DNA of 64,000 nt. Source: Bacteroidales bacterium (GTDB lineage: Bacteria; Bacteroidota; Bacteroidia; Bacteroidales; F082). Of this stretch, positions 1 through 64,000 are shown piece after piece (position 1 is the first letter of the stretch; each line of letters begins with the position of its first letter). The stretch is taken from contig JAFYNK010000087.1 of assembly GCA_017548125.1 (NCBI GenBank), positions 1-64,000 on the forward strand, read 5' to 3'. A model generated the notes under the pieces. It did not search any database, was not told where the DNA came from, and saw only the letters and a program-made list of their open reading frames with translations. The position numbers and the translations under genes are program-made.

Positions 1-1
1 T

Positions 2-154
2 ACATATGCTCCACAGATTGCAGACCTCCTGTGTCGGGCAATTGATGCTAAGGAACACGCTGAACTATTTGAAAAGTTACATAAAGAGTGGCTTGAATAT
101 CAAAAACGCCAGAATGATATTATACAAGCATACTTAAAAATGAAGAGAATGTAA
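2..154 (+). CDS. C-terminal end of an unidentified protein (5' truncated by window edge)
   Basis: An open frame runs in from the left edge and stops at 152-154, giving about 50 residues that are charged and probably helical (it ends KMKRM). It lies just upstream of a small zinc-ribbon gene and the hsdS gene in the same orientation, so it could be the tail of another operon member, for example hsdM. The fragment has no diagnostic motif, so the identity is left open. Confidence 0.5.
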   Translation, partial: TYAPQIADLLCRAIDAKEHAELFEKLHKEWLEYQKRQNDIIQAYLKMKRM

Positions 155-166
155 AACTATAAGACG

Positions 167-442
167 ATGAAAGATAATTATTCGTACAATATTCAACTTC
201 GTTGTGTCGTCTGCGGTAGCGAGGATCACTTCGATTGCAATGAAGATAAGTCATATATTAAGTGTACTAATTGTGGTAAGGAATACTTTGGAGGATACGA
301 CGAACTTGTTTCTTGCAATCAGGACCAAATTGAAGAAGTGAAGGAAATTGCTACCGAAGAAGTCGGCAATGATTTACAAAAGGAGTTAAACAAAATGCTA
401 AATGACGCTTTCAAAGGGAATAAGTATGTTAAATTTAAGTAA
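167..442 (+). CDS. Small zinc-ribbon protein in the type I RM operon
   Basis: A 91-residue protein starting 12 bases after the preceding stop. Its N-terminal half holds two CxxC pairs (CVVC near residue 14 and CTNC near residue 34) about 20 residues apart, the spacing of a C4 zinc ribbon. The C-terminal half is acidic and helical. No enzymatic motif is visible. It is followed after 2 bases by a membrane-anchored protein and sits upstream of hsdS, so it is probably co-transcribed with the restriction genes. A nucleic-acid or protein-binding adaptor role is inference only. I do not recognise the family. Confidence 0.65.
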   Translation: MKDNYSYNIQLRCVVCGSEDHFDCNEDKSYIKCTNCGKEYFGGYDELVSCNQDQIEEVKEIATEEVGNDLQKELNKMLNDAFKGNKYVKFK

Positions 443-444
443 TT

Positions 445-885
445 ATGGAGTTGTATAGTTTGATAATATCAGTATTGGCGCTTATCGCCAGCATATTCAC
501 TTATTTTATGCACGACAAAAAGCTTAAGGAACAAGAGCGCAAAATAAACGAATACCAACTGAAACAAATTGAGAAGGAGAATTTGGAAAACAAAAAGGCT
601 GCTATTAGAGGAAATATTGTAAAGGGACTTAAAAGTGGAAGAACTCTTAAAGTATACAATAGTGGGCGTGCTACCGCTCGCAATATTAGGGTTGAAGGAC
701 TAGACGTCAATGGGATTTTTTATATGAGGAGAGATATTTTTCCATATGAGTTAATGAATCCTCAAGACTACACAGAGCTAACAATGCATTTAACTTGTGG
801 CTGTCCATCTACAATAAAATTAAAGTATATTTGGGACGATGAGTTCGGCGACAATAATGAGTTTGAACAAGTTCTAACAATTTAA
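445..885 (+). CDS. Membrane-anchored protein of unknown function
   Basis: A 146-residue protein beginning 2 bases after the upstream stop, which suggests translational coupling. Residues 4-22 form one hydrophobic segment (LYSLIISVLALIASIFTYF), followed by a lysine/glutamate-rich stretch (about 25-52) likely to be coiled coil, then a beta-rich domain (about 53-146) with NSGRATARNI and CGCPS. The architecture (one membrane helix, stalk, beta domain) resembles that of the 268-residue protein between hsdS and hsdR, though I see no clear sequence identity. It lies inside an hsd operon, so a restriction-linked or independent defence role is possible but unproven. Confidence 0.6.
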   Translation: MELYSLIISVLALIASIFTYFMHDKKLKEQERKINEYQLKQIEKENLENKKAAIRGNIVKGLKSGRTLKVYNSGRATARNIRVEGLDVNGIFYMRRDIFPYELMNPQDYTELTMHLTCGCPSTIKLKYIWDDEFGDNNEFEQVLTI

Positions 886-895
886 TTTATAGTGT

Positions 896-1060
896 ATGAG
901 CAATATAGATGATTATAATAAGTTGGTGGATTTTATTGGCAATATAATTAAAGCCACAAGCGAACCCGAAGACCAGGCGGCTGTTGATGATGCTTTGGAT
1001 ATTGCACATACTGTTGGAGATGCATTAAAAATTATTTCGAATAATGACAACCAAAACTAA
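896..1060 (+). CDS. 54-residue small protein overlapping hsdS start
   Basis: The ATG at 896 opens a 54-codon frame ending TAA at 1058-1060. It begins MSNIDDYNKL and ends NNDNQN, and is acidic and helix-prone. The stop lies 17 bases inside hsdS, whose ATG is at 1044, so the two are probably translationally coupled. It follows the upstream gene by 10 bases, filling the only gap in the operon. No homology is recognised; the tight packing is the main evidence that it is real. Confidence 0.5.
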   Translation: MSNIDDYNKLVDFIGNIIKATSEPEDQAAVDDALDIAHTVGDALKIISNNDNQN

Positions 1061-2267
1061 CATACAAGCAGGTTATAAAGATTCATCTGTTGGAGTAATT
1101 CCGCAGGAGTGGGAGGTTGCTTCTCTTGGTAAACTTGTGTCCATTACCAGTGGAGAAAGTCCCTCGTTGTTTAATCTTAGGGAGATCGGCAAATATCCTT
1201 ATATCAAGGTTGAGGATATGAACAACTGCGAGAAATATCAATTACTCAGCAGGGAATATACAGATGACGAAAGATGTGCTATCCAGAAAGGTAGCATTAT
1301 ATTTCCCAAACGAGGTGCGGCAATTACTAACAACAAAGTTCGCATAGCTGCCTGCCAGTTATATATGGACAGTAATATGATGGCTATAATGCCTAACGAT
1401 TTTGTTTGTGGGGACTATCTGTATTTCAAAATTACCTACGAGCAGTTGTTTAGGATTGCAGATACCTCTACAATTCCTCAAATCAACAACAAACATATTA
1501 TCCCATATAAAATATGTTTGCCGCCTCTTGCGGAGCAGAGGAAGATTGCGGAGATATTGGGTGCGTGGGACGAGGCGATTGAGAAGCAGAGCCGACTGAT
1601 TGAAAAGTTGGAATTGCGTAAGCGTGCTCTTATGCAACGCCTTCTCACTGGCCGCACCCGCCTCCTAGGCTTCACCTCCCCTTGGCAAAAAGTGTCATAC
1701 TCTGAGATATTAAAAGAAGTCAAACGAAATATGACTTGGGATGATAATGAAGAGTATGATTTAATAAGTGTGAAACGTCGTTCAGGAGGTCTATTCCATC
1801 GAAACAGATTACTTGGTAAAGATATAAAGACAAAGAATCTTCGACCTGCTAAATTCGGAGATTTTCTAATCTCTAAAATGCAGATTGTACATGGAGCATC
1901 AGGCCTTGTTACAGAGGAATTCGATGGAATGAAAATATCAGGATCATACATTGCTTTGGTGGCTAAAAGTAGAGAGAAGGTGGATATGAATTTCATAAAT
2001 TGGTATTCCCAAACTCCATATTTTTATCACCAAACATATGTTTCGAGTTATGGAGTACATATAGAGAAAATGACATTTGATTTAGAGTCATTTATGTCTA
2101 TGAACATAATGTTGCCTCCATTGCCCGAACAAAAAGCAATTGCGGAGGTGCTTACGGCAGCAGATAATGAAATCGTTACCCACCGCAAAAAGTTGGACGC
2201 CCTGCGCCTCCAAAAGCGCGGTCTTATGCAACAACTACTAACTGGCAAAACAAGAGTAAAAATTTAG
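1044..2267 (+). CDS. hsdS: Type I restriction-modification system specificity subunit HsdS
   Basis: A 407-residue DNA-recognition subunit of a type I restriction-modification complex. It would bind HsdM to methylate a bipartite site and HsdR to restrict unmodified DNA. Two target-recognition domains alternate with two conserved helical regions. The first half ends with LPPLAEQRKIAEIL followed by a long helix closing RALMQRLLTGRTRL; the second ends LPPLPEQKAIAEVL with a matching helix closing RGLMQQLLTGKTRV. This internal repeat is the hallmark of HsdS. Both halves look intact. The N-terminal SSVGVIPQEWEV is also typical. It overlaps an upstream small ORF by 17 bases and is followed after 5 bases by a membrane protein. 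No second or inverted hsdS copy is in the window, so I see no sign of phase-variable shuffling. Confidence 0.95.
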   Translation: MTTKTNIQAGYKDSSVGVIPQEWEVASLGKLVSITSGESPSLFNLREIGKYPYIKVEDMNNCEKYQLLSREYTDDERCAIQKGSIIFPKRGAAITNNKVRIAACQLYMDSNMMAIMPNDFVCGDYLYFKITYEQLFRIADTSTIPQINNKHIIPYKICLPPLAEQRKIAEILGAWDEAIEKQSRLIEKLELRKRALMQRLLTGRTRLLGFTSPWQKVSYSEILKEVKRNMTWDDNEEYDLISVKRRSGGLFHRNRLLGKDIKTKNLRPAKFGDFLISKMQIVHGASGLVTEEFDGMKISGSYIALVAKSREKVDMNFINWYSQTPYFYHQTYVSSYGVHIEKMTFDLESFMSMNIMLPPLPEQKAIAEVLTAADNEIVTHRKKLDALRLQKRGLMQQLLTGKTRVKI

Positions 2268-2272
2268 AAACT

Positions 2273-3079
2273 ATGGAAACAAATAAAAAAATATTAGGTC
2301 CTCTTGGTGTAATCTTTACAATCATAAGCGCAATCGTATCGTTAATAGTTGGCGGTTTTACCATATACTTTTACTTAAAAAAGGATAATCCCAAATTAGA
2401 AGTAACTACATATTCCGAACAACTTATAACGCAACAGCGCAATATTGATAACTTGAAGGCGACATATGTGTATAAAGACTCTTTAGAAGTTAATAATTTG
2501 TGGCAAAGCAAATGTATAATACGTAATGTCGGCAAAAATACCATAGTTGGACAAGGCGAGAATTCAACACTTATTGATGATGGAATAAGGTTCTCTTTTT
2601 CAGGTTCTGTTAAAGTGTTGTATTGCGATATAACTAATAATACGATAGATGCAAAAAACATAAACAACTCTATTACATTCAAGCAATGGAGAAGTAATGA
2701 ATATGTCGAAATTAGTGCATTAATAGAGAGTGTAGAATGTCCTCAATTCAAAATAAATGATCGAGACATTATAGATGCAGATGTTAATTACAAACAAATA
2801 TCAATAACAGATGGAGGTGAAAGATTAATTAAGTATTTACCCAAAGAACTTGCATATATATTAAGATATGTTTGGTTAATCTATCAAATATGTTTCACAT
2901 TTCTAACATTCTCAATATTAAGAAGACTTATGCAACGTTCAATAAATATTTTACGTGTTGGATTAACATATGTTATATTTGGTGATATTGTTAAAAAATG
3001 TTCTGATAATGCGTTACTAACATTATGTTGCATAGTAGTATACATTATTCTTTTCCTTCCAGTTCTTTGGTTGTTCTAA
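2273..3079 (+). CDS. Membrane protein of unknown function between hsdS and hsdR
   Basis: A 268-residue protein with an N-terminal membrane helix (about residues 10-34, VIFTIISAIVSLIVGGFTIY), a central soluble beta-rich region (about 40-180) and two hydrophobic C-terminal segments (about 194-212 and 247-267). It starts 5 bases after hsdS and ends 11 bases before hsdR. I do not recognise a family. Extra membrane genes embedded in an hsd operon are not part of the core type I enzyme, so it is either a passenger defence gene or an effector/sensor linked to restriction. Codon use and AT content match the accessory neighbours. Confidence 0.65.
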   Translation: METNKKILGPLGVIFTIISAIVSLIVGGFTIYFYLKKDNPKLEVTTYSEQLITQQRNIDNLKATYVYKDSLEVNNLWQSKCIIRNVGKNTIVGQGENSTLIDDGIRFSFSGSVKVLYCDITNNTIDAKNINNSITFKQWRSNEYVEISALIESVECPQFKINDRDIIDADVNYKQISITDGGERLIKYLPKELAYILRYVWLIYQICFTFLTFSILRRLMQRSINILRVGLTYVIFGDIVKKCSDNALLTLCCIVVYIILFLPVLWLF

Positions 3080-3090
3080 AATAAATCATA

Positions 3091-6000
3091 ATGACACTCT
3101 CCTTCAAAGAAGACCATATTAGTCAGATTCCGGCATTGATGATGCTGGAGAAGGTGGGTTACACCTATCTGACGCCTGCCGAGGCAATGGAGATGCGTGG
3201 TGGAAACGCCAGCAATGTGTTGTTGGAGCCGATATTGCGTGAGCAGTTGGCAAAAATCAACACTGTGCAGGTTAGTTCGCAACGCACAACCGTATTCTCG
3301 GAACAAAACATTACCGCTGGCATTGATGCATTGCGCAATCTGCCGATGGCAGAAGGATATATGACAGCATCCCAAGTGGCATACGACCTTTTGACTGCAG
3401 GCAAGACGCTTGAACAAATCGTGGATGGTGACAGAAAAAGTTATGTCATGCAGTATATTGACTGGAAACATATTGAAAACAATGCGTTTCACGTTACTGA
3501 GGAATTCGCTGTGAGCCGTACTGGAATGAGCGATACTTATCGCCCTGATATTGTTCTTTTTGTGAATGGTATTCCACTTTGTGTAATCGAGTGTAAACGT
3601 CCGGATATAAAAGATTCGCTCAATCAGGCAATATCACAACACCTTAGAAATCAAAAAGAAGATGGCATACGTTCTTTGTATGTGTATTCTGCATTACTGT
3701 TGTCTACAAATGTCAACGAAGTGAGTTATGCCACAACTGGTACTCCCAAAAAGTTTTGGAATAGATGGACAGAACAATTTGTAGATAAAACGGCAGAAGA
3801 ACTATATCGATATAAATTATCGGAAAAGGTAAACCAAAAACATGTCGTATCAGATATATCATGGAAAGAGTATAGGATGTGTGCTGAACCTACTGTGCAA
3901 TATGGTTCTCTTAAAACGCCATCAATACAAGATTCATATTTGTATAATCTATGTCGTCCAGATAGATTGCTTAATTTAATGTATCGTTTTACGCTATACG
4001 ATGACGGAGTGAAAAAGATAGCTCGCTATCAGCAGTATTTTGCTGTTGAAAAAGTTATGGAACGCGTGCGTAACATTGAAGGTGGTAAACGTAGAGGTGG
4101 TGTGATATGGCATACGCAAGGATCTGGTAAGTCGCTTACAATGGTTTTGTTGGCACAGGCAATACTGTTAGACAACACTATTCGCAATCCGCGTATCATT
4201 CTTGTAACAGACCGTACTGATCTTGATAGACAGATTACAGCAACATTCAGAAAATGTCAGGTAAGTGTAGAAAATGCCACGACTGGTAGCAATCTCGTGA
4301 AATTGTTAGAAAGTGCAGGTACCACTGTGATTACAACTATCATAAATAAGTTTGAAACAGCAGTGAGAGGATTGAAAGCACCGCTTGAAGATCCTAATAT
4401 ATTTGTACTTATTGATGAGGGGCATCGTAGTCAATATGGAGAAATGGGAGTCAAGATGGAAAAGGCGTTGCCGAATGCCTGTTTTATTGCGATGACAGGA
4501 ACTCCGTTAATGAAAAAAGAGAAGAGTACAGCTGCAAAGTTTGGCGGAATTATTCAGCCTATATATACAGTAGACCAAGCAGTGAAAGATGGTGCTGTTG
4601 TGCCACTATTGTATGAAGGTCGTATGGTTCCACAAGAAGTACATGCAGATTCGATAGATAGATACTTTGACCGTATTTGCGAATGGATGACGGATGCACA
4701 GCGAGCAGATATGAAGAAGAAATTCAGTCGTGCCGACCAAATAAACCAAGCAGAGCAACGTGTATATGCTATAGCGTGGGATGTATCTCACCATTTCCGT
4801 AAGAACTGGCAGGGGTCAAAGTTTAAGGCTCAACTAGTGGCGCCAAGAAAGCGTATAGCTATTCTGTATAAGAAATTTCTTGATGAAATTGGTATTGTTT
4901 CTTCAGAGGTGCTTATCACGTCACCAGATACACGCGAGGGCGAAGATATTGCATTTGGTGAAACATCAAATACAGAGTTAGCATTTTGGAAACGCATGAT
5001 GGATGAGCATGGTACTCCTAAAAAGTATGAGCAAAGCATCATAAACCGATTTAAGAATAGCGAGAATCCAGAAATAATCATAGTGGTTGATAAATTGCTG
5101 ACGGGATTTGATGAACCGAAAAATACAGTGTTATATCTTGATCGTAAACTCAAAGATCATACATTGTTACAAGCCATTGCACGTGTAAACAGAGTTTGTG
5201 ATGATAAAGAGTTTGGATATATTGTGGACTATTACGGCGTTTTTGGAAACCTGAATGATGCTCTTGAAATATATACAGAGTTTGATCAGGAAGACCTTGT
5301 TGGCACCTATACTGATATTTCAGATGAAGTCGCAAAATTACCACAGCGTCATGGTGAAGTTTGGGATATCTTACGTATGGCAAAAAATCAAAATGATTTA
5401 GAAGCTTATGGTGAGTTGTTGTGTGACGAAGAAAAACGTGTTAATTTTTATGAGAAAGTGACAGCATACGCTCGTACTCTAAAAATAGCTCTTTCATCAA
5501 TAGAGTTTCATAAAACCATCTCTCAAGAACATATAGATCGTTATAAAAGTGATTTGACAATGTTCCTTAAACTTCGTAGAACTGTGCAGGCGAGATATTC
5601 TGATACGATCGATTTTTCACAATACGAAGGGCAAATACAAAAATTAATAGATACTCATATTGAGAGTGGAGAAATTCAGATAATTACAGATTTAGTAAAC
5701 ATATTCGATAAAGAGAAGTTTGCGGAAGAAGTTGAGAAGATTGTGGGTAAGGTTGCTAAAGCAGATACTATTTCTTCTCGAACTGCAAAATATATTACAG
5801 AAAGTATGGATACAGACCCAGTGTTCTTCAAAAAGTTTTCCAAAATGTTGGAAGAAACAATAGAAGAGTATAGATTGGGTCGCATAAGTGAGGCGGAATA
5901 TTTACAACGTGCTGAGGAAATAATGCAAAAGGTGTTAAGTCGTACAGATAGTGAAATACCAGAATCTTTGCAAAATAACAATGCTGGTAGAGCATACTTT

Positions 6001-6300
6001 GGATTATGTTTGGAGGTATATAAAAGATTATGTAAAGAAAGTGATAATTTCAACTTGACAGAATTAGCTTTGATTACTGCCAACAAAATGGATGAGATTA
6101 TTAGAACATATATTTATCCAGAAGGTTCGTTGATGGTCGATTGGACTGCAAAAGATCGTCTTATTTGTACTATGAAGTTGGATATTGAGGATTATCTGAT
6201 TGATGAAATAAAGAGAAAATATGGAATTCCTTTAACATTTGATGATATGGATTCTATTATTGATAATTCGGTGGATGTCGCATCAAAATGGTTTCGCTAA
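3091..6300 (+). CDS. hsdR: Type I restriction endonuclease subunit HsdR
   Basis: A 1069-residue motor and nuclease subunit of the type I restriction complex. It translocates and cleaves DNA that lacks the cognate methylation. The N-terminal PD-(D/E)xK nuclease is visible near residues 150-170 as YRPDIVLF followed by VIECKRP. The SF2 translocase follows: Walker A in WHTQGSGKSLTM (about 340-351), the DEAD-box variant LIDEGHRS (about 448), MTGTPL (about 472), and motifs V/VI in KLLTGFDEPKN and QAIARVNRV (about 670-710). A helical C-terminal region binds the methylase core. Length is normal and no frame disruption is seen. The stop overlaps the next gene, consistent with an operon. Confidence 0.96.
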   Translation: MTLSFKEDHISQIPALMMLEKVGYTYLTPAEAMEMRGGNASNVLLEPILREQLAKINTVQVSSQRTTVFSEQNITAGIDALRNLPMAEGYMTASQVAYDLLTAGKTLEQIVDGDRKSYVMQYIDWKHIENNAFHVTEEFAVSRTGMSDTYRPDIVLFVNGIPLCVIECKRPDIKDSLNQAISQHLRNQKEDGIRSLYVYSALLLSTNVNEVSYATTGTPKKFWNRWTEQFVDKTAEELYRYKLSEKVNQKHVVSDISWKEYRMCAEPTVQYGSLKTPSIQDSYLYNLCRPDRLLNLMYRFTLYDDGVKKIARYQQYFAVEKVMERVRNIEGGKRRGGVIWHTQGSGKSLTMVLLAQAILLDNTIRNPRIILVTDRTDLDRQITATFRKCQVSVENATTGSNLVKLLESAGTTVITTIINKFETAVRGLKAPLEDPNIFVLIDEGHRSQYGEMGVKMEKALPNACFIAMTGTPLMKKEKSTAAKFGGIIQPIYTVDQAVKDGAVVPLLYEGRMVPQEVHADSIDRYFDRICEWMTDAQRADMKKKFSRADQINQAEQRVYAIAWDVSHHFRKNWQGSKFKAQLVAPRKRIAILYKKFLDEIGIVSSEVLITSPDTREGEDIAFGETSNTELAFWKRMMDEHGTPKKYEQSIINRFKNSENPEIIIVVDKLLTGFDEPKNTVLYLDRKLKDHTLLQAIARVNRVCDDKEFGYIVDYYGVFGNLNDALEIYTEFDQEDLVGTYTDISDEVAKLPQRHGEVWDILRMAKNQNDLEAYGELLCDEEKRVNFYEKVTAYARTLKIALSSIEFHKTISQEHIDRYKSDLTMFLKLRRTVQARYSDTIDFSQYEGQIQKLIDTHIESGEIQIITDLVNIFDKEKFAEEVEKIVGKVAKADTISSRTAKYITESMDTDPVFFKKFSKMLEETIEEYRLGRISEAEYLQRAEEIMQKVLSRTDSEIPESLQNNNAGRAYFGLCLEVYKRLCKESDNFNLTELALITANKMDEIIRTYIYPEGSLMVDWTAKDRLICTMKLDIEDYLIDEIKRKYGIPLTFDDMDSIIDNSVDVASKWFR

Positions 6301-6995
6301 TGGAGTGTAGGGTTGTATTTGGTTCAAATGAAATAGAGTATGGTGTAAAATTTTCTAACCGTAAAACATTAGTTATAAAAGTTTGTCCTGCTGGTAATGT
6401 TGAAGTGTTAGCTCCTGTTGATGCAACTTTGGAAGTGATAAAACAACGAGTGTTAAAAAGAGCTCAGTGGATTCTTCAACAACAAAACTATTTCAAACAA
6501 TTAGGAGAGCGTTCGCCTGAGAAAAGATTTGTCAGTGGAGAATCACATTATTATCTGGGTCGTCAATTTTTATTAAAGGTTGAGGAGGGTAAACCTAATA
6601 GTGTACGATATAAGGGACGATGTTTTGAGGTTATGTGTACGCCTAAAAGTAAAGCAAAAAGTTTGATGAAAATGTGGTATAGATCACATGCGAAGGATAA
6701 ATTTGCGGAATATGCAGAACCAATTATTGCCCGTTTTGCAAAATATGGTGTGACACCATCGTCATTGTATATTCAAGAGATGGAAAGTAGATGGGGAAGT
6801 TGTACTCCAAAAGGAAAAATAATCCTAAACACCCAATTGATTAAAGCTCCACGACCATGTATAGAATATGTGATTACTCACGAATTATGTCATTTGCTTT
6901 ATCCAAACCATACAAAAGCTTTTTGGGAACTTTTACAGAAAGAAATGCCCGATTGGGAAAGATGGAAAAATAAATTAGAGAGGTTTATGTTATAA
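6288..6995 (+). CDS. YgjP-like (DUF45/M48-type) zinc metalloprotease-fold protein
   Basis: A 235-residue protein with the YgjP/DUF45 signature: ESRWGSCTPKGKI, then a zinc-binding THELCHLLYPNH with HELCH near residues 198-202. The nearby NHTKAFW supplies a third ligand in this family. Such genes are commonly found directly downstream of hsdR in type I operons; their role there is not established. The start at 6288 overlaps hsdR by 13 bases. An alternative ATG at 6300 overlaps the hsdR stop as TAATG and would remove four residues (MVSL); either is plausible. It is the last gene of the restriction operon. Confidence 0.88.
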   Translation: MVSLMECRVVFGSNEIEYGVKFSNRKTLVIKVCPAGNVEVLAPVDATLEVIKQRVLKRAQWILQQQNYFKQLGERSPEKRFVSGESHYYLGRQFLLKVEEGKPNSVRYKGRCFEVMCTPKSKAKSLMKMWYRSHAKDKFAEYAEPIIARFAKYGVTPSSLYIQEMESRWGSCTPKGKIILNTQLIKAPRPCIEYVITHELCHLLYPNHTKAFWELLQKEMPDWERWKNKLERFML

Positions 6996-7199
6996 ATACA
7001 GATTAACAGCCTCTTATCAACTTCTTTCAAATCCTTATATTCCCCGAATATTTAGTTTCAGCCGTCAATCCCTGCCGCCTCGGAGAAATCGCTTTTTGGG
7101 TTAGGAGTTAGGAATGAGGAATGGATGTAGAGACTCTAAGTTTGCAGCGTGAAAATAAGCGAGTGGAAAATATATCAAGAAAAAGTATATAAGTTCCGA
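6996..7199. other. Intergenic region with interspersed repeat fragment
   Basis: No open frame is convincing here. Positions 7067-7092 carry a copy of a dispersed sequence (GCCGCCTCGGAGAAATCGC core) also found at 19759 and 31482. It is followed at about 7100 by GTTAGGAGTTAGGAATGAGG, one of the short word repeats common in this genome. No clear terminator was found for the hsd operon. Confidence 0.5.
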
Positions 7200-7226
7200 A
7201 ACTTATCAAAAACACATCAGTTTTGT

Positions 7227-7234
7227 TACCTTTG
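7227..7234 (+). promoter_or_regulatory. Bacteroidota -7 box in the IS110 left end
   Basis: TACCTTTG fits TAnnTTTG exactly. Transcription would start about 7 bases further on, near 7241, giving about 180 bases before the transposase ATG at 7421. Confidence 0.55.
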
Positions 7235-7240
7235 CTGTAT

Positions 7241-7420
7241 GAAGGAACAGGACTGATGGCAAGGAGGTCAGACCAAGTAGAGACAAGTACTTGATATTAG
7301 GATACGTTATGGTTCCTCCCTGCCCAAGCTGCAAGGCTCCGATAGAATATTAAGACCGAGAGTCTATTTAGAGTTTAGAGCAAATACAGCTTATGTTCAG
7401 TCCAAAAAGCGTGTAAAGTT
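7241..7420 (+). ncRNA. Candidate IS110 bridge RNA / transposase leader
   Basis: IS110-group elements are known to encode a structured bridge RNA in the non-coding left end, upstream of the recombinase, with loops that base-pair to donor and target DNA. Here a 180-base non-coding leader lies between a TAnnTTTG box and the transposase start and contains complementary segments (GGAAC near 7243 and GTTCC near 7312). Position and length fit; the loops were not matched to flanking DNA, so this is inferred from family and position. Confidence 0.45.
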
Positions 7421-8478
7421 ATGAAGAAATTGTTTATCGGTATTGATTTTGCCAAAGAAAAATTTGATGCGTCAATAATCAGCGCATGTGGACTGAAAGA
7501 AACAGATGTAAGACAATACGGTACATTTGGTAATGACAAGAACGGTTTCCGTCAATTTATCAAGTGGGTTAAAATCAACTCTGTTGGTACATCCGAGACG
7601 GAATGGCTGTTCTGTGGAGGGGATACAGGTTCATGCAGCATAGCCATGAGTAAATGGCTGTATGGAAAGGGTTTTTCAATCTGGATCGAGAATGCGTGTA
7701 TGTAATCAAGCACAGCAGCGGACTACAACGTGTGAAGACTGATAAAGCGGATGCGTCGATGATAGCGGAATACGCATGGCGACATCAGGATAAGTTCAAG
7801 CAGTATGAACCATTGAGCGAAGCCCTGTCACAGCTGAGGGAGGTGTTTCTGTACCGTCACAAGCTGGTTCAACAACGTACGTCAATGTGCGTAAGGAAAC
7901 AGAGCAAGACAAAGTCAGAACCATCAAAGGCAATGTCTTTTATAAACCGCAAGAGCGAGCATCTCATAGCCGAGATAGATGCTGCGGTAAATGAATGTGA
8001 TGCCATGATAGACATGATTATCAGTTCAGACGAAGAACTTAAAGAGAATTATGAGATTGTGACATCAATAAAAGGAGTAGCGCGTCAGAACGGAGCATGT
8101 TTGCTGATTTACACGAACAACTTTAAAAGATTTGACATGGACCCTAGAAAAATAGCGTGCTATTACGGAGTTGCTCCTTTTGGCAGGACATCAGGCACAA
8201 GCGTGCATTCTCCTGCGAGAACGAGTCACTTTGCCAATAAACTGATAAAGTCGCTTTTAAGTCAGGCCGCTCATATAGCAAAAGTCTTTAACCCAGAGAT
8301 AAAGAGTTACTATGAGAGACTAATCAAACGAGGTAAGAAACGCTCTGTCGCCTTGAACAACGTAAAAAACAAACTGCTGAGGATTATTGTATCCCTGGTG
8401 AAGAATAAGATAAAATATGACCCTAATAAATATATGTTATGTAAAGATAGACTTGATCAAAAATTTGTAACAATATAG
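7421..8478 (+). pseudogene. IS110-family transposase, frameshifted
   Basis: The reading frame starting at 7421 encodes the N-terminal DEDD/RuvC-like half (FIGIDFAKEKFD with the first Asp) and stops at 7705. The rest of the protein continues in the -1 frame from about 7690 to 8478: VIKHSSGLQRVKTDKADA with the two later acidic residues, then the transposase_20 half (SIKGVARQNGACL, CYYGVAPFG, and ARTSHFANKL with the conserved serine). The shift falls near 7680-7700, and no slippery heptamer of known type is obvious there. The second acidic position, usually Glu in a GE(D/N)TG context, reads GGDTG here, so the catalytic Glu also appears lost. Together these suggest a decayed copy, unless the frameshift is a sequencing error. 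Confidence 0.8.
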
Positions 8479-8518
8479 ATTTTAAAAAATAATTGTAAAT
8501 TAATTTGGATTTTAACAT

Positions 8519-8639
8519 AGAATACGTATCAATTACACCATAAAAAATAAACAATATGTAATTGCTGCGTCTCAAAACACCGAATCTCATGAGACGCAGC
8601 AATGTGTGTTTATATGCAGGAAACATTGATACGTATTCT
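8519..8639. repeat. Nested palindromic intergenic repeat
   Basis: Outer arms AGAATACGTATCAAT (8519-8533) and ATTGATACGTATTCT (8625-8639) are perfectly complementary. An inner pair, 8561-8574 and 8590-8603, is also perfect (14 bases, centred on GAGACGCAGCAAT). It belongs to the same style of hairpin as those at 14444, 39380, 41711 and 58067, which carry GAGACG and CAATG words. Confidence 0.8.
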
Positions 8640-9032
8640 CTACCGGTTTGTCCTGCGTTTCTCTGCGTCTTTGCGAGAGGTTTTTTAAAGTCAACAAGAC
8701 CACAAGTTTTAATTAGGAATTAGGAATGTGGAATTAGGAATTATTTGTTTTGGATTCGCGCCTTGGAAATAGTAGCCTCCAAAGCGTTAGGGATTGGAGC
8801 GGCATCCTTTTGGAGCGGAGCGGAAAAAGATATAGCGGAAAGCCCGACGGCGATAGCCGGAACGCCCAAATTAGCTTTCAGCTATTAGCTGTCAGCAGTC
8901 AGCGATTGAAAATTGAAAATTGAAAGTTGAAAATTGAAAAAATTAATGCGCTTGTATTATGACAATTTTTATGTCAATTTTAATACTTGAAACAAGCTAA
9001 AATTCATAGTTTTATTTTTTTGCATTTTATTA
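8640..9032. repeat. Intergenic stretch of dispersed and word repeats
   Basis: No gene is seen. Positions 8711-8745 repeat the word ATTAGGAAT. Positions 8778-8869 carry an interspersed element present in inverse orientation at 41872-41972 (shared ends AAAGCGTTAGGGATTGGAG and GGCGATAGCCGGAACGCCC). Positions 8911-8940 repeat TTGAAAATTGAAAA. Confidence 0.7.
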
Positions 9033-9061
9033 AAATTTTTCAAAGTTTTTTATTAAATTTG
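9033..9061 (+). promoter_or_regulatory. Putative promoter of the crt-hbd-bcd-etfBA operon
   Basis: TAAATTTG at 9054-9061 matches TAnnTTTG. The upstream -33 element is poorly defined in this T-rich stretch. A 110-base 5' region with AGCTCAAGGCTC word repeats separates it from the crt start codon. Confidence 0.5.
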
Positions 9062-9171
9062 CCATTCGTAATTAAAATGGATAATTGGCGTTGAGCAATG
9101 GGTTGTGAGCAACGGGCAGATTTAAATTCCCAAGCTCAAGGCTCATAGCTCAAGGCTCAAAACTCAATAAA

Positions 9172-9954
9172 ATGGAATATCAATTTTTAAAATCGGAGAT
9201 TAAAGACAATGGCGTATGTGTGTTGACAATGTCAGCTCCTAAGTCGTTGAACGCTTTGAATTCTAGAATATTAAGCGAGATTGACTATTTCGCAAGTAAT
9301 ATAGATTTGTCAGTTGTCAAGGCTTTGATCATCACTGGTGATGGCGAGAAGGCATTCGTCGCCGGAGCCGACATCGCTGAGATGAAAGACAAGACATACG
9401 AAGAAGCATTGGAATTCGCTAAGTTAGGCGCTGCTGCTTTCAAGAAAGTGGAAGACCTCACTATTCCAGTCATCGCTGCTGTCAACGGCTTCGCCTTAGG
9501 TGGAGGCTGCGAACTCGCCATGGCATGCGACATCCGCATCGCTTCAACAAACGCTAAATTCGGTCAGCCAGAAGTTGGTCTCGGCATCATCCCTGGTTTC
9601 TCTGGAACATACAGATTGCCAAAACTCGTCGGTCAGGCATACGCTAAAGAACTTATCTACACTGGCAAACTCATCGACGCACAAGAAGCACATCGCATCG
9701 GTCTCGTCAACGCTGTCTATGAACAAGCTGACTTGATGGACGAAGCAATGAAACTCGTCAAGATGATCTTGAAGAACGCGCCTATCGCTGTTGCCGCTGC
9801 AAAGAAATGCATCAACGACAACTACGATATGGATGTAGATCAAGCACTTGCTTACGAGAACGAATATTTCGCACGTTGTTTCGCGACAGAAGACCAGAAG
9901 AATGGAATGACAGCGTTCTTGGCAAAAGAAAAAGCAGTATTTAAAGGAAAATAA
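9172..9954 (+). CDS. crt: Enoyl-CoA hydratase/crotonase (3-hydroxybutyryl-CoA dehydratase)
   Basis: A 260-residue crotonase-fold enzyme that interconverts 3-hydroxybutyryl-CoA and crotonyl-CoA in the cytoplasm. The oxyanion-hole motif AFVAGADIAEM lies near residue 62. NGFALGGGCELAMACD carries the first catalytic Glu (E114), and FGQPEVGLGIIPG the second (E134), matching the two catalytic glutamates of the hydratase family. It is the first gene of a five-gene cluster with hbd, bcd and etfBA, which fixes the substrate as C4 rather than long-chain. Codon use is C-rich compared with the AT-rich accessory genes, suggesting strong expression. Confidence 0.93.
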   Translation: MEYQFLKSEIKDNGVCVLTMSAPKSLNALNSRILSEIDYFASNIDLSVVKALIITGDGEKAFVAGADIAEMKDKTYEEALEFAKLGAAAFKKVEDLTIPVIAAVNGFALGGGCELAMACDIRIASTNAKFGQPEVGLGIIPGFSGTYRLPKLVGQAYAKELIYTGKLIDAQEAHRIGLVNAVYEQADLMDEAMKLVKMILKNAPIAVAAAKKCINDNYDMDVDQALAYENEYFARCFATEDQKNGMTAFLAKEKAVFKGK

Positions 9955-9982
9955 TTCATATACTAAATAAACAATTATTACT

Positions 9983-10822
9983 ATGAAAGTTTACGTTATT
10001 GGAACAGGAACAATGGGTGCAGGCGTAGTACAAGCCTTCGCACAAGCTAACATCCCTGTAGTGATGAAAAGTAGAACTCAAGCTAGCTTAGACAAAGCAG
10101 TCGGCAAGATTTCTAAATCATTAGCAAAACTCGTTGAAAAAGGTAAAGTTACACAAGAATATATGGATTCTGTTATGGCCAACATCGGCACAACAACAGA
10201 ATACGCTGATTTTGCAGACGCAGACCTCGTCATCGAAGCAGCATCAGAAGACATGAACCTCAAGAAAGAAGTCTTCGCAGAACTCGCTAAAATCTGCAAA
10301 CCAGAAACAATCTTCGCAACAAACACATCTTCATTGTCAATCACAGAGATAGCAGCAATCACCGACCGTCCAACACAATTCATCGGCATGCACTTCTTCA
10401 ACCCAGCTCCAGTGATGAAACTCGTTGAAGTCATCAAAGGACAAATGACATCACAAGAGACAAGCGACAAGATCTTCGCATTGGCAACAGAAATGGGCAA
10501 GACACCAGTCATGGTAGAAGAAGCTCCAGGTTTCGTTGTCAACCGTATCTTAGTTCCTATGATTAACGAAGCAGTTGGTATCTATGCAGAAGGCATCGCA
10601 TCTGTTGAAGACATCGACAGCGCAATGAAGTTAGGTGCTAACCACCCAATGGGACCACTCGCATTAGGCGACCTCATCGGTCTCGACGTCTGCTTGGCAA
10701 TCATGGAAGTTCTTTACAATGAATTCGCCGACAGCAAATATCGTCCACATCCACTCTTGAAGAAGATGGTAAGAGCAGGCTTGCTCGGACGTAAATCAGG
10801 TCAAGGTTTCTATAAATATTAA
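9983..10822 (+). CDS. hbd: 3-hydroxybutyryl-CoA dehydrogenase
   Basis: A 279-residue NAD(P)-dependent dehydrogenase that reduces acetoacetyl-CoA to 3-hydroxybutyryl-CoA. The Rossmann motif is VIGTGTMGAGVVQAFAQA (about residues 4-21). The catalytic histidine lies in IGMHFFNPAP, and the C-terminal 3HCDH domain begins near GFVVNRILVPMINEA and ends GRKSGQGFYKY, a typical family ending. Length is normal for the short bacterial form without a fused hydratase. It follows crt by 28 bases and precedes bcd by 20. Confidence 0.95.
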   Translation: MKVYVIGTGTMGAGVVQAFAQANIPVVMKSRTQASLDKAVGKISKSLAKLVEKGKVTQEYMDSVMANIGTTTEYADFADADLVIEAASEDMNLKKEVFAELAKICKPETIFATNTSSLSITEIAAITDRPTQFIGMHFFNPAPVMKLVEVIKGQMTSQETSDKIFALATEMGKTPVMVEEAPGFVVNRILVPMINEAVGIYAEGIASVEDIDSAMKLGANHPMGPLALGDLIGLDVCLAIMEVLYNEFADSKYRPHPLLKKMVRAGLLGRKSGQGFYKY

Positions 10823-10842
10823 TGAATTAAATATACACGATA

Positions 10843-11982
10843 ATGAACTTTAGTTATTCAAAGACAGAAGAATTATTCTTACAAATGATTAGATCATTTG
10901 CTGAGAATGAAGTCAAGCCTTTGGCAGCTGAAATTGACGAACAAGAACGTTTCCCAATCGAGACAGTCAACAAAATGGCTAAGTTAGGTTTGATGGGTAT
11001 TCCTGTTCCAAAACAATACGGCGGCGCAGGCGGCAGCGTACAGATGTACATCATGGCAGTGGAAGAACTCTCAAGAGTTTGTGCTACAACAGGTGTTGTC
11101 TTGTCAGCTCACACTTCTTTATGCGTTGCTCCAATCTTGGAACACGGTACAGAAGAACAAAAGATGAAATATTTGCCAAAACTCGCTTCAGGAGAATGGA
11201 TCGGCGCTTTCGGTTTGACAGAACCTAACGCTGGTACCGACGCTGCTATGCAACAGACAACTGCTGTTGACGCTGGCGATAAATGGATCCTCAACGGTAC
11301 TAAGATCTTTATCACCAACGCTTCTAACGCTGACGTATTCATCGTTATGGCAATGACAGACAAGTCAAAAGGTACAAAAGGCATCTCAGCATTCATCGTT
11401 GAAAGAGGCTTCAAAGGTTTCTCAGTAGGTAAGAAAGAATTGAAACTCGGTATCCGCGGTTCAGCAACATGCGAGTTAGTTTTCGAAAACTGTGAAGTTC
11501 CAAAAGAAAACCTCTTAGGTCAGTTAGGTAAAGGTTTCAGCATTGCTATGAAGACTTTGGACGGCGGCCGTATCGGTATCGCTTCACAAGCTCTCGGTAT
11601 CGCTCAAGGCGCAATGGATGAGACAGTTAAATATACAAAAGAAAGAAAACAATTCGGCAAGTCAATCGCTTCATTCCAAAACACACAATTCCAAATGGCA
11701 GACCTTCAGACTAAGGTTGAGGCAGCTCGTCTCTTAGTTCGTAGCGCAGCATGGAAGAAAGACAACGGTGTTCCTTACTCAGTTGACGCAGCGATGGCAA
11801 AATTGTTCGCAGCAGAGACAGCGATGGAAGTAACAACAAAAGCTGTTCAGTTCCACGGCGGTTATGGTTACACACGCGAATATCCAGTAGAACGTATGAT
11901 GCGTGACGCTAAGATCACTGAAATCTACGAAGGTACTTCAGAAGTTCAAAGAATGGTTATCGCCGGTAATTTATTTAAATAG
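10843..11982 (+). CDS. bcd: Butyryl-CoA dehydrogenase (short-chain acyl-CoA dehydrogenase)
   Basis: A 379-residue FAD enzyme reducing crotonyl-CoA to butyryl-CoA, working with the EtfAB encoded next. Visible features: GAFGLTEPNAGTDAA and IFITNASNADV of the flavin site, GGRIGIASQALGIAQGAMD, and the C-terminal YEGTSEVQRMVIAGN containing the catalytic Glu position of this class. Proximity to etfB and etfA (12 and 11 bases between genes) is the usual layout of the Bcd-Etf complex, which in clostridia couples crotonyl-CoA reduction to ferredoxin reduction; whether this one bifurcates electrons cannot be told by eye. Confidence 0.94.
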   Translation: MNFSYSKTEELFLQMIRSFAENEVKPLAAEIDEQERFPIETVNKMAKLGLMGIPVPKQYGGAGGSVQMYIMAVEELSRVCATTGVVLSAHTSLCVAPILEHGTEEQKMKYLPKLASGEWIGAFGLTEPNAGTDAAMQQTTAVDAGDKWILNGTKIFITNASNADVFIVMAMTDKSKGTKGISAFIVERGFKGFSVGKKELKLGIRGSATCELVFENCEVPKENLLGQLGKGFSIAMKTLDGGRIGIASQALGIAQGAMDETVKYTKERKQFGKSIASFQNTQFQMADLQTKVEAARLLVRSAAWKKDNGVPYSVDAAMAKLFAAETAMEVTTKAVQFHGGYGYTREYPVERMMRDAKITEIYEGTSEVQRMVIAGNLFK

Positions 11983-11994
11983 GAGGGAAGTAAT

Positions 11995-12777
11995 ATGAAT
12001 ATAGTAGTATGTATTAAACAAGTTCCAGATACAACAGAAATTAAGATTGACCCAGTCAAAGGTACTTTGATCCGTGACGGCGTTCCAAGCATCATGAACC
12101 CAGACGATAAAGGCGGTCTCGAACTCGCTCTTAGAATGAAAGACGCTTACGGTGCTAACGTAACAGTTATCACTATGGGTCCTCCACAAGCAGAACTCAT
12201 CTTGAGAGAAGCTATGGCAATGGGCGCTGACAGAGCAATCTTATTGACAGACAGAAAATTCGCAGGTGCTGACACATTGGCAACATCATACGCTTTAGCA
12301 GGCGCAATGAAGACAATGGATTATGACCTCATCATCGCAGGTCGTCAAGCTATCGACGGCGACACAGCACAAGTAGGTCCTGAAATGGCAGAACACCTCG
12401 ACATTCCTCAAGTATCATACGTTATAAACGCTGAACGCTTGGAAAACGGTAACCTCTTGGTTAAGAAAGAAAGCGAAGAAAGCATCCAGACTTTAGAAGT
12501 AGAAGGCAAATGTCTCCTCACAGTTTTGGCATCAGCATTCGACGCACGTTACATGACAGTATCAGGCATCGTTGAAGCTTACGACAAAGAAGTAGAGATC
12601 TGGTCAGCAGAAAAGATCGACGTTGATGAAACAAAATTAGGTCTCAAAGGCTCACCTACAAAAGTGTTCCAATCATTCCCTAAAGCTATGAAGGCTCCAG
12701 GTGAAGTACACGAAGTAAGCGAAGAAGAAGCTGTAGAACTTATTGTTAATAAACTTAAAGAAAAACACATTATCTAA
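11995..12777 (+). CDS. etfB: Electron transfer flavoprotein beta subunit
   Basis: A 260-residue EtfB. The N-terminus MNIVVCIKQVPDTTEIKI and the motif AGRQAIDGDTAQVGPEMAEHL (about residues 115-135) are characteristic. It pairs with EtfA to carry electrons to or from Bcd. The start is preceded by a strong Shine-Dalgarno sequence (AGGAGG, 8 bases before ATG), which is notable because most Bacteroidota genes lack one. It lies 12 bases after bcd and 11 before etfA. Confidence 0.95.
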   Translation: MNIVVCIKQVPDTTEIKIDPVKGTLIRDGVPSIMNPDDKGGLELALRMKDAYGANVTVITMGPPQAELILREAMAMGADRAILLTDRKFAGADTLATSYALAGAMKTMDYDLIIAGRQAIDGDTAQVGPEMAEHLDIPQVSYVINAERLENGNLLVKKESEESIQTLEVEGKCLLTVLASAFDARYMTVSGIVEAYDKEVEIWSAEKIDVDETKLGLKGSPTKVFQSFPKAMKAPGEVHEVSEEEAVELIVNKLKEKHII

Positions 12778-12788
12778 AAGGAGAAGTT

Positions 12789-13805
12789 ATGAATATTCAA
12801 GATTATAAAAACGTATTCGTATTCGCTGAACAACGTAACGGCGTGATTCAACCAGTAGCTTTCGAACTTTTAGGTAAAGCACGCGACTTGGCTGACTCAC
12901 TCGGCGAAAAAGTTGTAGCAATGTTACTCGGTTATAACGTAAAAGACCAAGCACAGAAACTCATCGAGATGGGTGCTGACGAAGTCATTGTTGCCGACTG
13001 CCCAGAGTTGAAAGACTATATCACTGAGCAATACTCACAAACAGCATATCAAATCATTACAGAATACAAGCCAACAATCGTTCTTTACGGTGCAACAACA
13101 ATTGGTCGTGACCTCGCTCCACGTCTCGCAGCAAGATTGAACACAGGTCTCACAGCAGACTGTACAAAACTCGAAGTTGCTGACACAGAAGCTGGTGACA
13201 AACAATTCCGTATGACACGTCCTGCATTCGGCGGTAACTTGATGGCAACTATCGTATGTCCAAACAACCGTCCACAGATGTCAACCGTACGTCCAGGCGT
13301 TATGCAAAAACGTCAACGTGAAGAAGGCAGAGCAGGCGTTGTGACAATGTTCGAAACAAAATTCGACACTGCACGTTTCAAGGTAAGACTCGTTGAGACA
13401 GAAATGAAATCTTCAAGCAATGAAGACATCGCTGACGCTAAGATCTTGGTATCAGGCGGTCGTGGCGTTAAGAACGCTGAAGGCTTTGAAAAGTTACAAG
13501 CATTGGCAGACACATTAGGCGGCATGGTAGCATCATCACGTGCTATGGTTGACGCTGGCGTTGTCGGACACGACATCCAAGTAGGTCAGACAGGTAAGAC
13601 TGTACGTCCTGAGTTGTACGTAGCATGCGGTATCTCTGGCGCTATCCAACACTTAGCAGGTATGGAAGAATCAGGTTACATCATCGCTATCAACAAAGAC
13701 AAGTACGCACCAATCTTCAGCGCTGCTGACTTAGGTATAGTTGGCGACCTTCACAAGATCGTTCCAATGTTGAATGAAAGTATCAAGAAGGAAATTGAAA
13801 AATAA
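12789..13805 (+). CDS. etfA: Electron transfer flavoprotein alpha subunit
   Basis: A 338-residue EtfA. The C-terminal FAD-binding domain shows GGMVASSRAMVDAGVV, IQVGQTGKTVRPELYVACGISGAIQHLAGM and IIAINKDKYAPIFSAADLGIVGD, the classical EtfA signature. The N-terminus lacks the extra ferredoxin domain found in some clostridial EtfA proteins. An AAGGAG Shine-Dalgarno sequence precedes the start. It is the last gene of the operon; a hairpin with a T-rich tail follows at 13855. Confidence 0.96.
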   Translation: MNIQDYKNVFVFAEQRNGVIQPVAFELLGKARDLADSLGEKVVAMLLGYNVKDQAQKLIEMGADEVIVADCPELKDYITEQYSQTAYQIITEYKPTIVLYGATTIGRDLAPRLAARLNTGLTADCTKLEVADTEAGDKQFRMTRPAFGGNLMATIVCPNNRPQMSTVRPGVMQKRQREEGRAGVVTMFETKFDTARFKVRLVETEMKSSSNEDIADAKILVSGGRGVKNAEGFEKLQALADTLGGMVASSRAMVDAGVVGHDIQVGQTGKTVRPELYVACGISGAIQHLAGMEESGYIIAINKDKYAPIFSAADLGIVGDLHKIVPMLNESIKKEIEK

Positions 13806-13854
13806 TTTCAACTTCTATTATAGATAAAAAAACATTATCTTTGCAAAAGAAATT

Positions 13855-13908
13855 GATAACCGACGAAAGACTGATTGAGCGAAGTAGTCGGTTATCGATT
13901 TTTATTTT
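13855..13908. terminator. Terminator after the etf operon
   Basis: Stem GATAACCGAC (13855-13864) pairs perfectly with GTCGGTTATC (13887-13896), followed by a T-rich tract. A TATCTTTG box sits just upstream at about 13837, so a very short transcript ending in this hairpin is possible. The hairpin lies between convergent genes and may act both ways. Confidence 0.75.
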
Positions 13909-14291
13909 ATGACAGTATATTCTGTTATTGCATATTCTATACATTCCCCGTTTTTGATATACCCAACAGTCAGTTTTGCCATTCCAACTCTTGGAATATT
14001 AGCGAGCAGATTCGCTATCTCTATAAATTTCATTCTCTTCGTTTGCCTTCCGGCTTTTGGCGGTAGATGTATTTCTAATATTGTGGCGTTATGAATTACT
14101 TGTGGTAATTGAATGGCTAATTTTGTGGCTTGTTTAGAAATAGCTGCTTGAAAAGCAGTCTCTTCAATGGATTTATCTGTAACTTTTACATCACAATCTA
14201 ATGCTCTGCAATAAAATGATTTATCTTGATATTGAAATAAGTGTTCTTTAATAAATCTTCTACGATCTTGTTTTGTGTCTGGAATTTTCAT
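13902..14291 (-). CDS. Small LPD3-like protein of unknown function
   Basis: A 129-residue protein read on the minus strand from the ATG at 14291 (MKIPDTKQDRRRF). A longer frame reaches 14360, but it runs through a promoter (TTGACA, 18 bases, TAGTTTTG) at 14319-14350, so the downstream start is preferred. The C-terminal part LPPKAGRQTKRMKFIEIANLLANIP then VGMAKLTVGYI resembles the LPD3-type domain seen in polyvalent mobile-element proteins and near toxin domains. That resemblance is from memory and tentative. It is monocistronic. Confidence 0.6.
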   Translation of the reverse strand: MKIPDTKQDRRRFIKEHLFQYQDKSFYCRALDCDVKVTDKSIEETAFQAAISKQATKLAIQLPQVIHNATILEIHLPPKAGRQTKRMKFIEIANLLANIPRVGMAKLTVGYIKNGECIEYAITEYTVIK

Positions 14292-14862
14292 GAAATTATG
14301 GTTAAATATTCTCATCCACAAAACTACAACAACCATCATCCTTTTGTCAAGCTTTTGCAAAGAAATGTTTCGATTTTAACAATTTTTAACATAAAAACAG
14401 TGAAATATTAAGAAAAGGTGTTAAGGATTGTTAAGACAACGAGTAGAGACGCATCAATGTGACCATAAAAATAAACACACATTGACACGTCTTGTTTATT
14501 TTGAGACGCATCAACGATGATGTTTGTAAAATAACGATGTGTTTTTATATTGAGATGACATCGTTGACACGTCTCTACGAGAAACCACATGCCCAAGGAC
14601 TGTTGTCTGTTGACCTAAAAAAGTTCAAAAGCCAAAAGCCTTAGTTCATCTATCTTCCGTGATATTTTCAATGAACTTTTTATAAGATAATATTCTGAAA
14701 TATCATGGGTTAACTTTTGTGTAAAATATAACTGTTCGATAATTAGTTTGTTACCCCCTGAACGGTTAAAATAAATTTATGTAAACATATAAATTCTATT
14801 GATTATTTTCTCATATTTGTAACAGCATTAAATATAAATTGCAAATTTAAAAATTTACAATT
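14292..14862. other. Intergenic region: promoter segment, hairpins, no gene
   Basis: Beyond the promoter it contains TTAACA-rich DNA to about 14436 shared with 21490-21567, then two imperfect hairpins at 14444-14491 and 14500-14577 built from GAGACGCATCAA and TTGACACGTCT words. From 14590 to 14862 I see only AT-rich DNA and the word GTCTGTTGAC that recurs near 15733. The upstream region of the next gene has CATATTTG at about 14812, one base off the -7 consensus. Confidence 0.6.
14319..14350 (-). promoter_or_regulatory. Promoter of the 13902-14291 gene (duplicated promoter family)
   Basis: On the minus strand: TTGACA (14345-14350), 18 bases, TAGTTTTG (14319-14326). The same promoter and about 85 bases upstream of it recur at 21449-21567, and a shorter copy at 20360-20390. 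Confidence 0.75.
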
Positions 14863-15501
14863 ATGAAGAAAATCTATTTAATTATGACGCTTGTCTGTAT
14901 GATGATGGTGTCATTTAAGCCAGAAGGCGGTGATGGAAGACATGAAGGTCACGAATACGTTGACCTTGGCTTAAGTGTTAAATGGGCAACCTGCAATGTT
15001 GGAGCAAACTCACCAGAAGAATACGGAAACTATTACGCTTGTGGAGAGACAACGACAAAAGATACATACGGTTATGATAACTGCCCAACATGCGGACTTA
15101 GTACTTCAGAGTTGCAATCTCAGGGCTATATAGATAATAATGGCAATCTTACAGCGCAATATGATGCCGCCACTGCTAACTGGGGAGGCGACTGGCGTAT
15201 GCCGACATTCGATGAGCTGAACGAACTGAGAACCCAATGCACGTGGACATGGACAACACAGAAAGGCGTTAACGGCTATAAAGTTACAGGACCAAGCGGT
15301 GCAAGCATTTTCCTTCCTGCTGCTGGTTATCGCGGCGGGTCATCGCTCAACCTCTCTGGAAGCTTCGGTTACTTTTGGAGTTCGACGCCTTACGAAAGCG
15401 ATAGCTACGGCGCGTACATCCTCGGCTTCGGTAGCGTCAATCACTACATGAGCCACATCTACCGTTACTACGGTCAGAGTGTGCGCCCAGTCTTAGAATA
15501 A
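14863..15501 (+). CDS. Secreted FISUMP-domain protein
   Basis: A 212-residue exported protein. An N-terminal signal segment (residues 1-18, KKIYLIMTLVCMMMVSF) is followed by the 'Fibrobacter succinogenes major paralogous' type domain: YVDLGLSVKWATCNVGA, YACGET, WGGDWRMPTFDELNEL, FLPAAGYRG and FWSSTPY, ending GQSVRPVLE. Such proteins are abundant and extracellular in Bacteroidota; their function is unknown. It stands alone, with a GC-rich hairpin 43 bases after the stop. Confidence 0.85.
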   Translation: MKKIYLIMTLVCMMMVSFKPEGGDGRHEGHEYVDLGLSVKWATCNVGANSPEEYGNYYACGETTTKDTYGYDNCPTCGLSTSELQSQGYIDNNGNLTAQYDAATANWGGDWRMPTFDELNELRTQCTWTWTTQKGVNGYKVTGPSGASIFLPAAGYRGGSSLNLSGSFGYFWSSTPYESDSYGAYILGFGSVNHYMSHIYRYYGQSVRPVLE

Positions 15502-15543
15502 AAGCGAAGCGTATTCAATTTATTTGGTTCATTTAATTTATTT

Positions 15544-15569
15544 CCGCACGGCATTTAAGAGCCGTGCGG
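15544..15569. terminator. GC-rich hairpin after the FISUMP gene
   Basis: CCGCACGGC (15544-15552) and GCCGTGCGG (15561-15569) form a perfect 9-bp stem with an 8-base loop. No long T tract follows, so termination is likely but not certain. Confidence 0.55.
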
Positions 15570-15849
15570 TCGGCTAGTGATATTTGCAATGAGCGATGAG
15601 CTATGAGTTGTGAGCTGTTTTGCCCAAAGCTCGCGGCTCATTGCTCAAAGCCTTTAAGATAGAAATCTTCCATCCTTCATTTCATTCCCGAAATATTCAT
15701 ACCTTTGCAAGAAATAATTAAGGACGAAGACTGTAGTCTGTTGACATCCTTAGTTCCTCAATTCATCAAATCCTCAGTTCCTCAATTACTATTTGATTTT
15801 AACAATAGTTAAAAAGTGTTAAAATTGTAAAAGCAAAGATTTTTCTTTA
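15570..15849. other. Intergenic word repeats, no gene
   Basis: Contains GAGCGATGAGCTATGAG and GCTCGCGGCTCATTGCTC words (about 15591-15650), CTCAGTTCCTCAATT words (15746-15790) and a TTAACA-rich stretch at 15798-15830. No coding signal is seen. Confidence 0.5.
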
Positions 15850-15857
15850 TACTTTTG
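15850..15857 (+). promoter_or_regulatory. -7 box of the BRO-N gene
   Basis: TACTTTTG matches TAnnTTTG and overlaps the alternative TTG start at 15855, which argues that translation begins at the ATG at 15885. Confidence 0.6.
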
Positions 15858-15884
15858 TACCGAAACTTTAAAAACACAAGATTT

Positions 15885-16709
15885 ATGACAAAATATGATT
15901 CTCTACAACTTTTCGAGAAAAAGAAAGTCCGCACTATCTGGGACGATGAACAAGAAAAATGGTATTTCGCAATAGTTGATGTTGTTGCAGTGTTGACAGA
16001 CAGTGTTGATCCTCAGTCTTATTGGAGGAAGCTGAAACAGCGTCTAAAAGAAGAAGGTAATGAAACCGTGACAAACTGTCACGCTTTCAAACTTAAAGCC
16101 GCTGACGGTAAGATGCGACTTACAGATGTTGCTGATACTGAACAGTTGTTTCGTCTTATTCAATCAATTCCCTCACCAAAAGCCGAGCCTTTCAAGATAT
16201 GGATGTCACAGGTCGCAAGCAGTCGCCTCGACCAGATGCAAGATCCTGAACTGTCTATAGAACAGGCAATCTCTGATTACAAACGTCTAGGTTATTCCGA
16301 TTCATGGATCAACCAACGACTGAAAAGCATAGAAATTCGCAAGGAACTGACCGACGAATGGAATCGTACAGGTGTGATGGAAGGCTATCAGTACGCTACA
16401 CTTACAGACATCATCACCAAAGAATGGAGCGGATTCAAGACGAAAGAATACAAACAGTTCAAAGGCTTGAAAAAAGAAAGTCTCCGTGACAACATGACTA
16501 ATGTTGAATTGATTCTTAATAGTTTGGCAGAAGCGTCAACAACAGAGATTTCAAAACAGAAAGACCCGTCATGTTTTGAGGAAAACAAAGTCGTTGCAAA
16601 AGAAGGCGGTGAGGTTGCCAAGATAGCACGTGAACAACTGGAAGCAAAAATAGGGAAGACAATAATCTCTCCTCAAAATGCCAAAGACTTTACGCAACTT
16701 AAAGAGTAA
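15885..16709 (+). CDS. BRO-N / phage antirepressor-like DNA-binding protein
   Basis: A 274-residue protein from the ATG at 15885. The N-terminal third (KKVRTIWDDEQEKWYFAIVDVVAVLTDSVDPQSYWRKLKQRL) is a BRO-N domain, which binds DNA in viral Bro proteins, phage antirepressors and DinD-like proteins. The C-terminal part (about 130-274) is helical and resembles the DinD-type extension, with a repeat-free LGYSDSWINQRLKSIEIRKE segment. It is monocistronic between word repeats and the next promoter. A role in DNA-damage or prophage response is plausible but not shown. Confidence 0.8.
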   Translation: MTKYDSLQLFEKKKVRTIWDDEQEKWYFAIVDVVAVLTDSVDPQSYWRKLKQRLKEEGNETVTNCHAFKLKAADGKMRLTDVADTEQLFRLIQSIPSPKAEPFKIWMSQVASSRLDQMQDPELSIEQAISDYKRLGYSDSWINQRLKSIEIRKELTDEWNRTGVMEGYQYATLTDIITKEWSGFKTKEYKQFKGLKKESLRDNMTNVELILNSLAEASTTEISKQKDPSCFEENKVVAKEGGEVAKIAREQLEAKIGKTIISPQNAKDFTQLKE

Positions 16710-16795
16710 TGTTACGGTCCACAAAACTCAAAGCATATTAGTTTATTCATAGAACGATATCTATAAAATCAACATTTTTATTATAAAAAAGATTG

Positions 16796-16803
16796 TATCT
16801 TTG
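16796..16803 (+). promoter_or_regulatory. -7 box of the primase-helicase gene
   Basis: TATCTTTG fits TAnnTTTG; the start codon at 16873 lies about 70 bases downstream. Confidence 0.5.
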
Positions 16804-16872
16804 TAATCAAAGTAGAACCAGCCTAGCCTCTTAGCAATGCTCAAATTGGCAGGTCGTTTTTATATCTTTTCA

Positions 16873-19749
16873 ATGAATATTGATTCTATTATAGCACGGC
16901 TTCATGAGTTGGAAGAAGAAAATATAAGACTAAAAAATCTTCTGCTTAAACATGGTATTTCTTATGAAATAAATGAACAAGAAAGAGTCGCTGTTGCGTC
17001 TAAATCAGACAATACTTGTTTGGTAAAGAAAAGTTTGTCGTTGCAAGAAAAGGTTGATTTGTTTCAGGGTCTTTTCGCAGGACGAGAGGATGTTTTTGCT
17101 AAAAGATGGTATAGCGATGTTACTAAAAAGTCAGGTTATCAGCCAGTATGTGAACATGAATGGGATAGAGAGTTTTGTGATAAGAAAAAATATAAGTGTT
17201 CGGAATGTCCCAATCGTCAATTTACATCGTTAAAGTATGAGCATATATATAATCATCTTGCTGGTAAAGATTGTTACGGAAGAGATGTTATTGGTGTTTA
17301 TCCAATTATGAATGACAATACATGCAATTTTCTTTGCACTGACTTCGATGATAAGAGTTGTGTGCACGATTATAAAAATGATGTACTGGCATTCGTAGGG
17401 GTTTGCAAAGAATGGATGATTCCATGTTACATCGAACGCTCACGTTCTGGTAATGGTGCCCATATATGGATTTTTTTCGAGAAACCAATAACTGCTGCTA
17501 AAGCGAGGAAATTGGGAAATATAATTTTGTCAGAGGCTATGAATCGGGAAGCTCGTCTTTCATTTAATTCTTATGATAGGTTTTTCCCAAATCAGGATTT
17601 TTTGCCAGAAGGTGGTTTCGGCAATCTAGTAGCCTTACCTTTACAAGGAAAAGCAAGGCGTGAAGGGAATAGTGTTTTTGTGAATGAGGACTTTCAGCCA
17701 TTCCCTGATCAATGGGGATTTTTACTTGATGTCAAGAAAATAAATGAAACGTCAATTGAGGCAATTGTTCAAGAACGCAGTTCGTCTATAGGGAAGTTAA
17801 CCAAAAGTAGTGAAAGTAAACCTTGGGAAACTCCAATGATTCCTATTATTGAAAAAAATGATTTTCCACAAACTGTATTAATTACAAGAGCAAACATGTT
17901 GTTTATACCATTGTCAGGATTGTCATCAAAAGTCATAAATCATTTTAAGCGAATAGCGGCATTTTACAATCCCGAGTTTTATGCCAAACAAGGGATGCGT
18001 TTGTCAACGTATGATATACCTCGCATAATTTCATGTTCGGAGTTTACTGATGATTATATAGCAATTCCTCGTGGTTGCGAAGATGATGTAATAGATGTAT
18101 TCAAAAATTATAATGTAGATTATATAATTGAGGACAAAACTTGTCATGGACGACCGATAAATGTTGCTTTCAAAGGTGAGCTTCGTCATGAGCAAAAGTT
18201 TGCAATGGAGAGTATGCTTGTTTATAATATTGGAACACTTTCTGCAACAACGGCATTCGGGAAAACTGTATTTGCCATATCAATGATTGCAGACAGGAAA
18301 ACAAACACATTGATTTTGGTGCATAGAAAATCATTGCTTGACCAATGGAAAAAGCAGTTGGAGGAATTTTTGATAATTGAAGAGGATATTATAGGCAAAT
18401 CTAAGAATAAAAAGAATATTTCACCTATAGGTGTTCTTTGTTCTGGTAAAAACTCTTTGCACGGAATTGTTGATATTGCTTTAATACAATCATGTTTTGA
18501 AGGAAAAGAGGTAAGCAGCTTTGTTCAAGACTATGGAATGGTAATAGTTGATGAATGTCATCATGTTTCGTCTGTTAGTTTTGAACAAGTTATGCGTTGT
18601 GTGAAAGCAAAATATGTTTATGGTCTTACTGCAACTCCTATTCGCAAGGATGGTCATCAGCCTATTATTTTTATGCAATGTGGAAAGATAAGATATACGG
18701 CAGATTCTCAAATGCAAATAAGTAATCAGAATTTTACTCGTGTTTTAGTGCCTCGATTTACATCATTTCGTAATATTTTTTCTGATGAAAAAACATACAC
18801 GCAGATTATTGAGATGATGTCGAAAGACGAAACAAGAAATAAGTTAATAGTTGAGGATGTTTGTAAAGCAATTCATGAAGGACGTACGCCTATAATTCTT
18901 ACTAGTTTGACTTCACATGTTAGAACACTTGCAGAAATGTTGTCGTCTTATGTCGATAATGTTATAGTTCTTGTCGGTGCAGATTCTACAAAAGAGAAAA
19001 GACATTCAATGGAACGATTACGAGAAATATCGGCTTTTGAATCATTAGTGATAGTCGCTACTGGTAAATATATAGGTGAAGGATTTGATTATCCAAGACT
19101 TGATACATTGTTTCTAGCTTTGCCAATATCATGGAAAGGAAGTATTGCTCAGTACGCCGGACGCTTACATCGTGATAGTATAGGTAAAAAAGAAGTTAGA
19201 ATTTATGACTATGTAGATGTTAGGATACCTTTATGCAATTCGATGTATCGTAAGCGTTTGAAAGGATATGTGTCTGTGGGTTATAATACAGTTACAGCAA
19301 ATGGTAAAACTGAATTTGCAAAACAGGAATTAATTTTTGATGGTAACACTTATAAGTCAGTATTCATTCAAGATGTCATTGATATTAAGCAAAGCATTGT
19401 GATATCTTGTCAAAGGATAAAGTACAAGTTTCAGTCACGTCTTATATCACATCTTAGAGATTTGTTGAATAATGGTGTAGAGATCTCTGTACATGTCAAA
19501 GAACAAGGATACAATGAAAAAGATTTGATTGATTTGGGAATTGATGTTATTCATCGTGATGATTTATCAATACATTGTGCTATAATAGACAAGTCTATAG
19601 TTTGGTATGGAAACATCAATTTCTTTGGATATAATGATGAAGAAAATAATGTTATGAGAATTAACGATTTGTCAATTGCCAATGAATTGCTGAATATCCT
19701 ATATGATGATGACGACAAAAACATTGTTCAATTAAAAATGAATTTTTAA
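16873..19749 (+). CDS. TOTE-type primase (AEP)-SF2 helicase-PLD-like fusion
   Basis: A 958-residue protein from the ATG at 16873 (MNIDSIIARLHELEEENIRL, a short coiled coil). After a cysteine-containing segment (CEHEW...CSECPNRQF) comes an archaeo-eukaryotic primase-like domain (about 110-285): CTDFDD with catalytic acids, CYIERSRSGNGAHIWIFFE with the conserved His, and NLVALPLQGKARREGN. A DEAD/DEAH helicase follows: TTAFGKTVFAISM (Walker A), VDECHHVS, LTATPIRKDG, and a helicase C domain ending AQYAGRLHRD. The last 130 residues look like a degenerate phospholipase D fold (IHCAIIDKSIVWYGNINFFG). The combination is that of the 'TOTE conflict system' primase-helicases, inferred to act in defence or mobile-element conflict. 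It stands alone here. Confidence 0.85.
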   Translation: MNIDSIIARLHELEEENIRLKNLLLKHGISYEINEQERVAVASKSDNTCLVKKSLSLQEKVDLFQGLFAGREDVFAKRWYSDVTKKSGYQPVCEHEWDREFCDKKKYKCSECPNRQFTSLKYEHIYNHLAGKDCYGRDVIGVYPIMNDNTCNFLCTDFDDKSCVHDYKNDVLAFVGVCKEWMIPCYIERSRSGNGAHIWIFFEKPITAAKARKLGNIILSEAMNREARLSFNSYDRFFPNQDFLPEGGFGNLVALPLQGKARREGNSVFVNEDFQPFPDQWGFLLDVKKINETSIEAIVQERSSSIGKLTKSSESKPWETPMIPIIEKNDFPQTVLITRANMLFIPLSGLSSKVINHFKRIAAFYNPEFYAKQGMRLSTYDIPRIISCSEFTDDYIAIPRGCEDDVIDVFKNYNVDYIIEDKTCHGRPINVAFKGELRHEQKFAMESMLVYNIGTLSATTAFGKTVFAISMIADRKTNTLILVHRKSLLDQWKKQLEEFLIIEEDIIGKSKNKKNISPIGVLCSGKNSLHGIVDIALIQSCFEGKEVSSFVQDYGMVIVDECHHVSSVSFEQVMRCVKAKYVYGLTATPIRKDGHQPIIFMQCGKIRYTADSQMQISNQNFTRVLVPRFTSFRNIFSDEKTYTQIIEMMSKDETRNKLIVEDVCKAIHEGRTPIILTSLTSHVRTLAEMLSSYVDNVIVLVGADSTKEKRHSMERLREISAFESLVIVATGKYIGEGFDYPRLDTLFLALPISWKGSIAQYAGRLHRDSIGKKEVRIYDYVDVRIPLCNSMYRKRLKGYVSVGYNTVTANGKTEFAKQELIFDGNTYKSVFIQDVIDIKQSIVISCQRIKYKFQSRLISHLRDLLNNGVEISVHVKEQGYNEKDLIDLGIDVIHRDDLSIHCAIIDKSIVWYGNINFFGYNDEENNVMRINDLSIANELLNILYDDDDKNIVQLKMNF

Positions 19750-19758
19750 ATAACCCCA

Positions 19759-19808
19759 GTCGCCTCGGAGAAATCGCATTAAGAAATTTTAATGTTGAGC
19801 GGTTAAGA
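19759..19808. repeat. Dispersed GCCTCGGAGAAATCGC repeat, copy 2
   Basis: TCGCCTCGGAGAAATCGC then AAGAAATTTT and GTTGAGCGGTTAAGAC are shared in the same order with 31484-31531; the first part is also at 7073-7092. No coding capacity. Confidence 0.75.
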
Positions 19809-19920
19809 CGACAATAATCCGCCCTACTTTCTCCATATCCTCCTCGTACCAAGACCACTATTTGGTTGGGAGTTGGACTGCTATAAAAAATAGCGGTCCT
19901 TTTTTGTTTTAAATAGAAAT

Positions 19921-20265
19921 TTAAAGCATTGCAGCGTATTTTTTTATGTTTTCAAGTCGTTGTACGAATGAAGAATCCTGTTTTGCTGTAAACATATTAT
20001 ATTCAAGTTGGATTTTCATAAGCAATCCTGCACTGATACCTAGAGCTGCTTCAAACAACATTGCAGTTTGTGTTGTGAGCGGTCTGCGGCAATTCAATAT
20101 GTCATTGAGAATCTTGTATGAAATTCCCATTTGTTCAGCAAGCTTGGTTTGCTTGATATTACGATATTCCACTTCTTCTTTCAGCATTTCACCTGGATGG
20201 ATCGGACGTTGACATATATGTTCGCTCATTTCTCTAAGATAATCTTTTTCAAAATTAATTTCCAT
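19921..20265 (-). CDS. HigA-family antitoxin / XRE regulator without an adjacent toxin
   Basis: A 114-residue helix-turn-helix protein. RPIHPGEMLKEEVEYR is the HigA-family opening, followed by the XRE helices KQTKLAEQMGISYKILNDILNCRRPLT and a dimerisation tail. HigA normally follows a HigB toxin of about 90 residues on the same strand. Here the upstream DNA (20266-20416) is promoter sequence and the downstream side holds only a repeat, so the gene is an orphan. Two promoters precede it: TATCTTTG at 20290-20297 and an upstream member of the duplicated promoter family at 20360-20390. Confidence 0.85.
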   Translation of the reverse strand: MEINFEKDYLREMSEHICQRPIHPGEMLKEEVEYRNIKQTKLAEQMGISYKILNDILNCRRPLTTQTAMLFEAALGISAGLLMKIQLEYNMFTAKQDSSFVQRLENIKKYAAML

Positions 20266-20289
20266 AATTTCGGTTTCCGGTTATGTTTG

Positions 20290-20341
20290 CAAAGATAAAA
20301 ACATTTCGAAAATATTCCACTAAAAAAGTGGATTCTGTAAA
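20290..20341 (-). promoter_or_regulatory. higA promoter and possible operator
   Basis: On the minus strand TATCTTTG (20290-20297) is a -7 box 25 bases before the start. An inverted repeat CCACT-N5-AGTGG (20327-20341) lies in the -33 region and would suit autorepression by the XRE protein; the operator role is inferred. Confidence 0.5.
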
Positions 20342-20359
20342 ATATTTATTTATTTCCCA

Positions 20360-20390
20360 CAAAATTACAACCCTCAAATCCTTTTGTCAA
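20360..20390 (-). promoter_or_regulatory. Second, distal higA promoter (duplicated promoter family)
   Basis: TTGACA (20385-20390), 17 bases, TAATTTTG (20360-20367) on the minus strand, with flanking GCAAACGCTTGACAAAAGGAT shared with the copy at 21470. Confidence 0.55.
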
Positions 20391-20416
20391 GCGTTTGCAA
20401 AAGAAATGTTTCTGTT

Positions 20417-21427
20417 TTATATGATTTCATCAAATAACTCTCGTAATTTCAGTTGTAATATTTTCTTATCTGGAAGATATAATTGATACTCAGCGACCAT
20501 TGTTGGAGACAGACTTCTGTTTAATGCATATTCAACGATTTCATCATCTTTGTCTTTACATAACAAAATACCTATACTTGGATTTTCATTTGCTTTTTTA
20601 ACATCCCTATCCAATGCTTCCAAATAAAAATCCAACTGTCCTAAATACTCTGGCTTGAATTTGTCTGTTTTTAATTCAAAAGCAACAAGACATTGTATTT
20701 CACGATGATAAAATAAAAGATCTATTCTAAAGTCACTGTGCCCGACTTCTAAACGATATTCTTGGTCAATGAAAATGAAATCTTTGCCAAGTTCTAATAT
20801 AAAGTCTTTCATCTGTTTGACCAAAGCACACTTCATATTATTTTCAGAAGGAAAATCTTTGCCGCCAATGAATACCATTACATATTTGTCTTTAAACACT
20901 TTATCAGAATCAGGAACTATTTCTTTTAATGTTGTAGATGTTTTAGGAGAAGATAACATTGTTCTTTCAAAAAGAGCGCTGCTAATCTGACGTTCGAGTT
21001 CACGTTTGGAATACCTCTCTGAAATACATAGTCTCAGATAAAATTCTTTTTCTTCAATGCTTTTGGTTCTACTCAATATTATCATATTATTTGTCCAGTT
21101 AATTTCTCTCACCAGTGGTGAGAGTTTTGTATCGTATAAGGAATAATTCTCGTAAAACTGTTTCATTCTCCATAAATTCTTATTTGAGAATCCTTTTATT
21201 TCAGGATATTTTTTAGTTATATACTCTGATAATTGATTGACAACTCCAGAGCCCCATTCGGAAGTGGAAAGTTTGTAGTATAAATATTCTCCGACATTCC
21301 AGTAGAGATCGATTAATGCCGTATTAGTTATATGAATGATATTATTTCTGGAGCTCTTAATAAGTGAAACGATTTCGTCAAATTGTTCTACCAATTGCAG
21401 TTGTAAACTGCCTTTCTTCTTTTCCAT
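20417..21427 (-). CDS. YhcG/DUF1016-type PD-(D/E)XK nuclease
   Basis: A 336-residue protein from the ATG at 21427 (MEKKKGSLQLQLVEQF). A longer frame to 21523 overlaps the promoter at 21449-21480 and is rejected. The N-terminal domain (about 20-160) has the DUF1016_N pattern: ALIDLYWNVGEYLYYKL, FSNKNLWRMKQFYENY, and LVREINWTNNMIIL. The C-terminal nuclease core shows VGHSDFRIDLLFYHREIQCLVAFELKTDKFKPEYLGQLDFYLEAL, a PD-(D/E)xK arrangement. Family members occur in defence islands and on mobile elements; the exact role is unsettled. It is monocistronic and lies directly before the CRISPR leader. Confidence 0.88.
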   Translation of the reverse strand: MEKKKGSLQLQLVEQFDEIVSLIKSSRNNIIHITNTALIDLYWNVGEYLYYKLSTSEWGSGVVNQLSEYITKKYPEIKGFSNKNLWRMKQFYENYSLYDTKLSPLVREINWTNNMIILSRTKSIEEKEFYLRLCISERYSKRELERQISSALFERTMLSSPKTSTTLKEIVPDSDKVFKDKYVMVFIGGKDFPSENNMKCALVKQMKDFILELGKDFIFIDQEYRLEVGHSDFRIDLLFYHREIQCLVAFELKTDKFKPEYLGQLDFYLEALDRDVKKANENPSIGILLCKDKDDEIVEYALNRSLSPTMVAEYQLYLPDKKILQLKLRELFDEII

Positions 21428-21448
21428 GATTTCTAAATTTTGGTTCCA

Positions 21449-21480
21449 CAAAACTACAAAATCCCATATCCTTTTGTCAA
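21449..21480 (-). promoter_or_regulatory. Promoter of the YhcG-type gene (duplicated promoter family)
   Basis: TTGACA (21475-21480), 18 bases, TAGTTTTG (21449-21456) on the minus strand. About 120 bases (21449-21567) align with 14319-14436. Confidence 0.75.
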
Positions 21481-21621
21481 GCGTTTGCAAAGGAAATGTT
21501 CTGTTTTTAACAATTTTTAACATAGATGCTGTGAAAAATTAAGAAAAGGTGTTAAGATTTGTTAAGAGAATGTAGAAGTGCGGCGTTTTTTTTATTTTCT
21601 TGCCACACTCTCAGCTGAGGT

Positions 21622-21806
21622 TTTGCAGATCTCAGTCTCAATGTTTTTATGAAAAATGTTTAAAGTGTTGATATATAATAAGATGAGTATTTTATTAAAA
21701 ATGGGGTGGGGTAAAAATGTCGGAAGATGAAATTTTTGTTGTATTTATAATTGCTTAATTGATAATAATTTATAACTTTGCGAGGTCTTTTGCAGACCAA
21801 TATAGA
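21622..21806 (+). promoter_or_regulatory. CRISPR leader 1 with array promoter
   Basis: This 185-bp AT-rich block ends at the first repeat and matches 30338-30522 base for base except at three positions. It contains TTG (21751-21753), 19 bases, then TAACTTTG (21773-21780), a standard Bacteroidota promoter that would start transcription near 21787, about 20 bases before repeat 1. A short palindrome GGTCT-TTTGC-AGACC (21785-21799) abuts the array and could be a spacer-integration anchor. Confidence 0.85.
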
Positions 21807-22800
21807 GTCTATAAAGACAAATAAATTTCTACTATTGTAGATAACACAAAAGTGTTCACATTTATTTTTAGTCTATAAAGACAAATAAATTTCTACTATT
21901 GTAGATAGTCGTTGATTATAAGTATCTTTATTTGTCTATAAAGACAAATAAATTTCTACTATTGTAGATAAGTTTGTTCAATTTCTTCTCTGTTGCTGTC
22001 TATAAAGACAAATAAATTTCTACTATTGTAGATTCTCCGTAAAATTGTTGTTTGTACAGTGTCTATAAAGACAAATAAATTTCTACTATTGTAGATTGTT
22101 GACATTGTTTTGTAGTTCATGTACGTCTATAAAGACAAATAAATTTCTACTATTGTAGATAACAAAAATTCGTAGAAATTGCCAGATGGTCTATAAAGAC
22201 AAATAAATTTCTACTATTGTAGATAAGAGGTATCTGCGCCAACACCAAATATAGTCTATAAAGACAAATAAATTTCTACTATTGTAGATTGTAATTAGAT
22301 AATATTTCAATCTGTGATGTCTATAAAGACAAATAAATTTCTACTATTGTAGATATCTATGAAGAACAATCCACCTTTGGTAGTCTATAAAGACAAATAA
22401 ATTTCTACTATTGTAGATGAAGTAATTACACTCAAACTACATCTAATGTCTATAAAGACAAATAAATTTCTACTATTGTAGATGCAAGTAGGCATGTATC
22501 TCTGTGTCCTGTCTATAAAGACAAATAAATTTCTACTATTGTAGATACACTAACAGCGTTAGCGTCAAGAGTGGGTCTATAAAGACAAATAAATTTCTAC
22601 TATTGTAGATTAACTGCCATTTCCCCACGTTTAAAAACGTCTATAAAGACAAATAAATTTCTACTATTGTAGATAAGTGCAACAAGAAGCCTGTTGGATA
22701 TTGGTCTATAAAGACAAATAAATTTCTACTATTGTAGATAATATGGCATCAACACACGTTGAAGGTCTATAAAGACAAATAAATTTCTACTATTGTAGAT
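21807..22800 (+). CRISPR. CRISPR array 1: 16 repeats, 15 spacers, type V-A-like repeat
   Basis: Sixteen identical 36-base repeats start GTCTATAAAGAC and end AATTTCTACTATTGTAGAT. First repeat 21807-21842, last 22765-22800. Spacers are 25-29 bases and all different; the distal one (22740-22764) is the shortest. The 3' part of the repeat is the Cas12a-type crRNA handle (TCTAC/GTAGA pseudoknot hairpin), and the 5' end is itself palindromic (GTCT...AGAC). Orientation is set by the leader on the left and by the handle lying 5' of each spacer. No tracrRNA anti-repeat was seen, as expected for this repeat type. Confidence 0.98.
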
Positions 22801-22832
22801 GTAATTTTTGCCATTTTGTAAATGTTTAATTG

Positions 22833-22868
22833 AATCAGGGCGGATTTCTGTCCTGATTTTTTATTTTT
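22833..22868 (+). terminator. Terminator after CRISPR array 1
   Basis: AATCAGG (22833-22839) pairs with CCTGATT (22852-22858) and runs into a T-rich tract. It would separate the array transcript from the cas operon. Confidence 0.7.
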
Positions 22869-22920
22869 ATATGCTTAATTTGTTGATAAAAATATCTCCT
22901 GAAACGCTTGTTAGTTTAAA

Positions 22921-26521
<3,601 letters not shown>

Positions 26522-26525
26522 CACT

Positions 26526-28532
26526 ATGGCAAAACATATTCTTGCAATAGACGAAACTGGAAGATTCTCAATGGGTAACGATGAGTCTTTCGCTTGTGGT
26601 GTGGTCGTGACTAAAGATGAATCGGAAGTGAAAAAGGCTTATCAGAAGACTTATTCCGACTTCGGTTTTCCGGAACCTGTACCAGATGATATCAAGGGTC
26701 TTCTGACTGATGATACTATTGAAAATGGAGATAAGGCTCGTTATCATTTCAATAAATTGGATGATACTCAAAAGGCATTCTGCAAATACAACCTCATGCC
26801 TTTGGTTGATGAGATTATCAAGTCGGAAGGAAAGCCAGCATTGTTTTCCAATAATCAGAACTGGTGGCTTATCGCAGTGACCGCTGTGGTAAGATGTTTC
26901 TTGAAGTCTCGTGATCTCAAAGATAATGATGAAGTTAATGTGTTCATTGATGGCAGAAAAGATACAGTATGGGGAATGGTATATGAAGAAGGAAATCAGT
27001 TAGATGATTTGTCCGACAATGACAGAAGAGACAGATATAACAGGTATCATAATAATATCAAACAGCAGATAGAAAACAACGTAAAGGCTTATGTTCCTAA
27101 AACCGTGAAGTTCAAGATTGAATTCAGGTCTGACACATCGAATGTTTATGTCAATCTTGCTGATATTGCTTGTGGTTTTGTAAGGTCTGATAAAAGAAAT
27201 ATTACGCAAAAGATAACAAGTGTGTCTTGTAAGTCCTTTATGGATGGCAACGATCCTGTGCTTGTTGCAAAAGACAATTCAACAGCAGCATTAAGTCTCA
27301 TATTCCAAGAAGTGTTTAATAACAATCTGAGAAACGTACATCTTGTTGCTGAATTGCTCAAACCTATTAGAAAAGAAAACGATAACTATGTCTTTGTCTG
27401 GGATATGTTCTACGATTTCCTGAAGTCTAAGATAGATGAACGAGCTTCAGAGTCTTCACTCGTAAAAATAAAGGAATTCGTGGATTTGTTCTTGAACGAG
27501 TTTAAGAACGTGGCTCATAACTATCTGCCTACGAATAAATATCTCGACAATCTTGTACTTTTCGTAGAATATTCTTCACATTCTGGTGAGATTGAAATGC
27601 CTTTCTGCAGAGAGTCATTCCTCAATTGCCTGAGGAAAACCGACAGTAATTCCGAGACACGACTTTTGCGTAAATGGGAGAAAATGGTAAGTTTCACTCT
27701 TAGAGAGGCGCAGGTTTATTTTAATGCATATAACTTCTCGGAGATAAATGAACATGTGGAAAATATCTGGGTACAGCATGAAAAACTGCTTGGAAGCATT
27801 TCCGACATCATTTGCGATGATAAGAAAGACGAACCTACGACGGCTTTGATAGGAACATTGGCACAGTCGTATGCCTATAAAGGCGACTTTGATAATGCGA
27901 TAGATTATTTCAATATGTCGTTGGAATATTCCGTGAAGTCTAAGAATAGAACATATTCTTTTCTCTTTACAATCTATCACAGAAACAAGGATTTGGAAAA
28001 CGCAAGAAGATATTTCGAGCTACAAAACAGCGCAACTCCGGAACAATATTATGCCAATAAGAAATATGGCGATACGTGGAAGTTGTTGTCGTATTGCAAG
28101 CTGAGAGCGCTAGAGTTGTATGTGAATGGTAATACAGAACTGCCTCATATAGAACTTTCAGAATTGAGCAGTTATAATTGCGAATATCCGTTCCCATTGG
28201 TGATGAAGTGGACTGCGATAGCTTTATATCTAGAAGATAAAGTGAAAAATAAAGCAGCAATAGAAAAACTCTTAAATGACGCTATTGCCAATTTGCTTGA
28301 GAAAGACAACGGATTTGCTATCAATACATTAGCCTTGCCTTTGATTCAATGTTATGCCTTGTTGAACAAGCAGAATCCATATCATGCAAGATATAACAAT
28401 TTGCTGAGTGAGTTTGAGAAGAAATCGGTATATTTTGCAAAATATGTTGAAAGCATGCCAGACCTTAAGGATTTGAACAATTCCCAAGACATCTGGGACC
28501 GAGCGATGTTATTGCCGTTTATTTATGCTTGA
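26526..28532 (+). CDS. RNase H-like (DUF3800-type) and helical-repeat fusion; candidate new CRISPR accessory
   Basis: A 668-residue protein between the effector (4-base gap) and cas4 (8-base overlap). The N-terminal 225 residues look like a DUF3800/RNase H-fold domain: HILAIDETGRF (D9), VNVFIDGRKD (D142) and VYVNLADIACGFV (D213) give three acids in the expected order on beta strands and the last helix. The rest is alpha-helical; about residues 380-500 read as TPR-like repeats (AQVYFNAYNFSEI, AQSYAYKGDFDNAIDYFNMSLEY, HRNKDLENARRYFEL), with more helices to the end. I know of no standard type V cas gene with this architecture. Tight packing implies co-translation with the effector and adaptation genes. 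Possible roles: a nuclease acting downstream of the effector, a crRNA or prespacer trimming factor, or a toxin/regulator. None is shown. Confidence 0.75.
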   Translation: MAKHILAIDETGRFSMGNDESFACGVVVTKDESEVKKAYQKTYSDFGFPEPVPDDIKGLLTDDTIENGDKARYHFNKLDDTQKAFCKYNLMPLVDEIIKSEGKPALFSNNQNWWLIAVTAVVRCFLKSRDLKDNDEVNVFIDGRKDTVWGMVYEEGNQLDDLSDNDRRDRYNRYHNNIKQQIENNVKAYVPKTVKFKIEFRSDTSNVYVNLADIACGFVRSDKRNITQKITSVSCKSFMDGNDPVLVAKDNSTAALSLIFQEVFNNNLRNVHLVAELLKPIRKENDNYVFVWDMFYDFLKSKIDERASESSLVKIKEFVDLFLNEFKNVAHNYLPTNKYLDNLVLFVEYSSHSGEIEMPFCRESFLNCLRKTDSNSETRLLRKWEKMVSFTLREAQVYFNAYNFSEINEHVENIWVQHEKLLGSISDIICDDKKDEPTTALIGTLAQSYAYKGDFDNAIDYFNMSLEYSVKSKNRTYSFLFTIYHRNKDLENARRYFELQNSATPEQYYANKKYGDTWKLLSYCKLRALELYVNGNTELPHIELSELSSYNCEYPFPLVMKWTAIALYLEDKVKNKAAIEKLLNDAIANLLEKDNGFAINTLALPLIQCYALLNKQNPYHARYNNLLSEFEKKSVYFAKYVESMPDLKDLNNSQDIWDRAMLLPFIYA

Positions 28533-29100
28533 TGAAATGAATAATTATATTTCCATATCAACATTAAATGATTTTACTTTTTGTCCGTATTCCATATATC
28601 TGCATAATGTATATATGGATACGAACGAGGAGGTTTACAAATCTGTTCCGCAATCCAGAGGTAAGATTGCCCATGCAAACATTGATAACAAAACCAGCAC
28701 TTCTGCGAATGAAATTCAATCTTTGCCCATTTCTTCCGACGAATTAGGTGTTATGGGTAAAATAGATGTTTATAAAAAAGATGAGAAGTTGCTTGTTGAA
28801 AGGAAATATCAGTTGAAACGTATATATCAAGGTCAGCTGTATCAGATATGGGCTCAATATTTTTGTATGATAGAGATGGGATATGAGATTGAAAATCTCG
28901 CTTTCTATGAAATTTCAACTAATAAAATGATTCCAATAAATCTGCCTTCAGATAATGAAAAACGGGAACTCTTAAGTTTTATTAAGAAATTCCATGATTA
29001 TAATCCTGAAGATGATTTTCAGGTTAACACCAACAAATGTAGTCATTGTATATATTGTAATTTATGCGATAAAACAACAGTGGAAAATGTTTACTCATAA
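28525..29100 (+). CDS. cas4: CRISPR-associated exonuclease Cas4
   Basis: A 191-residue RecB-family nuclease with an iron-sulfur cluster, used to trim prespacers and select PAM orientation. The cluster ligands are C20 (FTFCPYSIYL) and a C-terminal group (KCSHCIYCNLC, C172-C181). The nuclease core shows GKIDVY, then LVERKYQ (the E-x-K pair), and GQLYQIWAQYF, the QxxxY motif. It overlaps the preceding gene by 8 bases (an alternative ATG at 28537 would remove the overlap) and overlaps cas1 by 14. All key residues look intact. Confidence 0.93.
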   Translation: MLDEMNNYISISTLNDFTFCPYSIYLHNVYMDTNEEVYKSVPQSRGKIAHANIDNKTSTSANEIQSLPISSDELGVMGKIDVYKKDEKLLVERKYQLKRIYQGQLYQIWAQYFCMIEMGYEIENLAFYEISTNKMIPINLPSDNEKRELLSFIKKFHDYNPEDDFQVNTNKCSHCIYCNLCDKTTVENVYS

Positions 29101-30064
29101 GGATATAGAATGCAGAACAATATTTGTTATTAACTGCATGGAAAAGAGAAACCTGAGGGTTAGTAATGGAGAACTTCTTTTAGAGGAAGTTAAGGAAGAT
29201 GGAAATGTGACATTGACAAAGATGCCATTTCAAAAAATCCTTATGCTTTTCATTGTTGGTCATATAACAATTACAACACCTTTGATTGAAAAGTGTAAAA
29301 AGTTTAATGTGGCGCTAGTTGTAGTGAATTTTAATTTACGTCCTGTATTTTATTGGGCTGATTCAGCAGAGGCAAATTACATTCTAAGGAAAAAGCAGTA
29401 TTCTTTAGATAAAAATGATATTTCTATTGCTAAGATTTTGGTAAAGAATAAGATAGAAAATCAAATTGGTCTTTTGAAGAAAACCAGAATGAAAGATGAA
29501 TTGACAGTTGAAACCATATCTTCATTAAGCCGAATTCATAATATTATAGATTTGCAAGATGATTATAATAAATTGATGGGAATTGAAGGGCTTGTTTCTA
29601 AAAAATTCTTTTCGGCTTATTATCAGAAAAACAATTGGATTGCGCGACGACCAAGAGTGAAGTGTGATCCGATAAATTCTACATTAGATATTGGTTATAC
29701 AATATTGTTCAATTATATAGAATGTTTTGTGAGAATGTTTGGTTTTGATATATATGCCGGAGTTTATCATCGTCTATGGTTTAAACGTAAATCTTTAATA
29801 TGTGATTTGATGGAACCATTTAGATGTGTAATAGACAATGCTGTTAGAACTGCGTTCAATAAGAAACAATGCTCAGAAAAGGATTTTAAAAATGAGAAAG
29901 GAGAGTGGCGGTTAAAATATGAAAAGAATAAGGATTATACGAAATTGTTTTATGATGCATTGATGCCATACAAAACAGAGGTCTTTAAATATATTCAATC
30001 ATATTATAGGTGTTTTATGCAATCTAAACCTGTAGAATGTTATCCAAATTTTAAAATGAAATGA
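29087..30064 (+). CDS. cas1: CRISPR integrase Cas1 (type V-A-like)
   Basis: A 325-residue Cas1, the catalytic subunit of the Cas1-Cas2 spacer integrase. The start at 29087 (MFTHKDIECRTIFVI) matches the usual N-terminus of type V-A Cas1; the open frame extends further up but through the cas4 end. Catalytic metal ligands are visible: E167 in MGIEGLVSK, H228 in GVYHRLWFKRKS and D240 in LICDLMEPFR. Overlap with cas4 is 14 bases and with cas2 4 bases (ATGA). The gene is apparently functional. Confidence 0.96.
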   Translation: MFTHKDIECRTIFVINCMEKRNLRVSNGELLLEEVKEDGNVTLTKMPFQKILMLFIVGHITITTPLIEKCKKFNVALVVVNFNLRPVFYWADSAEANYILRKKQYSLDKNDISIAKILVKNKIENQIGLLKKTRMKDELTVETISSLSRIHNIIDLQDDYNKLMGIEGLVSKKFFSAYYQKNNWIARRPRVKCDPINSTLDIGYTILFNYIECFVRMFGFDIYAGVYHRLWFKRKSLICDLMEPFRCVIDNAVRTAFNKKQCSEKDFKNEKGEWRLKYEKNKDYTKLFYDALMPYKTEVFKYIQSYYRCFMQSKPVECYPNFKMK

Positions 30065-30330
30065 TAGTGATAAGTTACGACATAGCTGATGACAAGTTGA
30101 GAACAAGATTTTCAAAAATGCTGACAAAAAATGGTGCGATAAGATTGCAGTTTTCTGTTTATGAACTTGTTAACACAAAACGAGTTAAGGATAATATGAT
30201 GTTGAAGATAGAGAAGTTTTCCAAGCATTTTGGAGGAGAAGACAGCGTTATTATTTTTGATGTTGATAAGGAAAAGTTGACAAAATATGGTAATGCTATA
30301 CATAGAGATCAAGATGTTGTGTATTTGTAA
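30061..30330 (+). CDS. cas2: CRISPR adaptation protein Cas2
   Basis: An 89-residue Cas2. The ferredoxin-like fold is visible in MIVISYDIADDKLRTRFSKM (first strand with the conserved Asp), RLQFSVYEL and EDSVIIFDVD. It bridges Cas1 dimers during spacer capture. Its ATG overlaps the cas1 stop (ATGA). Seven bases after its stop begins the second CRISPR leader, so adaptation genes directly abut array 2. Confidence 0.95.
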   Translation: MIVISYDIADDKLRTRFSKMLTKNGAIRLQFSVYELVNTKRVKDNMMLKIEKFSKHFGGEDSVIIFDVDKEKLTKYGNAIHRDQDVVYL

Positions 30331-30337
30331 ATGTTGC

Positions 30338-30522
30338 TTTGCAGATCTCAGTCTCAATGTTTTTATGAAAAATGTTTAAAGTGTTGATATATAATAAGAT
30401 GAGTATTTTGTTAAAAATGTGGTGGGGTAAAAATGTCGGAAGATGAAATTTTTGTTGTATTTATAATTGCTTAATTGATAATAATTTATAACTTTGCAAG
30501 GTCTTTTGCAGACCAATATAGA
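30338..30522 (+). promoter_or_regulatory. CRISPR leader 2 with array promoter
   Basis: Duplicate of leader 1 without gaps; the only differences I find are an A/G near the TATTTT word, a G/T in the GGGGTGGGG word and a G/A before AGGTCT. The promoter is conserved: TTG, 19 bases, TAACTTTG (30489-30496), and so is the GGTCT-TTTGC-AGACC palindrome at the junction. Confidence 0.85.
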
Positions 30523-31391
30523 GTCTATAAAGACAAATAAATTTCTACTATTGTAGATATTTGCCTTGACAAGCCTTAAGCAGGTCTCTATAAAGACAAA
30601 TAAATTTCTACTATTGTAGATTATATAGTCCCTTTTCAACGGCTTTATTTGTCTATAAAGACAAATAAATTTCTACTATTGTAGATAGCGAGTAGATAGC
30701 ATCTTATTGTTACATGTCTATAAAGACAAATAAATTTCTACTATTGTAGATGTACCCCGTTCACACGATTTACGATTTTGTCTATAAAGACAAATAAATT
30801 TCTACTATTGTAGATTTCTTTTTCTCAATGCCAAATTACCTGGTCTATAAAGACAAATAAATTTCTACTATTGTAGATGGTGCGAAGATTATGTTACCGA
30901 TTTAAGTCTATAAAGACAAATAAATTTCTACTATTGTAGATGTCCGAGGACTCAAATCCAAGTTCATTTGTCTATAAAGACAAATAAATTTCTACTATTG
31001 TAGATATCGGAGCAGAACTTAAGATGTTAGGTGTCTATAAAGACAAATAAATTTCTACTATTGTAGATAAATATTGTTTGAAGTTTCTCCTCATCGGTCT
31101 ATAAAGACAAATAAATTTCTACTATTGTAGATAAACTACAGGTTGAGCTGTTTCTAAACTGTCTATAAAGACAAATAAATTTCTACTATTGTAGATAACG
31201 AGGTTTAAACCATTAGAATTTAGGAGTCTATAAAGACAAATAAATTTCTACTATTGTAGATATGTAACGTAATCACTTTTGAACCTTTGAAGTCTATAAA
31301 GACAAATAAATTTCTACTATTGTAGATACATTTGATTCCATACGAACATTACGATGTCTATAAAGACAAATAAATTTCTACTATTGTAGTA
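30523..31391 (+). CRISPR. CRISPR array 2: 14 repeats, 13 spacers, same repeat as array 1
   Basis: Repeats at 30523, 30586, 30651, 30716, 30780, 30843, 30906, 30970, 31033, 31097, 31161, 31226, 31292 and 31356, each 36 bases. The second has C instead of G at position 1. The last is intact for 34 bases (to 31389), then diverges (TA for AT), as expected at a leader-distal end. Spacers are 27-30 bases and share none with array 1. The effector gene and the adaptation genes lie between the two arrays, all on one strand. Confidence 0.97.
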
Positions 31392-31656
31392 GTAAAGACT
31401 ACAAGACCACAAGACTACAAGACTACAAGTAAGAAAAACTTTAGGTTTAAATCGAATCTTTGTTCTTGGTAGTCAATCCTGCCGCCTCGGAGAAATCGCG
31501 TCAAGAAATTTTGTCGTTGAGCGGTTAAGACAAAAATGCTGTCTGAGCGAAGCGAGTTTATTTTTGTCCAGCGAAGACGATAAAATTTTAGCAGATTTAT
31601 CCTCAGCGGCGAGCTTTTTCTGTTTCTCTTTTTTGCGGGAAAAAAGAGAAAGGAAT
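31392..31656. repeat. Dispersed repeat and word repeats separating array 2 from an orphan repeat
   Basis: Begins with ACTACAAGACCACAAG words (31396-31432), then copy 3 of the GCCGCCTCGGAGAAATCGC element (31482-31531) with the same downstream order as 19759-19808, then a segment rich in GAGCGAAGCGAG and GCGGCGAGC. No gene is seen. Confidence 0.65.
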
Positions 31657-31686
31657 ATCTATAAAGACAAATAAATTTCTACTATT
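31657..31686 (+). repeat. Orphan truncated CRISPR repeat
   Basis: TCTATAAAGACAAATAAAT continuing to TTCTACTATT (31658-31686) equals repeat positions 2-30; the first base is A and the last six (GTAGAT) are missing. It lies 266 bases beyond array 2 and 12 bases before the -33 element of the next operon. Confidence 0.85.
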
Positions 31687-31697
31687 TTATTACTAAT

Positions 31698-31730
31698 TTG
31701 TTTGCTTAAAAGAATATTTCTTTAACTTTG
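31698..31730 (+). promoter_or_regulatory. Promoter of the helicase-TPR-TerB operon
   Basis: TTG near 31698-31703 and TAACTTTG (31723-31730) with spacing near 20 bases; the start codon is 26 bases after the -7 box. Confidence 0.65.
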
Positions 31731-31755
31731 GTGTCGTATAACAAGCAGAACTTAT

Positions 31756-33804
31756 ATGACAGAATCACCAATAACCCTCACTCCTCAACAACAGCAGGTC
31801 CTTGACAGCATTAAAGATTTTATGAATAGCGACGCTTCGGTGTTCATTCTCTGCGGTTATGCCGGTACCGGTAAGACCACTATGGTTAAACAAATCGCCG
31901 ATTTCATATCGCAGTCGAGAGATGTGGCTCTGATGGCTCCTACGGGAAGAGCTGCCCGCGTGCTGAAGAACAAGACTGGTTATGAAGCTACTACCATACA
32001 TAAGGCTATATATGCCAAGGCGGCAATGAAGGTGAAAGTGGTGAAGGATATTGCTGAGTCTGAATTTAAACTGTGTTTCCCTATAAAAAGTAATATGGAA
32101 CAAAGTGTGGTAATTGTCGATGAGGCCTCCATGCTTCGCTCTATGACGTCGGAACAGGAACTGTTTCAATTCGGTACTGATAATCTGATGGACGATCTTC
32201 TGACTTTCGCACGCGTGTCTTTCGGCGGCAAAATAATCTTCGTCGGCGACCCAGCTCAGCTGCCTCCTGTCGGCGAGGCGGAATCTCAAGCGCTGAATCC
32301 TGAATTCTTTATCGCTAAAGGTCTGAAAGTTAGACAGGCGGTATTGAACGAAGTCATAAGACAGACTGGCGACAGCGTAATCTTGAAAAACGCTATGCAG
32401 ATACGTGCCTTGCTGGAGTCTGAAAAACGTAACCGTTTGGTCTTCGATGAAAAAGCTGATGACGTGGTATCTCTGCCAGATAACGAGCTGCTCGACAGAT
32501 ATATGCAGGAAAGAAGACGGTCGGGAAAGAATGACTGCGTGGTCATTTGTCATTCTAATCATTCGGCTTCAGAATATAATAAGGAAATACGCCAGGAGTT
32601 ATATGGCGAACAGAATCCGGAATTGCAGGAAGGCGAAATACTGATGGTAGTGCAGAATAATTATCATCTCGACAGAATGAACGGAGAATTTGTCCCTGTC
32701 TTGTCTGTCGGCAATAAAGTCTCTCAGACGGCACCTGTTTATGTGCAGGAGGGAGGTGAAAGAGTCAGAAAGACCATCACATTGAATTTCCAAAATATTA
32801 CTGTCACCGACTCTGACGGGGTGCCTCGTCCATGCTTGGTTTTGCTGGATTTGTTATATAACGGCGCTGCCTCCTTGTCTATCGATGAATATCGTGCTTT
32901 GTATATCAACTTCTGCATGCGACACCCTAATTTAAAACCAGGATCGGAGGAGTTCAGCGATGCCATACAGGTGGACGAATACTATAACTGTCTCAAAGCC
33001 AAATTCGGTTATGCTGTTACAGGTCATAAATGTCAGGGCGGCGAATGGGCAAAGGCGTTCGTTGACTATAGTGGACGAACTGGCATGAGCGACGATTGCT
33101 TGCGATGGGCATATACTGCAACGACCAGAGCTAGAAAGACATTGTATTTCACCAACTATCCTCATATAACGCCTTTCTCCAAGTTTAGAATAGAACCTGT
33201 GCAGGCTTGTTCCCAAATAAATGAGGAATGCAGAGTGCTCGCTCAAGTCGAGCCTTCTCCATATCATAAGGAATCAGATCCTAATTATCTTCATGCGAAA
33301 TACCGCTGTATAATGCAGAATATGAAATGGACGCCTTACAGCATCGATGGCGTCGTCAGCAGACCGTGGCAGGAAATATACCAGATTAAGACTCCTGACG
33401 GAATAGAACGCTATGACATACTATATAAGAAAGGCGGAGTCTTCGCAAAAGCCGTTCCTCAGTCTAAGACAAAACATACCGACATGATTTTGTTGATGCT
33501 TAACGATGAGCGTTCGATGCCTATAGTCTTTGATTATAAGCCTTCAACTGCTATCCATGAACAGTTGTTTAACGTTATTCGCTCGGCATGTGATGGATTG
33601 AGCATACAGATTACCAATGTGGTGGAACATAAGGAGGATTATAATGTGATGTTTTATTTCCGAACGTCAGATACGATGTCGAGCATGAAAATATATATAG
33701 ACGCTTCAGGCTTTGTCACCTACGCCAAACCTATGTCTTTTATAGGATTGAACGACAATGAACTGATGCTGCTTGTTGAAAGAATAAACAATCATTTTGA
33801 TTAG
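31756..33804 (+). CDS. RecD/Pif1-like SF1 DNA helicase (AAA family ATPase)
   Basis: A 682-residue SF1B-type helicase. Walker A is LCGYAGTGKTTMVKQ (about residues 32-46), motif Ia ALMAPTGRAARVLKN, Walker B VVIVDEASML, motif III FVGDPAQLPPVGE, motif IV-VI region FGYAVTGHKCQGGEW and RWAYTATTRARKTL (UvrD_C_2-like). The C-terminal 200 residues (after about 490) are an additional domain without obvious motifs. It is followed after 2 bases by the TPR/S1-like gene, so the product probably works with it. The helicase could serve DNA repair or a conflict system. Confidence 0.88.
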   Translation: MTESPITLTPQQQQVLDSIKDFMNSDASVFILCGYAGTGKTTMVKQIADFISQSRDVALMAPTGRAARVLKNKTGYEATTIHKAIYAKAAMKVKVVKDIAESEFKLCFPIKSNMEQSVVIVDEASMLRSMTSEQELFQFGTDNLMDDLLTFARVSFGGKIIFVGDPAQLPPVGEAESQALNPEFFIAKGLKVRQAVLNEVIRQTGDSVILKNAMQIRALLESEKRNRLVFDEKADDVVSLPDNELLDRYMQERRRSGKNDCVVICHSNHSASEYNKEIRQELYGEQNPELQEGEILMVVQNNYHLDRMNGEFVPVLSVGNKVSQTAPVYVQEGGERVRKTITLNFQNITVTDSDGVPRPCLVLLDLLYNGAASLSIDEYRALYINFCMRHPNLKPGSEEFSDAIQVDEYYNCLKAKFGYAVTGHKCQGGEWAKAFVDYSGRTGMSDDCLRWAYTATTRARKTLYFTNYPHITPFSKFRIEPVQACSQINEECRVLAQVEPSPYHKESDPNYLHAKYRCIMQNMKWTPYSIDGVVSRPWQEIYQIKTPDGIERYDILYKKGGVFAKAVPQSKTKHTDMILLMLNDERSMPIVFDYKPSTAIHEQLFNVIRSACDGLSIQITNVVEHKEDYNVMFYFRTSDTMSSMKIYIDASGFVTYAKPMSFIGLNDNELMLLVERINNHFD

Positions 33805-33806
33805 TT

Positions 33807-35294
33807 ATGGCAACGATAAAAGATATTACCTCAATGTGTAAAGCTGGTCATGTGGCAGCAGCCTATGACTTGGCAAGAGCAGACTGTGACGCCGCTCCTG
33901 ATAACGTATGGGCGCAGCGTGAAATGGGTTGGGCTTTGTATTATATGATTAAAGATGATGTGGAAAGAAATGATCATCAGTCGTTTTATACTCATCTGGA
34001 AGAATTGTCTCAGCTTAGTCTGCTGAATGTGCAGGATGACGCATTCATTTTTGATAGTCTGTTGTGGAAGTTTGTCGATATAATAAAACAGATTCCAGTT
34101 GACAGGACGTATGAGATGGATCGTATCTTTTCTTTTCTATGTAATTATACCTTCGCTTCATCAGTAGGATATTCGGTATTGCTAAAGCAGACGCTAAAGT
34201 TCGATACATGGAATCATTTGCTTGACTTCTTCGAATGGTGGAACATAGATAAGCTGATGCCTGAAGATTATCATCCTTTTCAAATGGATAATGGCAAGAA
34301 GGTGATGGCGCTGGCAGAACAGGCTTATATAGCATACTCAAAAGCATTGCTGAAACTTAACGACAGTGACAAGATACGTGGTTTTGTTCCTAAGATAGAA
34401 AAGCTGGTGGATGACTATCCTGACATGATGTATCCGGGTTATTTCTGTGGAAAGCTGCTGCTTGCTATGGGAGCGGAGCGTGAGGATGCGTTGAACATAG
34501 TGATGCCTTTCGTGAGAAAGAAAAAGACAGAGTTTTGGGTCTGGCAGCTGCTCGCTGAAATATATAAGGATGACAAGGATATTCAGCTGGCTTGTCTGCT
34601 GCGTGCCGTACATTGTCGTACTCAGGAGACTTTCCTTGGCAAGGTGCGTATGAAACTGGTGTCTGTCTATGCGCAGAGACGAGATTATGCTCGTGCTAAA
34701 TATCATCTGGATCTCATGACCAGCTGTTATCTGGAACAAGGTTGGCGTTTGCCTTATGAGGCACAGTCCTGGATGAGAGAGACATGGGTGAACACCGTAC
34801 AGTCTGACGCCACCGACGGCTTGGATTACAGACAATACACCGATGCTATATTGGCACGTGGCGCAAACCAAAGCATAGCTGTCGTTACTTATGTGGACAT
34901 GACAAGGAGACGCGCGTCGCTCATCTATGGGGAAAGGAAACGTGTCAATGTGCCGCTTTCTAATTTGGGTTTAAAGGTAAAGGATGGAACATTACTCGAG
35001 CTGAAATGGTTTCCTGGAAATGATGAGAATATTGTCGTTGCAGCCGCAAAGTTTGCTGACAAAGACGCTCTGAAAGGAGTTTCCTACATCAGATTGATAA
35101 AAGGAAAAATATCAAAACGAGACAACCAAGCGTTCGCATTTGTCAATGGGGGAGACGTACAATGTTTTATAAAACCAGAGATGGTGCAGAAACATAATAT
35201 ACGAAATAACGATGAAGTGACGGTCTTGGCCGCACTTGATTACAATAAAGGAAAAAATAGTTGGAATTGGACCGCAGTGTCATTAACAAAATAA
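33807..35294 (+). CDS. TPR-rich protein with C-terminal S1/CSD-like domains (TOTE-associated type)
   Basis: A 495-residue cytoplasmic protein, no signal peptide. Residues 1-330 are helical repeats (CKAGHVAAAYDLARADCDAAPDNVWAQREMGWALYY and later AQRRDYARAKYHLDLM). The last 140 residues are beta-rich: VVTYVDMTRRRASLIYGERKRVNVPLS, then VQCFIKPEMVQKHNIRNNDEVTVLA, reading as two OB-fold S1/cold-shock-like domains. Proteins of this build are annotated as TOTE conflict-system S1/CSD proteins (with a DUF7017-like core); this link is from memory and not searched. It is in an operon with a helicase upstream (2 bases) and TerB downstream (6 bases). Confidence 0.7.
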   Translation: MATIKDITSMCKAGHVAAAYDLARADCDAAPDNVWAQREMGWALYYMIKDDVERNDHQSFYTHLEELSQLSLLNVQDDAFIFDSLLWKFVDIIKQIPVDRTYEMDRIFSFLCNYTFASSVGYSVLLKQTLKFDTWNHLLDFFEWWNIDKLMPEDYHPFQMDNGKKVMALAEQAYIAYSKALLKLNDSDKIRGFVPKIEKLVDDYPDMMYPGYFCGKLLLAMGAEREDALNIVMPFVRKKKTEFWVWQLLAEIYKDDKDIQLACLLRAVHCRTQETFLGKVRMKLVSVYAQRRDYARAKYHLDLMTSCYLEQGWRLPYEAQSWMRETWVNTVQSDATDGLDYRQYTDAILARGANQSIAVVTYVDMTRRRASLIYGERKRVNVPLSNLGLKVKDGTLLELKWFPGNDENIVVAAAKFADKDALKGVSYIRLIKGKISKRDNQAFAFVNGGDVQCFIKPEMVQKHNIRNNDEVTVLAALDYNKGKNSWNWTAVSLTK

Positions 35295-35300
35295 TAAACG

Positions 35301-35663
35301 ATGAAAGAACTTACATATAACGAACGCATTGCTGTGATGCGCATTTTAAAGGATATCATACTTGCTGATAATAGAATAGACGATAGAGAACGATTGCTGT
35401 TCAATGAAATAGCAAAGACATTGGATCTGGACGAGTCTGCCAAAGAGGATGTGGACAATCTAAATTCTTTGCTGGCATTGACTGTCATCCATGATTTCAA
35501 GCAGGAACAAAAGGAAGAGTTCGCCAAGATGATGGGACAGATGATAGTCGTTGACAGAGACATCAATTACAATGAAGTTAGAATCTATAATGTGGTGAAT
35601 GAATTCTGCAATATTAAGGTTGAATTTGAGATGGATAACTATCCCGAATACACCCGCAGTTGA
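35301..35663 (+). CDS. TerB-like helical protein
   Basis: A 120-residue acidic all-helical protein: AVMRILKDIILADNRIDDRERLLFNEIAKTL then FAKMMGQMIVVDRDINYNEVRIYNVVNEFC. Two acid-rich loops following 'ADNRID' and 'VDRDIN' match the metal-coordinating repeats of TerB, a membrane-periphery stress and conflict protein family. It is the last gene of the helicase-TPR operon (6-base gap). A role as a sensor or linker for the other two is inferred from operon membership only. Confidence 0.75.
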   Translation: MKELTYNERIAVMRILKDIILADNRIDDRERLLFNEIAKTLDLDESAKEDVDNLNSLLALTVIHDFKQEQKEEFAKMMGQMIVVDRDINYNEVRIYNVVNEFCNIKVEFEMDNYPEYTRS

Positions 35664-35700
35664 GCCTCCGTTAGTTATTTATACCAACAAGAATCTCAGT

Positions 35701-36726
35701 ATGATTAAAAAAATATTGGCAATTTTTCTCGCTGCTTTAAGTTGCGGTTTATGTGTTTCGTGTGGTCCTGACGATCCAGACCCTTATGAAATGCCAGAAT
35801 TTGATTTTTCCCAAAAAGGAAATATAGTTGATGACAGACAATATTATTCCGGTATTGATGAGGTTCAATTCCCAAATCAGCTTTGGAACACCCCTGCTTT
35901 TGAAAGAGCGGCTCAATACGATAGACTGGACCAAGGAGTGGAGGCTTATTTTTTGCAAAGCGTATCTTACAATGACGCACCAACCTATGTCTTTGCTTAT
36001 GTGGGTATTCCTGCCACAGCAACAAAGGACAATCCTGTTCCTGGTGTCGTGCTTATCCACGGCGGTGGTGGTACAGCTTTCTGCGACTGGGTTAAAATGT
36101 GGAACGATTTGGGCTATGCCGCTATTGCAATTGATACTGAAGGTGAAATTCCTACTGAAAACGCAAGCTTAAATTCTTCTTCTGATGCTACTTTTGAAAG
36201 CATAATGCATCATGGTCCAAGCAACACGGACTATAAAGATCATGCAAAGCCTGCAAATGAACAGTTCCTTTACCACGCTATAGCAGGAACTATTGTAGCG
36301 AATTCGTTTTTGTCATCCTTTGAACAGGTTGATAGCAGTAAAATAGGACTTACGGGCATTTCTTGGGGTGGTGTGATAGCAACGAATGCAGTAGCTTATG
36401 ATGACCGCTTTGCCTTTGCGGCTCCTGTTTACGGTGCCGTTGCAATGACAGGTACATCTGGAATTTTCGGTACGCTCTATGACACTTATCCAAGGTGCTC
36501 TTTTTTGTGGGACGATGTTGAAATGCTGCGTAACTGTCGTACGCCAATACTCTTTGTTAACTGGGATGGCGATCCGTTTTTTGCCGTTGACGCCACTGAA
36601 AAATGTGCAAATACTGCTATGAATGCGGGAATGATATTGATTCCAGAACTGGGACACGGTCATTTGCAAGGGGCGAATATTCAAGAGATATTTATTTTTG
36701 CAAGCAATGCCACTGCTGTCCAGTAA
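35701..36726 (+). CDS. Lipoprotein alpha/beta hydrolase, acetyl-xylan esterase-like
   Basis: A 341-residue exported esterase from the ATG at 35701. The signal peptide ends in a lipobox (CGLCVSCGPDD, lipid on Cys near 20). The hydrolase fold shows VVLIHGGGGTAFCDWVKMWNDLGYAAIAID (oxyanion hole), nucleophile elbow GLTGISWGGV, and acid/His near NWDGDPFFAVDATEK and LGHGHLQG. Probable substrates are acetylated or feruloylated polysaccharides or peptidic esters. The longer frame from 35599 overlaps terB and is rejected. It begins 37 bases after the TerB stop and may be read from that operon or its own promoter. Confidence 0.85.
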   Translation: MIKKILAIFLAALSCGLCVSCGPDDPDPYEMPEFDFSQKGNIVDDRQYYSGIDEVQFPNQLWNTPAFERAAQYDRLDQGVEAYFLQSVSYNDAPTYVFAYVGIPATATKDNPVPGVVLIHGGGGTAFCDWVKMWNDLGYAAIAIDTEGEIPTENASLNSSSDATFESIMHHGPSNTDYKDHAKPANEQFLYHAIAGTIVANSFLSSFEQVDSSKIGLTGISWGGVIATNAVAYDDRFAFAAPVYGAVAMTGTSGIFGTLYDTYPRCSFLWDDVEMLRNCRTPILFVNWDGDPFFAVDATEKCANTAMNAGMILIPELGHGHLQGANIQEIFIFASNATAVQ

Positions 36727-36805
36727 AAGTTTCGGACAATTGAGGTTCATATTCTTGAGAGACTAAAAAACCATTGTTGACTTTTCACTTTTCAACTTTA
36801 AATTT

Positions 36806-37003
36806 AGGGGATTTCTATAAATTGCTTTGCAAATGATTTATGATTTTTTTTTTTGAGAAGATTTTTGTTTTTCTTTCAATCACATAGCGAGCTATGTGAT
36901 TGAAAGAAAGGCGAAAAGATTCCAAGAAAAAACATAAAGCATGCAAAAGTTTTAATTGTTACTGTCAAAAATTATTTAAACGGGGAATTTATAGAAGTCC
37001 CCT
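36806..37003. repeat. 198-bp long inverted repeat (MITE-like or giant hairpin)
   Basis: Outer arms 36806-36823 and 36986-37003 match at 17 of 18 positions. The core is a perfect 16-bp palindrome pair CTTTCAATCACATAGC (36875-36890) and its complement (36893-36908) around GA. Between arm and core the two sides still align imperfectly (GCTTTGCAAATG against CATGCAAAAG; poly-T against poly-A). Confidence 0.8.
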
Positions 37004-37227
37004 TATTGTTGGGGTGGGGCAGGCGAAGTCTTTATCACTCCGCCTGCAACGATGAATTGTGATTATAATCCAAACCACCATTTATTTTAACCGTTGGATT
37101 TTGACCGTTGGCTGTAGAGCTATTTTTGTCATGTGTTAGTTTGTCTATATAACATATAAAAACAGGAATTGTTTTAATGGATGGAATTTTTTTATACAAC
37201 AGTCAACGGACTTTGGGTTTACGGAGC

Positions 37228-37271
37228 CTGAGCTTGTCGAAGGCAAAAGTTTGGCACTTCGACAGGCTCAG
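37228..37271. repeat. CTGAGCTTGTCGAAG hairpin repeat
   Basis: Arms CTGAGCTTGTCGAAG (37228-37242) and CTTCGACAGGCTCAG (37257-37271), one mismatch. The same element with perfect arms is at 55074-55118. Confidence 0.8.
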
Positions 37272-37335
37272 TGACCTGTTCGAAATCCTAATAATTATTA
37301 AGAAAAAAACTCTTGCATTGTCTTTTAAAATATCG

Positions 37336-37343
37336 TAAGTTTG
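37336..37343 (+). promoter_or_regulatory. -7 box of the OPT transporter gene
   Basis: TAAGTTTG fits TAnnTTTG. It lies inside the longer open frame beginning at 37313, so translation from the ATG at 37367 is preferred. Confidence 0.65.
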
Positions 37344-37366
37344 CCTACACAAAAAATAGTTTTATT

Positions 37367-39373
37367 ATGGAAAAAATTGACAATGAAAACATGAGTTTGC
37401 CAGAAAACGCACAACGCGAACTGGCTCCAGGTGAGGTTTATAAACCAATATTATCATCAGACAAGAAATACAAAGAGATAACTGTCTGGTCTGTAACCAT
37501 CGGCCTTTTGATGACGATATTATTCTCTGCAGCAGCAGCTTATCTAGGACTTAAGGTCGGTCAGGTGTTTGAAGCGGCAATCCCGATTGCTATCATCGCC
37601 ATCGGATTGTCGGGCGTGGCAAAGAAAAACGACGCTCTCTCTCAAAACGTCATCATACAGTCCATCGGCGGCTGCTCTGGCGGCGTCGTGGCTGGCGCCA
37701 TCTTCACATTGCCTGCCTTATATATATTACAAGGTAAAGGCTACGCAATAGAAATCAATTATATGCAAGTATTCCTCGCTTCATTGTTGGGCGGCATCCT
37801 CGGAATACTTTTTTTAATTCCATTTAGAAAATATTTCGTCAAGGAACAACATGGCAAATTCCCATTCCCTGAAGCTACTGCAACGACACAGGTCCTCGTC
37901 AGCGGTCAGAAGAAAGGCAAGGACTCTTTGTTACTCGTAGTAAGTGGTTTGATAGGCGGTCTTTACGACTTCTGCATCTCAACCTTCGGACTCTGGACAG
38001 AGACGCTTTCTACAAAAGTAATGACATGGGGACTCGCTGTCGCTGATAAGGCAAAGCTGATGTTTAAGGTTAATGTCGGCGCTGCTGTTCTTGGTCTCGG
38101 TTATATCATTGGATTGAAATATGCATTCATAATCTGCTGTGGCTCAATGTTGGTTTGGTTTATTATCATTCCTGGTATGAACATAATATGGGGTAATGAT
38201 GTTATTGATTTGATGAATTCAGGCATTACACAGACATTAGGCTCTATGAGTCCAGAGATGATTTTCAAGGAATACGCACGTCATATAGGCATCGGCGGCA
38301 TTGCTATGGCTGGTATCGTAAGTATCATCAGATCATGGGGAGTCATCAAGTCATCTGTCGGTTTGGCCGCTAATGAATTCAAAGGAAAGAAGAATGATGT
38401 CGATAAAGAAGAACGCACACAACGCGACCTCTCAATGAAATTCGTCGTTGTTGGCATCCTTGTGGTTTTAATCATTACTTTCTTCTTCTTCTGGTTCGGT
38501 GTCGTTGGTAACGTAAAACACGCATTGGTCGGTATCGCTGTCGTGGCCGTTATCTCATTCTTGTTCACTACAGTAGCAGCAAACGCTATCGCTATAGTCG
38601 GTTCAAATCCTGTTAGCGGCATGACACTTATGACTTTGATATTAGCCTCTTTGGTGATGGTGGCAGCTGGATTGAGCGGTGCTATGGGAATGACGGCAGC
38701 TCTTATCATCGGCGGCGTTGTATGTACAGCCTTGGCTGTTGCAGGCGCATTCATCACCGACTTGAAAGTTGGATATTGGATTGGCACCACACCAAGAAAT
38801 CAAGAGATTTGGAAGTTCGTCGGCGTTGCTGTGGCTGCTGCTACAGTAGCAGGCGTTATCATGGTTTTGAACAAGGCATACGGCTTTGTCGGCGATGGCG
38901 CTTTGGTAGCTCCTCAGGCAAACGCGATGTCGGCTGTCATCGAACCGATGATGTCGGGCGGAAACGCACCATGGCTGTTATACGGCATCGGTGCTGTCAT
39001 AGCATTGATACTCACTTTCGCTAAGATACCAGCTCTTCCATTTGCACTCGGTATGTTCATCCCAATAGACCTTAATATACCTTTATTAATAGGCGGCGCT
39101 ATCTCTTGGTACGTAAGCACACGCAGCAAAGACGAGGCTCTCAACCAAGCGCGTAACAACAGAGGAACACTCATCGCTTCAGGATTTATCGCCGGCGGCG
39201 CATTGATGGGTGTTGTCAGTGCGATACTCAAATTCGCTAATGTCAATATGATCGTAAATGTCGGCGGCGTTCCTTTCGCAGAGACACCTTGGGCTTCATT
39301 GGTTGCATTGTTCATGTATATCGCTGTCATCGCTTATATGATATGGGATTCTAAAAGAGCAAAAATAGAATAA
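37367..39373 (+). CDS. OPT-family oligopeptide transporter
   Basis: A 668-residue inner-membrane transporter with about 16 hydrophobic segments. Family features: SVTIGLLMTILFSAAAAYLGLKVGQVFEAAIP near the N-terminus, GGCSGGVVAGAIFTLPALY, FPFPEATATTQVL and KIPALPFALGMFIPIDLNIPLLIGG near the C-terminus. OPT proteins import small peptides or metal-peptide chelates by proton symport. A peptidase T gene lies 83 bases downstream on the same strand, which fits peptide uptake followed by tripeptide hydrolysis. Confidence 0.93.
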   Translation: MEKIDNENMSLPENAQRELAPGEVYKPILSSDKKYKEITVWSVTIGLLMTILFSAAAAYLGLKVGQVFEAAIPIAIIAIGLSGVAKKNDALSQNVIIQSIGGCSGGVVAGAIFTLPALYILQGKGYAIEINYMQVFLASLLGGILGILFLIPFRKYFVKEQHGKFPFPEATATTQVLVSGQKKGKDSLLLVVSGLIGGLYDFCISTFGLWTETLSTKVMTWGLAVADKAKLMFKVNVGAAVLGLGYIIGLKYAFIICCGSMLVWFIIIPGMNIIWGNDVIDLMNSGITQTLGSMSPEMIFKEYARHIGIGGIAMAGIVSIIRSWGVIKSSVGLAANEFKGKKNDVDKEERTQRDLSMKFVVVGILVVLIITFFFFWFGVVGNVKHALVGIAVVAVISFLFTTVAANAIAIVGSNPVSGMTLMTLILASLVMVAAGLSGAMGMTAALIIGGVVCTALAVAGAFITDLKVGYWIGTTPRNQEIWKFVGVAVAAATVAGVIMVLNKAYGFVGDGALVAPQANAMSAVIEPMMSGGNAPWLLYGIGAVIALILTFAKIPALPFALGMFIPIDLNIPLLIGGAISWYVSTRSKDEALNQARNNRGTLIASGFIAGGALMGVVSAILKFANVNMIVNVGGVPFAETPWASLVALFMYIAVIAYMIWDSKRAKIE

Positions 39374-39379
39374 ACTGTA

Positions 39380-39427
39380 GAGACGCGTCAATGTACCTTG
39401 AATAATAAATACACATTGACACGTCTC
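39380..39427. repeat. GAGACG/CAATGT hairpin repeat
   Basis: GAGACGCGTCAATGT (39380-39394) and ACATTGACACGTCTC (39413-39427) pair with one mismatch, 7 bases after the OPT stop. It may serve as a terminator; sequence relatives occur at 14444, 41711 and 58067. Confidence 0.75.
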
Positions 39428-39456
39428 AAAAAACAAATAATAAATATTAAAACACT

Positions 39457-40671
39457 ATGGAAAAATTATTAGATAAATTTTTAAGATATGTGTCTGTCGA
39501 TACAATGTCAGACCCAGAATCAGAGACACAGCCAAGTTCTGAAAGACAATTCAACTTATTGAGAATGCTTCGCGATGAGCTGGAAGCAATGGGAATCAAA
39601 GCGGAATTAGACGAGTTCGGTTATGTGATGGCTACAATACCATCCAACATCGATAAAGAAGTTCCAGCTATCGGTTTCATCGCTCACGTCGATACATCTC
39701 CAGACGCTTCTGGTAAAGATGTCAAGCCTCAAATCATAGAAGACTATCAAGGCGGTGACATTATCCTTAATATTGAAAAAGACATAGTCCTTAAAGTGTC
39801 TGACTTCCCTGAGATGCAGAATTACATCGGCAAGACAATGATAACCACCGACGGAACAACATTGTTAGGAGCTGACGACAAAGGCGGCGTTGCTGCTATC
39901 ATGTATGCTGCTCAATATCTTATGGAACATCCAGAGGTAAAACACGGCGACATCAAAATCGGTTTCACTCCTGATGAAGAGATCGGAAGGGGCGTGGCTA
40001 AGTTTGACGTGAAGAGATTCGGCGCTCAATATGCATATACTATCGACGGCGGCGAGATAGGCGAGTTGGAATACGAGAATTTCAACGCCGCCGTCGCTAA
40101 GATTCATATCCAAGGCGCTAACATACATCCAGGCTATGCTAAAGACAAGATGGTCAACTCAATGCAGATCGCTATGGAACTCAATGCGATGTTGCCTGTT
40201 AACCAACGCCCAGAATTCACTTGCGGCTACGAAGGCTTCTTCCTCCTCACCGAGATAAAAGGTACTGTGGAAGAGACATCGATGCAATATATCATCCGTG
40301 ACCATGACAGAGCTAAGTTCGAGGAAAAGAAAGAACTCCTCAACGCTGTGGCTGAATATCTTAACAAAAAACACAACAACGCAGTTAAGATTGAGATGAA
40401 AGACCAATATTACAACATGCGTCAGGAAGTAGAACCACATTATTTCATCGTAGAGAAAGCTATCAAGGCTATCGAGATGGCAGGCATCAAGCCAAAGGTA
40501 CAGCCAATACGTGGCGGCACCGACGGAGCAAACCTTAGCTTCATGGGTTTGCCATGCCCTAACATCTTCGCAGGCGGACATAACTTCCACGGCAAATACG
40601 AATACGTGCCATTGGAAAGCATGGAGAAAGCATCTGAAGTTATTTTGAATATTATTAGTTTATTTGTTTAA
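39457..40671 (+). CDS. pepT: Peptidase T (tripeptide aminopeptidase)
   Basis: A 404-residue M20-family dizinc peptidase removing the N-terminal residue of tripeptides in the cytoplasm. Visible motifs: GFIAHVDTSPDASG (zinc His and catalytic Asp), TLLGADDKGGVAAIM (bridging Asp), GFTPDEEIGRG (catalytic Glu pair), YTIDGGEIGELEYENFNAA and C-terminal PIRGGTDGANLSFMGLPCPNIFAGG with the last zinc His in GGHNFHG. Length and motifs match PepT closely. It lies downstream of the OPT transporter, separated by a hairpin. Confidence 0.96.
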   Translation: MEKLLDKFLRYVSVDTMSDPESETQPSSERQFNLLRMLRDELEAMGIKAELDEFGYVMATIPSNIDKEVPAIGFIAHVDTSPDASGKDVKPQIIEDYQGGDIILNIEKDIVLKVSDFPEMQNYIGKTMITTDGTTLLGADDKGGVAAIMYAAQYLMEHPEVKHGDIKIGFTPDEEIGRGVAKFDVKRFGAQYAYTIDGGEIGELEYENFNAAVAKIHIQGANIHPGYAKDKMVNSMQIAMELNAMLPVNQRPEFTCGYEGFFLLTEIKGTVEETSMQYIIRDHDRAKFEEKKELLNAVAEYLNKKHNNAVKIEMKDQYYNMRQEVEPHYFIVEKAIKAIEMAGIKPKVQPIRGGTDGANLSFMGLPCPNIFAGGHNFHGKYEYVPLESMEKASEVILNIISLFV

Positions 40672-40771
40672 AGTTAATGGCAAAAGGCTAATGACTAATG
40701 GTTAATGACTTTTGCCTTTAGCCCTTAGTCTTTTACCTTTAGTCATTAACCTTAAACCTTAATCCAAAATT

Positions 40772-41695
40772 ATGTCAATAGATTTTTCAGAAGTATTAGT
40801 CGTCGGTGTAACAGCGAGAGCCTTGTTTAATCTCGAGGCTGAGAATGACATTTTCGAGAAGGAAGGCGTAAGGAAATATAGAGAATATCAAGATAAGAAT
40901 CAGGATGTTCCATTGGAGATGGGAACGGCTTTTTATCTGGTTAAGAGTCTTTTGGAACTCAACAAACAGGCGCATAAGCCGATTGTTGAAGTCGTGGTAA
41001 TGTCACGTAACAGTCCTGAGACGGGAATAAGAATCCTTAAGTCGATAGAGAAATATGATCTTGACATCACACGACTTGCGTTCTCAGGTGGCGAGCCGAT
41101 AGCACCTTATATCGATGCTTTTGGTGTTGACTTGTTCTTGTCGAAAGATGAGAACAGCGTTCAGGCTGTAATTGACTCGCATAGCAACTGCGCAGCTGCT
41201 GTTATTTATGAGCCGCCAACGGCCTTCAACTCAGCGACTAACGTCGTTAAGATTGCCTTCGATGCTGACGCTGTACTGTTTAATGAAGACTCGGAATTGC
41301 GTTTCAAGAAAGAAGGAATAGACTCGTTCCATAAATATGAAGAGGAAAATAAAGACGTGCCTTTGCAAGAAGGTCCGTTCGCTAAATTGTTGAAGAAACT
41401 CTCTAAGATACAAGAGTGTCTGCCCGTCACAGTAGAGCTTTCACCTTTGAGACTGGCAATAGTGTCGTCGAGAAGCGCTCCTGCGCACATGAGGGTCATC
41501 AACACCTTGAAGAAATGGGGCGTTTATGTCAATGAGGTGTATTTCCTTGGAGGAATGCCTAAAGACAAGGTACTCAAGGCTTTCGGCGCGCATATCTTCT
41601 TCGACGACCAAGATATACATCTTCAGAGTTCAAGTAAAGTGGTTCCATCAGGAAAAGTGCCATATAGTTCGGATTCGCCGCTGAAGAAATTGTAA
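40772..41695 (+). CDS. Cytosolic 5'-nucleotidase (NT5C1-like)
   Basis: A 307-residue HAD-fold enzyme that dephosphorylates nucleoside 5'-monophosphates. Recognised from VVGVTARALFNLEAENDIFEKEGVRKYREYQ at the N-terminus, VVVMSRNSPETGIRILKSIEKYDLDITRLAFSGG, KIAFDADAVLFNEDSE (DxD) and AIVSSRSAPAHMRVINTLKKWGV, all as in the bacterial 5'-nucleotidase family related to animal cN-I. The 100 bases upstream are made of ACTAATGG/CCTTTAG word repeats and give no clear promoter. It stands alone. Confidence 0.88.
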   Translation: MSIDFSEVLVVGVTARALFNLEAENDIFEKEGVRKYREYQDKNQDVPLEMGTAFYLVKSLLELNKQAHKPIVEVVVMSRNSPETGIRILKSIEKYDLDITRLAFSGGEPIAPYIDAFGVDLFLSKDENSVQAVIDSHSNCAAAVIYEPPTAFNSATNVVKIAFDADAVLFNEDSELRFKKEGIDSFHKYEEENKDVPLQEGPFAKLLKKLSKIQECLPVTVELSPLRLAIVSSRSAPAHMRVINTLKKWGVYVNEVYFLGGMPKDKVLKAFGAHIFFDDQDIHLQSSSKVVPSGKVPYSSDSPLKKL

Positions 41696-42050
41696 TGGAT
41701 TAGGAATGAACTTAGAGACGTGTCAATGATTCCTATAAAATAAACACACATTGAAGCGTCTAGTTAATGATGAATTAGGAGTGAATTTTTAAACCGTTGA
41801 ACTTTGAACCATTGAACTAAGAACCTTAAACTTTAGTCATTAGTCTTGTTGACTCATAGACTTTATCTTGGGCGTTCCGGCTATCGCCGTCGGGCTTTCC
41901 GCTATATCTTTGCTCGCTTCGTTATCACTACGCTCGCAAAGGATGCCGCTCCAATCCCTAACGCTTTGGCGCTGCGTGCCCTGAGCCGTGAGCCATGAAC
42001 ACTTAACATGCTTTGGATTAAAATCGATTAAATATTAAAAATGGAAAAAT
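41696..42050. repeat. Intergenic hairpin, word repeats and an interspersed element
   Basis: Contains an imperfect hairpin (41711-41761, TAGAGACGTGTCAATG with CATTGAAGCGTCTA), AACCGTTGAACTTTGAACC words (41793-41830), and at 41872-41972 the element shared in inverse orientation with 8778-8869; the ends match and the middle 25-30 bases differ. No gene. Confidence 0.75.
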
Positions 42051-42422
42051 ATGAAGATTAAATACTTGTTGACATGTCTGGCATTGATGATAATGATATC
42101 ATGTCAAGCACAATCGGAGTTTAAATCAGTTGGTATTGATGAATTCAAGACTGAGATTTCAAAGTCTGGAGTTCAACTTGTTGACGTTCGTACTGCACAA
42201 GAATATTCGGAAGGACATATTCCTGGAGCAATGAATATCGATGTCAATGCTCCCGATTTTGAAGAGAAGATAAAGGCTTTGGACAAAAAGGAAAATGTCG
42301 CCATCTATTGCAGAAGCGGACGCCGCAGCAAGACGGCAGCAAACAAAATGACAGCAGCAGGATTCAAAGTCATAGAACTCAACACCGGATTCCTAAGCTG
42401 GGATGGGACAGTGGAGAAATAA
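42051..42422 (+). CDS. Rhodanese-domain lipoprotein
   Basis: A 123-residue exported protein. The signal peptide ends in a lipobox-like LMIMISCQAQ (Cys near 18). The single rhodanese domain has VDVRTAQEYSEGHIPGAMNIDV and the active-site loop IYCRSGRRSKTAA with the catalytic Cys near residue 87. It would transfer sulfane sulfur or act as a redox/persulfide carrier in the periplasm; the substrate is unknown. A bidirectional terminator follows after 5 bases. Confidence 0.88.
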   Translation: MKIKYLLTCLALMIMISCQAQSEFKSVGIDEFKTEISKSGVQLVDVRTAQEYSEGHIPGAMNIDVNAPDFEEKIKALDKKENVAIYCRSGRRSKTAANKMTAAGFKVIELNTGFLSWDGTVEK

Positions 42423-42427
42423 AAAAA

Positions 42428-42452
42428 AAGTCTCTCATTTTGAAGAGACTTT
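42428..42452. terminator. Bidirectional terminator
   Basis: AAAGTCTCT (42429-42437) pairs with AGAGACTTT (42444-42452) between flanking A and T runs, placed between two convergent genes ending at 42422 and 42459. Confidence 0.85.
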
Positions 42453-42458
42453 TCTGTT

Positions 42459-42833
42459 TTATATAACGTTTTCTTTAGGATTTGGACCCCATTGGTTTTC
42501 GTTTTCTTGACTGTCGAAACAAGCCCATACTATCAGCCAAATCCATCCGATTATTGGTACAAGACATAGAAGTCCCCACCATCCGCTTCTACCAATGTCA
42601 TGAAGTCTTCTGACTGAAACTGAGATTGATGGAATAAATGTGATAATACAAAATATTAAAGACAAAATAGAATGTAAAATGTATGAGCCTACCATCATGC
42701 CCAATATAGAGCCAACTAACTCAACAAGAATTGAAAAGATAAAGCAGAAAAGCGTAAAATACCAATACTCTTTGCGGCGTGCTCTACCTTTAAAATCGAA
42801 ATACTGCTTAAAACATTTAATGAACCATTTCAT
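42459..42833 (-). CDS. DUF805 membrane protein
   Basis: A 124-residue inner-membrane protein. It starts MKWFIKCFKQYFDFKGRARRKEYWYFTLF, the usual DUF805 opening, has hydrophobic helices near 25-48, 55-78 and 95-115, and the motif SVSVRRLHDIGRSGWWGLLCLVPIIGWIWLIVWACFDSQ. Its function is unknown; often linked to envelope homeostasis or phage-related loci. It lies 28 bases downstream of a lipoprotein gene on the same strand, with no certain operon. Confidence 0.9.
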   Translation of the reverse strand: MKWFIKCFKQYFDFKGRARRKEYWYFTLFCFIFSILVELVGSILGMMVGSYILHSILSLIFCIITFIPSISVSVRRLHDIGRSGWWGLLCLVPIIGWIWLIVWACFDSQENENQWGPNPKENVI

Positions 42834-42861
42834 AATTGTAAATTTTTAATTGTTAATGACT

Positions 42862-43380
42862 TTAGTTTTTAATGTGTTTTATTGATATGTTGTGCAAATC
42901 GTCTGATGAAACTTTAAACTCATCCTCATATAAAACATTTTCGCCTTGCTTTATTATGGCTTTAAAAATCATGGAAGATCCTTTTTTGATTTCTCTATAA
43001 ACAGAATAGTTGTTGCTTATCACATCAGATATGAAACTTTTTTTATTGAAGGTGTTTTTTGAATGATCTTCTAGGGCTTCCACCATGTTTTGTGTATTGA
43101 TATTTACACTTTCGTCAAGACAAATGTAAAATGTGAATTTAGCGGTTTTGTTAGGAAGTGCTTCCGTTTCAATGTTGAGGTCAAAATTGTTTATGTTCTT
43201 TTTGGCAAAAGCCATATCTAATACAGGAAGAAGAATAGGTTCCATTATTTTAGTGGTATATTCTAATTCTTTTTCGAATTTTTCCTGTTCGTATTTCTCT
43301 TTGTTTTGTTTGATTTTTTCACAAGAACTGCATAAAGTTATAATGATAGCAGTTAATAAGCATATAACTATTTTATTCAT
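42862..43380 (-). CDS. Small lipoprotein of unknown function
   Basis: A 172-residue exported protein from the ATG at 43380 (MNKIVICLLTAIIITLCSSCEKIKQNKEKYEQEKFEKEL); the frame is open further upstream without support. The lipobox is LCSSC, followed by a lysine/glutamate coiled coil and a mixed alpha/beta domain with TAKFTFYICLDESVNI and a C-terminal DEFKVSSDDLHNISI. No family is recognised. Confidence 0.7.
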   Translation of the reverse strand: MNKIVICLLTAIIITLCSSCEKIKQNKEKYEQEKFEKELEYTTKIMEPILLPVLDMAFAKKNINNFDLNIETEALPNKTAKFTFYICLDESVNINTQNMVEALEDHSKNTFNKKSFISDVISNNYSVYREIKKGSSMIFKAIIKQGENVLYEDEFKVSSDDLHNISIKHIKN

Positions 43381-43486
43381 ATAAATTGTTTTTTTAATGT
43401 TAACATCAGCAAATATAGATGTTAACATTAAAATATCCTTTAAATATAATTGCCCTTTTGGGGCAAGTTGCCTTATTAGGGCATGC

Positions 43487-43711
43487 TTATTCAGATATGT
43501 CTTTTAATTCTTTGGAATAAAATTGGAATAGGTCGGTTTTTAGTATGAGGGAAATCTGAAACAACTGTTCGGTATCAATTATTTCTTTGAGAAAAATCTT
43601 GTTTACAGTACGGATATTGACACAAAGTCGTTCGGCAAACCATTGGTTGGTTTTATTTTGCTTACGCAACTCTTCTTTGATAATCAATCCTATGTGAATG
43701 CCAGACCTCAT
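43487..43711 (-). CDS. XRE-like helix-turn-helix regulator
   Basis: A 74-residue protein with an XRE fold: GLIIKEELRKQNKTNQWFAERLCVNIRTVNKIFLKEIIDTEQLFQISLILKTDLFQFY, recognisable as helices 1-5 with the helix-turn-helix at about 26-45. It probably binds DNA as a dimer. No partner gene is adjacent; the nearest same-strand gene is the lipoprotein 106 bases downstream. Confidence 0.75.
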   Translation of the reverse strand: MRSGIHIGLIIKEELRKQNKTNQWFAERLCVNIRTVNKIFLKEIIDTEQLFQISLILKTDLFQFYSKELKDISE

Positions 43712-44232
43712 ATTTGTTTCTCAAAATATTTTAACGATATAACAAAAAAAAGCATGAACGATTCTAATCCATGCTCCAAGGTCCTGAGATTACCTATCCC
43801 TACAGAAAAGTATCGCCCATGCTAAAAGGCATAGGTGTCTTCACTTATTCGTTGTAGGGACGTGCTTATAAAATTTCTCAGGTTTTAGGAGCAAATGCCG
43901 AACAAATAGTAAACACTATTTTAAGAATTATATGTCATCCAATACTTTACATAATGAAATGTTTGTTTTTAAATTTATGCAAAGATAATATTTAAATCAT
44001 AGAAATGGAAATCATTGTTAACATAAATTAACTAATCTCTCACAATTTCATTAACATCACGTTAATAATTGTTAAAATAGGAAAAATACCTTCTGAAAAA
44101 CTTGACAAAACCGTGTTAAAAATTGTAGTTTTGCAGTCGTGGATGTAGTAATGTAGTGATGTAGTAATGTAGTAATGTAGTACTATAAAACTCCATTACC
44201 CCATTACTTCATTACCAAAAAAAAGGTACGTT
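43712..44232. other. Intergenic region before the four-helix-bundle gene
   Basis: No gene is supported. There is an imperfect repeat around CATGCTCC/GGCATAGG (43760-43830), a TTAACA-rich stretch (44015-44085), the promoter at 44102-44133 and GTAGTAATGTAGTGATG word repeats from 44143. Confidence 0.5.
44102..44133 (+). promoter_or_regulatory. Promoter upstream of the four-helix-bundle gene
   Basis: TTGACA (44102-44107), 18 bases, TAGTTTTG (44126-44133): identical in both boxes and spacing to the promoters at 14319 and 21449. Confidence 0.7.
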
Positions 44233-44645
44233 ATGTTGTTTGTGGATTTGTATTTGTGGAAATCAGCGAGGGCACTTGTGAATGAAATTTATAAAATAAT
44301 GGGTAGCTGTAAAGATTATAGTTTTAAAGACCAACTTCAACGAGCTGCAATAAGTATTATGAATAATATTGCAGAAGGTTGTAATTCAGGAAGTAATTCT
44401 AAATATATTAACTTTTTAAAAATTGCAAGAGGCAGCTGTGCTGAAGTTGATTCAATGCTTTATCTATGTGAAGACTTCAAATATTGCACTTGTGATGAAA
44501 GGTGTAATATTCAAAAGGAAATAAATAAAATATCAAAAGGATGCCTAACTTTAATTAACATATTAAAAACTAAAGAAACTAAATAAAAAAACATTACTTC
44601 ATTACTTCATTACTTCATTACTTCATTACTTCATTACTTCATCAC
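44143..44645 (+). mobile_element. Free-standing intervening-sequence-like unit with inverted word repeats
   Basis: GTAGTAATGTAGTAATG words at 44143-44183 on the left and CATTACTTCATTACTTC words at 44590-44640 on the right are inversely related (AGTAATG against CATTACT) and flank one small gene. In 23S rRNA intervening sequences, genes of this family are likewise enclosed by inverted repeats. Whether this unit has moved is unknown. Confidence 0.4.
44233..44586 (+). CDS. Four-helix-bundle protein (23S rRNA intervening-sequence family)
   Basis: A 117-residue protein of the 'four helix bundle / S23 rRNA-associated' family: LYLWKSARALVNEIYKIM, FKDQLQRAAISIMNNIAEGCNSGSNSKYINFLKIARGSCAEVDSML and a final helix GCLTLINILK. 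The motif QLQRAAISIMNNIAEG is diagnostic. Relatives include Avd, the accessory protein of diversity-generating retroelements; no reverse transcriptase or template repeat is nearby, so this is not a DGR. Six bases after the stop begin CATTACTT word repeats. Confidence 0.88.
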   Translation: MLFVDLYLWKSARALVNEIYKIMGSCKDYSFKDQLQRAAISIMNNIAEGCNSGSNSKYINFLKIARGSCAEVDSMLYLCEDFKYCTCDERCNIQKEINKISKGCLTLINILKTKETK

Positions 44646-44692
44646 TATTAAAAAAATCACTACATTTGCACTTTAACTAAATTTATATCGTA

Positions 44693-47290
44693 ATGAAAAA
44701 GTTTATTATGGGATTAAGTGTTATTGGTTTGCTATGTAGCTGTAACACAGGCAACCAACAGACAAAAAACGACGATTTCAAATATCTCGTCGATGAATTC
44801 GCAGACATCAAAATCATTCGCTACCAAATTCCTGAATGGGAAAATCTTTCTCTTCAACAAAAGGAATACCTTTATTATTTAGGCGAAGCTGCTAAATGTG
44901 GTCGTGACATCCTCGCTGACCAAAATTTCAAGTACAACCTCACAGTTCGCAAGACCATCGAGGCTATCTTGAATTCTTATTCCGGTAACCGTGAGACTGA
45001 AGAATTTCAGAACTTCGTGACTTACGCAAAACGCGTGTTCTTCAGCAACGGTATCCATCATCATTATGCAGAGGATAAATTCTTCCCAGAGATAACAGAA
45101 GAATACTTCGCTGAACTCGTTAGAAATTCTGATGAAAAACAACTTCCTCTTGATGAGAACGAGACAGTGAAAGAATTTTTGGCATTTATCACTCCAGTCA
45201 TCTTCGACAAAGATTTATATGCGACACGTCGTAGCGGCGAAGCTGATATCATCAAGAATTCTGCTACTAACTTCTACAAAGGCGACATCTCTAAAGAAGA
45301 AGTAGAGAACTTCTATGACTCACAAAGAAAACCTAACGACGCCACTCCAATATCTTACGGCTTGAACTCTCAACTTGTGAAGGAAAACGGTAAGATTTTC
45401 GAAAACGTCTATAAATCAGGTGGCCTCTATGGTGAAGCTATCGACCAGATTATTTTCTGGCTCGAAAAAGCTAACGCCGTGGCAGAAAACGACGCTCAAC
45501 GTAATTATACAAATCACCTTATCAATTATTACAAAACAGGCGACCTAAAGACTTGGGATGAATACAACATCGCTTGGGTGCAAGACTCTGTCTCAACAAT
45601 CGACTTCGTCAATGGTTTTATCGAAGACTACGGCGACCCAATGGGCATGAAAGCTACTTGGGAAGCTGTGGTTAACTTCAAAGATATGGAAGCAACAAAA
45701 CGCGCTGAACTCATCAGCCAAAACGCTCAATGGTTTGAAGATAACTCACCTGTAGATGCACGTTTCAAGAAAAAAGAATGTAAAGGCGTAACAGCAAAAG
45801 GCATCATAGTCACAACATTGGCTGGTGACTGTTTCCCAGCTCCTCCAATCGGTATCAATCTTCCTAATGCAGACTGGATTCGTAAGGATTATGGTTCTAA
45901 ATCAGTTACTATCACCAACTTGATGGATGCTTACGATAAAGCAGCTCAAGAATCTCCAAAGAGTGTCTTAGCAGAATTCGCTTACTCACAAGAAGAAATA
46001 GACCTCTGCAAAAAATACGGTTCAAACGCTGACGTAGTGCACACCGACTTGCATGAATGTCTCGGTCACGGTTCTGGACAGCTTCTTCCAACAACACAAC
46101 CTAATGCATTGAAAGAATATAACTCAGCTCTCGAAGAATCACGTGCCGACTTGTTCGGTCTCTATTATTGCGCTGACCCAATTATGGTTGAACTCGGCAT
46201 CATGCCTGACATGGAAGCTTATAAAGCAGCTTACGCCAACTTCATCCGTAATGGCTTGATGAGCCAGCTCTCTCGTATTGAATTAGGTAAAAATGTGACA
46301 GAATCTCACATGCAAGACCGTAAGCTCATCTCAGAATGGTGCTACGAAAAAGGTTTGGCTGACAATGTAATAGAAAAGAAAATCAAGGACGGTAAGACAT
46401 ATTTCGTTGTTAACGATTATGAAAAATTACGCGTGTTATTCGGTGAACTCCTCGCTGAAATACAACGTATTAAATCTGAAGGCGACTATGAAGCTGGTAA
46501 ACAACTTGTTGAGACATACGCTGTTAAAGTAGATCCTGTCTTACATAAAGAAGTTAAAGAACGTTACGATGCTTTGAACCTCAGACCTTATGGCGGTTTT
46601 ATCAACCCTGACATCGTTCCTGTAGAAAAAGGTGGTGAAATAGTTGATTACGTCGTTAACTATCCAAGCGATTTCGTACAACAGCACCTCGATTATGGCA
46701 AGCAATATGCTTTCTTGAAAGAAAACCACGCAGCTCCAACGCATCTCGTCGTTGATATGCTTTACGATTTCATCGATGGTTCATTGGCATGTGGCAATGC
46801 AGAAGAAGCAGTTAAGAAAGTTGTTGAATATATCAACGCTCATCCTGACCAAGAAGTTATTTATATCACCGACTGTCATCCAGCAGACCACAGTTCTTTC
46901 GCTGAATTTGGCGGCATCTGGCCATCACACTGCGTTGAAGGAACACGCGGCGGCGCTATACATGAAGCTTTCTATACAGATGTTATTAATGTTATAAATC
47001 GTCCAGATCCAGAACGCAACATCTTCCGTAAAGGCTGCAAGCAAGACGAAGAACAATATTCAGGTTTTGAAGCTGTTAACAGCAAAGGCGTGGCTTTGAA
47101 AGACTATGCAAACAAAGACGTTGTTATCAGCGGCATCGCAACAGAATATTGCGTTAAAAACACAGTGGAAGAATTTCTCAACTCAGGACGTAATATTGAA
47201 TTATTACTCGAAGGCCTTGGCTATGTAGATTTCAAAGGTCACAAAGAGACAATAAAAGACTTGGAAAAAGTTGTTACAGTTGTGGAATGA
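44693..47290 (+). CDS. Lipoprotein dipeptidyl peptidase III fused to a nicotinamidase-like domain
   Basis: An 865-residue exported protein with lipobox LLCSC (Cys near 16). Residues about 30-675 are an M49 zinc peptidase releasing dipeptides from N-termini: zinc motif HECLGH (H454-H459) and EESRADLFGLYY with the third ligand. Residues about 683-865 form a separate cysteine-hydrolase domain of the nicotinamidase/isochorismatase type: LVVDMLYDF (D688), TDCHPADHSSF (metal His pair), WPSHCVEGTRG, RKGCKQDEEQYSGF (K780) and GIATEYCVKNT (C820), so the D-K-C triad is complete. Bacterial DPP III is normally about 670-700 residues without this part. The frame is continuous across the junction. The domain would make nicotinate from nicotinamide outside the cytoplasm if active. 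Confidence 0.88.
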   Translation: MKKFIMGLSVIGLLCSCNTGNQQTKNDDFKYLVDEFADIKIIRYQIPEWENLSLQQKEYLYYLGEAAKCGRDILADQNFKYNLTVRKTIEAILNSYSGNRETEEFQNFVTYAKRVFFSNGIHHHYAEDKFFPEITEEYFAELVRNSDEKQLPLDENETVKEFLAFITPVIFDKDLYATRRSGEADIIKNSATNFYKGDISKEEVENFYDSQRKPNDATPISYGLNSQLVKENGKIFENVYKSGGLYGEAIDQIIFWLEKANAVAENDAQRNYTNHLINYYKTGDLKTWDEYNIAWVQDSVSTIDFVNGFIEDYGDPMGMKATWEAVVNFKDMEATKRAELISQNAQWFEDNSPVDARFKKKECKGVTAKGIIVTTLAGDCFPAPPIGINLPNADWIRKDYGSKSVTITNLMDAYDKAAQESPKSVLAEFAYSQEEIDLCKKYGSNADVVHTDLHECLGHGSGQLLPTTQPNALKEYNSALEESRADLFGLYYCADPIMVELGIMPDMEAYKAAYANFIRNGLMSQLSRIELGKNVTESHMQDRKLISEWCYEKGLADNVIEKKIKDGKTYFVVNDYEKLRVLFGELLAEIQRIKSEGDYEAGKQLVETYAVKVDPVLHKEVKERYDALNLRPYGGFINPDIVPVEKGGEIVDYVVNYPSDFVQQHLDYGKQYAFLKENHAAPTHLVVDMLYDFIDGSLACGNAEEAVKKVVEYINAHPDQEVIYITDCHPADHSSFAEFGGIWPSHCVEGTRGGAIHEAFYTDVINVINRPDPERNIFRKGCKQDEEQYSGFEAVNSKGVALKDYANKDVVISGIATEYCVKNTVEEFLNSGRNIELLLEGLGYVDFKGHKETIKDLEKVVTVVE

Positions 47291-47310
47291 CATCTTATTC
47301 TTTAGTTATA

Positions 47311-47349
47311 AAAAAACAAAACCTCAGAGATATTTCTGGGGTTTTGTTT
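47311..47349. terminator. Bidirectional terminator
   Basis: AAAACAAAACCTCAGA (from 47311) pairs with the stretch ending GGGGTTTTGTTTT (to 47349), between convergent genes. Confidence 0.85.
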
Positions 47350-47366
47350 TATGTTTTAACTGATTT

Positions 47367-48251
47367 TCATTTTAATGATTTCTCAGCTTTCTTCTCGGCT
47401 TTTTCTCTTTCTTTTCTTAACTTATTCAGTTTCTTGTCAATGGTCTTTTGTTTTATTTTAGGATTGTCGCCAGTGAATTCGTATTCGTCGTATATATAAT
47501 TGCTTCTTTCTTCATTGATGACATATATCGCTCTTATTGAGATGCTTTTATTTCTCTGATAAGGTCTCATGCTAGGACTAAGTTCATCTATTATTTCTGG
47601 TGGAGTGTTGTAGTTGAGTTCTAAATTGTCCATCACGGTTTTTAAGTCATATCGTTTTCTGATGTCAAAAATGGAATACTGAAAGCGAATGCCTAACTTC
47701 CATCTCTCATGTAATCTTATTTTACCTTCAGCCAATATACACCAGTCGTCTATTTTATAACCGCCGTTTTCATAGCCGGTGTCAAGAGTGATGTTGGTTT
47801 TTTCACCGCCTTCATATTCTCTCAATCCAATCATTCTGCCGTATGACGCACCTAAGCCTAATGAATATAATTGTCTGTCAGAGAAATAGAAAAGGAAAGG
47901 CACTTCCAGATAATTCATATATAAGTCATAAGATCCATAACGATAGTTGTCGAGTGAGCCGTCGCCGCTTGAGTCATAAAGATAACATACTTCAGCGTCG
48001 TGCGAGCCTCTTTGATTGAATGCCACTTCCAAGGTGAAATCGATGTCGAATAATCCCTGGCTATAGATTGGCACTATAGCTCCCAATCCGCCGTGAAGGC
48101 CAAAACGTTTGTATCCTATTGTCCCGTCGGCATCAACTTGAGATAAGTTCAAGCCGAAAAATGCTTCGCTCTTAACTATTTGCGCTTTCATGTCTTTGTT
48201 GAAAGATAAGAACAAAGCACACATTGCTAATATTATATAATATCTTTTCAT
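47367..48251 (-). CDS. Outer-membrane beta-barrel (porin-like) protein
   Basis: A 294-residue protein with a signal peptide (YYIILAMCALFLSFNKDMKAQ, residues 3-23). The mature part alternates hydrophobic and polar residues with aromatic strand ends (LGLGASYGRMIGL, LGIRFQYSIFDI), typical of Bacteroidota beta-barrels. The C-terminal 40 residues are unusual: a lysine/glutamate-rich tail (KQKTIDKKLNKLRKEREKAE) outside the barrel. The upstream gene tex ends 19 bases before, on the same strand. Function unknown. Confidence 0.75.
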   Translation of the reverse strand: MKRYYIILAMCALFLSFNKDMKAQIVKSEAFFGLNLSQVDADGTIGYKRFGLHGGLGAIVPIYSQGLFDIDFTLEVAFNQRGSHDAEVCYLYDSSGDGSLDNYRYGSYDLYMNYLEVPFLFYFSDRQLYSLGLGASYGRMIGLREYEGGEKTNITLDTGYENGGYKIDDWCILAEGKIRLHERWKLGIRFQYSIFDIRKRYDLKTVMDNLELNYNTPPEIIDELSPSMRPYQRNKSISIRAIYVINEERSNYIYDEYEFTGDNPKIKQKTIDKKLNKLRKEREKAEKKAEKSLK

Positions 48252-48270
48252 GTGTTTATAACGATATGTT

Positions 48271-50412
48271 TTACTTAATATTTTTCATGCTGAGACTTAT
48301 TCTTTTTCTCTCGATGTCGAGTTCCATTACCGTCACTTTCACTTTCTGATTGAGTTTCACGATTTCATTAGGGTCTTTTATGAATTGATTTGACATCTGG
48401 CTGATGTGGACAAGTCCGTCTTGATGAACGCCTACATCGACGAAACAGCCGAATGCTGTGATATTTGTGACGATGCCAACTAGCTGCATTCCAACTTTCA
48501 AATCGTTGATTGTGCGGATGTCTTTGTTAAACTCGAAGAACTCGAATGTCTTTCTTGGGTCGCGTCCTGGTTTTTCAAGTTCGCTGATGATGTCGTTTAT
48601 TGTCTCTATTCCGAAGTCATTTTCTATGTAGTCCTTAGGATTTATCTTGGCTATAAGTTCTTTGTTTCCAATCAGATCTCTGACTTCTACATCAAGTTTC
48701 TTTGCCATTTTTTCGACTATATGATAGCTTTCTGGGTGTACGGCACTTGCGTCTAAAGGCTGTGCGGCGGCGTGTATTCTCAGGAATCCGGCGCATTGTT
48801 CGTATGCTTTTTCGCCGAGACGCGGCACTTTCAACAACTGTTTACGGCTCTTGAAGCCTCCGTTTTCATTACGGTATTTTACTATGTTGCTTGCTATCTG
48901 AGGGCCGACGCCGCTGACGTATGAGAGCAGCTGTTCGCTTGCTGAGTTAAGCTCTACGCCGACAGCATTGACGCAGCTTTCCACCACATGACCAAGCTCT
49001 TCGTTTAGAAGCTTCTGATTTACATCATGTTGATACTGTCCTACACCGATCGACTTAGGGTCTATCTTGACTAATTCTGCGAGAGGGTCCATAAGACGAC
49101 GTCCTATGCTTACAGCGCCTCTCACTGTGATGTCGTATTCCGGAAACTCGTCGCGAGCCACTTTAGATGCAGAATATACCGAAGCGCCGCTCTCGTTAAC
49201 CATGACAGCTACTATGTCACGGTCGAATTTTATTCCACGGATGAAGTCTTCGGTCTCGCGTCCTGCGGTGCCGTTTCCGATAGCGATGACTTCAATTTTA
49301 TAGGCATTGACAAGTGAACGTATTTTGTTTGTCGCTTGTCGCACTTCATTTTGCGGTGGGTGAGGGTAGATGGTCTCGTTATGTAGCAACGCTCCATATT
49401 CGTTGAGTATGACTACCTTACATCCTGTTCTGAAGCCAGGGTCGAGGGCAAGGACGCGTTTCTGTCCTATAGGCGCTGCCAAGAGAAGCTGGCGAAGGTT
49501 TTCAGCAAAGACTTTAATCGCTATCTCGTCGGCTTTTTCTTTGTACAATGCACGTATTTCTGTCTCTAACGACGGCTCCAACAGACGCTTCCATGCGTCA
49601 TCGATGGCATCTTGTACCAAGTCGGTTGATGCGTTGTCAGCTTTGATGAATATATTGTCGAGGGTCTTGAGTGCTTCTTCGTCATTGATTTTCAGCTTCA
49701 CTTTCAGCATACCTTCAGCCTCGGCACGAAACATCGCCAGAAGTCGGTGCGAAGGCGCCTCGGCAATAGATTCTTTCCAGTCGAAATATTGCTGGTATGT
49801 CTTGCCTTCTTCCTCTTTGCCTTTGACGATAGCTGATGATATAACACCTTCTTTATGATATATGTTACGAATGAGATTACGTCCTTTTATATTCTCTGAG
49901 ACCCATTCCGCCATGATGTCGCAAGCTCCTTTGAGAGCGTCTTTGGCTGTCTCTACGCCTTTTTCTTTATCGATATATTTTTCTGCAAGACCTTCAACGT
50001 CGTCGCTGTTTTGCGACATGATGATTTTAGCAAGAGGTTCCAAGCCTTTCTGACGAGCTATCTCAGCTCTTGTCTTACGTTTTGGTTTATATGGAAGGTA
50101 AAGGTCTTCAACATCTTGCAAAGTCTTTGCGTTCTTGATGCTGAGTTCTAGTTCTGGAGTGAGTTTCTCTTGTTCTGCTATCGACTTCAAGACTGCCTCT
50201 TTTCTCTTCTCGAGCTCTTCAAGTTGCTCGAGGCGCTTTTGAATGGCAGCGACCACCTCTTCATTCATAGTGTTGGTCATCTCCTTACGATAACGCGCGA
50301 TGAAAGGTACGGTACAACCTTCACTCAAGAGTTTTATAACATTACCAGCGACTGTCAAAGTCACTGAAAATTCCGTTGCTATCTGCTTGCTGAAATCAAA
50401 TATATCGTTCAT
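48271..50412 (-). CDS. tex: Tex family transcription accessory / RNA-binding protein
   Basis: A 713-residue nucleic-acid-binding protein. It has the Tex N-terminal helical domain (FIARYRKEMTNTMNEE), the YqgF/RNase H-like domain (VLALDPGFRTGCKVVILNEYG), the helix-hairpin-helix region (LLSYVSGVGPQIASNIVKYRNENGGF and LLKVPRLGEKAYEQCAGFLRI) and a C-terminal S1 domain (GIVTNITAFGCFVDVGVHQDGLVHISQMS). Length is normal for Tex. Role: transcript-related stress functions; not essential in most bacteria. Confidence 0.95.
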   Translation of the reverse strand: MNDIFDFSKQIATEFSVTLTVAGNVIKLLSEGCTVPFIARYRKEMTNTMNEEVVAAIQKRLEQLEELEKRKEAVLKSIAEQEKLTPELELSIKNAKTLQDVEDLYLPYKPKRKTRAEIARQKGLEPLAKIIMSQNSDDVEGLAEKYIDKEKGVETAKDALKGACDIMAEWVSENIKGRNLIRNIYHKEGVISSAIVKGKEEEGKTYQQYFDWKESIAEAPSHRLLAMFRAEAEGMLKVKLKINDEEALKTLDNIFIKADNASTDLVQDAIDDAWKRLLEPSLETEIRALYKEKADEIAIKVFAENLRQLLLAAPIGQKRVLALDPGFRTGCKVVILNEYGALLHNETIYPHPPQNEVRQATNKIRSLVNAYKIEVIAIGNGTAGRETEDFIRGIKFDRDIVAVMVNESGASVYSASKVARDEFPEYDITVRGAVSIGRRLMDPLAELVKIDPKSIGVGQYQHDVNQKLLNEELGHVVESCVNAVGVELNSASEQLLSYVSGVGPQIASNIVKYRNENGGFKSRKQLLKVPRLGEKAYEQCAGFLRIHAAAQPLDASAVHPESYHIVEKMAKKLDVEVRDLIGNKELIAKINPKDYIENDFGIETINDIISELEKPGRDPRKTFEFFEFNKDIRTINDLKVGMQLVGIVTNITAFGCFVDVGVHQDGLVHISQMSNQFIKDPNEIVKLNQKVKVTVMELDIERKRISLSMKNIK

Positions 50413-50463
50413 TTCTTAGTTTATTTTTAACGTTTAAAACTTAAAACTCCCAATTCCTAACTT

Positions 50464-51225
50464 CTAACTCCTCCAAATCTCCCACGCCGCTTCTGCCTGT
50501 TCATGTAGCATTGTCATTCCATTATATGTTGCAGCGCCTTGAGCTTTGCCTTTTTTCATGAATAATGTCTCTTCAGGATTGTAAATCAAATCGATGAAGA
50601 CCATTTGCTCGTTGGCAGTGGAGTAGGGAAGTTCCAGACATTCATTGACATTAGGATACATACCTACAGGCGTCGTATTGATTATTATGGAATAAGGTTC
50701 AAAACCGGTAATATTAAGTTCCTCATAACTGATTCCTAATTCCTCATTCCTCATTCCTAATTTAAAAGCTCTGCTTACAATTTTATATGGAATGCCTTTC
50801 TTGTTTAAAACATATTGAACAGCCTTTGATGCGCCGCCGTTTCCAAAAATCAAACTTGGTGACTTGGTGACTTGGTGACTTGGTGTCTTATCAAGAAGCT
50901 TCTTGAAACCAACGACATCAGTGTTAAATCCTATTAACTTTCCGTCTTCAATTTTAACAGTGTTGACAGCTCCGACTTCCTTTGCGGTAAGGTCAACTTC
51001 ATCAAGAAATGGAATTATCTCTTCTTTGTATGGAATTGTAACGTTAAAACCTTTTAAATTTTTGTTTTTCTTAATGAAAGGAATAATGTCGCTGATATTC
51101 TCTAATTCTATGTTTTGATAAGAATAGTCAAGGTTCAATTCGGAAAATTTCTTAGTGAAATAATCCTTCGAAAAAGAATGTCCCAATGATTTTCCAAGTA
51201 AACCGTACATCTTATCGTAATTCAT
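50464..51225 (-). CDS. aroE: Shikimate dehydrogenase, with repeat-derived insertions
   Basis: A 253-residue NADP-dependent enzyme of aromatic amino-acid synthesis. Motifs: YGLLGKSLGHSFSKDYF (substrate site), GFNVTIPYKEEIIPFLD (catalytic Lys), GFNTDVVGFKKLL, and the Rossmann segment LIFGNGGASKAVQYVL. Two stretches look like recently inserted intergenic words kept in frame: residues 113-124 come from four copies of ACTTGGTG (50854-50887), and residues 153-168 (FKLGMRNEELGIS) from ATTCCTAATTCCTCATT repeats (50721-50765). Both fall in loops, beside the nucleotide-binding core, and the active-site motifs are intact. Confidence 0.93.
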   Translation of the reverse strand: MNYDKMYGLLGKSLGHSFSKDYFTKKFSELNLDYSYQNIELENISDIIPFIKKNKNLKGFNVTIPYKEEIIPFLDEVDLTAKEVGAVNTVKIEDGKLIGFNTDVVGFKKLLDKTPSHQVTKSPSLIFGNGGASKAVQYVLNKKGIPYKIVSRAFKLGMRNEELGISYEELNITGFEPYSIIINTTPVGMYPNVNECLELPYSTANEQMVFIDLIYNPEETLFMKKGKAQGAATYNGMTMLHEQAEAAWEIWRS

Positions 51226-51303
51226 TTTTTCCTTTTGTTTTAATGACTAATGACGAAAGGCAAATGACTAAAGTTGTTGTCTTTAGGCATTGGTCTTTTG
51301 TCT

Positions 51304-52197
51304 TTATAATTTCTTCGCCATCTTTTCTGTCAATACGATTAATGCTGCGCCTATAAGCATGATAACCAATGCTATTGCGAAGTCAGTGTTTAATTCAGGG
51401 AAATAATATTCATAGCCTGTCACTTTGGCTTCGCTGCCGAAATAAGTGATGACGTCATTTTTCCAAGGCCAGATGATAGGCATGCTGCCTAAGATGAAGC
51501 CTGTCAAAACTGCAATAGTAATATCTCTGAAATTCTTGAAAATCCATGATAAAAGATGAGAGAAGGCGAGCAGACCAACAACGCCGCCTATGGCTACAGG
51601 AATTAATATCTTAAGATTCAAATCGTTGACAGCGTCAATCATGATGAGTTGATAATTGCCCATCAACACCAAAACGAATGAGCCTGATAAACCTGGAAGA
51701 ATCATGCTGCATGTTGCAACGGCGCCGCATATCATAAGATAAATTATGTTGCTGTTTTCTTTTGCTGGTGTTCCAAAAGCGATGAACAATGCAAATGCCG
51801 TTCCGACTACGAATGATAAAATGACTTTCCAGTTGAACTTTTCAATCGTTATTCCGACATAATATATTGAAACTAAAATCATTCCGAAGAAGAATGACCA
51901 TAAATAAATAGGATATTCTGCAAATAGGAATTCAAATAATCTAGCTATTGAAAAGATGGCTGCAACGACACCGCATCCTACCGATGCCAAGAACCATAAG
52001 TCGATGTGTTCTGCAAATTCTTTGAACTTGCCTGTGAAAAATAACTTAATAGCTGTTAAGTTACACGATTTCAGTGCATTTATCAAACGTTCAAATATAC
52101 CTGTTATGAGAGCTATTGTTCCACCTGAAACACCTGGGATAACATTGGCAGAGCCTACGCCAACTCCTTTGAAAAAATTAGCAATGTACTGATTCAT
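51304..52197 (-). CDS. DUF368 membrane protein
   Basis: A 297-residue inner-membrane protein with about 8-9 hydrophobic segments. It opens NFFKGVGVGSANVIPGVSGGTIALITGIFERLINALKS and repeats the motif as ILPGLSGSFVLVLMGNYQ, the paired GxSGG signature of DUF368 (PopT). Members of this family have been linked to C55-isoprenyl-phosphate translocation in other bacteria. It starts 2 bases after the TPR gene on the same strand and is probably co-transcribed with it. Confidence 0.92.
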   Translation of the reverse strand: MNQYIANFFKGVGVGSANVIPGVSGGTIALITGIFERLINALKSCNLTAIKLFFTGKFKEFAEHIDLWFLASVGCGVVAAIFSIARLFEFLFAEYPIYLWSFFFGMILVSIYYVGITIEKFNWKVILSFVVGTAFALFIAFGTPAKENSNIIYLMICGAVATCSMILPGLSGSFVLVLMGNYQLIMIDAVNDLNLKILIPVAIGGVVGLLAFSHLLSWIFKNFRDITIAVLTGFILGSMPIIWPWKNDVITYFGSEAKVTGYEYYFPELNTDFAIALVIMLIGAALIVLTEKMAKKL

Positions 52198-52198
52198 A

Positions 52199-53647
52199 CT
52201 AAATAAGTTTGTTGTTTTTATTTCTATATTCGTTTATTAAATTTACAATATTGTCGTTGTTCAAGATATAATTAGGGTCGAAGTCTATAAATTCTTGAAC
52301 GCCTTCCGTGTCAAGCTCCAAAGCTTCTTCAAGATTCATAAGTCCTAACTGTTCTTCGTCGTCTATGAAGTTTATGAATGCCATTCTGTACAACAAAGGA
52401 GCTTGTCTTCCAAGTAGTTCCAGACCTTTTTCGATATATTTTATAGCTTTATTGATGTCGTCCATCAAAATATACACTTCCATAAAAGCGATATATAGGT
52501 TGACGTCATAAGGATAGAGTTCTTCTATTTCTTTTAGGTATTTGATGGATGTTTTATATTTTCCTAGTTTATTGTTTTCTTCAACGAGAACAAAGAGGTA
52601 GTCGGTGTTGAAAGGCGAGAGTTCGTGAGCGCGCTTTAAGAATTTAACGGCAGATTTATGGTTTTCTTCTTCGCAGAAGATGAATCCTAATCCGGCGTAT
52701 GCTTCAGCCATGTTTTCGTCCAATTCCAAGGCTTTCTTGAAGTTGTTTATGGCTTCTAGTTTCATTCCTGTTTTTGCGAGCGCCTCGCCGTAAAGGCAGT
52801 ACAGAATAGGCTTTTTCACGTTGTTTCTGAAAGCCTCTTCAACGATGTCTATAGTGTCTTGATATTTGTCAAGCTCGTTGTTGATAGTCGCGATATTGAT
52901 ATAAGCCTTGTCATAGTGTTGGTCGATGGCAAGTGCGTATTCATATTGTTCGACAGCTTTTTCGAGGAGATGAAGTCTTAAATAACTGTTGCCTAGCGAC
53001 ATCCATGCTGGTATGCTATGAGGGTTTTTGTCAATTTCTTCTTTCAAGAAATCAATGCTTTCGAATCCTCTGTCGAGGTTGAAATAGCAGTTTATAATCT
53101 GCATATACTGTTCGCTGTAGTCGATGTTGTCTGTGAGACCTTTTTTGAGATAATAAAGCGCTTTTTCGTAGTCTCTCAGAATCATATATTCAGTGCCGAT
53201 GGAGCCGTATATGTCAGTGACATTTTCGTTTTCGCCAAGGAGTTTGACAGCTTTTTTGTAAGCTATGATTGATTCTTTGTGCATATTGAGCAATCCATAG
53301 CAATAACCTAAATTGACATGATAATCAGGGTCTTCGGTGTTATTGTCTTCTTCCTGAAGATATTTCAAGGCATTGTGGGCATCTTGCACGGAGAGATATT
53401 TCTTCGCCATGATGCTGTATATTATGGGGCTCTCTGAATGATATTTCACAGCCATGTCAGCAAGTATATTTATTTTTTCAATATCATCATGCTGAATGTA
53501 ATAGTCAATCATTATGTTCAATTCATCAACGTCAAAATATGAAAGTATATCGTTTTCAAGCTGATTTTCAAATCTTTCAATCAATTCCTGAATCTCATAA
53601 TCATCTAAAAAACTATCGTCGTCAAATCCCATATCTTTTTTTTGCAA
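52199..53647 (-). CDS. TPR-repeat protein
   Basis: A 482-residue cytoplasmic protein, no signal peptide. Acidic N-terminus (MGFDDDSFLDDYEIQELIERFENQ), then at least ten TPR units, for example DPDYHVNLGYCYGLLNMHKESIIAYKKAVKLL, SIPAWMSLGNSYLRLHLLEKAVEQYEYAL and MAEAYAGLGFIFCEEENHKSAVKFLKRA. TPR arrays are protein-interaction scaffolds; the partner is unknown. Transcribed divergently from the phosphohexomutase gene, with DUF368 downstream. Confidence 0.88.
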   Translation of the reverse strand: MQKKDMGFDDDSFLDDYEIQELIERFENQLENDILSYFDVDELNIMIDYYIQHDDIEKINILADMAVKYHSESPIIYSIMAKKYLSVQDAHNALKYLQEEDNNTEDPDYHVNLGYCYGLLNMHKESIIAYKKAVKLLGENENVTDIYGSIGTEYMILRDYEKALYYLKKGLTDNIDYSEQYMQIINCYFNLDRGFESIDFLKEEIDKNPHSIPAWMSLGNSYLRLHLLEKAVEQYEYALAIDQHYDKAYINIATINNELDKYQDTIDIVEEAFRNNVKKPILYCLYGEALAKTGMKLEAINNFKKALELDENMAEAYAGLGFIFCEEENHKSAVKFLKRAHELSPFNTDYLFVLVEENNKLGKYKTSIKYLKEIEELYPYDVNLYIAFMEVYILMDDINKAIKYIEKGLELLGRQAPLLYRMAFINFIDDEEQLGLMNLEEALELDTEGVQEFIDFDPNYILNNDNIVNLINEYRNKNNKLI

Positions 53648-53665
53648 ATTTAAGAAAATCTGTGT

Positions 53666-53673
53666 TATCTTTG
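53666..53673 (+). promoter_or_regulatory. -7 box of the phosphohexomutase gene
   Basis: TATCTTTG, 17 bases before the ATG at 53690; the short distance suggests a very short 5' leader. Confidence 0.65.
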
Positions 53674-53689
53674 CAAAAAAATAAAAACT

Positions 53690-55066
53690 ATGCCTTTAAT
53701 TAAATCTATATCAGGATTCCGTGGAACTATTGGTGGAAAGGCTGATAATGGTCTTACACCTATTGATATTGTAAAACTTACATCATCATTTATATGTTTA
53801 ATTCGTCGTTCTGGCGTAAGTCGTCCTCGTATCGTTGTCGGTCGTGATGGTCGTCTTTCTGGAACAATGGTAAATCAGTTGGTTTGCGGCAATTTGCAAG
53901 CTATGGGCGCTGATGTCATCGACATCGGATTAAGTACCACTCCAACTGTTGAAGTGGCTGTGACAGAGATGAAAGCTGATGGCGGTGTCATCCTTACTGC
54001 AAGTCACAATCCAAGAGAATGGAACGCGCTTAAACTGCTCAACAGCAAAGGTGAATTTATCTCTAAAGAAGATGGCGAATGGCTGCTCGAAAAAGCTGCT
54101 GCTGACGATTACGAATTTGCATATATCGATGAAATAGGTTCTTATTCATTAGAAAACGAATGGATTGAACGTCACGCTGACATGGTTTGCAACCTACCTC
54201 TCGTCAACAAAGAAATCATAGCAAAAGCTAACCTTAAAGTCGTTGTTGATGCAGTCAACTCAACAGGAGGCATCGCAATTCCAATGTTACTCAGAAAATT
54301 GGGCGTTAATGATATTATTGAACTCAACTGTGAAGTGACAGGCAACTTCGCTCACAATCCAGAACCACTCGCAGCTCACTTGGTTGATACATGCGCTAAG
54401 GTTAAAGAAACTGGCGCCGACTTCGGTATCGTCGTTGACCCTGACGTTGATCGTCTTGCTTTCATCGATGAGAGAGGTGAGATGTATGGCGAAGAATACA
54501 CTCTCGTGACAATAGCATCTTACATTTTACAACATAAAAAAGGTAATACTGTTTCAAACCTTTCTTCAACAAGAGCTTTACGTGATGTAACACAGCAATT
54601 TGGTGGTGAATATTTTGCTGCAGCAGTAGGTGAGGTTAATGTCGTTGAAAAAATGAAAGAAGTAGGAGCTGTAATCGGTGGTGAAGGCAATGGCGGCGTC
54701 ATCTATCCAGAATTGCACTACGGCCGTGACGCTCTCGTCGGTGTCGGACTTTTCCTTACTTATCTCTGTGAATCACAATGCACTTGTTCAGAATTGAAAT
54801 CTAAGTTCCCATTATATTATATGTCGAAGAACAAGATTCAATTAGACCCTTCTACAAATGTGGATTTGATTCTCGAAAAGATTGCTGATAAGTTCAAAAA
54901 TGAAAAAGTCACAACCATTGATGGCGTGAAAATCGACTTTGAAGAAGGTTGGGTACATCTTCGTAAATCCAATACAGAACCTATCATCAGAGTTTATTCA
55001 GAAGGTAAGACAGAAGCTGAGGCTGAACGACTTGCACAAATTATGCTTGAAGAAGCGACTAAATAA
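53690..55066 (+). CDS. glmM: Phosphohexomutase, phosphoglucosamine mutase type
   Basis: A 458-residue alpha-D-phosphohexomutase. Phosphoserine loop: LTASHNPREWNALKLL (S105). Metal loop: VDPDVDRLAFIDERG with DxDxD. Sugar-binding loop: GGEGNGGVIYPELHYGRDAL. Phosphate-binding loop: VHLRKSNTEPIIRVYSEG. The GEGNGG sugar loop and phylum context favour phosphoglucosamine mutase (glucosamine-6-P to glucosamine-1-P, for cell-wall precursors), but a phosphomannomutase activity cannot be excluded. Followed by a perfect hairpin repeat. Confidence 0.88.
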   Translation: MPLIKSISGFRGTIGGKADNGLTPIDIVKLTSSFICLIRRSGVSRPRIVVGRDGRLSGTMVNQLVCGNLQAMGADVIDIGLSTTPTVEVAVTEMKADGGVILTASHNPREWNALKLLNSKGEFISKEDGEWLLEKAAADDYEFAYIDEIGSYSLENEWIERHADMVCNLPLVNKEIIAKANLKVVVDAVNSTGGIAIPMLLRKLGVNDIIELNCEVTGNFAHNPEPLAAHLVDTCAKVKETGADFGIVVDPDVDRLAFIDERGEMYGEEYTLVTIASYILQHKKGNTVSNLSSTRALRDVTQQFGGEYFAAAVGEVNVVEKMKEVGAVIGGEGNGGVIYPELHYGRDALVGVGLFLTYLCESQCTCSELKSKFPLYYMSKNKIQLDPSTNVDLILEKIADKFKNEKVTTIDGVKIDFEEGWVHLRKSNTEPIIRVYSEGKTEAEAERLAQIMLEEATK

Positions 55067-55073
55067 TATTTGC

Positions 55074-55118
55074 CTTCGACAAGCTCAGTGAACATAATGA
55101 TATCTGAGCTTGTCGAAG
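55074..55118. repeat. CTTCGACAAGCTCAG hairpin repeat
   Basis: Perfect 15-base arms at 55074-55088 and 55104-55118 just after a stop codon; also near 37228. May act as a terminator. Confidence 0.85.
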
Positions 55119-55155
55119 TGACAAAATAAAAAAGAGTCCAAAAATCCAGAAAAAT

Positions 55156-55410
55156 ATGTCAGTCAGAAACAATAAGAAAAAAAGTCGCCGCAGGAATTAC
55201 AAATATCATGCGGTGACTTTTAAATTGACATCAGGTCAATATAAGTCGTTGAGAAATTATTGCAAGGCGAGAAAGACCACGCCGATAAAACTGATCAAGA
55301 AAAGCATAGAACGCTTCATATCACATTACGAGTATGAAGTACCTCATGAATTATATCTCACAGAAAACCAATTAGAACTCTTCAACCTTGATGAGTTTAA
55401 TGATAAATGA
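55156..55410 (+). CDS. Small basic protein of unknown function
   Basis: An 84-residue protein with a very basic start (VRNNKKKSRRRNYKYHAVTFKLTSGQYKSLRNYCKARKTTPIKLIKKSIERFISHYE) and an acidic tail. The pattern of one strand followed by two helices (FKLTSGQYKSLRNYC, TPIKLIKKSIERFI) resembles a ribbon-helix-helix DNA-binding fold. No partner is adjacent. The reading frame is free of the word repeats that flank it on both sides, which supports coding. Confidence 0.65.
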   Translation: MSVRNNKKKSRRRNYKYHAVTFKLTSGQYKSLRNYCKARKTTPIKLIKKSIERFISHYEYEVPHELYLTENQLELFNLDEFNDK

Positions 55411-55450
55411 CAAAAGTCTAAAGACTAATGGCTAAAGGTAAAAGATTCTC

Positions 55451-56062
55451 TCAACCCTTATTATAAGGGATTCTATTCGCTATAGATCTTCCCAGAGTCA
55501 CTTCGTCGGCATATTCCAGAGCGTCGCCAACGGAGATGCCCTTAGCGATAGTCGTTATCGTTCCGTTAAAATCCTTTAACACTCGCGACAGATAATAATT
55601 TGTTGTGTCGCCTTCTATCGTGGCAGGCAATGCCAGAATTATTTCACTTATCTCTTCTCTCTTGGTTCTCTCTAGAAGTTCGTTGATTCTTAAGTCGTTT
55701 GGCGAGATGCCTTCGATAGGGTTGATGATGCCGCCGAGCACGTGGTATAGTCCGTTGAAGGAACAGGTGCGTTCGATGGCGAGGACGTCTCTCATGTCGG
55801 CGACGACGCATAAGATGTTCTCATCGCGTTTTGGATTAGAGCATATCGAGCATAAAGGCTCATCGCTTATGTTATAGCAGCGTCGGCATAAGACGATGTT
55901 ATTTCTCATGTCGTTCAACGACTTACACAATTGTTCCGTCTTAATCTTTTCTTCGCCTAACAAATGCAAGGCGAGTCGCAAGGCGGTCTTTTTTCCAATG
56001 CCCGGCAACTTTGATAACTCATCGACTGCTTTTTCCAATAAAATGGAAGAATATTCTGCCAT
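55451..56062 (-). CDS. recR: Recombination mediator RecR
   Basis: A 203-residue protein loading RecA at gaps together with RecFO. It shows the helix-hairpin-helix LSKLPGIGKKTALRLALHLL, a C4 zinc finger (CRRCYNISDEPLCSICSNPKRD), the Toprim domain (ILCVVADMRDVLAIERT and LALPATIEGDTTNYYLSRVL) and the C-terminal TIAKGISVGDALEYADEVTLGRSIANR. A TATCTTTG box at 56080-56087 (minus strand) is its promoter, divergent from the one for the next gene. Confidence 0.97.
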   Translation of the reverse strand: MAEYSSILLEKAVDELSKLPGIGKKTALRLALHLLGEEKIKTEQLCKSLNDMRNNIVLCRRCYNISDEPLCSICSNPKRDENILCVVADMRDVLAIERTCSFNGLYHVLGGIINPIEGISPNDLRINELLERTKREEISEIILALPATIEGDTTNYYLSRVLKDFNGTITTIAKGISVGDALEYADEVTLGRSIANRIPYNKG

Positions 56063-56079
56063 AAATTACAATTTTGGCG

Positions 56080-56115
56080 CAAAGATACGTTATTTCTTAA
56101 AACTTTTTAACTTTG
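56080..56115. promoter_or_regulatory. Divergent promoters of recR and the MORN-repeat gene
   Basis: Minus strand TATCTTTG (56080-56087) for recR; plus strand TAACTTTG (56108-56115) for the gene at 56132. Both lie 16-18 bases from their start codons. Confidence 0.65.
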
Positions 56116-56131
56116 CAAAAAAAATGAAATC

Positions 56132-56824
56132 ATGAAAAAAATATTAGGATTATTTGCTTTAACATTGACATTATTATTTGGTTTTTCATTAGAAAACATC
56201 AACGCGCAAAATGATTATAACAAGACAGACAACTTAGGACGCAGACAAGGTAAATGGGTTGATTTTTATGATAATGGAAAAATACGATATACAGGTGAAT
56301 TTAAAAACAACGAACCGATAGGAGAGTTCTTATATTATTCAGAAGATGGAACTCTCGTTGCCAAGAATACACACTTGAAAAAATCAAACGTCACTGAGAC
56401 TGAGATGTATGCAGCAAATGGTAAAGTCATTGCCAAAGGAAAATATATAAACAAGAAGAGACACGATAAATGGGAATATTATAGCGAATCAAACGGTGCT
56501 CTCATTTTGACGGAGAATTATGAAAATGGAACGCTTGTGGGAAAAAGTGTTGCTTATTCTTCTGTAACACAAAAGATTATAGAAGAAACAGAATACTCCG
56601 ACGGCAAGAAAAACGGAAGCTATGTCAAATATTACGACAACGGAAGAATCATGGAAAGAGCCACATACCAAAACGACAAATTAAACGGCGATTATTCTTT
56701 CTATTATCCTAACGGCGTCGTCAAGGAAGAAGGCAAATATCTTGATAACCGGAAAGTAGGAGAGTGGAAAACCTACGACATGGAAGAAGGACTTATCTCT
56801 GTTGATGTTTACTCTGAGTTTTGA
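56132..56824 (+). CDS. Secreted MORN-repeat (YwqK-like) protein
   Basis: A 230-residue exported protein. Signal peptide residues 1-25 (ILGLFALTLTLLFGFSLENINAQ). The rest consists of 20-24-residue MORN-type repeats, e.g. GKWVDFYDNGKIRYTGEF, GEFLYYSEDGTLV, GSYVKYYDNGRIMERATY, GDYSFYYPNGVVKEEGKY and GEWKTYDMEEG. Database entries for such proteins often read 'toxin-antitoxin YwqK family antitoxin', a label with little support here; no toxin is adjacent. Confidence 0.85.
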   Translation: MKKILGLFALTLTLLFGFSLENINAQNDYNKTDNLGRRQGKWVDFYDNGKIRYTGEFKNNEPIGEFLYYSEDGTLVAKNTHLKKSNVTETEMYAANGKVIAKGKYINKKRHDKWEYYSESNGALILTENYENGTLVGKSVAYSSVTQKIIEETEYSDGKKNGSYVKYYDNGRIMERATYQNDKLNGDYSFYYPNGVVKEEGKYLDNRKVGEWKTYDMEEGLISVDVYSEF

Positions 56825-56953
56825 AGACAACAAGTCAACAAGACTACAAGACAACAAGTTTTTTTAGTTAGGAATGATGAATAATTGTAGGACGCGATAC
56901 ATTGCGTCTGTTATGCGCAATATCTGTTGTCAATTGTCCCTTTTATTCGTGTG

Positions 56954-57592
56954 TTAGGATGTGATAATCTTCTGAATGTCAGAGAGTCTTTCTATAATTC
57001 TGTGTCCTTTGGTTTTTAGTCGTTCTTTAGATACGTGGCCGCCGCTGTACAAAATGCAGTCGAAGCCGCATTGTTCTGCCACTTCGGCGTCGTGAAGTGA
57101 GTCGCCAATCATCACGCATTCTTCTGGATTCAGATTCAACTTTTCGATGACTTGTTTTCCTATCGTGACTTTCTCTCTAGCGTAATTGTCCTTAATTCCA
57201 AAAATGCCGTCAAAGAAATGCGCGATGTCCAAGTTGTTGATCATCAACTTAAGATTGTCATCTTTCATTGCCGATAACACTATCAGCTGATAGTTGTTTT
57301 CTTTCAGGTAAGATAGTGTTTCAACGACATCTGGGAACAACTTCAATTCAGAAGCTCCGGAAGCATATAATTTAACGTATTGTTTTGCTGGAACTTCAAA
57401 TGGTTCTTGTTCAAAATTGAAACCAGCTTTGATATAATAATCAATAATAGGAAAACCGAAAATATCCTTATATTTCTCTACACTAAGTCTTGGAAGATTT
57501 CTTTCCTCCAATAAAATATTTACGGAATGCAATGACAGTTCAAGGTCATTGAGCAAGGTGCCGTTCCAGTCCCAGATTATAGTCTTATACAT
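56954..57592 (-). CDS. HAD-superfamily phosphatase (phosphoglycolate phosphatase-like)
   Basis: A 212-residue HAD hydrolase. Motif I is IIWDWNGTLLND (usual DxD written as DWN), motif II LIVLSAMKD, motif III with Lys near NYAREKVTIGK and motif IV VMIGDSLHDAEVAEQCGF. A helical cap lies between residues 15 and 80. Substrate unknown; small phosphorylated metabolites are usual. It abuts the TPR lipoprotein gene upstream (shared base at 57592) and is co-transcribed. Confidence 0.85.
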   Translation of the reverse strand: MYKTIIWDWNGTLLNDLELSLHSVNILLEERNLPRLSVEKYKDIFGFPIIDYYIKAGFNFEQEPFEVPAKQYVKLYASGASELKLFPDVVETLSYLKENNYQLIVLSAMKDDNLKLMINNLDIAHFFDGIFGIKDNYAREKVTIGKQVIEKLNLNPEECVMIGDSLHDAEVAEQCGFDCILYSGGHVSKERLKTKGHRIIERLSDIQKIITS

Positions 57593-58002
57593 CAGCGGCA
57601 GTGTTTTGTGTAGTCTTCCATGTTAGGTCTGCCTTTGGCTTCTGCTATCTTGAAATAATAGCAAGCCATATCGTAATCGTTTATGCTTCTGTAATATAAT
57701 CCTATATTGAAATAAGCTTGTAGATAATCAGGATTTAACTCGATGACTTTGAGATAGTCTTGCAAAGCGGCTTCTCTTTGGAAGATGTTGTATTTGGCGC
57801 ATCCGCGATGGAAATAGGCTTCATGGTTTTCTGGGTCGTATTTTATTGCTTGGTCGAAGTATTCTATAGATTCTTCAAATTGTGAGTGGTAAAGATAATC
57901 AACGCCTTTGTCGTACAAATTTCTTGATTTGTCAGGGTTGCTACCGCAGCTGACCATAAATAAAACTAAACCTAATGTTATAATTTTTAATGTTTTCATC
58001 AT
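57592..58002 (-). CDS. TPR-containing lipoprotein
   Basis: A 136-residue exported protein from the ATG at 58002 (a second ATG follows at 57999). MMKTLKIITLGLVLFMVSCGS is a lipoprotein signal (Cys near 20). Three TPR units follow: SQFEESIEYFDQAIKYDPENHEAYFHRG, REAALQDYLKVIELNPDYLQAYFNIG and YDMACYYFKIAEAKG. The frame continues upstream to 58107 through word-repeat DNA and is not believed. Function: probably an envelope protein scaffold. Confidence 0.8.
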   Translation of the reverse strand: MMKTLKIITLGLVLFMVSCGSNPDKSRNLYDKGVDYLYHSQFEESIEYFDQAIKYDPENHEAYFHRGCAKYNIFQREAALQDYLKVIELNPDYLQAYFNIGLYYRSINDYDMACYYFKIAEAKGRPNMEDYTKHCR

Positions 58003-58031
58003 GATTTTTATTTTTTGCAAAGATAAGAAAA

Positions 58032-58115
58032 AGTCAACAAGACTACAAGACCACAAGACAAAAAGTAGAGATGTATCAATGATTCCTAAAATCATGTATA
58101 TAAACATTGATGAGT
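58032..58115. repeat. Intergenic word repeat and hairpin
   Basis: CAACAAGACTACAAGACCAC words (58031-58055), then an imperfect hairpin, AGAGATGTATCAATG (58067) with CATTGATGAGTCT (about 58103-58115), of the GAGACG/CAATG family. Confidence 0.65.
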
Positions 58116-58126
58116 CTTTTGTATTT

Positions 58127-59095
58127 TTAAAAATAAAGCCAGTATGCGCTGAGTTTGCCTTGTGAGTCGAGCATGAGTGCTGGCATTGGTATCTTAATGA
58201 AACTTAACACTTTCAATGTCGTCTTCAGGAATTTGTTGTCTGTAGGTATTCTTGTCAAATCGATGTCAGGTGAAAGGACGAATTGTCTGGTTCTCGTGAA
58301 TTCTGGTATTGCTTGTCCTTTGTAATAGTTTGTGTTATAAACGGCTCCTGTCATTCCTTCGGCGCTGTATCCCAAAGCCAAATTTATCCATGAAGGGAAT
58401 TTTGCATCATTATTCATGAACGATTTTATGTTACATGAAACCCAGATTGTTTGTCCGTTGTAATCTTTTAACATTCTTTCTGTAAACGTACTTCCAAGTA
58501 AATCAGGGCGATATTGCGGATATTGAGTGTTGTGGTAAGAATATTTCATTGATATTCTTTGTTCGTGCCAGAGCGCTTGCTGTCCCATGAACAATGCAGT
58601 TCCCAAGGCATTGGCAGCCATGTCGCCCCATGAAAATCCCCATCCAGACGACAATCCGTCGAAAACCTCAACGGTGGTAAGGAAAACGAATCCTATAGGA
58701 CCTCCATATAGATTGGATTTTCTTTCATCGCAACCGGCAAGACGAAGTGCTTCATAACCAAGCATTCCAACATAATAAGATGTCATGGTATGTCCCATTT
58801 TATCCATCTGCAACCAGTTGTTGTTGTCGTTATGAAGATGGAAAGGCTCTTGTTCATAATCGGCATACCATAGAAAATAAAGTCCGCTCATTGTTCCGGC
58901 GTACAAGGCTGCTTCAGTTCCCATCACGATGCCTACGTTTCTCTTGAGGTTTAATGAATCATTGCTCGTTGTTATGTCGTTTTGTGAAAACGCTGACAAT
59001 GAATATAAAAGCAGCAGCATCAAACTAATGACGTTGACCTTTGACTTTTGACCTTTGGCTTTTGGTCTTTGATATGACTTTTCTAAATTTATCAT
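58127..59095 (-). CDS. DUF2279 envelope protein
   Basis: A 322-residue protein from the ATG at 59095. After a hydrophobic signal segment (VISLMLLLLYSLSAFSQ) comes the DUF2279 domain: NNWLQMDKMGHTMTSYYVGMLGYEALRLAG, GFVFLTTVEVFDGLSSGWGFSWGDMAANALGTALFMGQ. Some annotations call such proteins putative outer-membrane or lipoproteins; function unknown. The N-terminal QRPKAKGQKSKVN is encoded by intergenic-style words (GACTTTTGACCTTTGGC, 59040-59070), so the start may have been rewritten by a repeat insertion; an internal start at the signal segment is possible. Confidence 0.78.
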   Translation of the reverse strand: MINLEKSYQRPKAKGQKSKVNVISLMLLLLYSLSAFSQNDITTSNDSLNLKRNVGIVMGTEAALYAGTMSGLYFLWYADYEQEPFHLHNDNNNWLQMDKMGHTMTSYYVGMLGYEALRLAGCDERKSNLYGGPIGFVFLTTVEVFDGLSSGWGFSWGDMAANALGTALFMGQQALWHEQRISMKYSYHNTQYPQYRPDLLGSTFTERMLKDYNGQTIWVSCNIKSFMNNDAKFPSWINLALGYSAEGMTGAVYNTNYYKGQAIPEFTRTRQFVLSPDIDLTRIPTDNKFLKTTLKVLSFIKIPMPALMLDSQGKLSAYWLYF

Positions 59096-59183
59096 CTTTA
59101 TCCTATAACACCTGAAGTTATACATTAAAAATCATAACCCTAGCTAATTTACAAAAGATTTACTCGTTGTCTTGTAGTTTTTC

Positions 59184-60266
59184 TTATTTCCAAATCTTCT
59201 TTTTATTCAATGCTTTTCTATATTTCTCGGCGTTGATGTTGTGTTCCCTCATGTTTTTTGCAAATACATGATAACCTGAAAGGTCGTCTTTCGCGCAGAA
59301 ATAGAAGTACTTATGGTTTTCGGCGTTTAAGACTGCATCGATTGCCGCGATAGAAGGAATGCATATTGGTCCTGGAGGAAGCCCTATATATTTATAGGTG
59401 TTGTATGGCGACTCGACTTCCTTGTGTACGTCCAGGACTCTTTTTATCTCGAAGTCGCCGAGAGCGAACACCAGGGTAGGGTCGGCTTGCAAAAGCCAGT
59501 TTTTCTTTAGCCTATTGACATAGACTCCAGCGATACGCGGCATCTCTGAGACTTTGGTAGTTTCCTTGTCAACGATGGATGCCATGATGCTTACTTCTAT
59601 TGGACTCATATTCAATGATTCAGCTTTGCTTCTGCGTTCTTCGTTCCAGAATCTGTTGTATTCGTTGATCATTTTTTCAACGAAGTCGTTGGCGTCGATG
59701 TTCCAATATAATTCGTATGTGTTGGGTATAAAAAGAGACGCGGCGTTTTCTTCGTTGAATCCCATTTCTTTAAGCGCCGCGTTTTCTCTGACGGCTTTCA
59801 ATAAAGAAACAGAATCCATTTCAAGTTGTTCTGCAACGCGTCCGGCAAATTGCTCTATTGTCCTCATATTATTAAAGGTGAATTTCACCGGCGTCTGACT
59901 TCCCGAACGTAACATATTCAACAGCTTGTTGTTATTCATATTGTTGGAAATGACGTAATGTCCCGACTTGATATATTTAGGATATTCTAGTTTCTTGGCA
60001 AGCCATTCAAATGATTTCTGATTTATGATGATGCTGTCGGAATAGAGTTTTTGCTTCACATCGTCGAAATTATCATCGGAATAAATATAAAGTGATACTT
60101 TTTCTCCGTTAATAATCAATATGTTAGGAAAGATGATGGCTTTATACATCTTGACAAAAACAAAGACTGATATTACCGCCATGACAGCCAACGTCATGAA
60201 CATATATCGTTTTATCTTTTTCAATTTATTGACTTGTTTGTTGTGATATGATCTTATTGTTTCCAT
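59184..60266 (-). CDS. mltG: Endolytic transglycosylase MltG
   Basis: A 360-residue membrane-anchored lytic transglycosylase that cuts nascent peptidoglycan strands. One membrane helix near residues 20-40 (RYMFMTLAVMAVISVFVFV). The YceG/MltG domain contains VSIMASIVDKETTKVSEMPRIAGVYVNRL with the catalytic Glu, LLQADPTLVFALGDF, SPYNTYKYIGLPPGPICIPSIAAIDAVLN and KYFYFCAKDDLSGYHVFAKNMREHN. The stop-start junction with the acetyltransferase gene shares one base. Confidence 0.94.
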   Translation of the reverse strand: METIRSYHNKQVNKLKKIKRYMFMTLAVMAVISVFVFVKMYKAIIFPNILIINGEKVSLYIYSDDNFDDVKQKLYSDSIIINQKSFEWLAKKLEYPKYIKSGHYVISNNMNNNKLLNMLRSGSQTPVKFTFNNMRTIEQFAGRVAEQLEMDSVSLLKAVRENAALKEMGFNEENAASLFIPNTYELYWNIDANDFVEKMINEYNRFWNEERRSKAESLNMSPIEVSIMASIVDKETTKVSEMPRIAGVYVNRLKKNWLLQADPTLVFALGDFEIKRVLDVHKEVESPYNTYKYIGLPPGPICIPSIAAIDAVLNAENHKYFYFCAKDDLSGYHVFAKNMREHNINAEKYRKALNKKKIWK

Positions 60267-60790
60267 CAGAAATTTTGGTTTATAAGTTGAAATTCAATCT
60301 CATCGATAAATCCTTGCGGCGTTCTTATCCATTCTTTGCGATAGCCGCATTGCTCGAAACCGAGTTTTTTGAAAAGGCTGAGACTGTCGTTATTTAGAAC
60401 GTCAATGAGGCAATATATCTGTTTAAGCATAAGAATATCAAAGCAATATTCAATCATAAGCTTGAGAGACTCGTTGGCGTAGCCTAGTTTTCTATATTCT
60501 TTTTGTAATAATATTCCGATGCCGGCTCTGAAATGGACGGGGTCGAAGTCGTAGATGTCGATGCATCCTATTTCTTTATTATCTTCTTTTCTTTCAATGA
60601 TAAAACGCATCTGACGGTTGGCGAAGATGTCGTTGTTGCCGAGCAGAAACTGTTCAATCTGATACATTGAATAAGGTACGTAAGTCTCGCTTACGCGCCA
60701 TATTTCCTGATCGTTTTCCCACTGATATATGAGGGCTGCGTCTTGTGGCTCGGCAGCTCTTATTATTAAGTTCTCGTTTTGTGCAAACAT
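60266..60790 (-). CDS. GNAT N-acetyltransferase
   Basis: A 174-residue GCN5-related acetyltransferase: IIRAAEPQDAALIYQWENDQEIWRVSETY, then KEIGCIDIYDFDPVHFRAGIGILLQKEYRKLGYANESLKLMIEYCF with an acetyl-CoA loop and LIDVLNNDSLSLFKKLGFEQCGYRKEW. The pattern is that of RimJ/SpeG-like enzymes. Substrate unknown (polyamine, peptide or antibiotic). It lies between dapF (11-base gap) and mltG (1-base overlap) on one strand. Confidence 0.88.
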   Translation of the reverse strand: MFAQNENLIIRAAEPQDAALIYQWENDQEIWRVSETYVPYSMYQIEQFLLGNNDIFANRQMRFIIERKEDNKEIGCIDIYDFDPVHFRAGIGILLQKEYRKLGYANESLKLMIEYCFDILMLKQIYCLIDVLNNDSLSLFKKLGFEQCGYRKEWIRTPQGFIDEIEFQLINQNF

Positions 60791-60801
60791 TGTAAATAAA
60801 T

Positions 60802-61605
60802 TTATGCAAAGATAAACATTCCGTCAAAGACATGTGTTGCCGGACCTGTTAAAACTACGTTTTTAAATGTGTCGTTTTCCTTGTCGAAACGAACGTTTAA
60901 TTTGGCTATCCTGGTGTAAATGTCGATGTTGTCGCCTCCGTACCAAAGTGATGCCGCCATAGCTGAGGCCGTCACTCCCGTGCCACATGCCAAAGTCTCA
61001 TCTTCAACGCCTCTTTCGTAAGTTCTGATATGAATGTTGCCATTGTCGTTTAATAGAAAATCAACGTTGACGCCGTCGGTGGAAATATTTTTGTCATAAC
61101 GTATTTCCGCACCTGCTTTTTTGACATCCAAATCTTTAAGATTATTAACTTTTTTGACGTAATGTGGTGAGCCAGTGTTAATTGTAAGGAAGTCGTTGTC
61201 GAGTTGGTACGACAAAATGTCACGCATTGACAGCTCGACAAGATATTCGCATGATGAGATTTCCGTGACTTTAGCCTTGTGGATTCCGTCAACGGCTTCA
61301 TAGACTGCTTCGTTTTTTATTATGCCTTGCTGATGCGCAAAAGCGGCTATACAGCGTCCTCCATTACCACAGAAAGTGCTTTCCTTGCCGTCACAGTTAT
61401 AATATCTCATTCTAAAATCATGATTATCAGAATGCATCAAAATTATCAAGCCGTCGGCTCCGATGCCGATGCGTCTGTCACACATTTTAAATATTAATTC
61501 TTCCGACAATACTATTTCATTTTTTATTGCGTTTATCATGATGAAATCGTTGCCAGCACCATGGAATTTGCTGAAATTAATGTAATGATTTTCAGATATA
61601 TTCAT
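60802..61605 (-). CDS. dapF: Diaminopimelate epimerase
   Basis: A 267-residue PLP-independent epimerase converting LL- to meso-diaminopimelate for lysine and peptidoglycan synthesis. Catalytic cysteines are in STFCGNGGRCIAAFA and DETLACGTGVTASAMAASLW. Other motifs: FSKFHGAGNDFIMINA at the N-terminus and YNCDGKE. It leads a three-gene minus-strand operon (dapF, GNAT, mltG) of envelope function. Confidence 0.96.
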   Translation of the reverse strand: MNISENHYINFSKFHGAGNDFIMINAIKNEIVLSEELIFKMCDRRIGIGADGLIILMHSDNHDFRMRYYNCDGKESTFCGNGGRCIAAFAHQQGIIKNEAVYEAVDGIHKAKVTEISSCEYLVELSMRDILSYQLDNDFLTINTGSPHYVKKVNNLKDLDVKKAGAEIRYDKNISTDGVNVDFLLNDNGNIHIRTYERGVEDETLACGTGVTASAMAASLWYGGDNIDIYTRIAKLNVRFDKENDTFKNVVLTGPATHVFDGMFIFA

Positions 61606-61727
61606 AAAAATATTATTGTTTTAAAACTGCAATGTTTTGGCAGGAATTTTGAACGTAAAAGTAGTAAATTTTTAAACGCAAACTAATTATAGAAGAAAGA
61701 ATCTTTACCCTTATAAAAAGATTCGGG

Positions 61728-61776
61728 ATGATGTCGCCCGAGGAGACTTGAAAATGAAGAATGACATCATTTTTAT
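61728..61776 (+). promoter_or_regulatory. Hairpin with T tract and short uORFs upstream of the HtrA gene
   Basis: ATGATGTC (61728-61735) pairs with GACATCAT (61763-61770) followed by TTTTTA. ATG codons at 61728 and 61754 open 7- and 9-codon frames. It may terminate upstream transcription or attenuate htrA expression; not demonstrated. Confidence 0.4.
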
Positions 61777-61796
61777 TAACTAACTGATTTTAAAAT

Positions 61797-63284
61797 ATGA
61801 AAAACAAAACTAAATTCTCAATCGTGACCTTGAGCGTGTTATTCGCAGCATTTGGTCTAATGACAATCAAGCTTTATTTTTCTCAACAGGAGATAGAGAA
61901 ATCGTTGGCTGATGCAGAGTTACGACAAACTTCAACAAACGAAGAGCCGACACCTATTTTAAGGACTTCCTTTATGTCAAATGACGAAGGCGAAAGTTTC
62001 GTCAACGCAGCGGAAAATACGGTCAACACCGTTGTACACATCAAAACGGAAATTGTCTCAAAAGGCAACAGCTATTATGATTTCTTCGGTTCATTGCTTG
62101 AACAACTATATGGTGGACAGATGCAAGTTCCTAATAATGTTTCTGTTGGATATGGATCTGGTGTTGTTATTTCTCCTGACGGTTATATAGTTACAAATAA
62201 CCACGTTGTTGAGGGTGCAAGTAAAATTGAAGTGACTTTCAATGATAAACATAAGAGAACTGCAACGATAATTGGTAACGACCCAAGCACTGATTTGGCT
62301 TTGATTAAGGTAGATGCCAAAGACTTGGAATATCTAACTTTCGCTGATTCTGACAAGGTCAGGGTGGGAGAGTGGGTGCTCGCTGTCGGCAATCCGTTCA
62401 ATTTGACATCAACGGTCACAGCTGGTATAGTAAGCGCTAAAGCTCGTAACATCAATATCTTAGGCGATGGCAGCACAATAGAGTCGTTCATTCAGACCGA
62501 TGCGGCTATCAATCCAGGAAACAGCGGCGGCGCTTTGGTTAACATGGACGGTAATCTTGTAGGTATTAACGCAGCTATTGCCTCTCGTACTGGAAGTTAT
62601 GAAGGATATTCATTCGCAATTCCATCAAATATAGTTAAAAAGGTGGTGGAGGATTTCTTGCAATATGGAGCTTTGCAAAGAGCGTATATTGGAGTTAGCA
62701 TAGCTGAGATAACAGAGGAACTTGCTGAAGCAAAAGGCATTGAAGTGACATCGGGAGTTTATGTGATTGATGTACATGAAAACGGAGGAGCAAAGTCGGC
62801 TGGCATCAAGAAAGATGACATCATATTAAGTATCAACAATATCACGGTAAATTCCAACTCTCAGCTAATTGGTGTCGTAAGTCAATATCGACCTGGTGAT
62901 AAAGTGAATGTCAAGATAAAACGTAATGGCAATATCATTATAAAAGAACTGACGCTCAAGAATTTGGAGGGAACAGAGGAGATGCACGGCGACACAGATG
63001 CTTTCTATAATGAAGTATTGGGAATTAAGGCTCAGGCGTTGTCATCTTCATTGAAAAGCGAACTCGGAATAAACTACGGATTGAAGATAGTTGAAGTGAA
63101 AGACGGTATTTTCAAACAAAAAGGAATAACGGACGACTTTATAATTTTATCTGTAAATTATCAGAAAGTAAGCTCGGAAAATGACCTCAGAAAAGCTTTA
63201 AGCAATGACAGAAATGGCAAGATTCGTATCGAAGGCATCAATTCTACAGGAACTTATAATATCACATTCGAGTTTTATAGATAA
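61797..63284 (+). CDS. degP: Periplasmic serine protease DegP/HtrA
   Basis: A 495-residue envelope protease/chaperone. N-terminal membrane anchor or uncleaved signal (residues 6-26, FSIVTLSVLFAAFGLMTIKLY). Trypsin-like domain with the triad H136 (TNNHVVEG), D166 (DPSTDLALIKVD) and S243 (NPGNSGGALVNMDG). Two PDZ domains follow: first about 290-380 (YIGVSIAEITEELAEAKG, GGAKSAGIKKDDIILSINN), second about 400-490 (GLKIVEVKDGIFKQKGITDDFIILSVNYQKV). Probably degrades or refolds misfolded envelope proteins. A hairpin follows the stop. Confidence 0.95.
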   Translation: MKNKTKFSIVTLSVLFAAFGLMTIKLYFSQQEIEKSLADAELRQTSTNEEPTPILRTSFMSNDEGESFVNAAENTVNTVVHIKTEIVSKGNSYYDFFGSLLEQLYGGQMQVPNNVSVGYGSGVVISPDGYIVTNNHVVEGASKIEVTFNDKHKRTATIIGNDPSTDLALIKVDAKDLEYLTFADSDKVRVGEWVLAVGNPFNLTSTVTAGIVSAKARNINILGDGSTIESFIQTDAAINPGNSGGALVNMDGNLVGINAAIASRTGSYEGYSFAIPSNIVKKVVEDFLQYGALQRAYIGVSIAEITEELAEAKGIEVTSGVYVIDVHENGGAKSAGIKKDDIILSINNITVNSNSQLIGVVSQYRPGDKVNVKIKRNGNIIIKELTLKNLEGTEEMHGDTDAFYNEVLGIKAQALSSSLKSELGINYGLKIVEVKDGIFKQKGITDDFIILSVNYQKVSSENDLRKALSNDRNGKIRIEGINSTGTYNITFEFYR

Positions 63285-63296
63285 TTTTTGAGCTAA

Positions 63297-63339
63297 GAAC
63301 CATTGAGCTAAGAACTTTGGTTCAATGGCTCAATGGTTC
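63297..63339. terminator. Hairpin after degP made of word repeats
   Basis: GAACCATTGAGC (63297-63308) and GCTCAATGGTTC (63328-63339) are perfect complements, followed by AAAGTAAAAAA. The same AACCATTGA words occur near 41793. Confidence 0.7.
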
Positions 63340-63408
63340 AAAGTAAAAAAATGCAATTCAATAAAACATTTCTGTAACAACATTGTTTAGATAGCAGTAA
63401 TAAGAAAT

Positions 63409-64000
63409 ATGAGGCAATTAAAAATTTCAAAATCAATTACCAATCGAGAGCTGGCGTCGCTCGACAAATATCTTGCAGACATTGCAAGAGAAGATTTGAT
63501 TTCTCCTGAGGAGGAAGTTGTGCTTGCCCAGAAGATAAAGGCTGGCGACGAGCAGGCGCTCGAGAGATTGGTCAGAGCGAATCTGAGATTCGTCGTTTCC
63601 GTAGCGAAACAATATCAGAATCAGGGGATAAGTCTTCCTGATCTGATTAACGAAGGAAATGTGGGACTGATAAAGGCTGCGCAGCGTTTTGATGAGACAA
63701 AAGGCTTTAAATTCATATCATACGCCGTGTGGTGGATACGTCAGTCAATCTTACAGGCTGTTGCAGAACAGTCGAGGATGGTGCGACTCCCTTTAAACCA
63801 AGTAGGTTCTTTGTCAAAGATTAAAAAGACTTCTTCACGTCTAGAACAGCTGTACCATCGACAGCCTACTATAAAGGAAATAGCCGAGGAACTCGACCTT
63901 CCTGAACATAAAGTGATTGCGGCGTTACGCATGAATACCAAGGAAGTGTCGATGGACGCTCCTGTTGGAGAAGACGATGATATGTCGTTGATTGACACTA
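63409..64000 (+). CDS. rpoD: Primary sigma factor RpoD (3' truncated by window edge)
   Basis: The first 197 codons of the principal sigma-70 factor. It starts [22 protein letters not shown], the short N-terminus typical of Bacteroidota RpoD, which lacks the large region 1.1. Region 2 is clear: [61 protein letters not shown]. Region 3 follows ([22 protein letters not shown]). The alternate promoter code (TAnnTTTG) used across the window is read by this factor. The rest of the gene lies outside. Confidence 0.97.

Follow-up and report, generated by a model that had tools for sequence, protein, structure and literature searches.

A TPR-DUF3800 gene recurs directly after the effectors Cas12a3 and Cas12a2 and may encode an accessory nuclease for type V systems triggered by RNA

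A protein that combines a TPR region with a DUF3800 domain is described, in the passages of Altae-Tran et al. 2023 that concern it (PMC10910872), together with a sub-branch of Cas12a2, occasionally accompanied by UvrD and another TPR protein, and, according to the 2025 classification, some V-A2 and VI-F loci carry a DUF3800 nuclease with an RNase H fold (PMC12669027). The effector Cas12a3 is the subject of a separate paper, which reports that RNA-triggered Cas12a3 orthologues cut tRNA tails and that the purified Ba1Cas12a3 does so without a TPR-DUF3800 protein (PMC12851939). Here, we have analysed a stretch of 64,000 nucleotides (the window), in which a gene for a TPR-DUF3800 protein, P0001, lies next to a Cas12a3 effector. 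The first-pass annotation of the window had presented P0001 as undescribed and as having an architecture known from no standard Cas protein; both statements overlook PMC10910872 and PMC12669027, whose relevant passages already contain, respectively, the TPR-DUF3800 protein with Cas12a2 and the DUF3800 nuclease.

The operon of the window consists of five genes that are located between two CRISPR arrays, in the order array 1, cas12a3, P0001, cas4, cas1, cas2, array 2:

21807..22800, + strand: CRISPR array 1, 16 repeats of 36 nt, upstream of the effector
22997..26521, + strand: cas12a3 effector, 1174 aa; PDB 21we/21wj at 2635 bits, Ba1Cas12a3 9hlx at 1186 bits
26526..28532, + strand: TPR-DUF3800 accessory gene (P0001), 668 aa; intact ORF with an ATG start and syntenic relatives
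28537..29100, + strand: cas4; TIGR04328 at 254 bits; the ORF opens at 28525, likely start at 28537
29087..30064, + strand: cas1; TIGR04329 at 452 bits; the ORF opens at 28994, likely start at 29087 by one relative
30061..30330, + strand: cas2; PF09827 at 1e-13
30523..31391, + strand: CRISPR array 2, 14 repeats at no more than 4 mismatches (one weaker copy is added in another count); repeat as in array 1

The ORF at 26526-28532 is borne out as a gene of 668 residues, starting 4 bases past the stop of the effector, as had been annotated. The 8-base overlap with cas4 that had also been annotated depends on an ATG that does exist at 28525; when the window Cas4 is aligned with five others, however, its Met5 (base 28537) coincides with the first Met of every one of them, so that a gap of 4 bases between P0001 and cas4 is likelier, and the overlap is probably an artefact of the choice of start codon.

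Several further observations concern the surroundings of the operon. The 222-nt stretch leading into each array (21622-21843 and 30338-30559) is duplicated at 99% identity, and recombination between these near-identical leader regions on both sides of the cas operon could delete it. A DUF1016/YhcG PDDEXK nuclease gene (20417-21523, - strand) is situated just upstream of array 1. TOTE-domain genes occur on both sides of the CRISPR locus (16837-19749, 31756-33804 and 33807-35294), comprising an AEP-TOTE gene with a helicase, a second helicase gene with TBP-TOTE and a match to UvrD_C_2 (1.7e-10), which begins beyond array 2 at 31756 and is read as a TOTE gene, and a DUF7017 gene with S1CSD-TOTE-2; the CRISPR locus is placed as if it had been inserted into a TOTE cluster or were part of a defence island. 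The spacers gave no phage match below E 0.08, some of the matches being to the repeat itself, and the Rfam scan returned a sub-threshold snoRNA match only.

The effector had been annotated as Cas12a2-like; its match to PDB 21we corrects this to Cas12a3. The window effector does not differ from 21we/21wj over residues about 1-970, the 2635 bits covering all 1174 residues; its identity to Ba1Cas12a3 is about 54%. Its RuvC acids D733, E1052 and D1156 correspond to D712, E1032 and D1137, the residues mutated in Ba1Cas12a3, and the cysteines of its zinc ribbon align with those of Cas12a3. Residues 855-960 of Ba1Cas12a3 are the tRNA-loading domain insert according to PMC12851939; the corresponding region is present in the window effector and in the effectors of two other loci (L008 and L009), and is largely missing in that of a third (L046).

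The comparison with other genomes has revealed two more loci in which a relative of P0001 follows an RNA-triggered effector. A search of the genus (98 other genomes) with the window effector brought up one clear Cas12a3 relative (G869, locus L049), from another species, 72% identical to the window effector, and one marginal short match (G039, 9.8e-4). The L049 partner begins 5 bases past this effector and is 53% identical to P0001; cas4, cas1, cas2 and an array follow. Solitary repeats upstream of the L049 effector and beyond the array (6168-6218 and 15021-15071) are perhaps relics of a second array. A two-row profile built from these partners, applied to 295 genomes of the order, brought up a further clear relative (G236, locus L064), from another family; this partner is 45% identical, starts 2 bases past its effector and is cut at residue 423 by the end of the contig. 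The L064 effector (1292 aa) has a sole PDB match at E <= 0.01, namely 8d49 (5.6e-186), recorded as an "OrfB_Zn_ribbon domain-containing protein", which we take to be SuCas12a2, and the effector is taken as Cas12a2.

In 247 genomes of the phylum, the two-row profile gave no additional clear relative; over the order and phylum sets together it gave 12 further short matches, ten of them in the TPR stretch and the remaining two, in G524 and G310, outside it. A match in G593 has been set aside, since it sits in a frame that is presumably that of a chorismate-utilising enzyme. Among 149 genomes, the sole full-length match to P0001 is the window's own, two others covering 64-67 residues in the TPR part; searches of plasmids, of phages and of viral and genome contigs gave no relative of P0001, and neither the two-row partner alignment nor the effector alignment A1 found anything in viral contigs. 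No DUF3800-associated Rfam RNA was found near the window operon or in L049 or L064.

The partner thus stands directly 3' of the effector all three times, separated from it by 4 (window), 5 (L049) and 2 (L064) bases, and adjoins a Cas12a2/3/4-type effector in three of the seven loci examined, a recurrence beside related effectors for which the first-pass annotation had proposed to look. As judged from the sequences, the arrangement is more than chance, given two more syntenic occurrences with the acids kept, and the P0001 gene is a real member of the CRISPR operon; its reading as an artefact ORF is ruled out by the two conserved relatives.

The four loci that do without a TPR-DUF3800 gene, which count against a partner role, are arranged as follows:

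L008: Cas12a, Cas12a3, cas4; slot between effector and cas4 empty
L009 (Ferruginibacter): Cas12a, Cas12a3, RhuM-family gene, cas4, cas1
L046: Cas12a, related effector (38% identical; clade unassigned), cas4, cas1, cas2; slot empty
G237 fragment: effector end, cas4, cas1; slot empty

The names cas1, cas2 and cas4 in L005, L008, L009, L046 and L049 are a reading of the sequences, supplemented by alignment for cas4. L008 is the Ba1Cas12a3 locus itself (2581 bits over all 1160 residues), and the cutting of tRNA tails by purified Ba1Cas12a3 alone likewise counts against a partner role. The RhuM-family gene of L009 (PF13310, 4.7e-106; L009:12516-13565) fills the slot between Cas12a3 and cas4 that is used by the TPR-DUF3800 gene elsewhere.

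A canonical Cas12a is located directly upstream of Cas12a3 or the related effector in L008, L009 and L046, as called with the PADLOC Cas12a models (at least 1378 bits for PDLC01229 in each); the tandem effectors share one set of adaptation genes. The canonical Cas12a profile, which as a positive control found the Cas12a of G789, found nothing in the three partner-bearing genomes except the Cas12a2 of G236 itself. The opposition between partner and tandem Cas12a is suggestive only, at three loci against three, partly related ones.

This opposition bears on the proposal that P0001 makes, trims or degrades crRNA, one of the options suggested for the TPR-DUF3800 protein in the account of Altae-Tran et al. 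(PMC10910872). RNA is a conceivable substrate for a nuclease of RNase H fold, and the three loci without the partner gene that carry a tandem Cas12a have in it a second possible crRNA processor. Against this stand the repeats of the window, which resemble Cas12a repeats. The Cas12a3-type clades, moreover, keep the crRNA-processing residues, as stated in PMC12851939, and we consider a role in crRNA metabolism unlikely.

The domain composition of P0001 and the residues of its predicted active site are given below:

26526..27200, + strand: DUF3800 domain (predicted RNase H fold), P0001 residues 1-225; PF12686 at 21.4 bits and a profile-profile match
26550..26552, + strand: D9, next residue E10; kept in 3/3 partners and in 21/21 DUF3800 relatives aligned
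26949..26951, + strand: D142; kept in 3/3 partners; third acid of the family by motif (FIDGRKD / YLDIKD), not by alignment
27162..27164, + strand: D213 (NLAD); kept in 3/3 partners and in 21/21 DUF3800 relatives aligned
27273..28529, + strand: helical region, P0001 residues 250-668; TPR-like stretch at about 444-515; low-confidence model

Residues 1-225 match PF12686 over profile positions 4-147 of 149, slightly above the cut-off of 21.0 bits, and the score falls with the length of the piece (21.1, 20.7 and 20.3 bits for residues 1-240, 1-260 and 1-300), DUF3800 not being listed by Pfam at E <= 1 for the full-length protein. None of four controls (one reversed, three shuffled) matched DUF3800, one of them having an unrelated weak match. 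The domain of the L049 partner scores 21.9 bits (17.2 at full length) and that of the L064 partner 17.1 bits, under the cut-off.

The relation to DUF3800 has also been examined by comparing a three-row profile of the partners with an alignment of DUF3800 relatives, for which 21 of 24 rows were used, L020, L029 and L034 being dropped as broken or partial frames. Against nine DUF3800 proteins of the order the profile matched at 90.5% (E 1.4e-6; 30 column shuffles at most 1.1%) and against all 21 relatives at 23.5% (E 8.6e-4; shuffles, again 30, at most 2.5%); against the other 12 it reached 1.0%, not better than its 30 shuffles (at most 6.5%). The two subgroups were divided by presence of a (D/N)(I/V)KDT motif, a split set before the result. 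An HMM of the 21 relatives gave 8.8 bits for residues 1-240, the best of 200 shuffles reaching 6.6, and 4.9 bits for the full P0001, under the best shuffle; two HMMs of the motif segments (21 and 12 rows) scored P0001 below shuffles (1000 shuffles, 51 background frames). The match is, at the sequence level, weak yet reproducible, and P0001 likely belongs to the DUF3800 family as a diverged subgroup, the Pfam score being borderline and the profile match clear for the nine-member subgroup. A reading of P0001 as a housekeeping enzyme is ruled out, DUF3800 being its sole family match over a cut-off.

Residues D9, E10, H74, D142 and D213 are invariant in the three partners (window, L049, L064); the first-pass annotation had named D9, D142 and D213, which are indeed present and conserved in all three proteins. 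Its reading of the protein as DUF3800/RNase H followed by helical repeats also holds up as a prediction, by the Pfam score of residues 1-225 and, for the C-terminal part, by the match of designed consensus TPR proteins to about residues 444-515 (8bu0 over 444-510, E 4.7e-9), with the remainder appearing as helices in the low-confidence model only. Pfam scores for TPR lie under the cut-offs (TPR_1 on P0001 at 22.8 bits against 27.8; TPR_8 on the L049 partner at 21.4 against 25.7). The predicted structures are of low quality, with a mean pLDDT of 44 and 45, and a Foldseek search gave no match at E <= 0.001. The RNase H fold of P0001 is predicted from the order of its elements and from the published AlphaFold2 model of a related TPR-DUF3800 protein, in which the fold appears with a catalytic rearrangement, as that model is described in PMC10910872.

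The distances between the loci differ markedly for effector and partner. By maximum likelihood (LG+G4), the effectors of the window and L049 are 0.386 apart and those of the window and L064 3.04; the corresponding values for the partner, over the shared part, are 0.915 and 1.064. From the pair within Cas12a3 to the pair with Cas12a2, the distance rises 7.9-fold for the effector and 1.16-fold for the partner, and in the effector tree, with Cas12a as outgroup, L008, L009 and L046 fall between the two partner-bearing Cas12a3 and L064. Co-descent would need the partner to evolve fast within the genus and slowly outside it, so that, on these sequences, it is likelier that the partner was transferred between loci of the two effector types, that it was gained more than once, or that the effector was replaced beside it; over only three partner sequences, the partner seems to have been exchanged between effector clades.

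Such apparent exchange argues against P0001 serving spacer acquisition with Cas4, Cas1 and Cas2, a role that would suit the position of the gene, which separates the effector from cas4 in the window and in L049, the loci that are complete there. The overlap with cas4 being improbable, and cas4 being kept in all four loci without the partner, three of which also have cas1, we hold this role to be quite unlikely.

In the comparison within Cas12a3, the partner has a higher rate of evolution than the other operon genes, with a dN of 0.39 as opposed to 0.20 for the effector, 0.20 for cas4, 0.14 for cas1 and 0.17 for cas2; dN alone has been used because dS is saturated, and undefined for cas2. This rate would fit a gene that is a mere passenger or serves defence on its own, in an effector-cas4 slot that tolerates insertions, as would the RhuM-family gene in the slot of L009 and the empty slots of L008, L046 and the G237 fragment. 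A passenger would hardly be expected, however, in three occurrences from two families, two with Cas12a3 and one with Cas12a2, always directly past an RNA-triggered effector and with the acids kept, nor would the lack of any full-length match among the 149 genomes beyond the window's own; we therefore assign this reading a low probability.

We propose, instead, that P0001 is an accessory protein with nuclease activity that serves type V effectors triggered by RNA. Residues 1-225, as a diverged DUF3800 domain with a predicted RNase H fold, would hold the active site D9/E10 - H74 - D142 - D213, and the C-terminal helical/TPR half would most likely serve for docking, either to the effector complex itself or to a shared partner. 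Once a target RNA has switched on Cas12a3 (Cas12a2 elsewhere), the nuclease would attack a further nucleic acid, with RNA as the likelier substrate, and this second cut would alter the strength or duration of the response. Since the same partner occurs with effectors of different chemistry, its role should be common to both; the common ground may be the complex once it is loaded with crRNA and triggered by RNA, the RNAs of that complex, or the cell in its arrested state. The proposal builds on the gene order, the three occurrences, the kept acids, the relation to DUF3800 and the exchange-like distances. On this basis, a functional partnership of P0001 with the CRISPR system is highly probable; that it acts as an interference nuclease is about an even bet, the nuclease activity, the docking and the stage of interference being what we infer.

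One variant would have P0001 act as a safety device: by cleaving, for instance, the guide or the trigger RNA while it is bound, it would terminate the response. RNA cleavage by an RNase H fold would be in keeping with this, and Cas12a3 spares its bound target, as reported in PMC12851939, so that something may have to end activation; the Ba1Cas12a3 locus manages without the gene, however, and we hold the safety device to be very improbable. A bolder extension of the accessory-nuclease proposal, which we put forward as speculative and unlikely, is that of a transferable module for RNA-triggered effectors, which would replace the contribution of the tandem Cas12a of sister loci and, through cleavage of the RNA of the effector or its products, determine how long or how deep the abortive response is; if true, the module would plug in whatever the effectors cut, be it tRNA tails (Cas12a3) or DNA and RNA (Cas12a2).

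Once triggered by RNA, both Cas12a2 and Cas12a3 bring the host to arrest. The partner offers a testable handle on how this response is limited or reinforced; it is common to two RNA-triggered effectors and missing in those of the loci examined that have a tandem Cas12a. For those who use Cas12a3, the native operon of the solved effector has one extra gene. The main text of PMC12851939 makes no mention of an accessory, an operon or TPR, and the paper is absent from the DUF3800 literature among the matches listed; by titles, and with supplements outside the search, the matches listed included no further CRISPR paper on the TPR-DUF3800 protein.

Compared with the known systems, P0001 is set apart from the stand-alone DUF3800 (PF12686) proteins, which match it weakly in sequence and have in common with it the invariant first D-E and the last D; their frames in 99 genomes of the order measure 222-324 aa, except one of 392 and broken ones, and have no room for the 400-residue helical half. 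The VI-F/V-A2 DUF3800 nuclease belongs to the same family and is likewise a class 2 accessory; the one sentence on it that we cite from PMC12669027 does not include Cas12a3. The Cas12a2 systems with TPR-DUF3800 of Altae-Tran et al., as presented in the passages cited, have the same gene pair and domain architecture as here, with an RNase H-like fold predicted there too; they are called a sub-branch of Cas12a2, in a paper that is older than the name Cas12a3, and sometimes include UvrD, whereas none of the five operon genes of the window is a UvrD helicase. In the window, the neighbour of P0001 is Cas12a3, the effector of PDB 21we and 9hlx (PMC12851939). What is new here, with no claim that the link to Cas12a3 is absent from print, is that the TPR-DUF3800 protein occurs with two effectors of different chemistry, Cas12a3 and Cas12a2.
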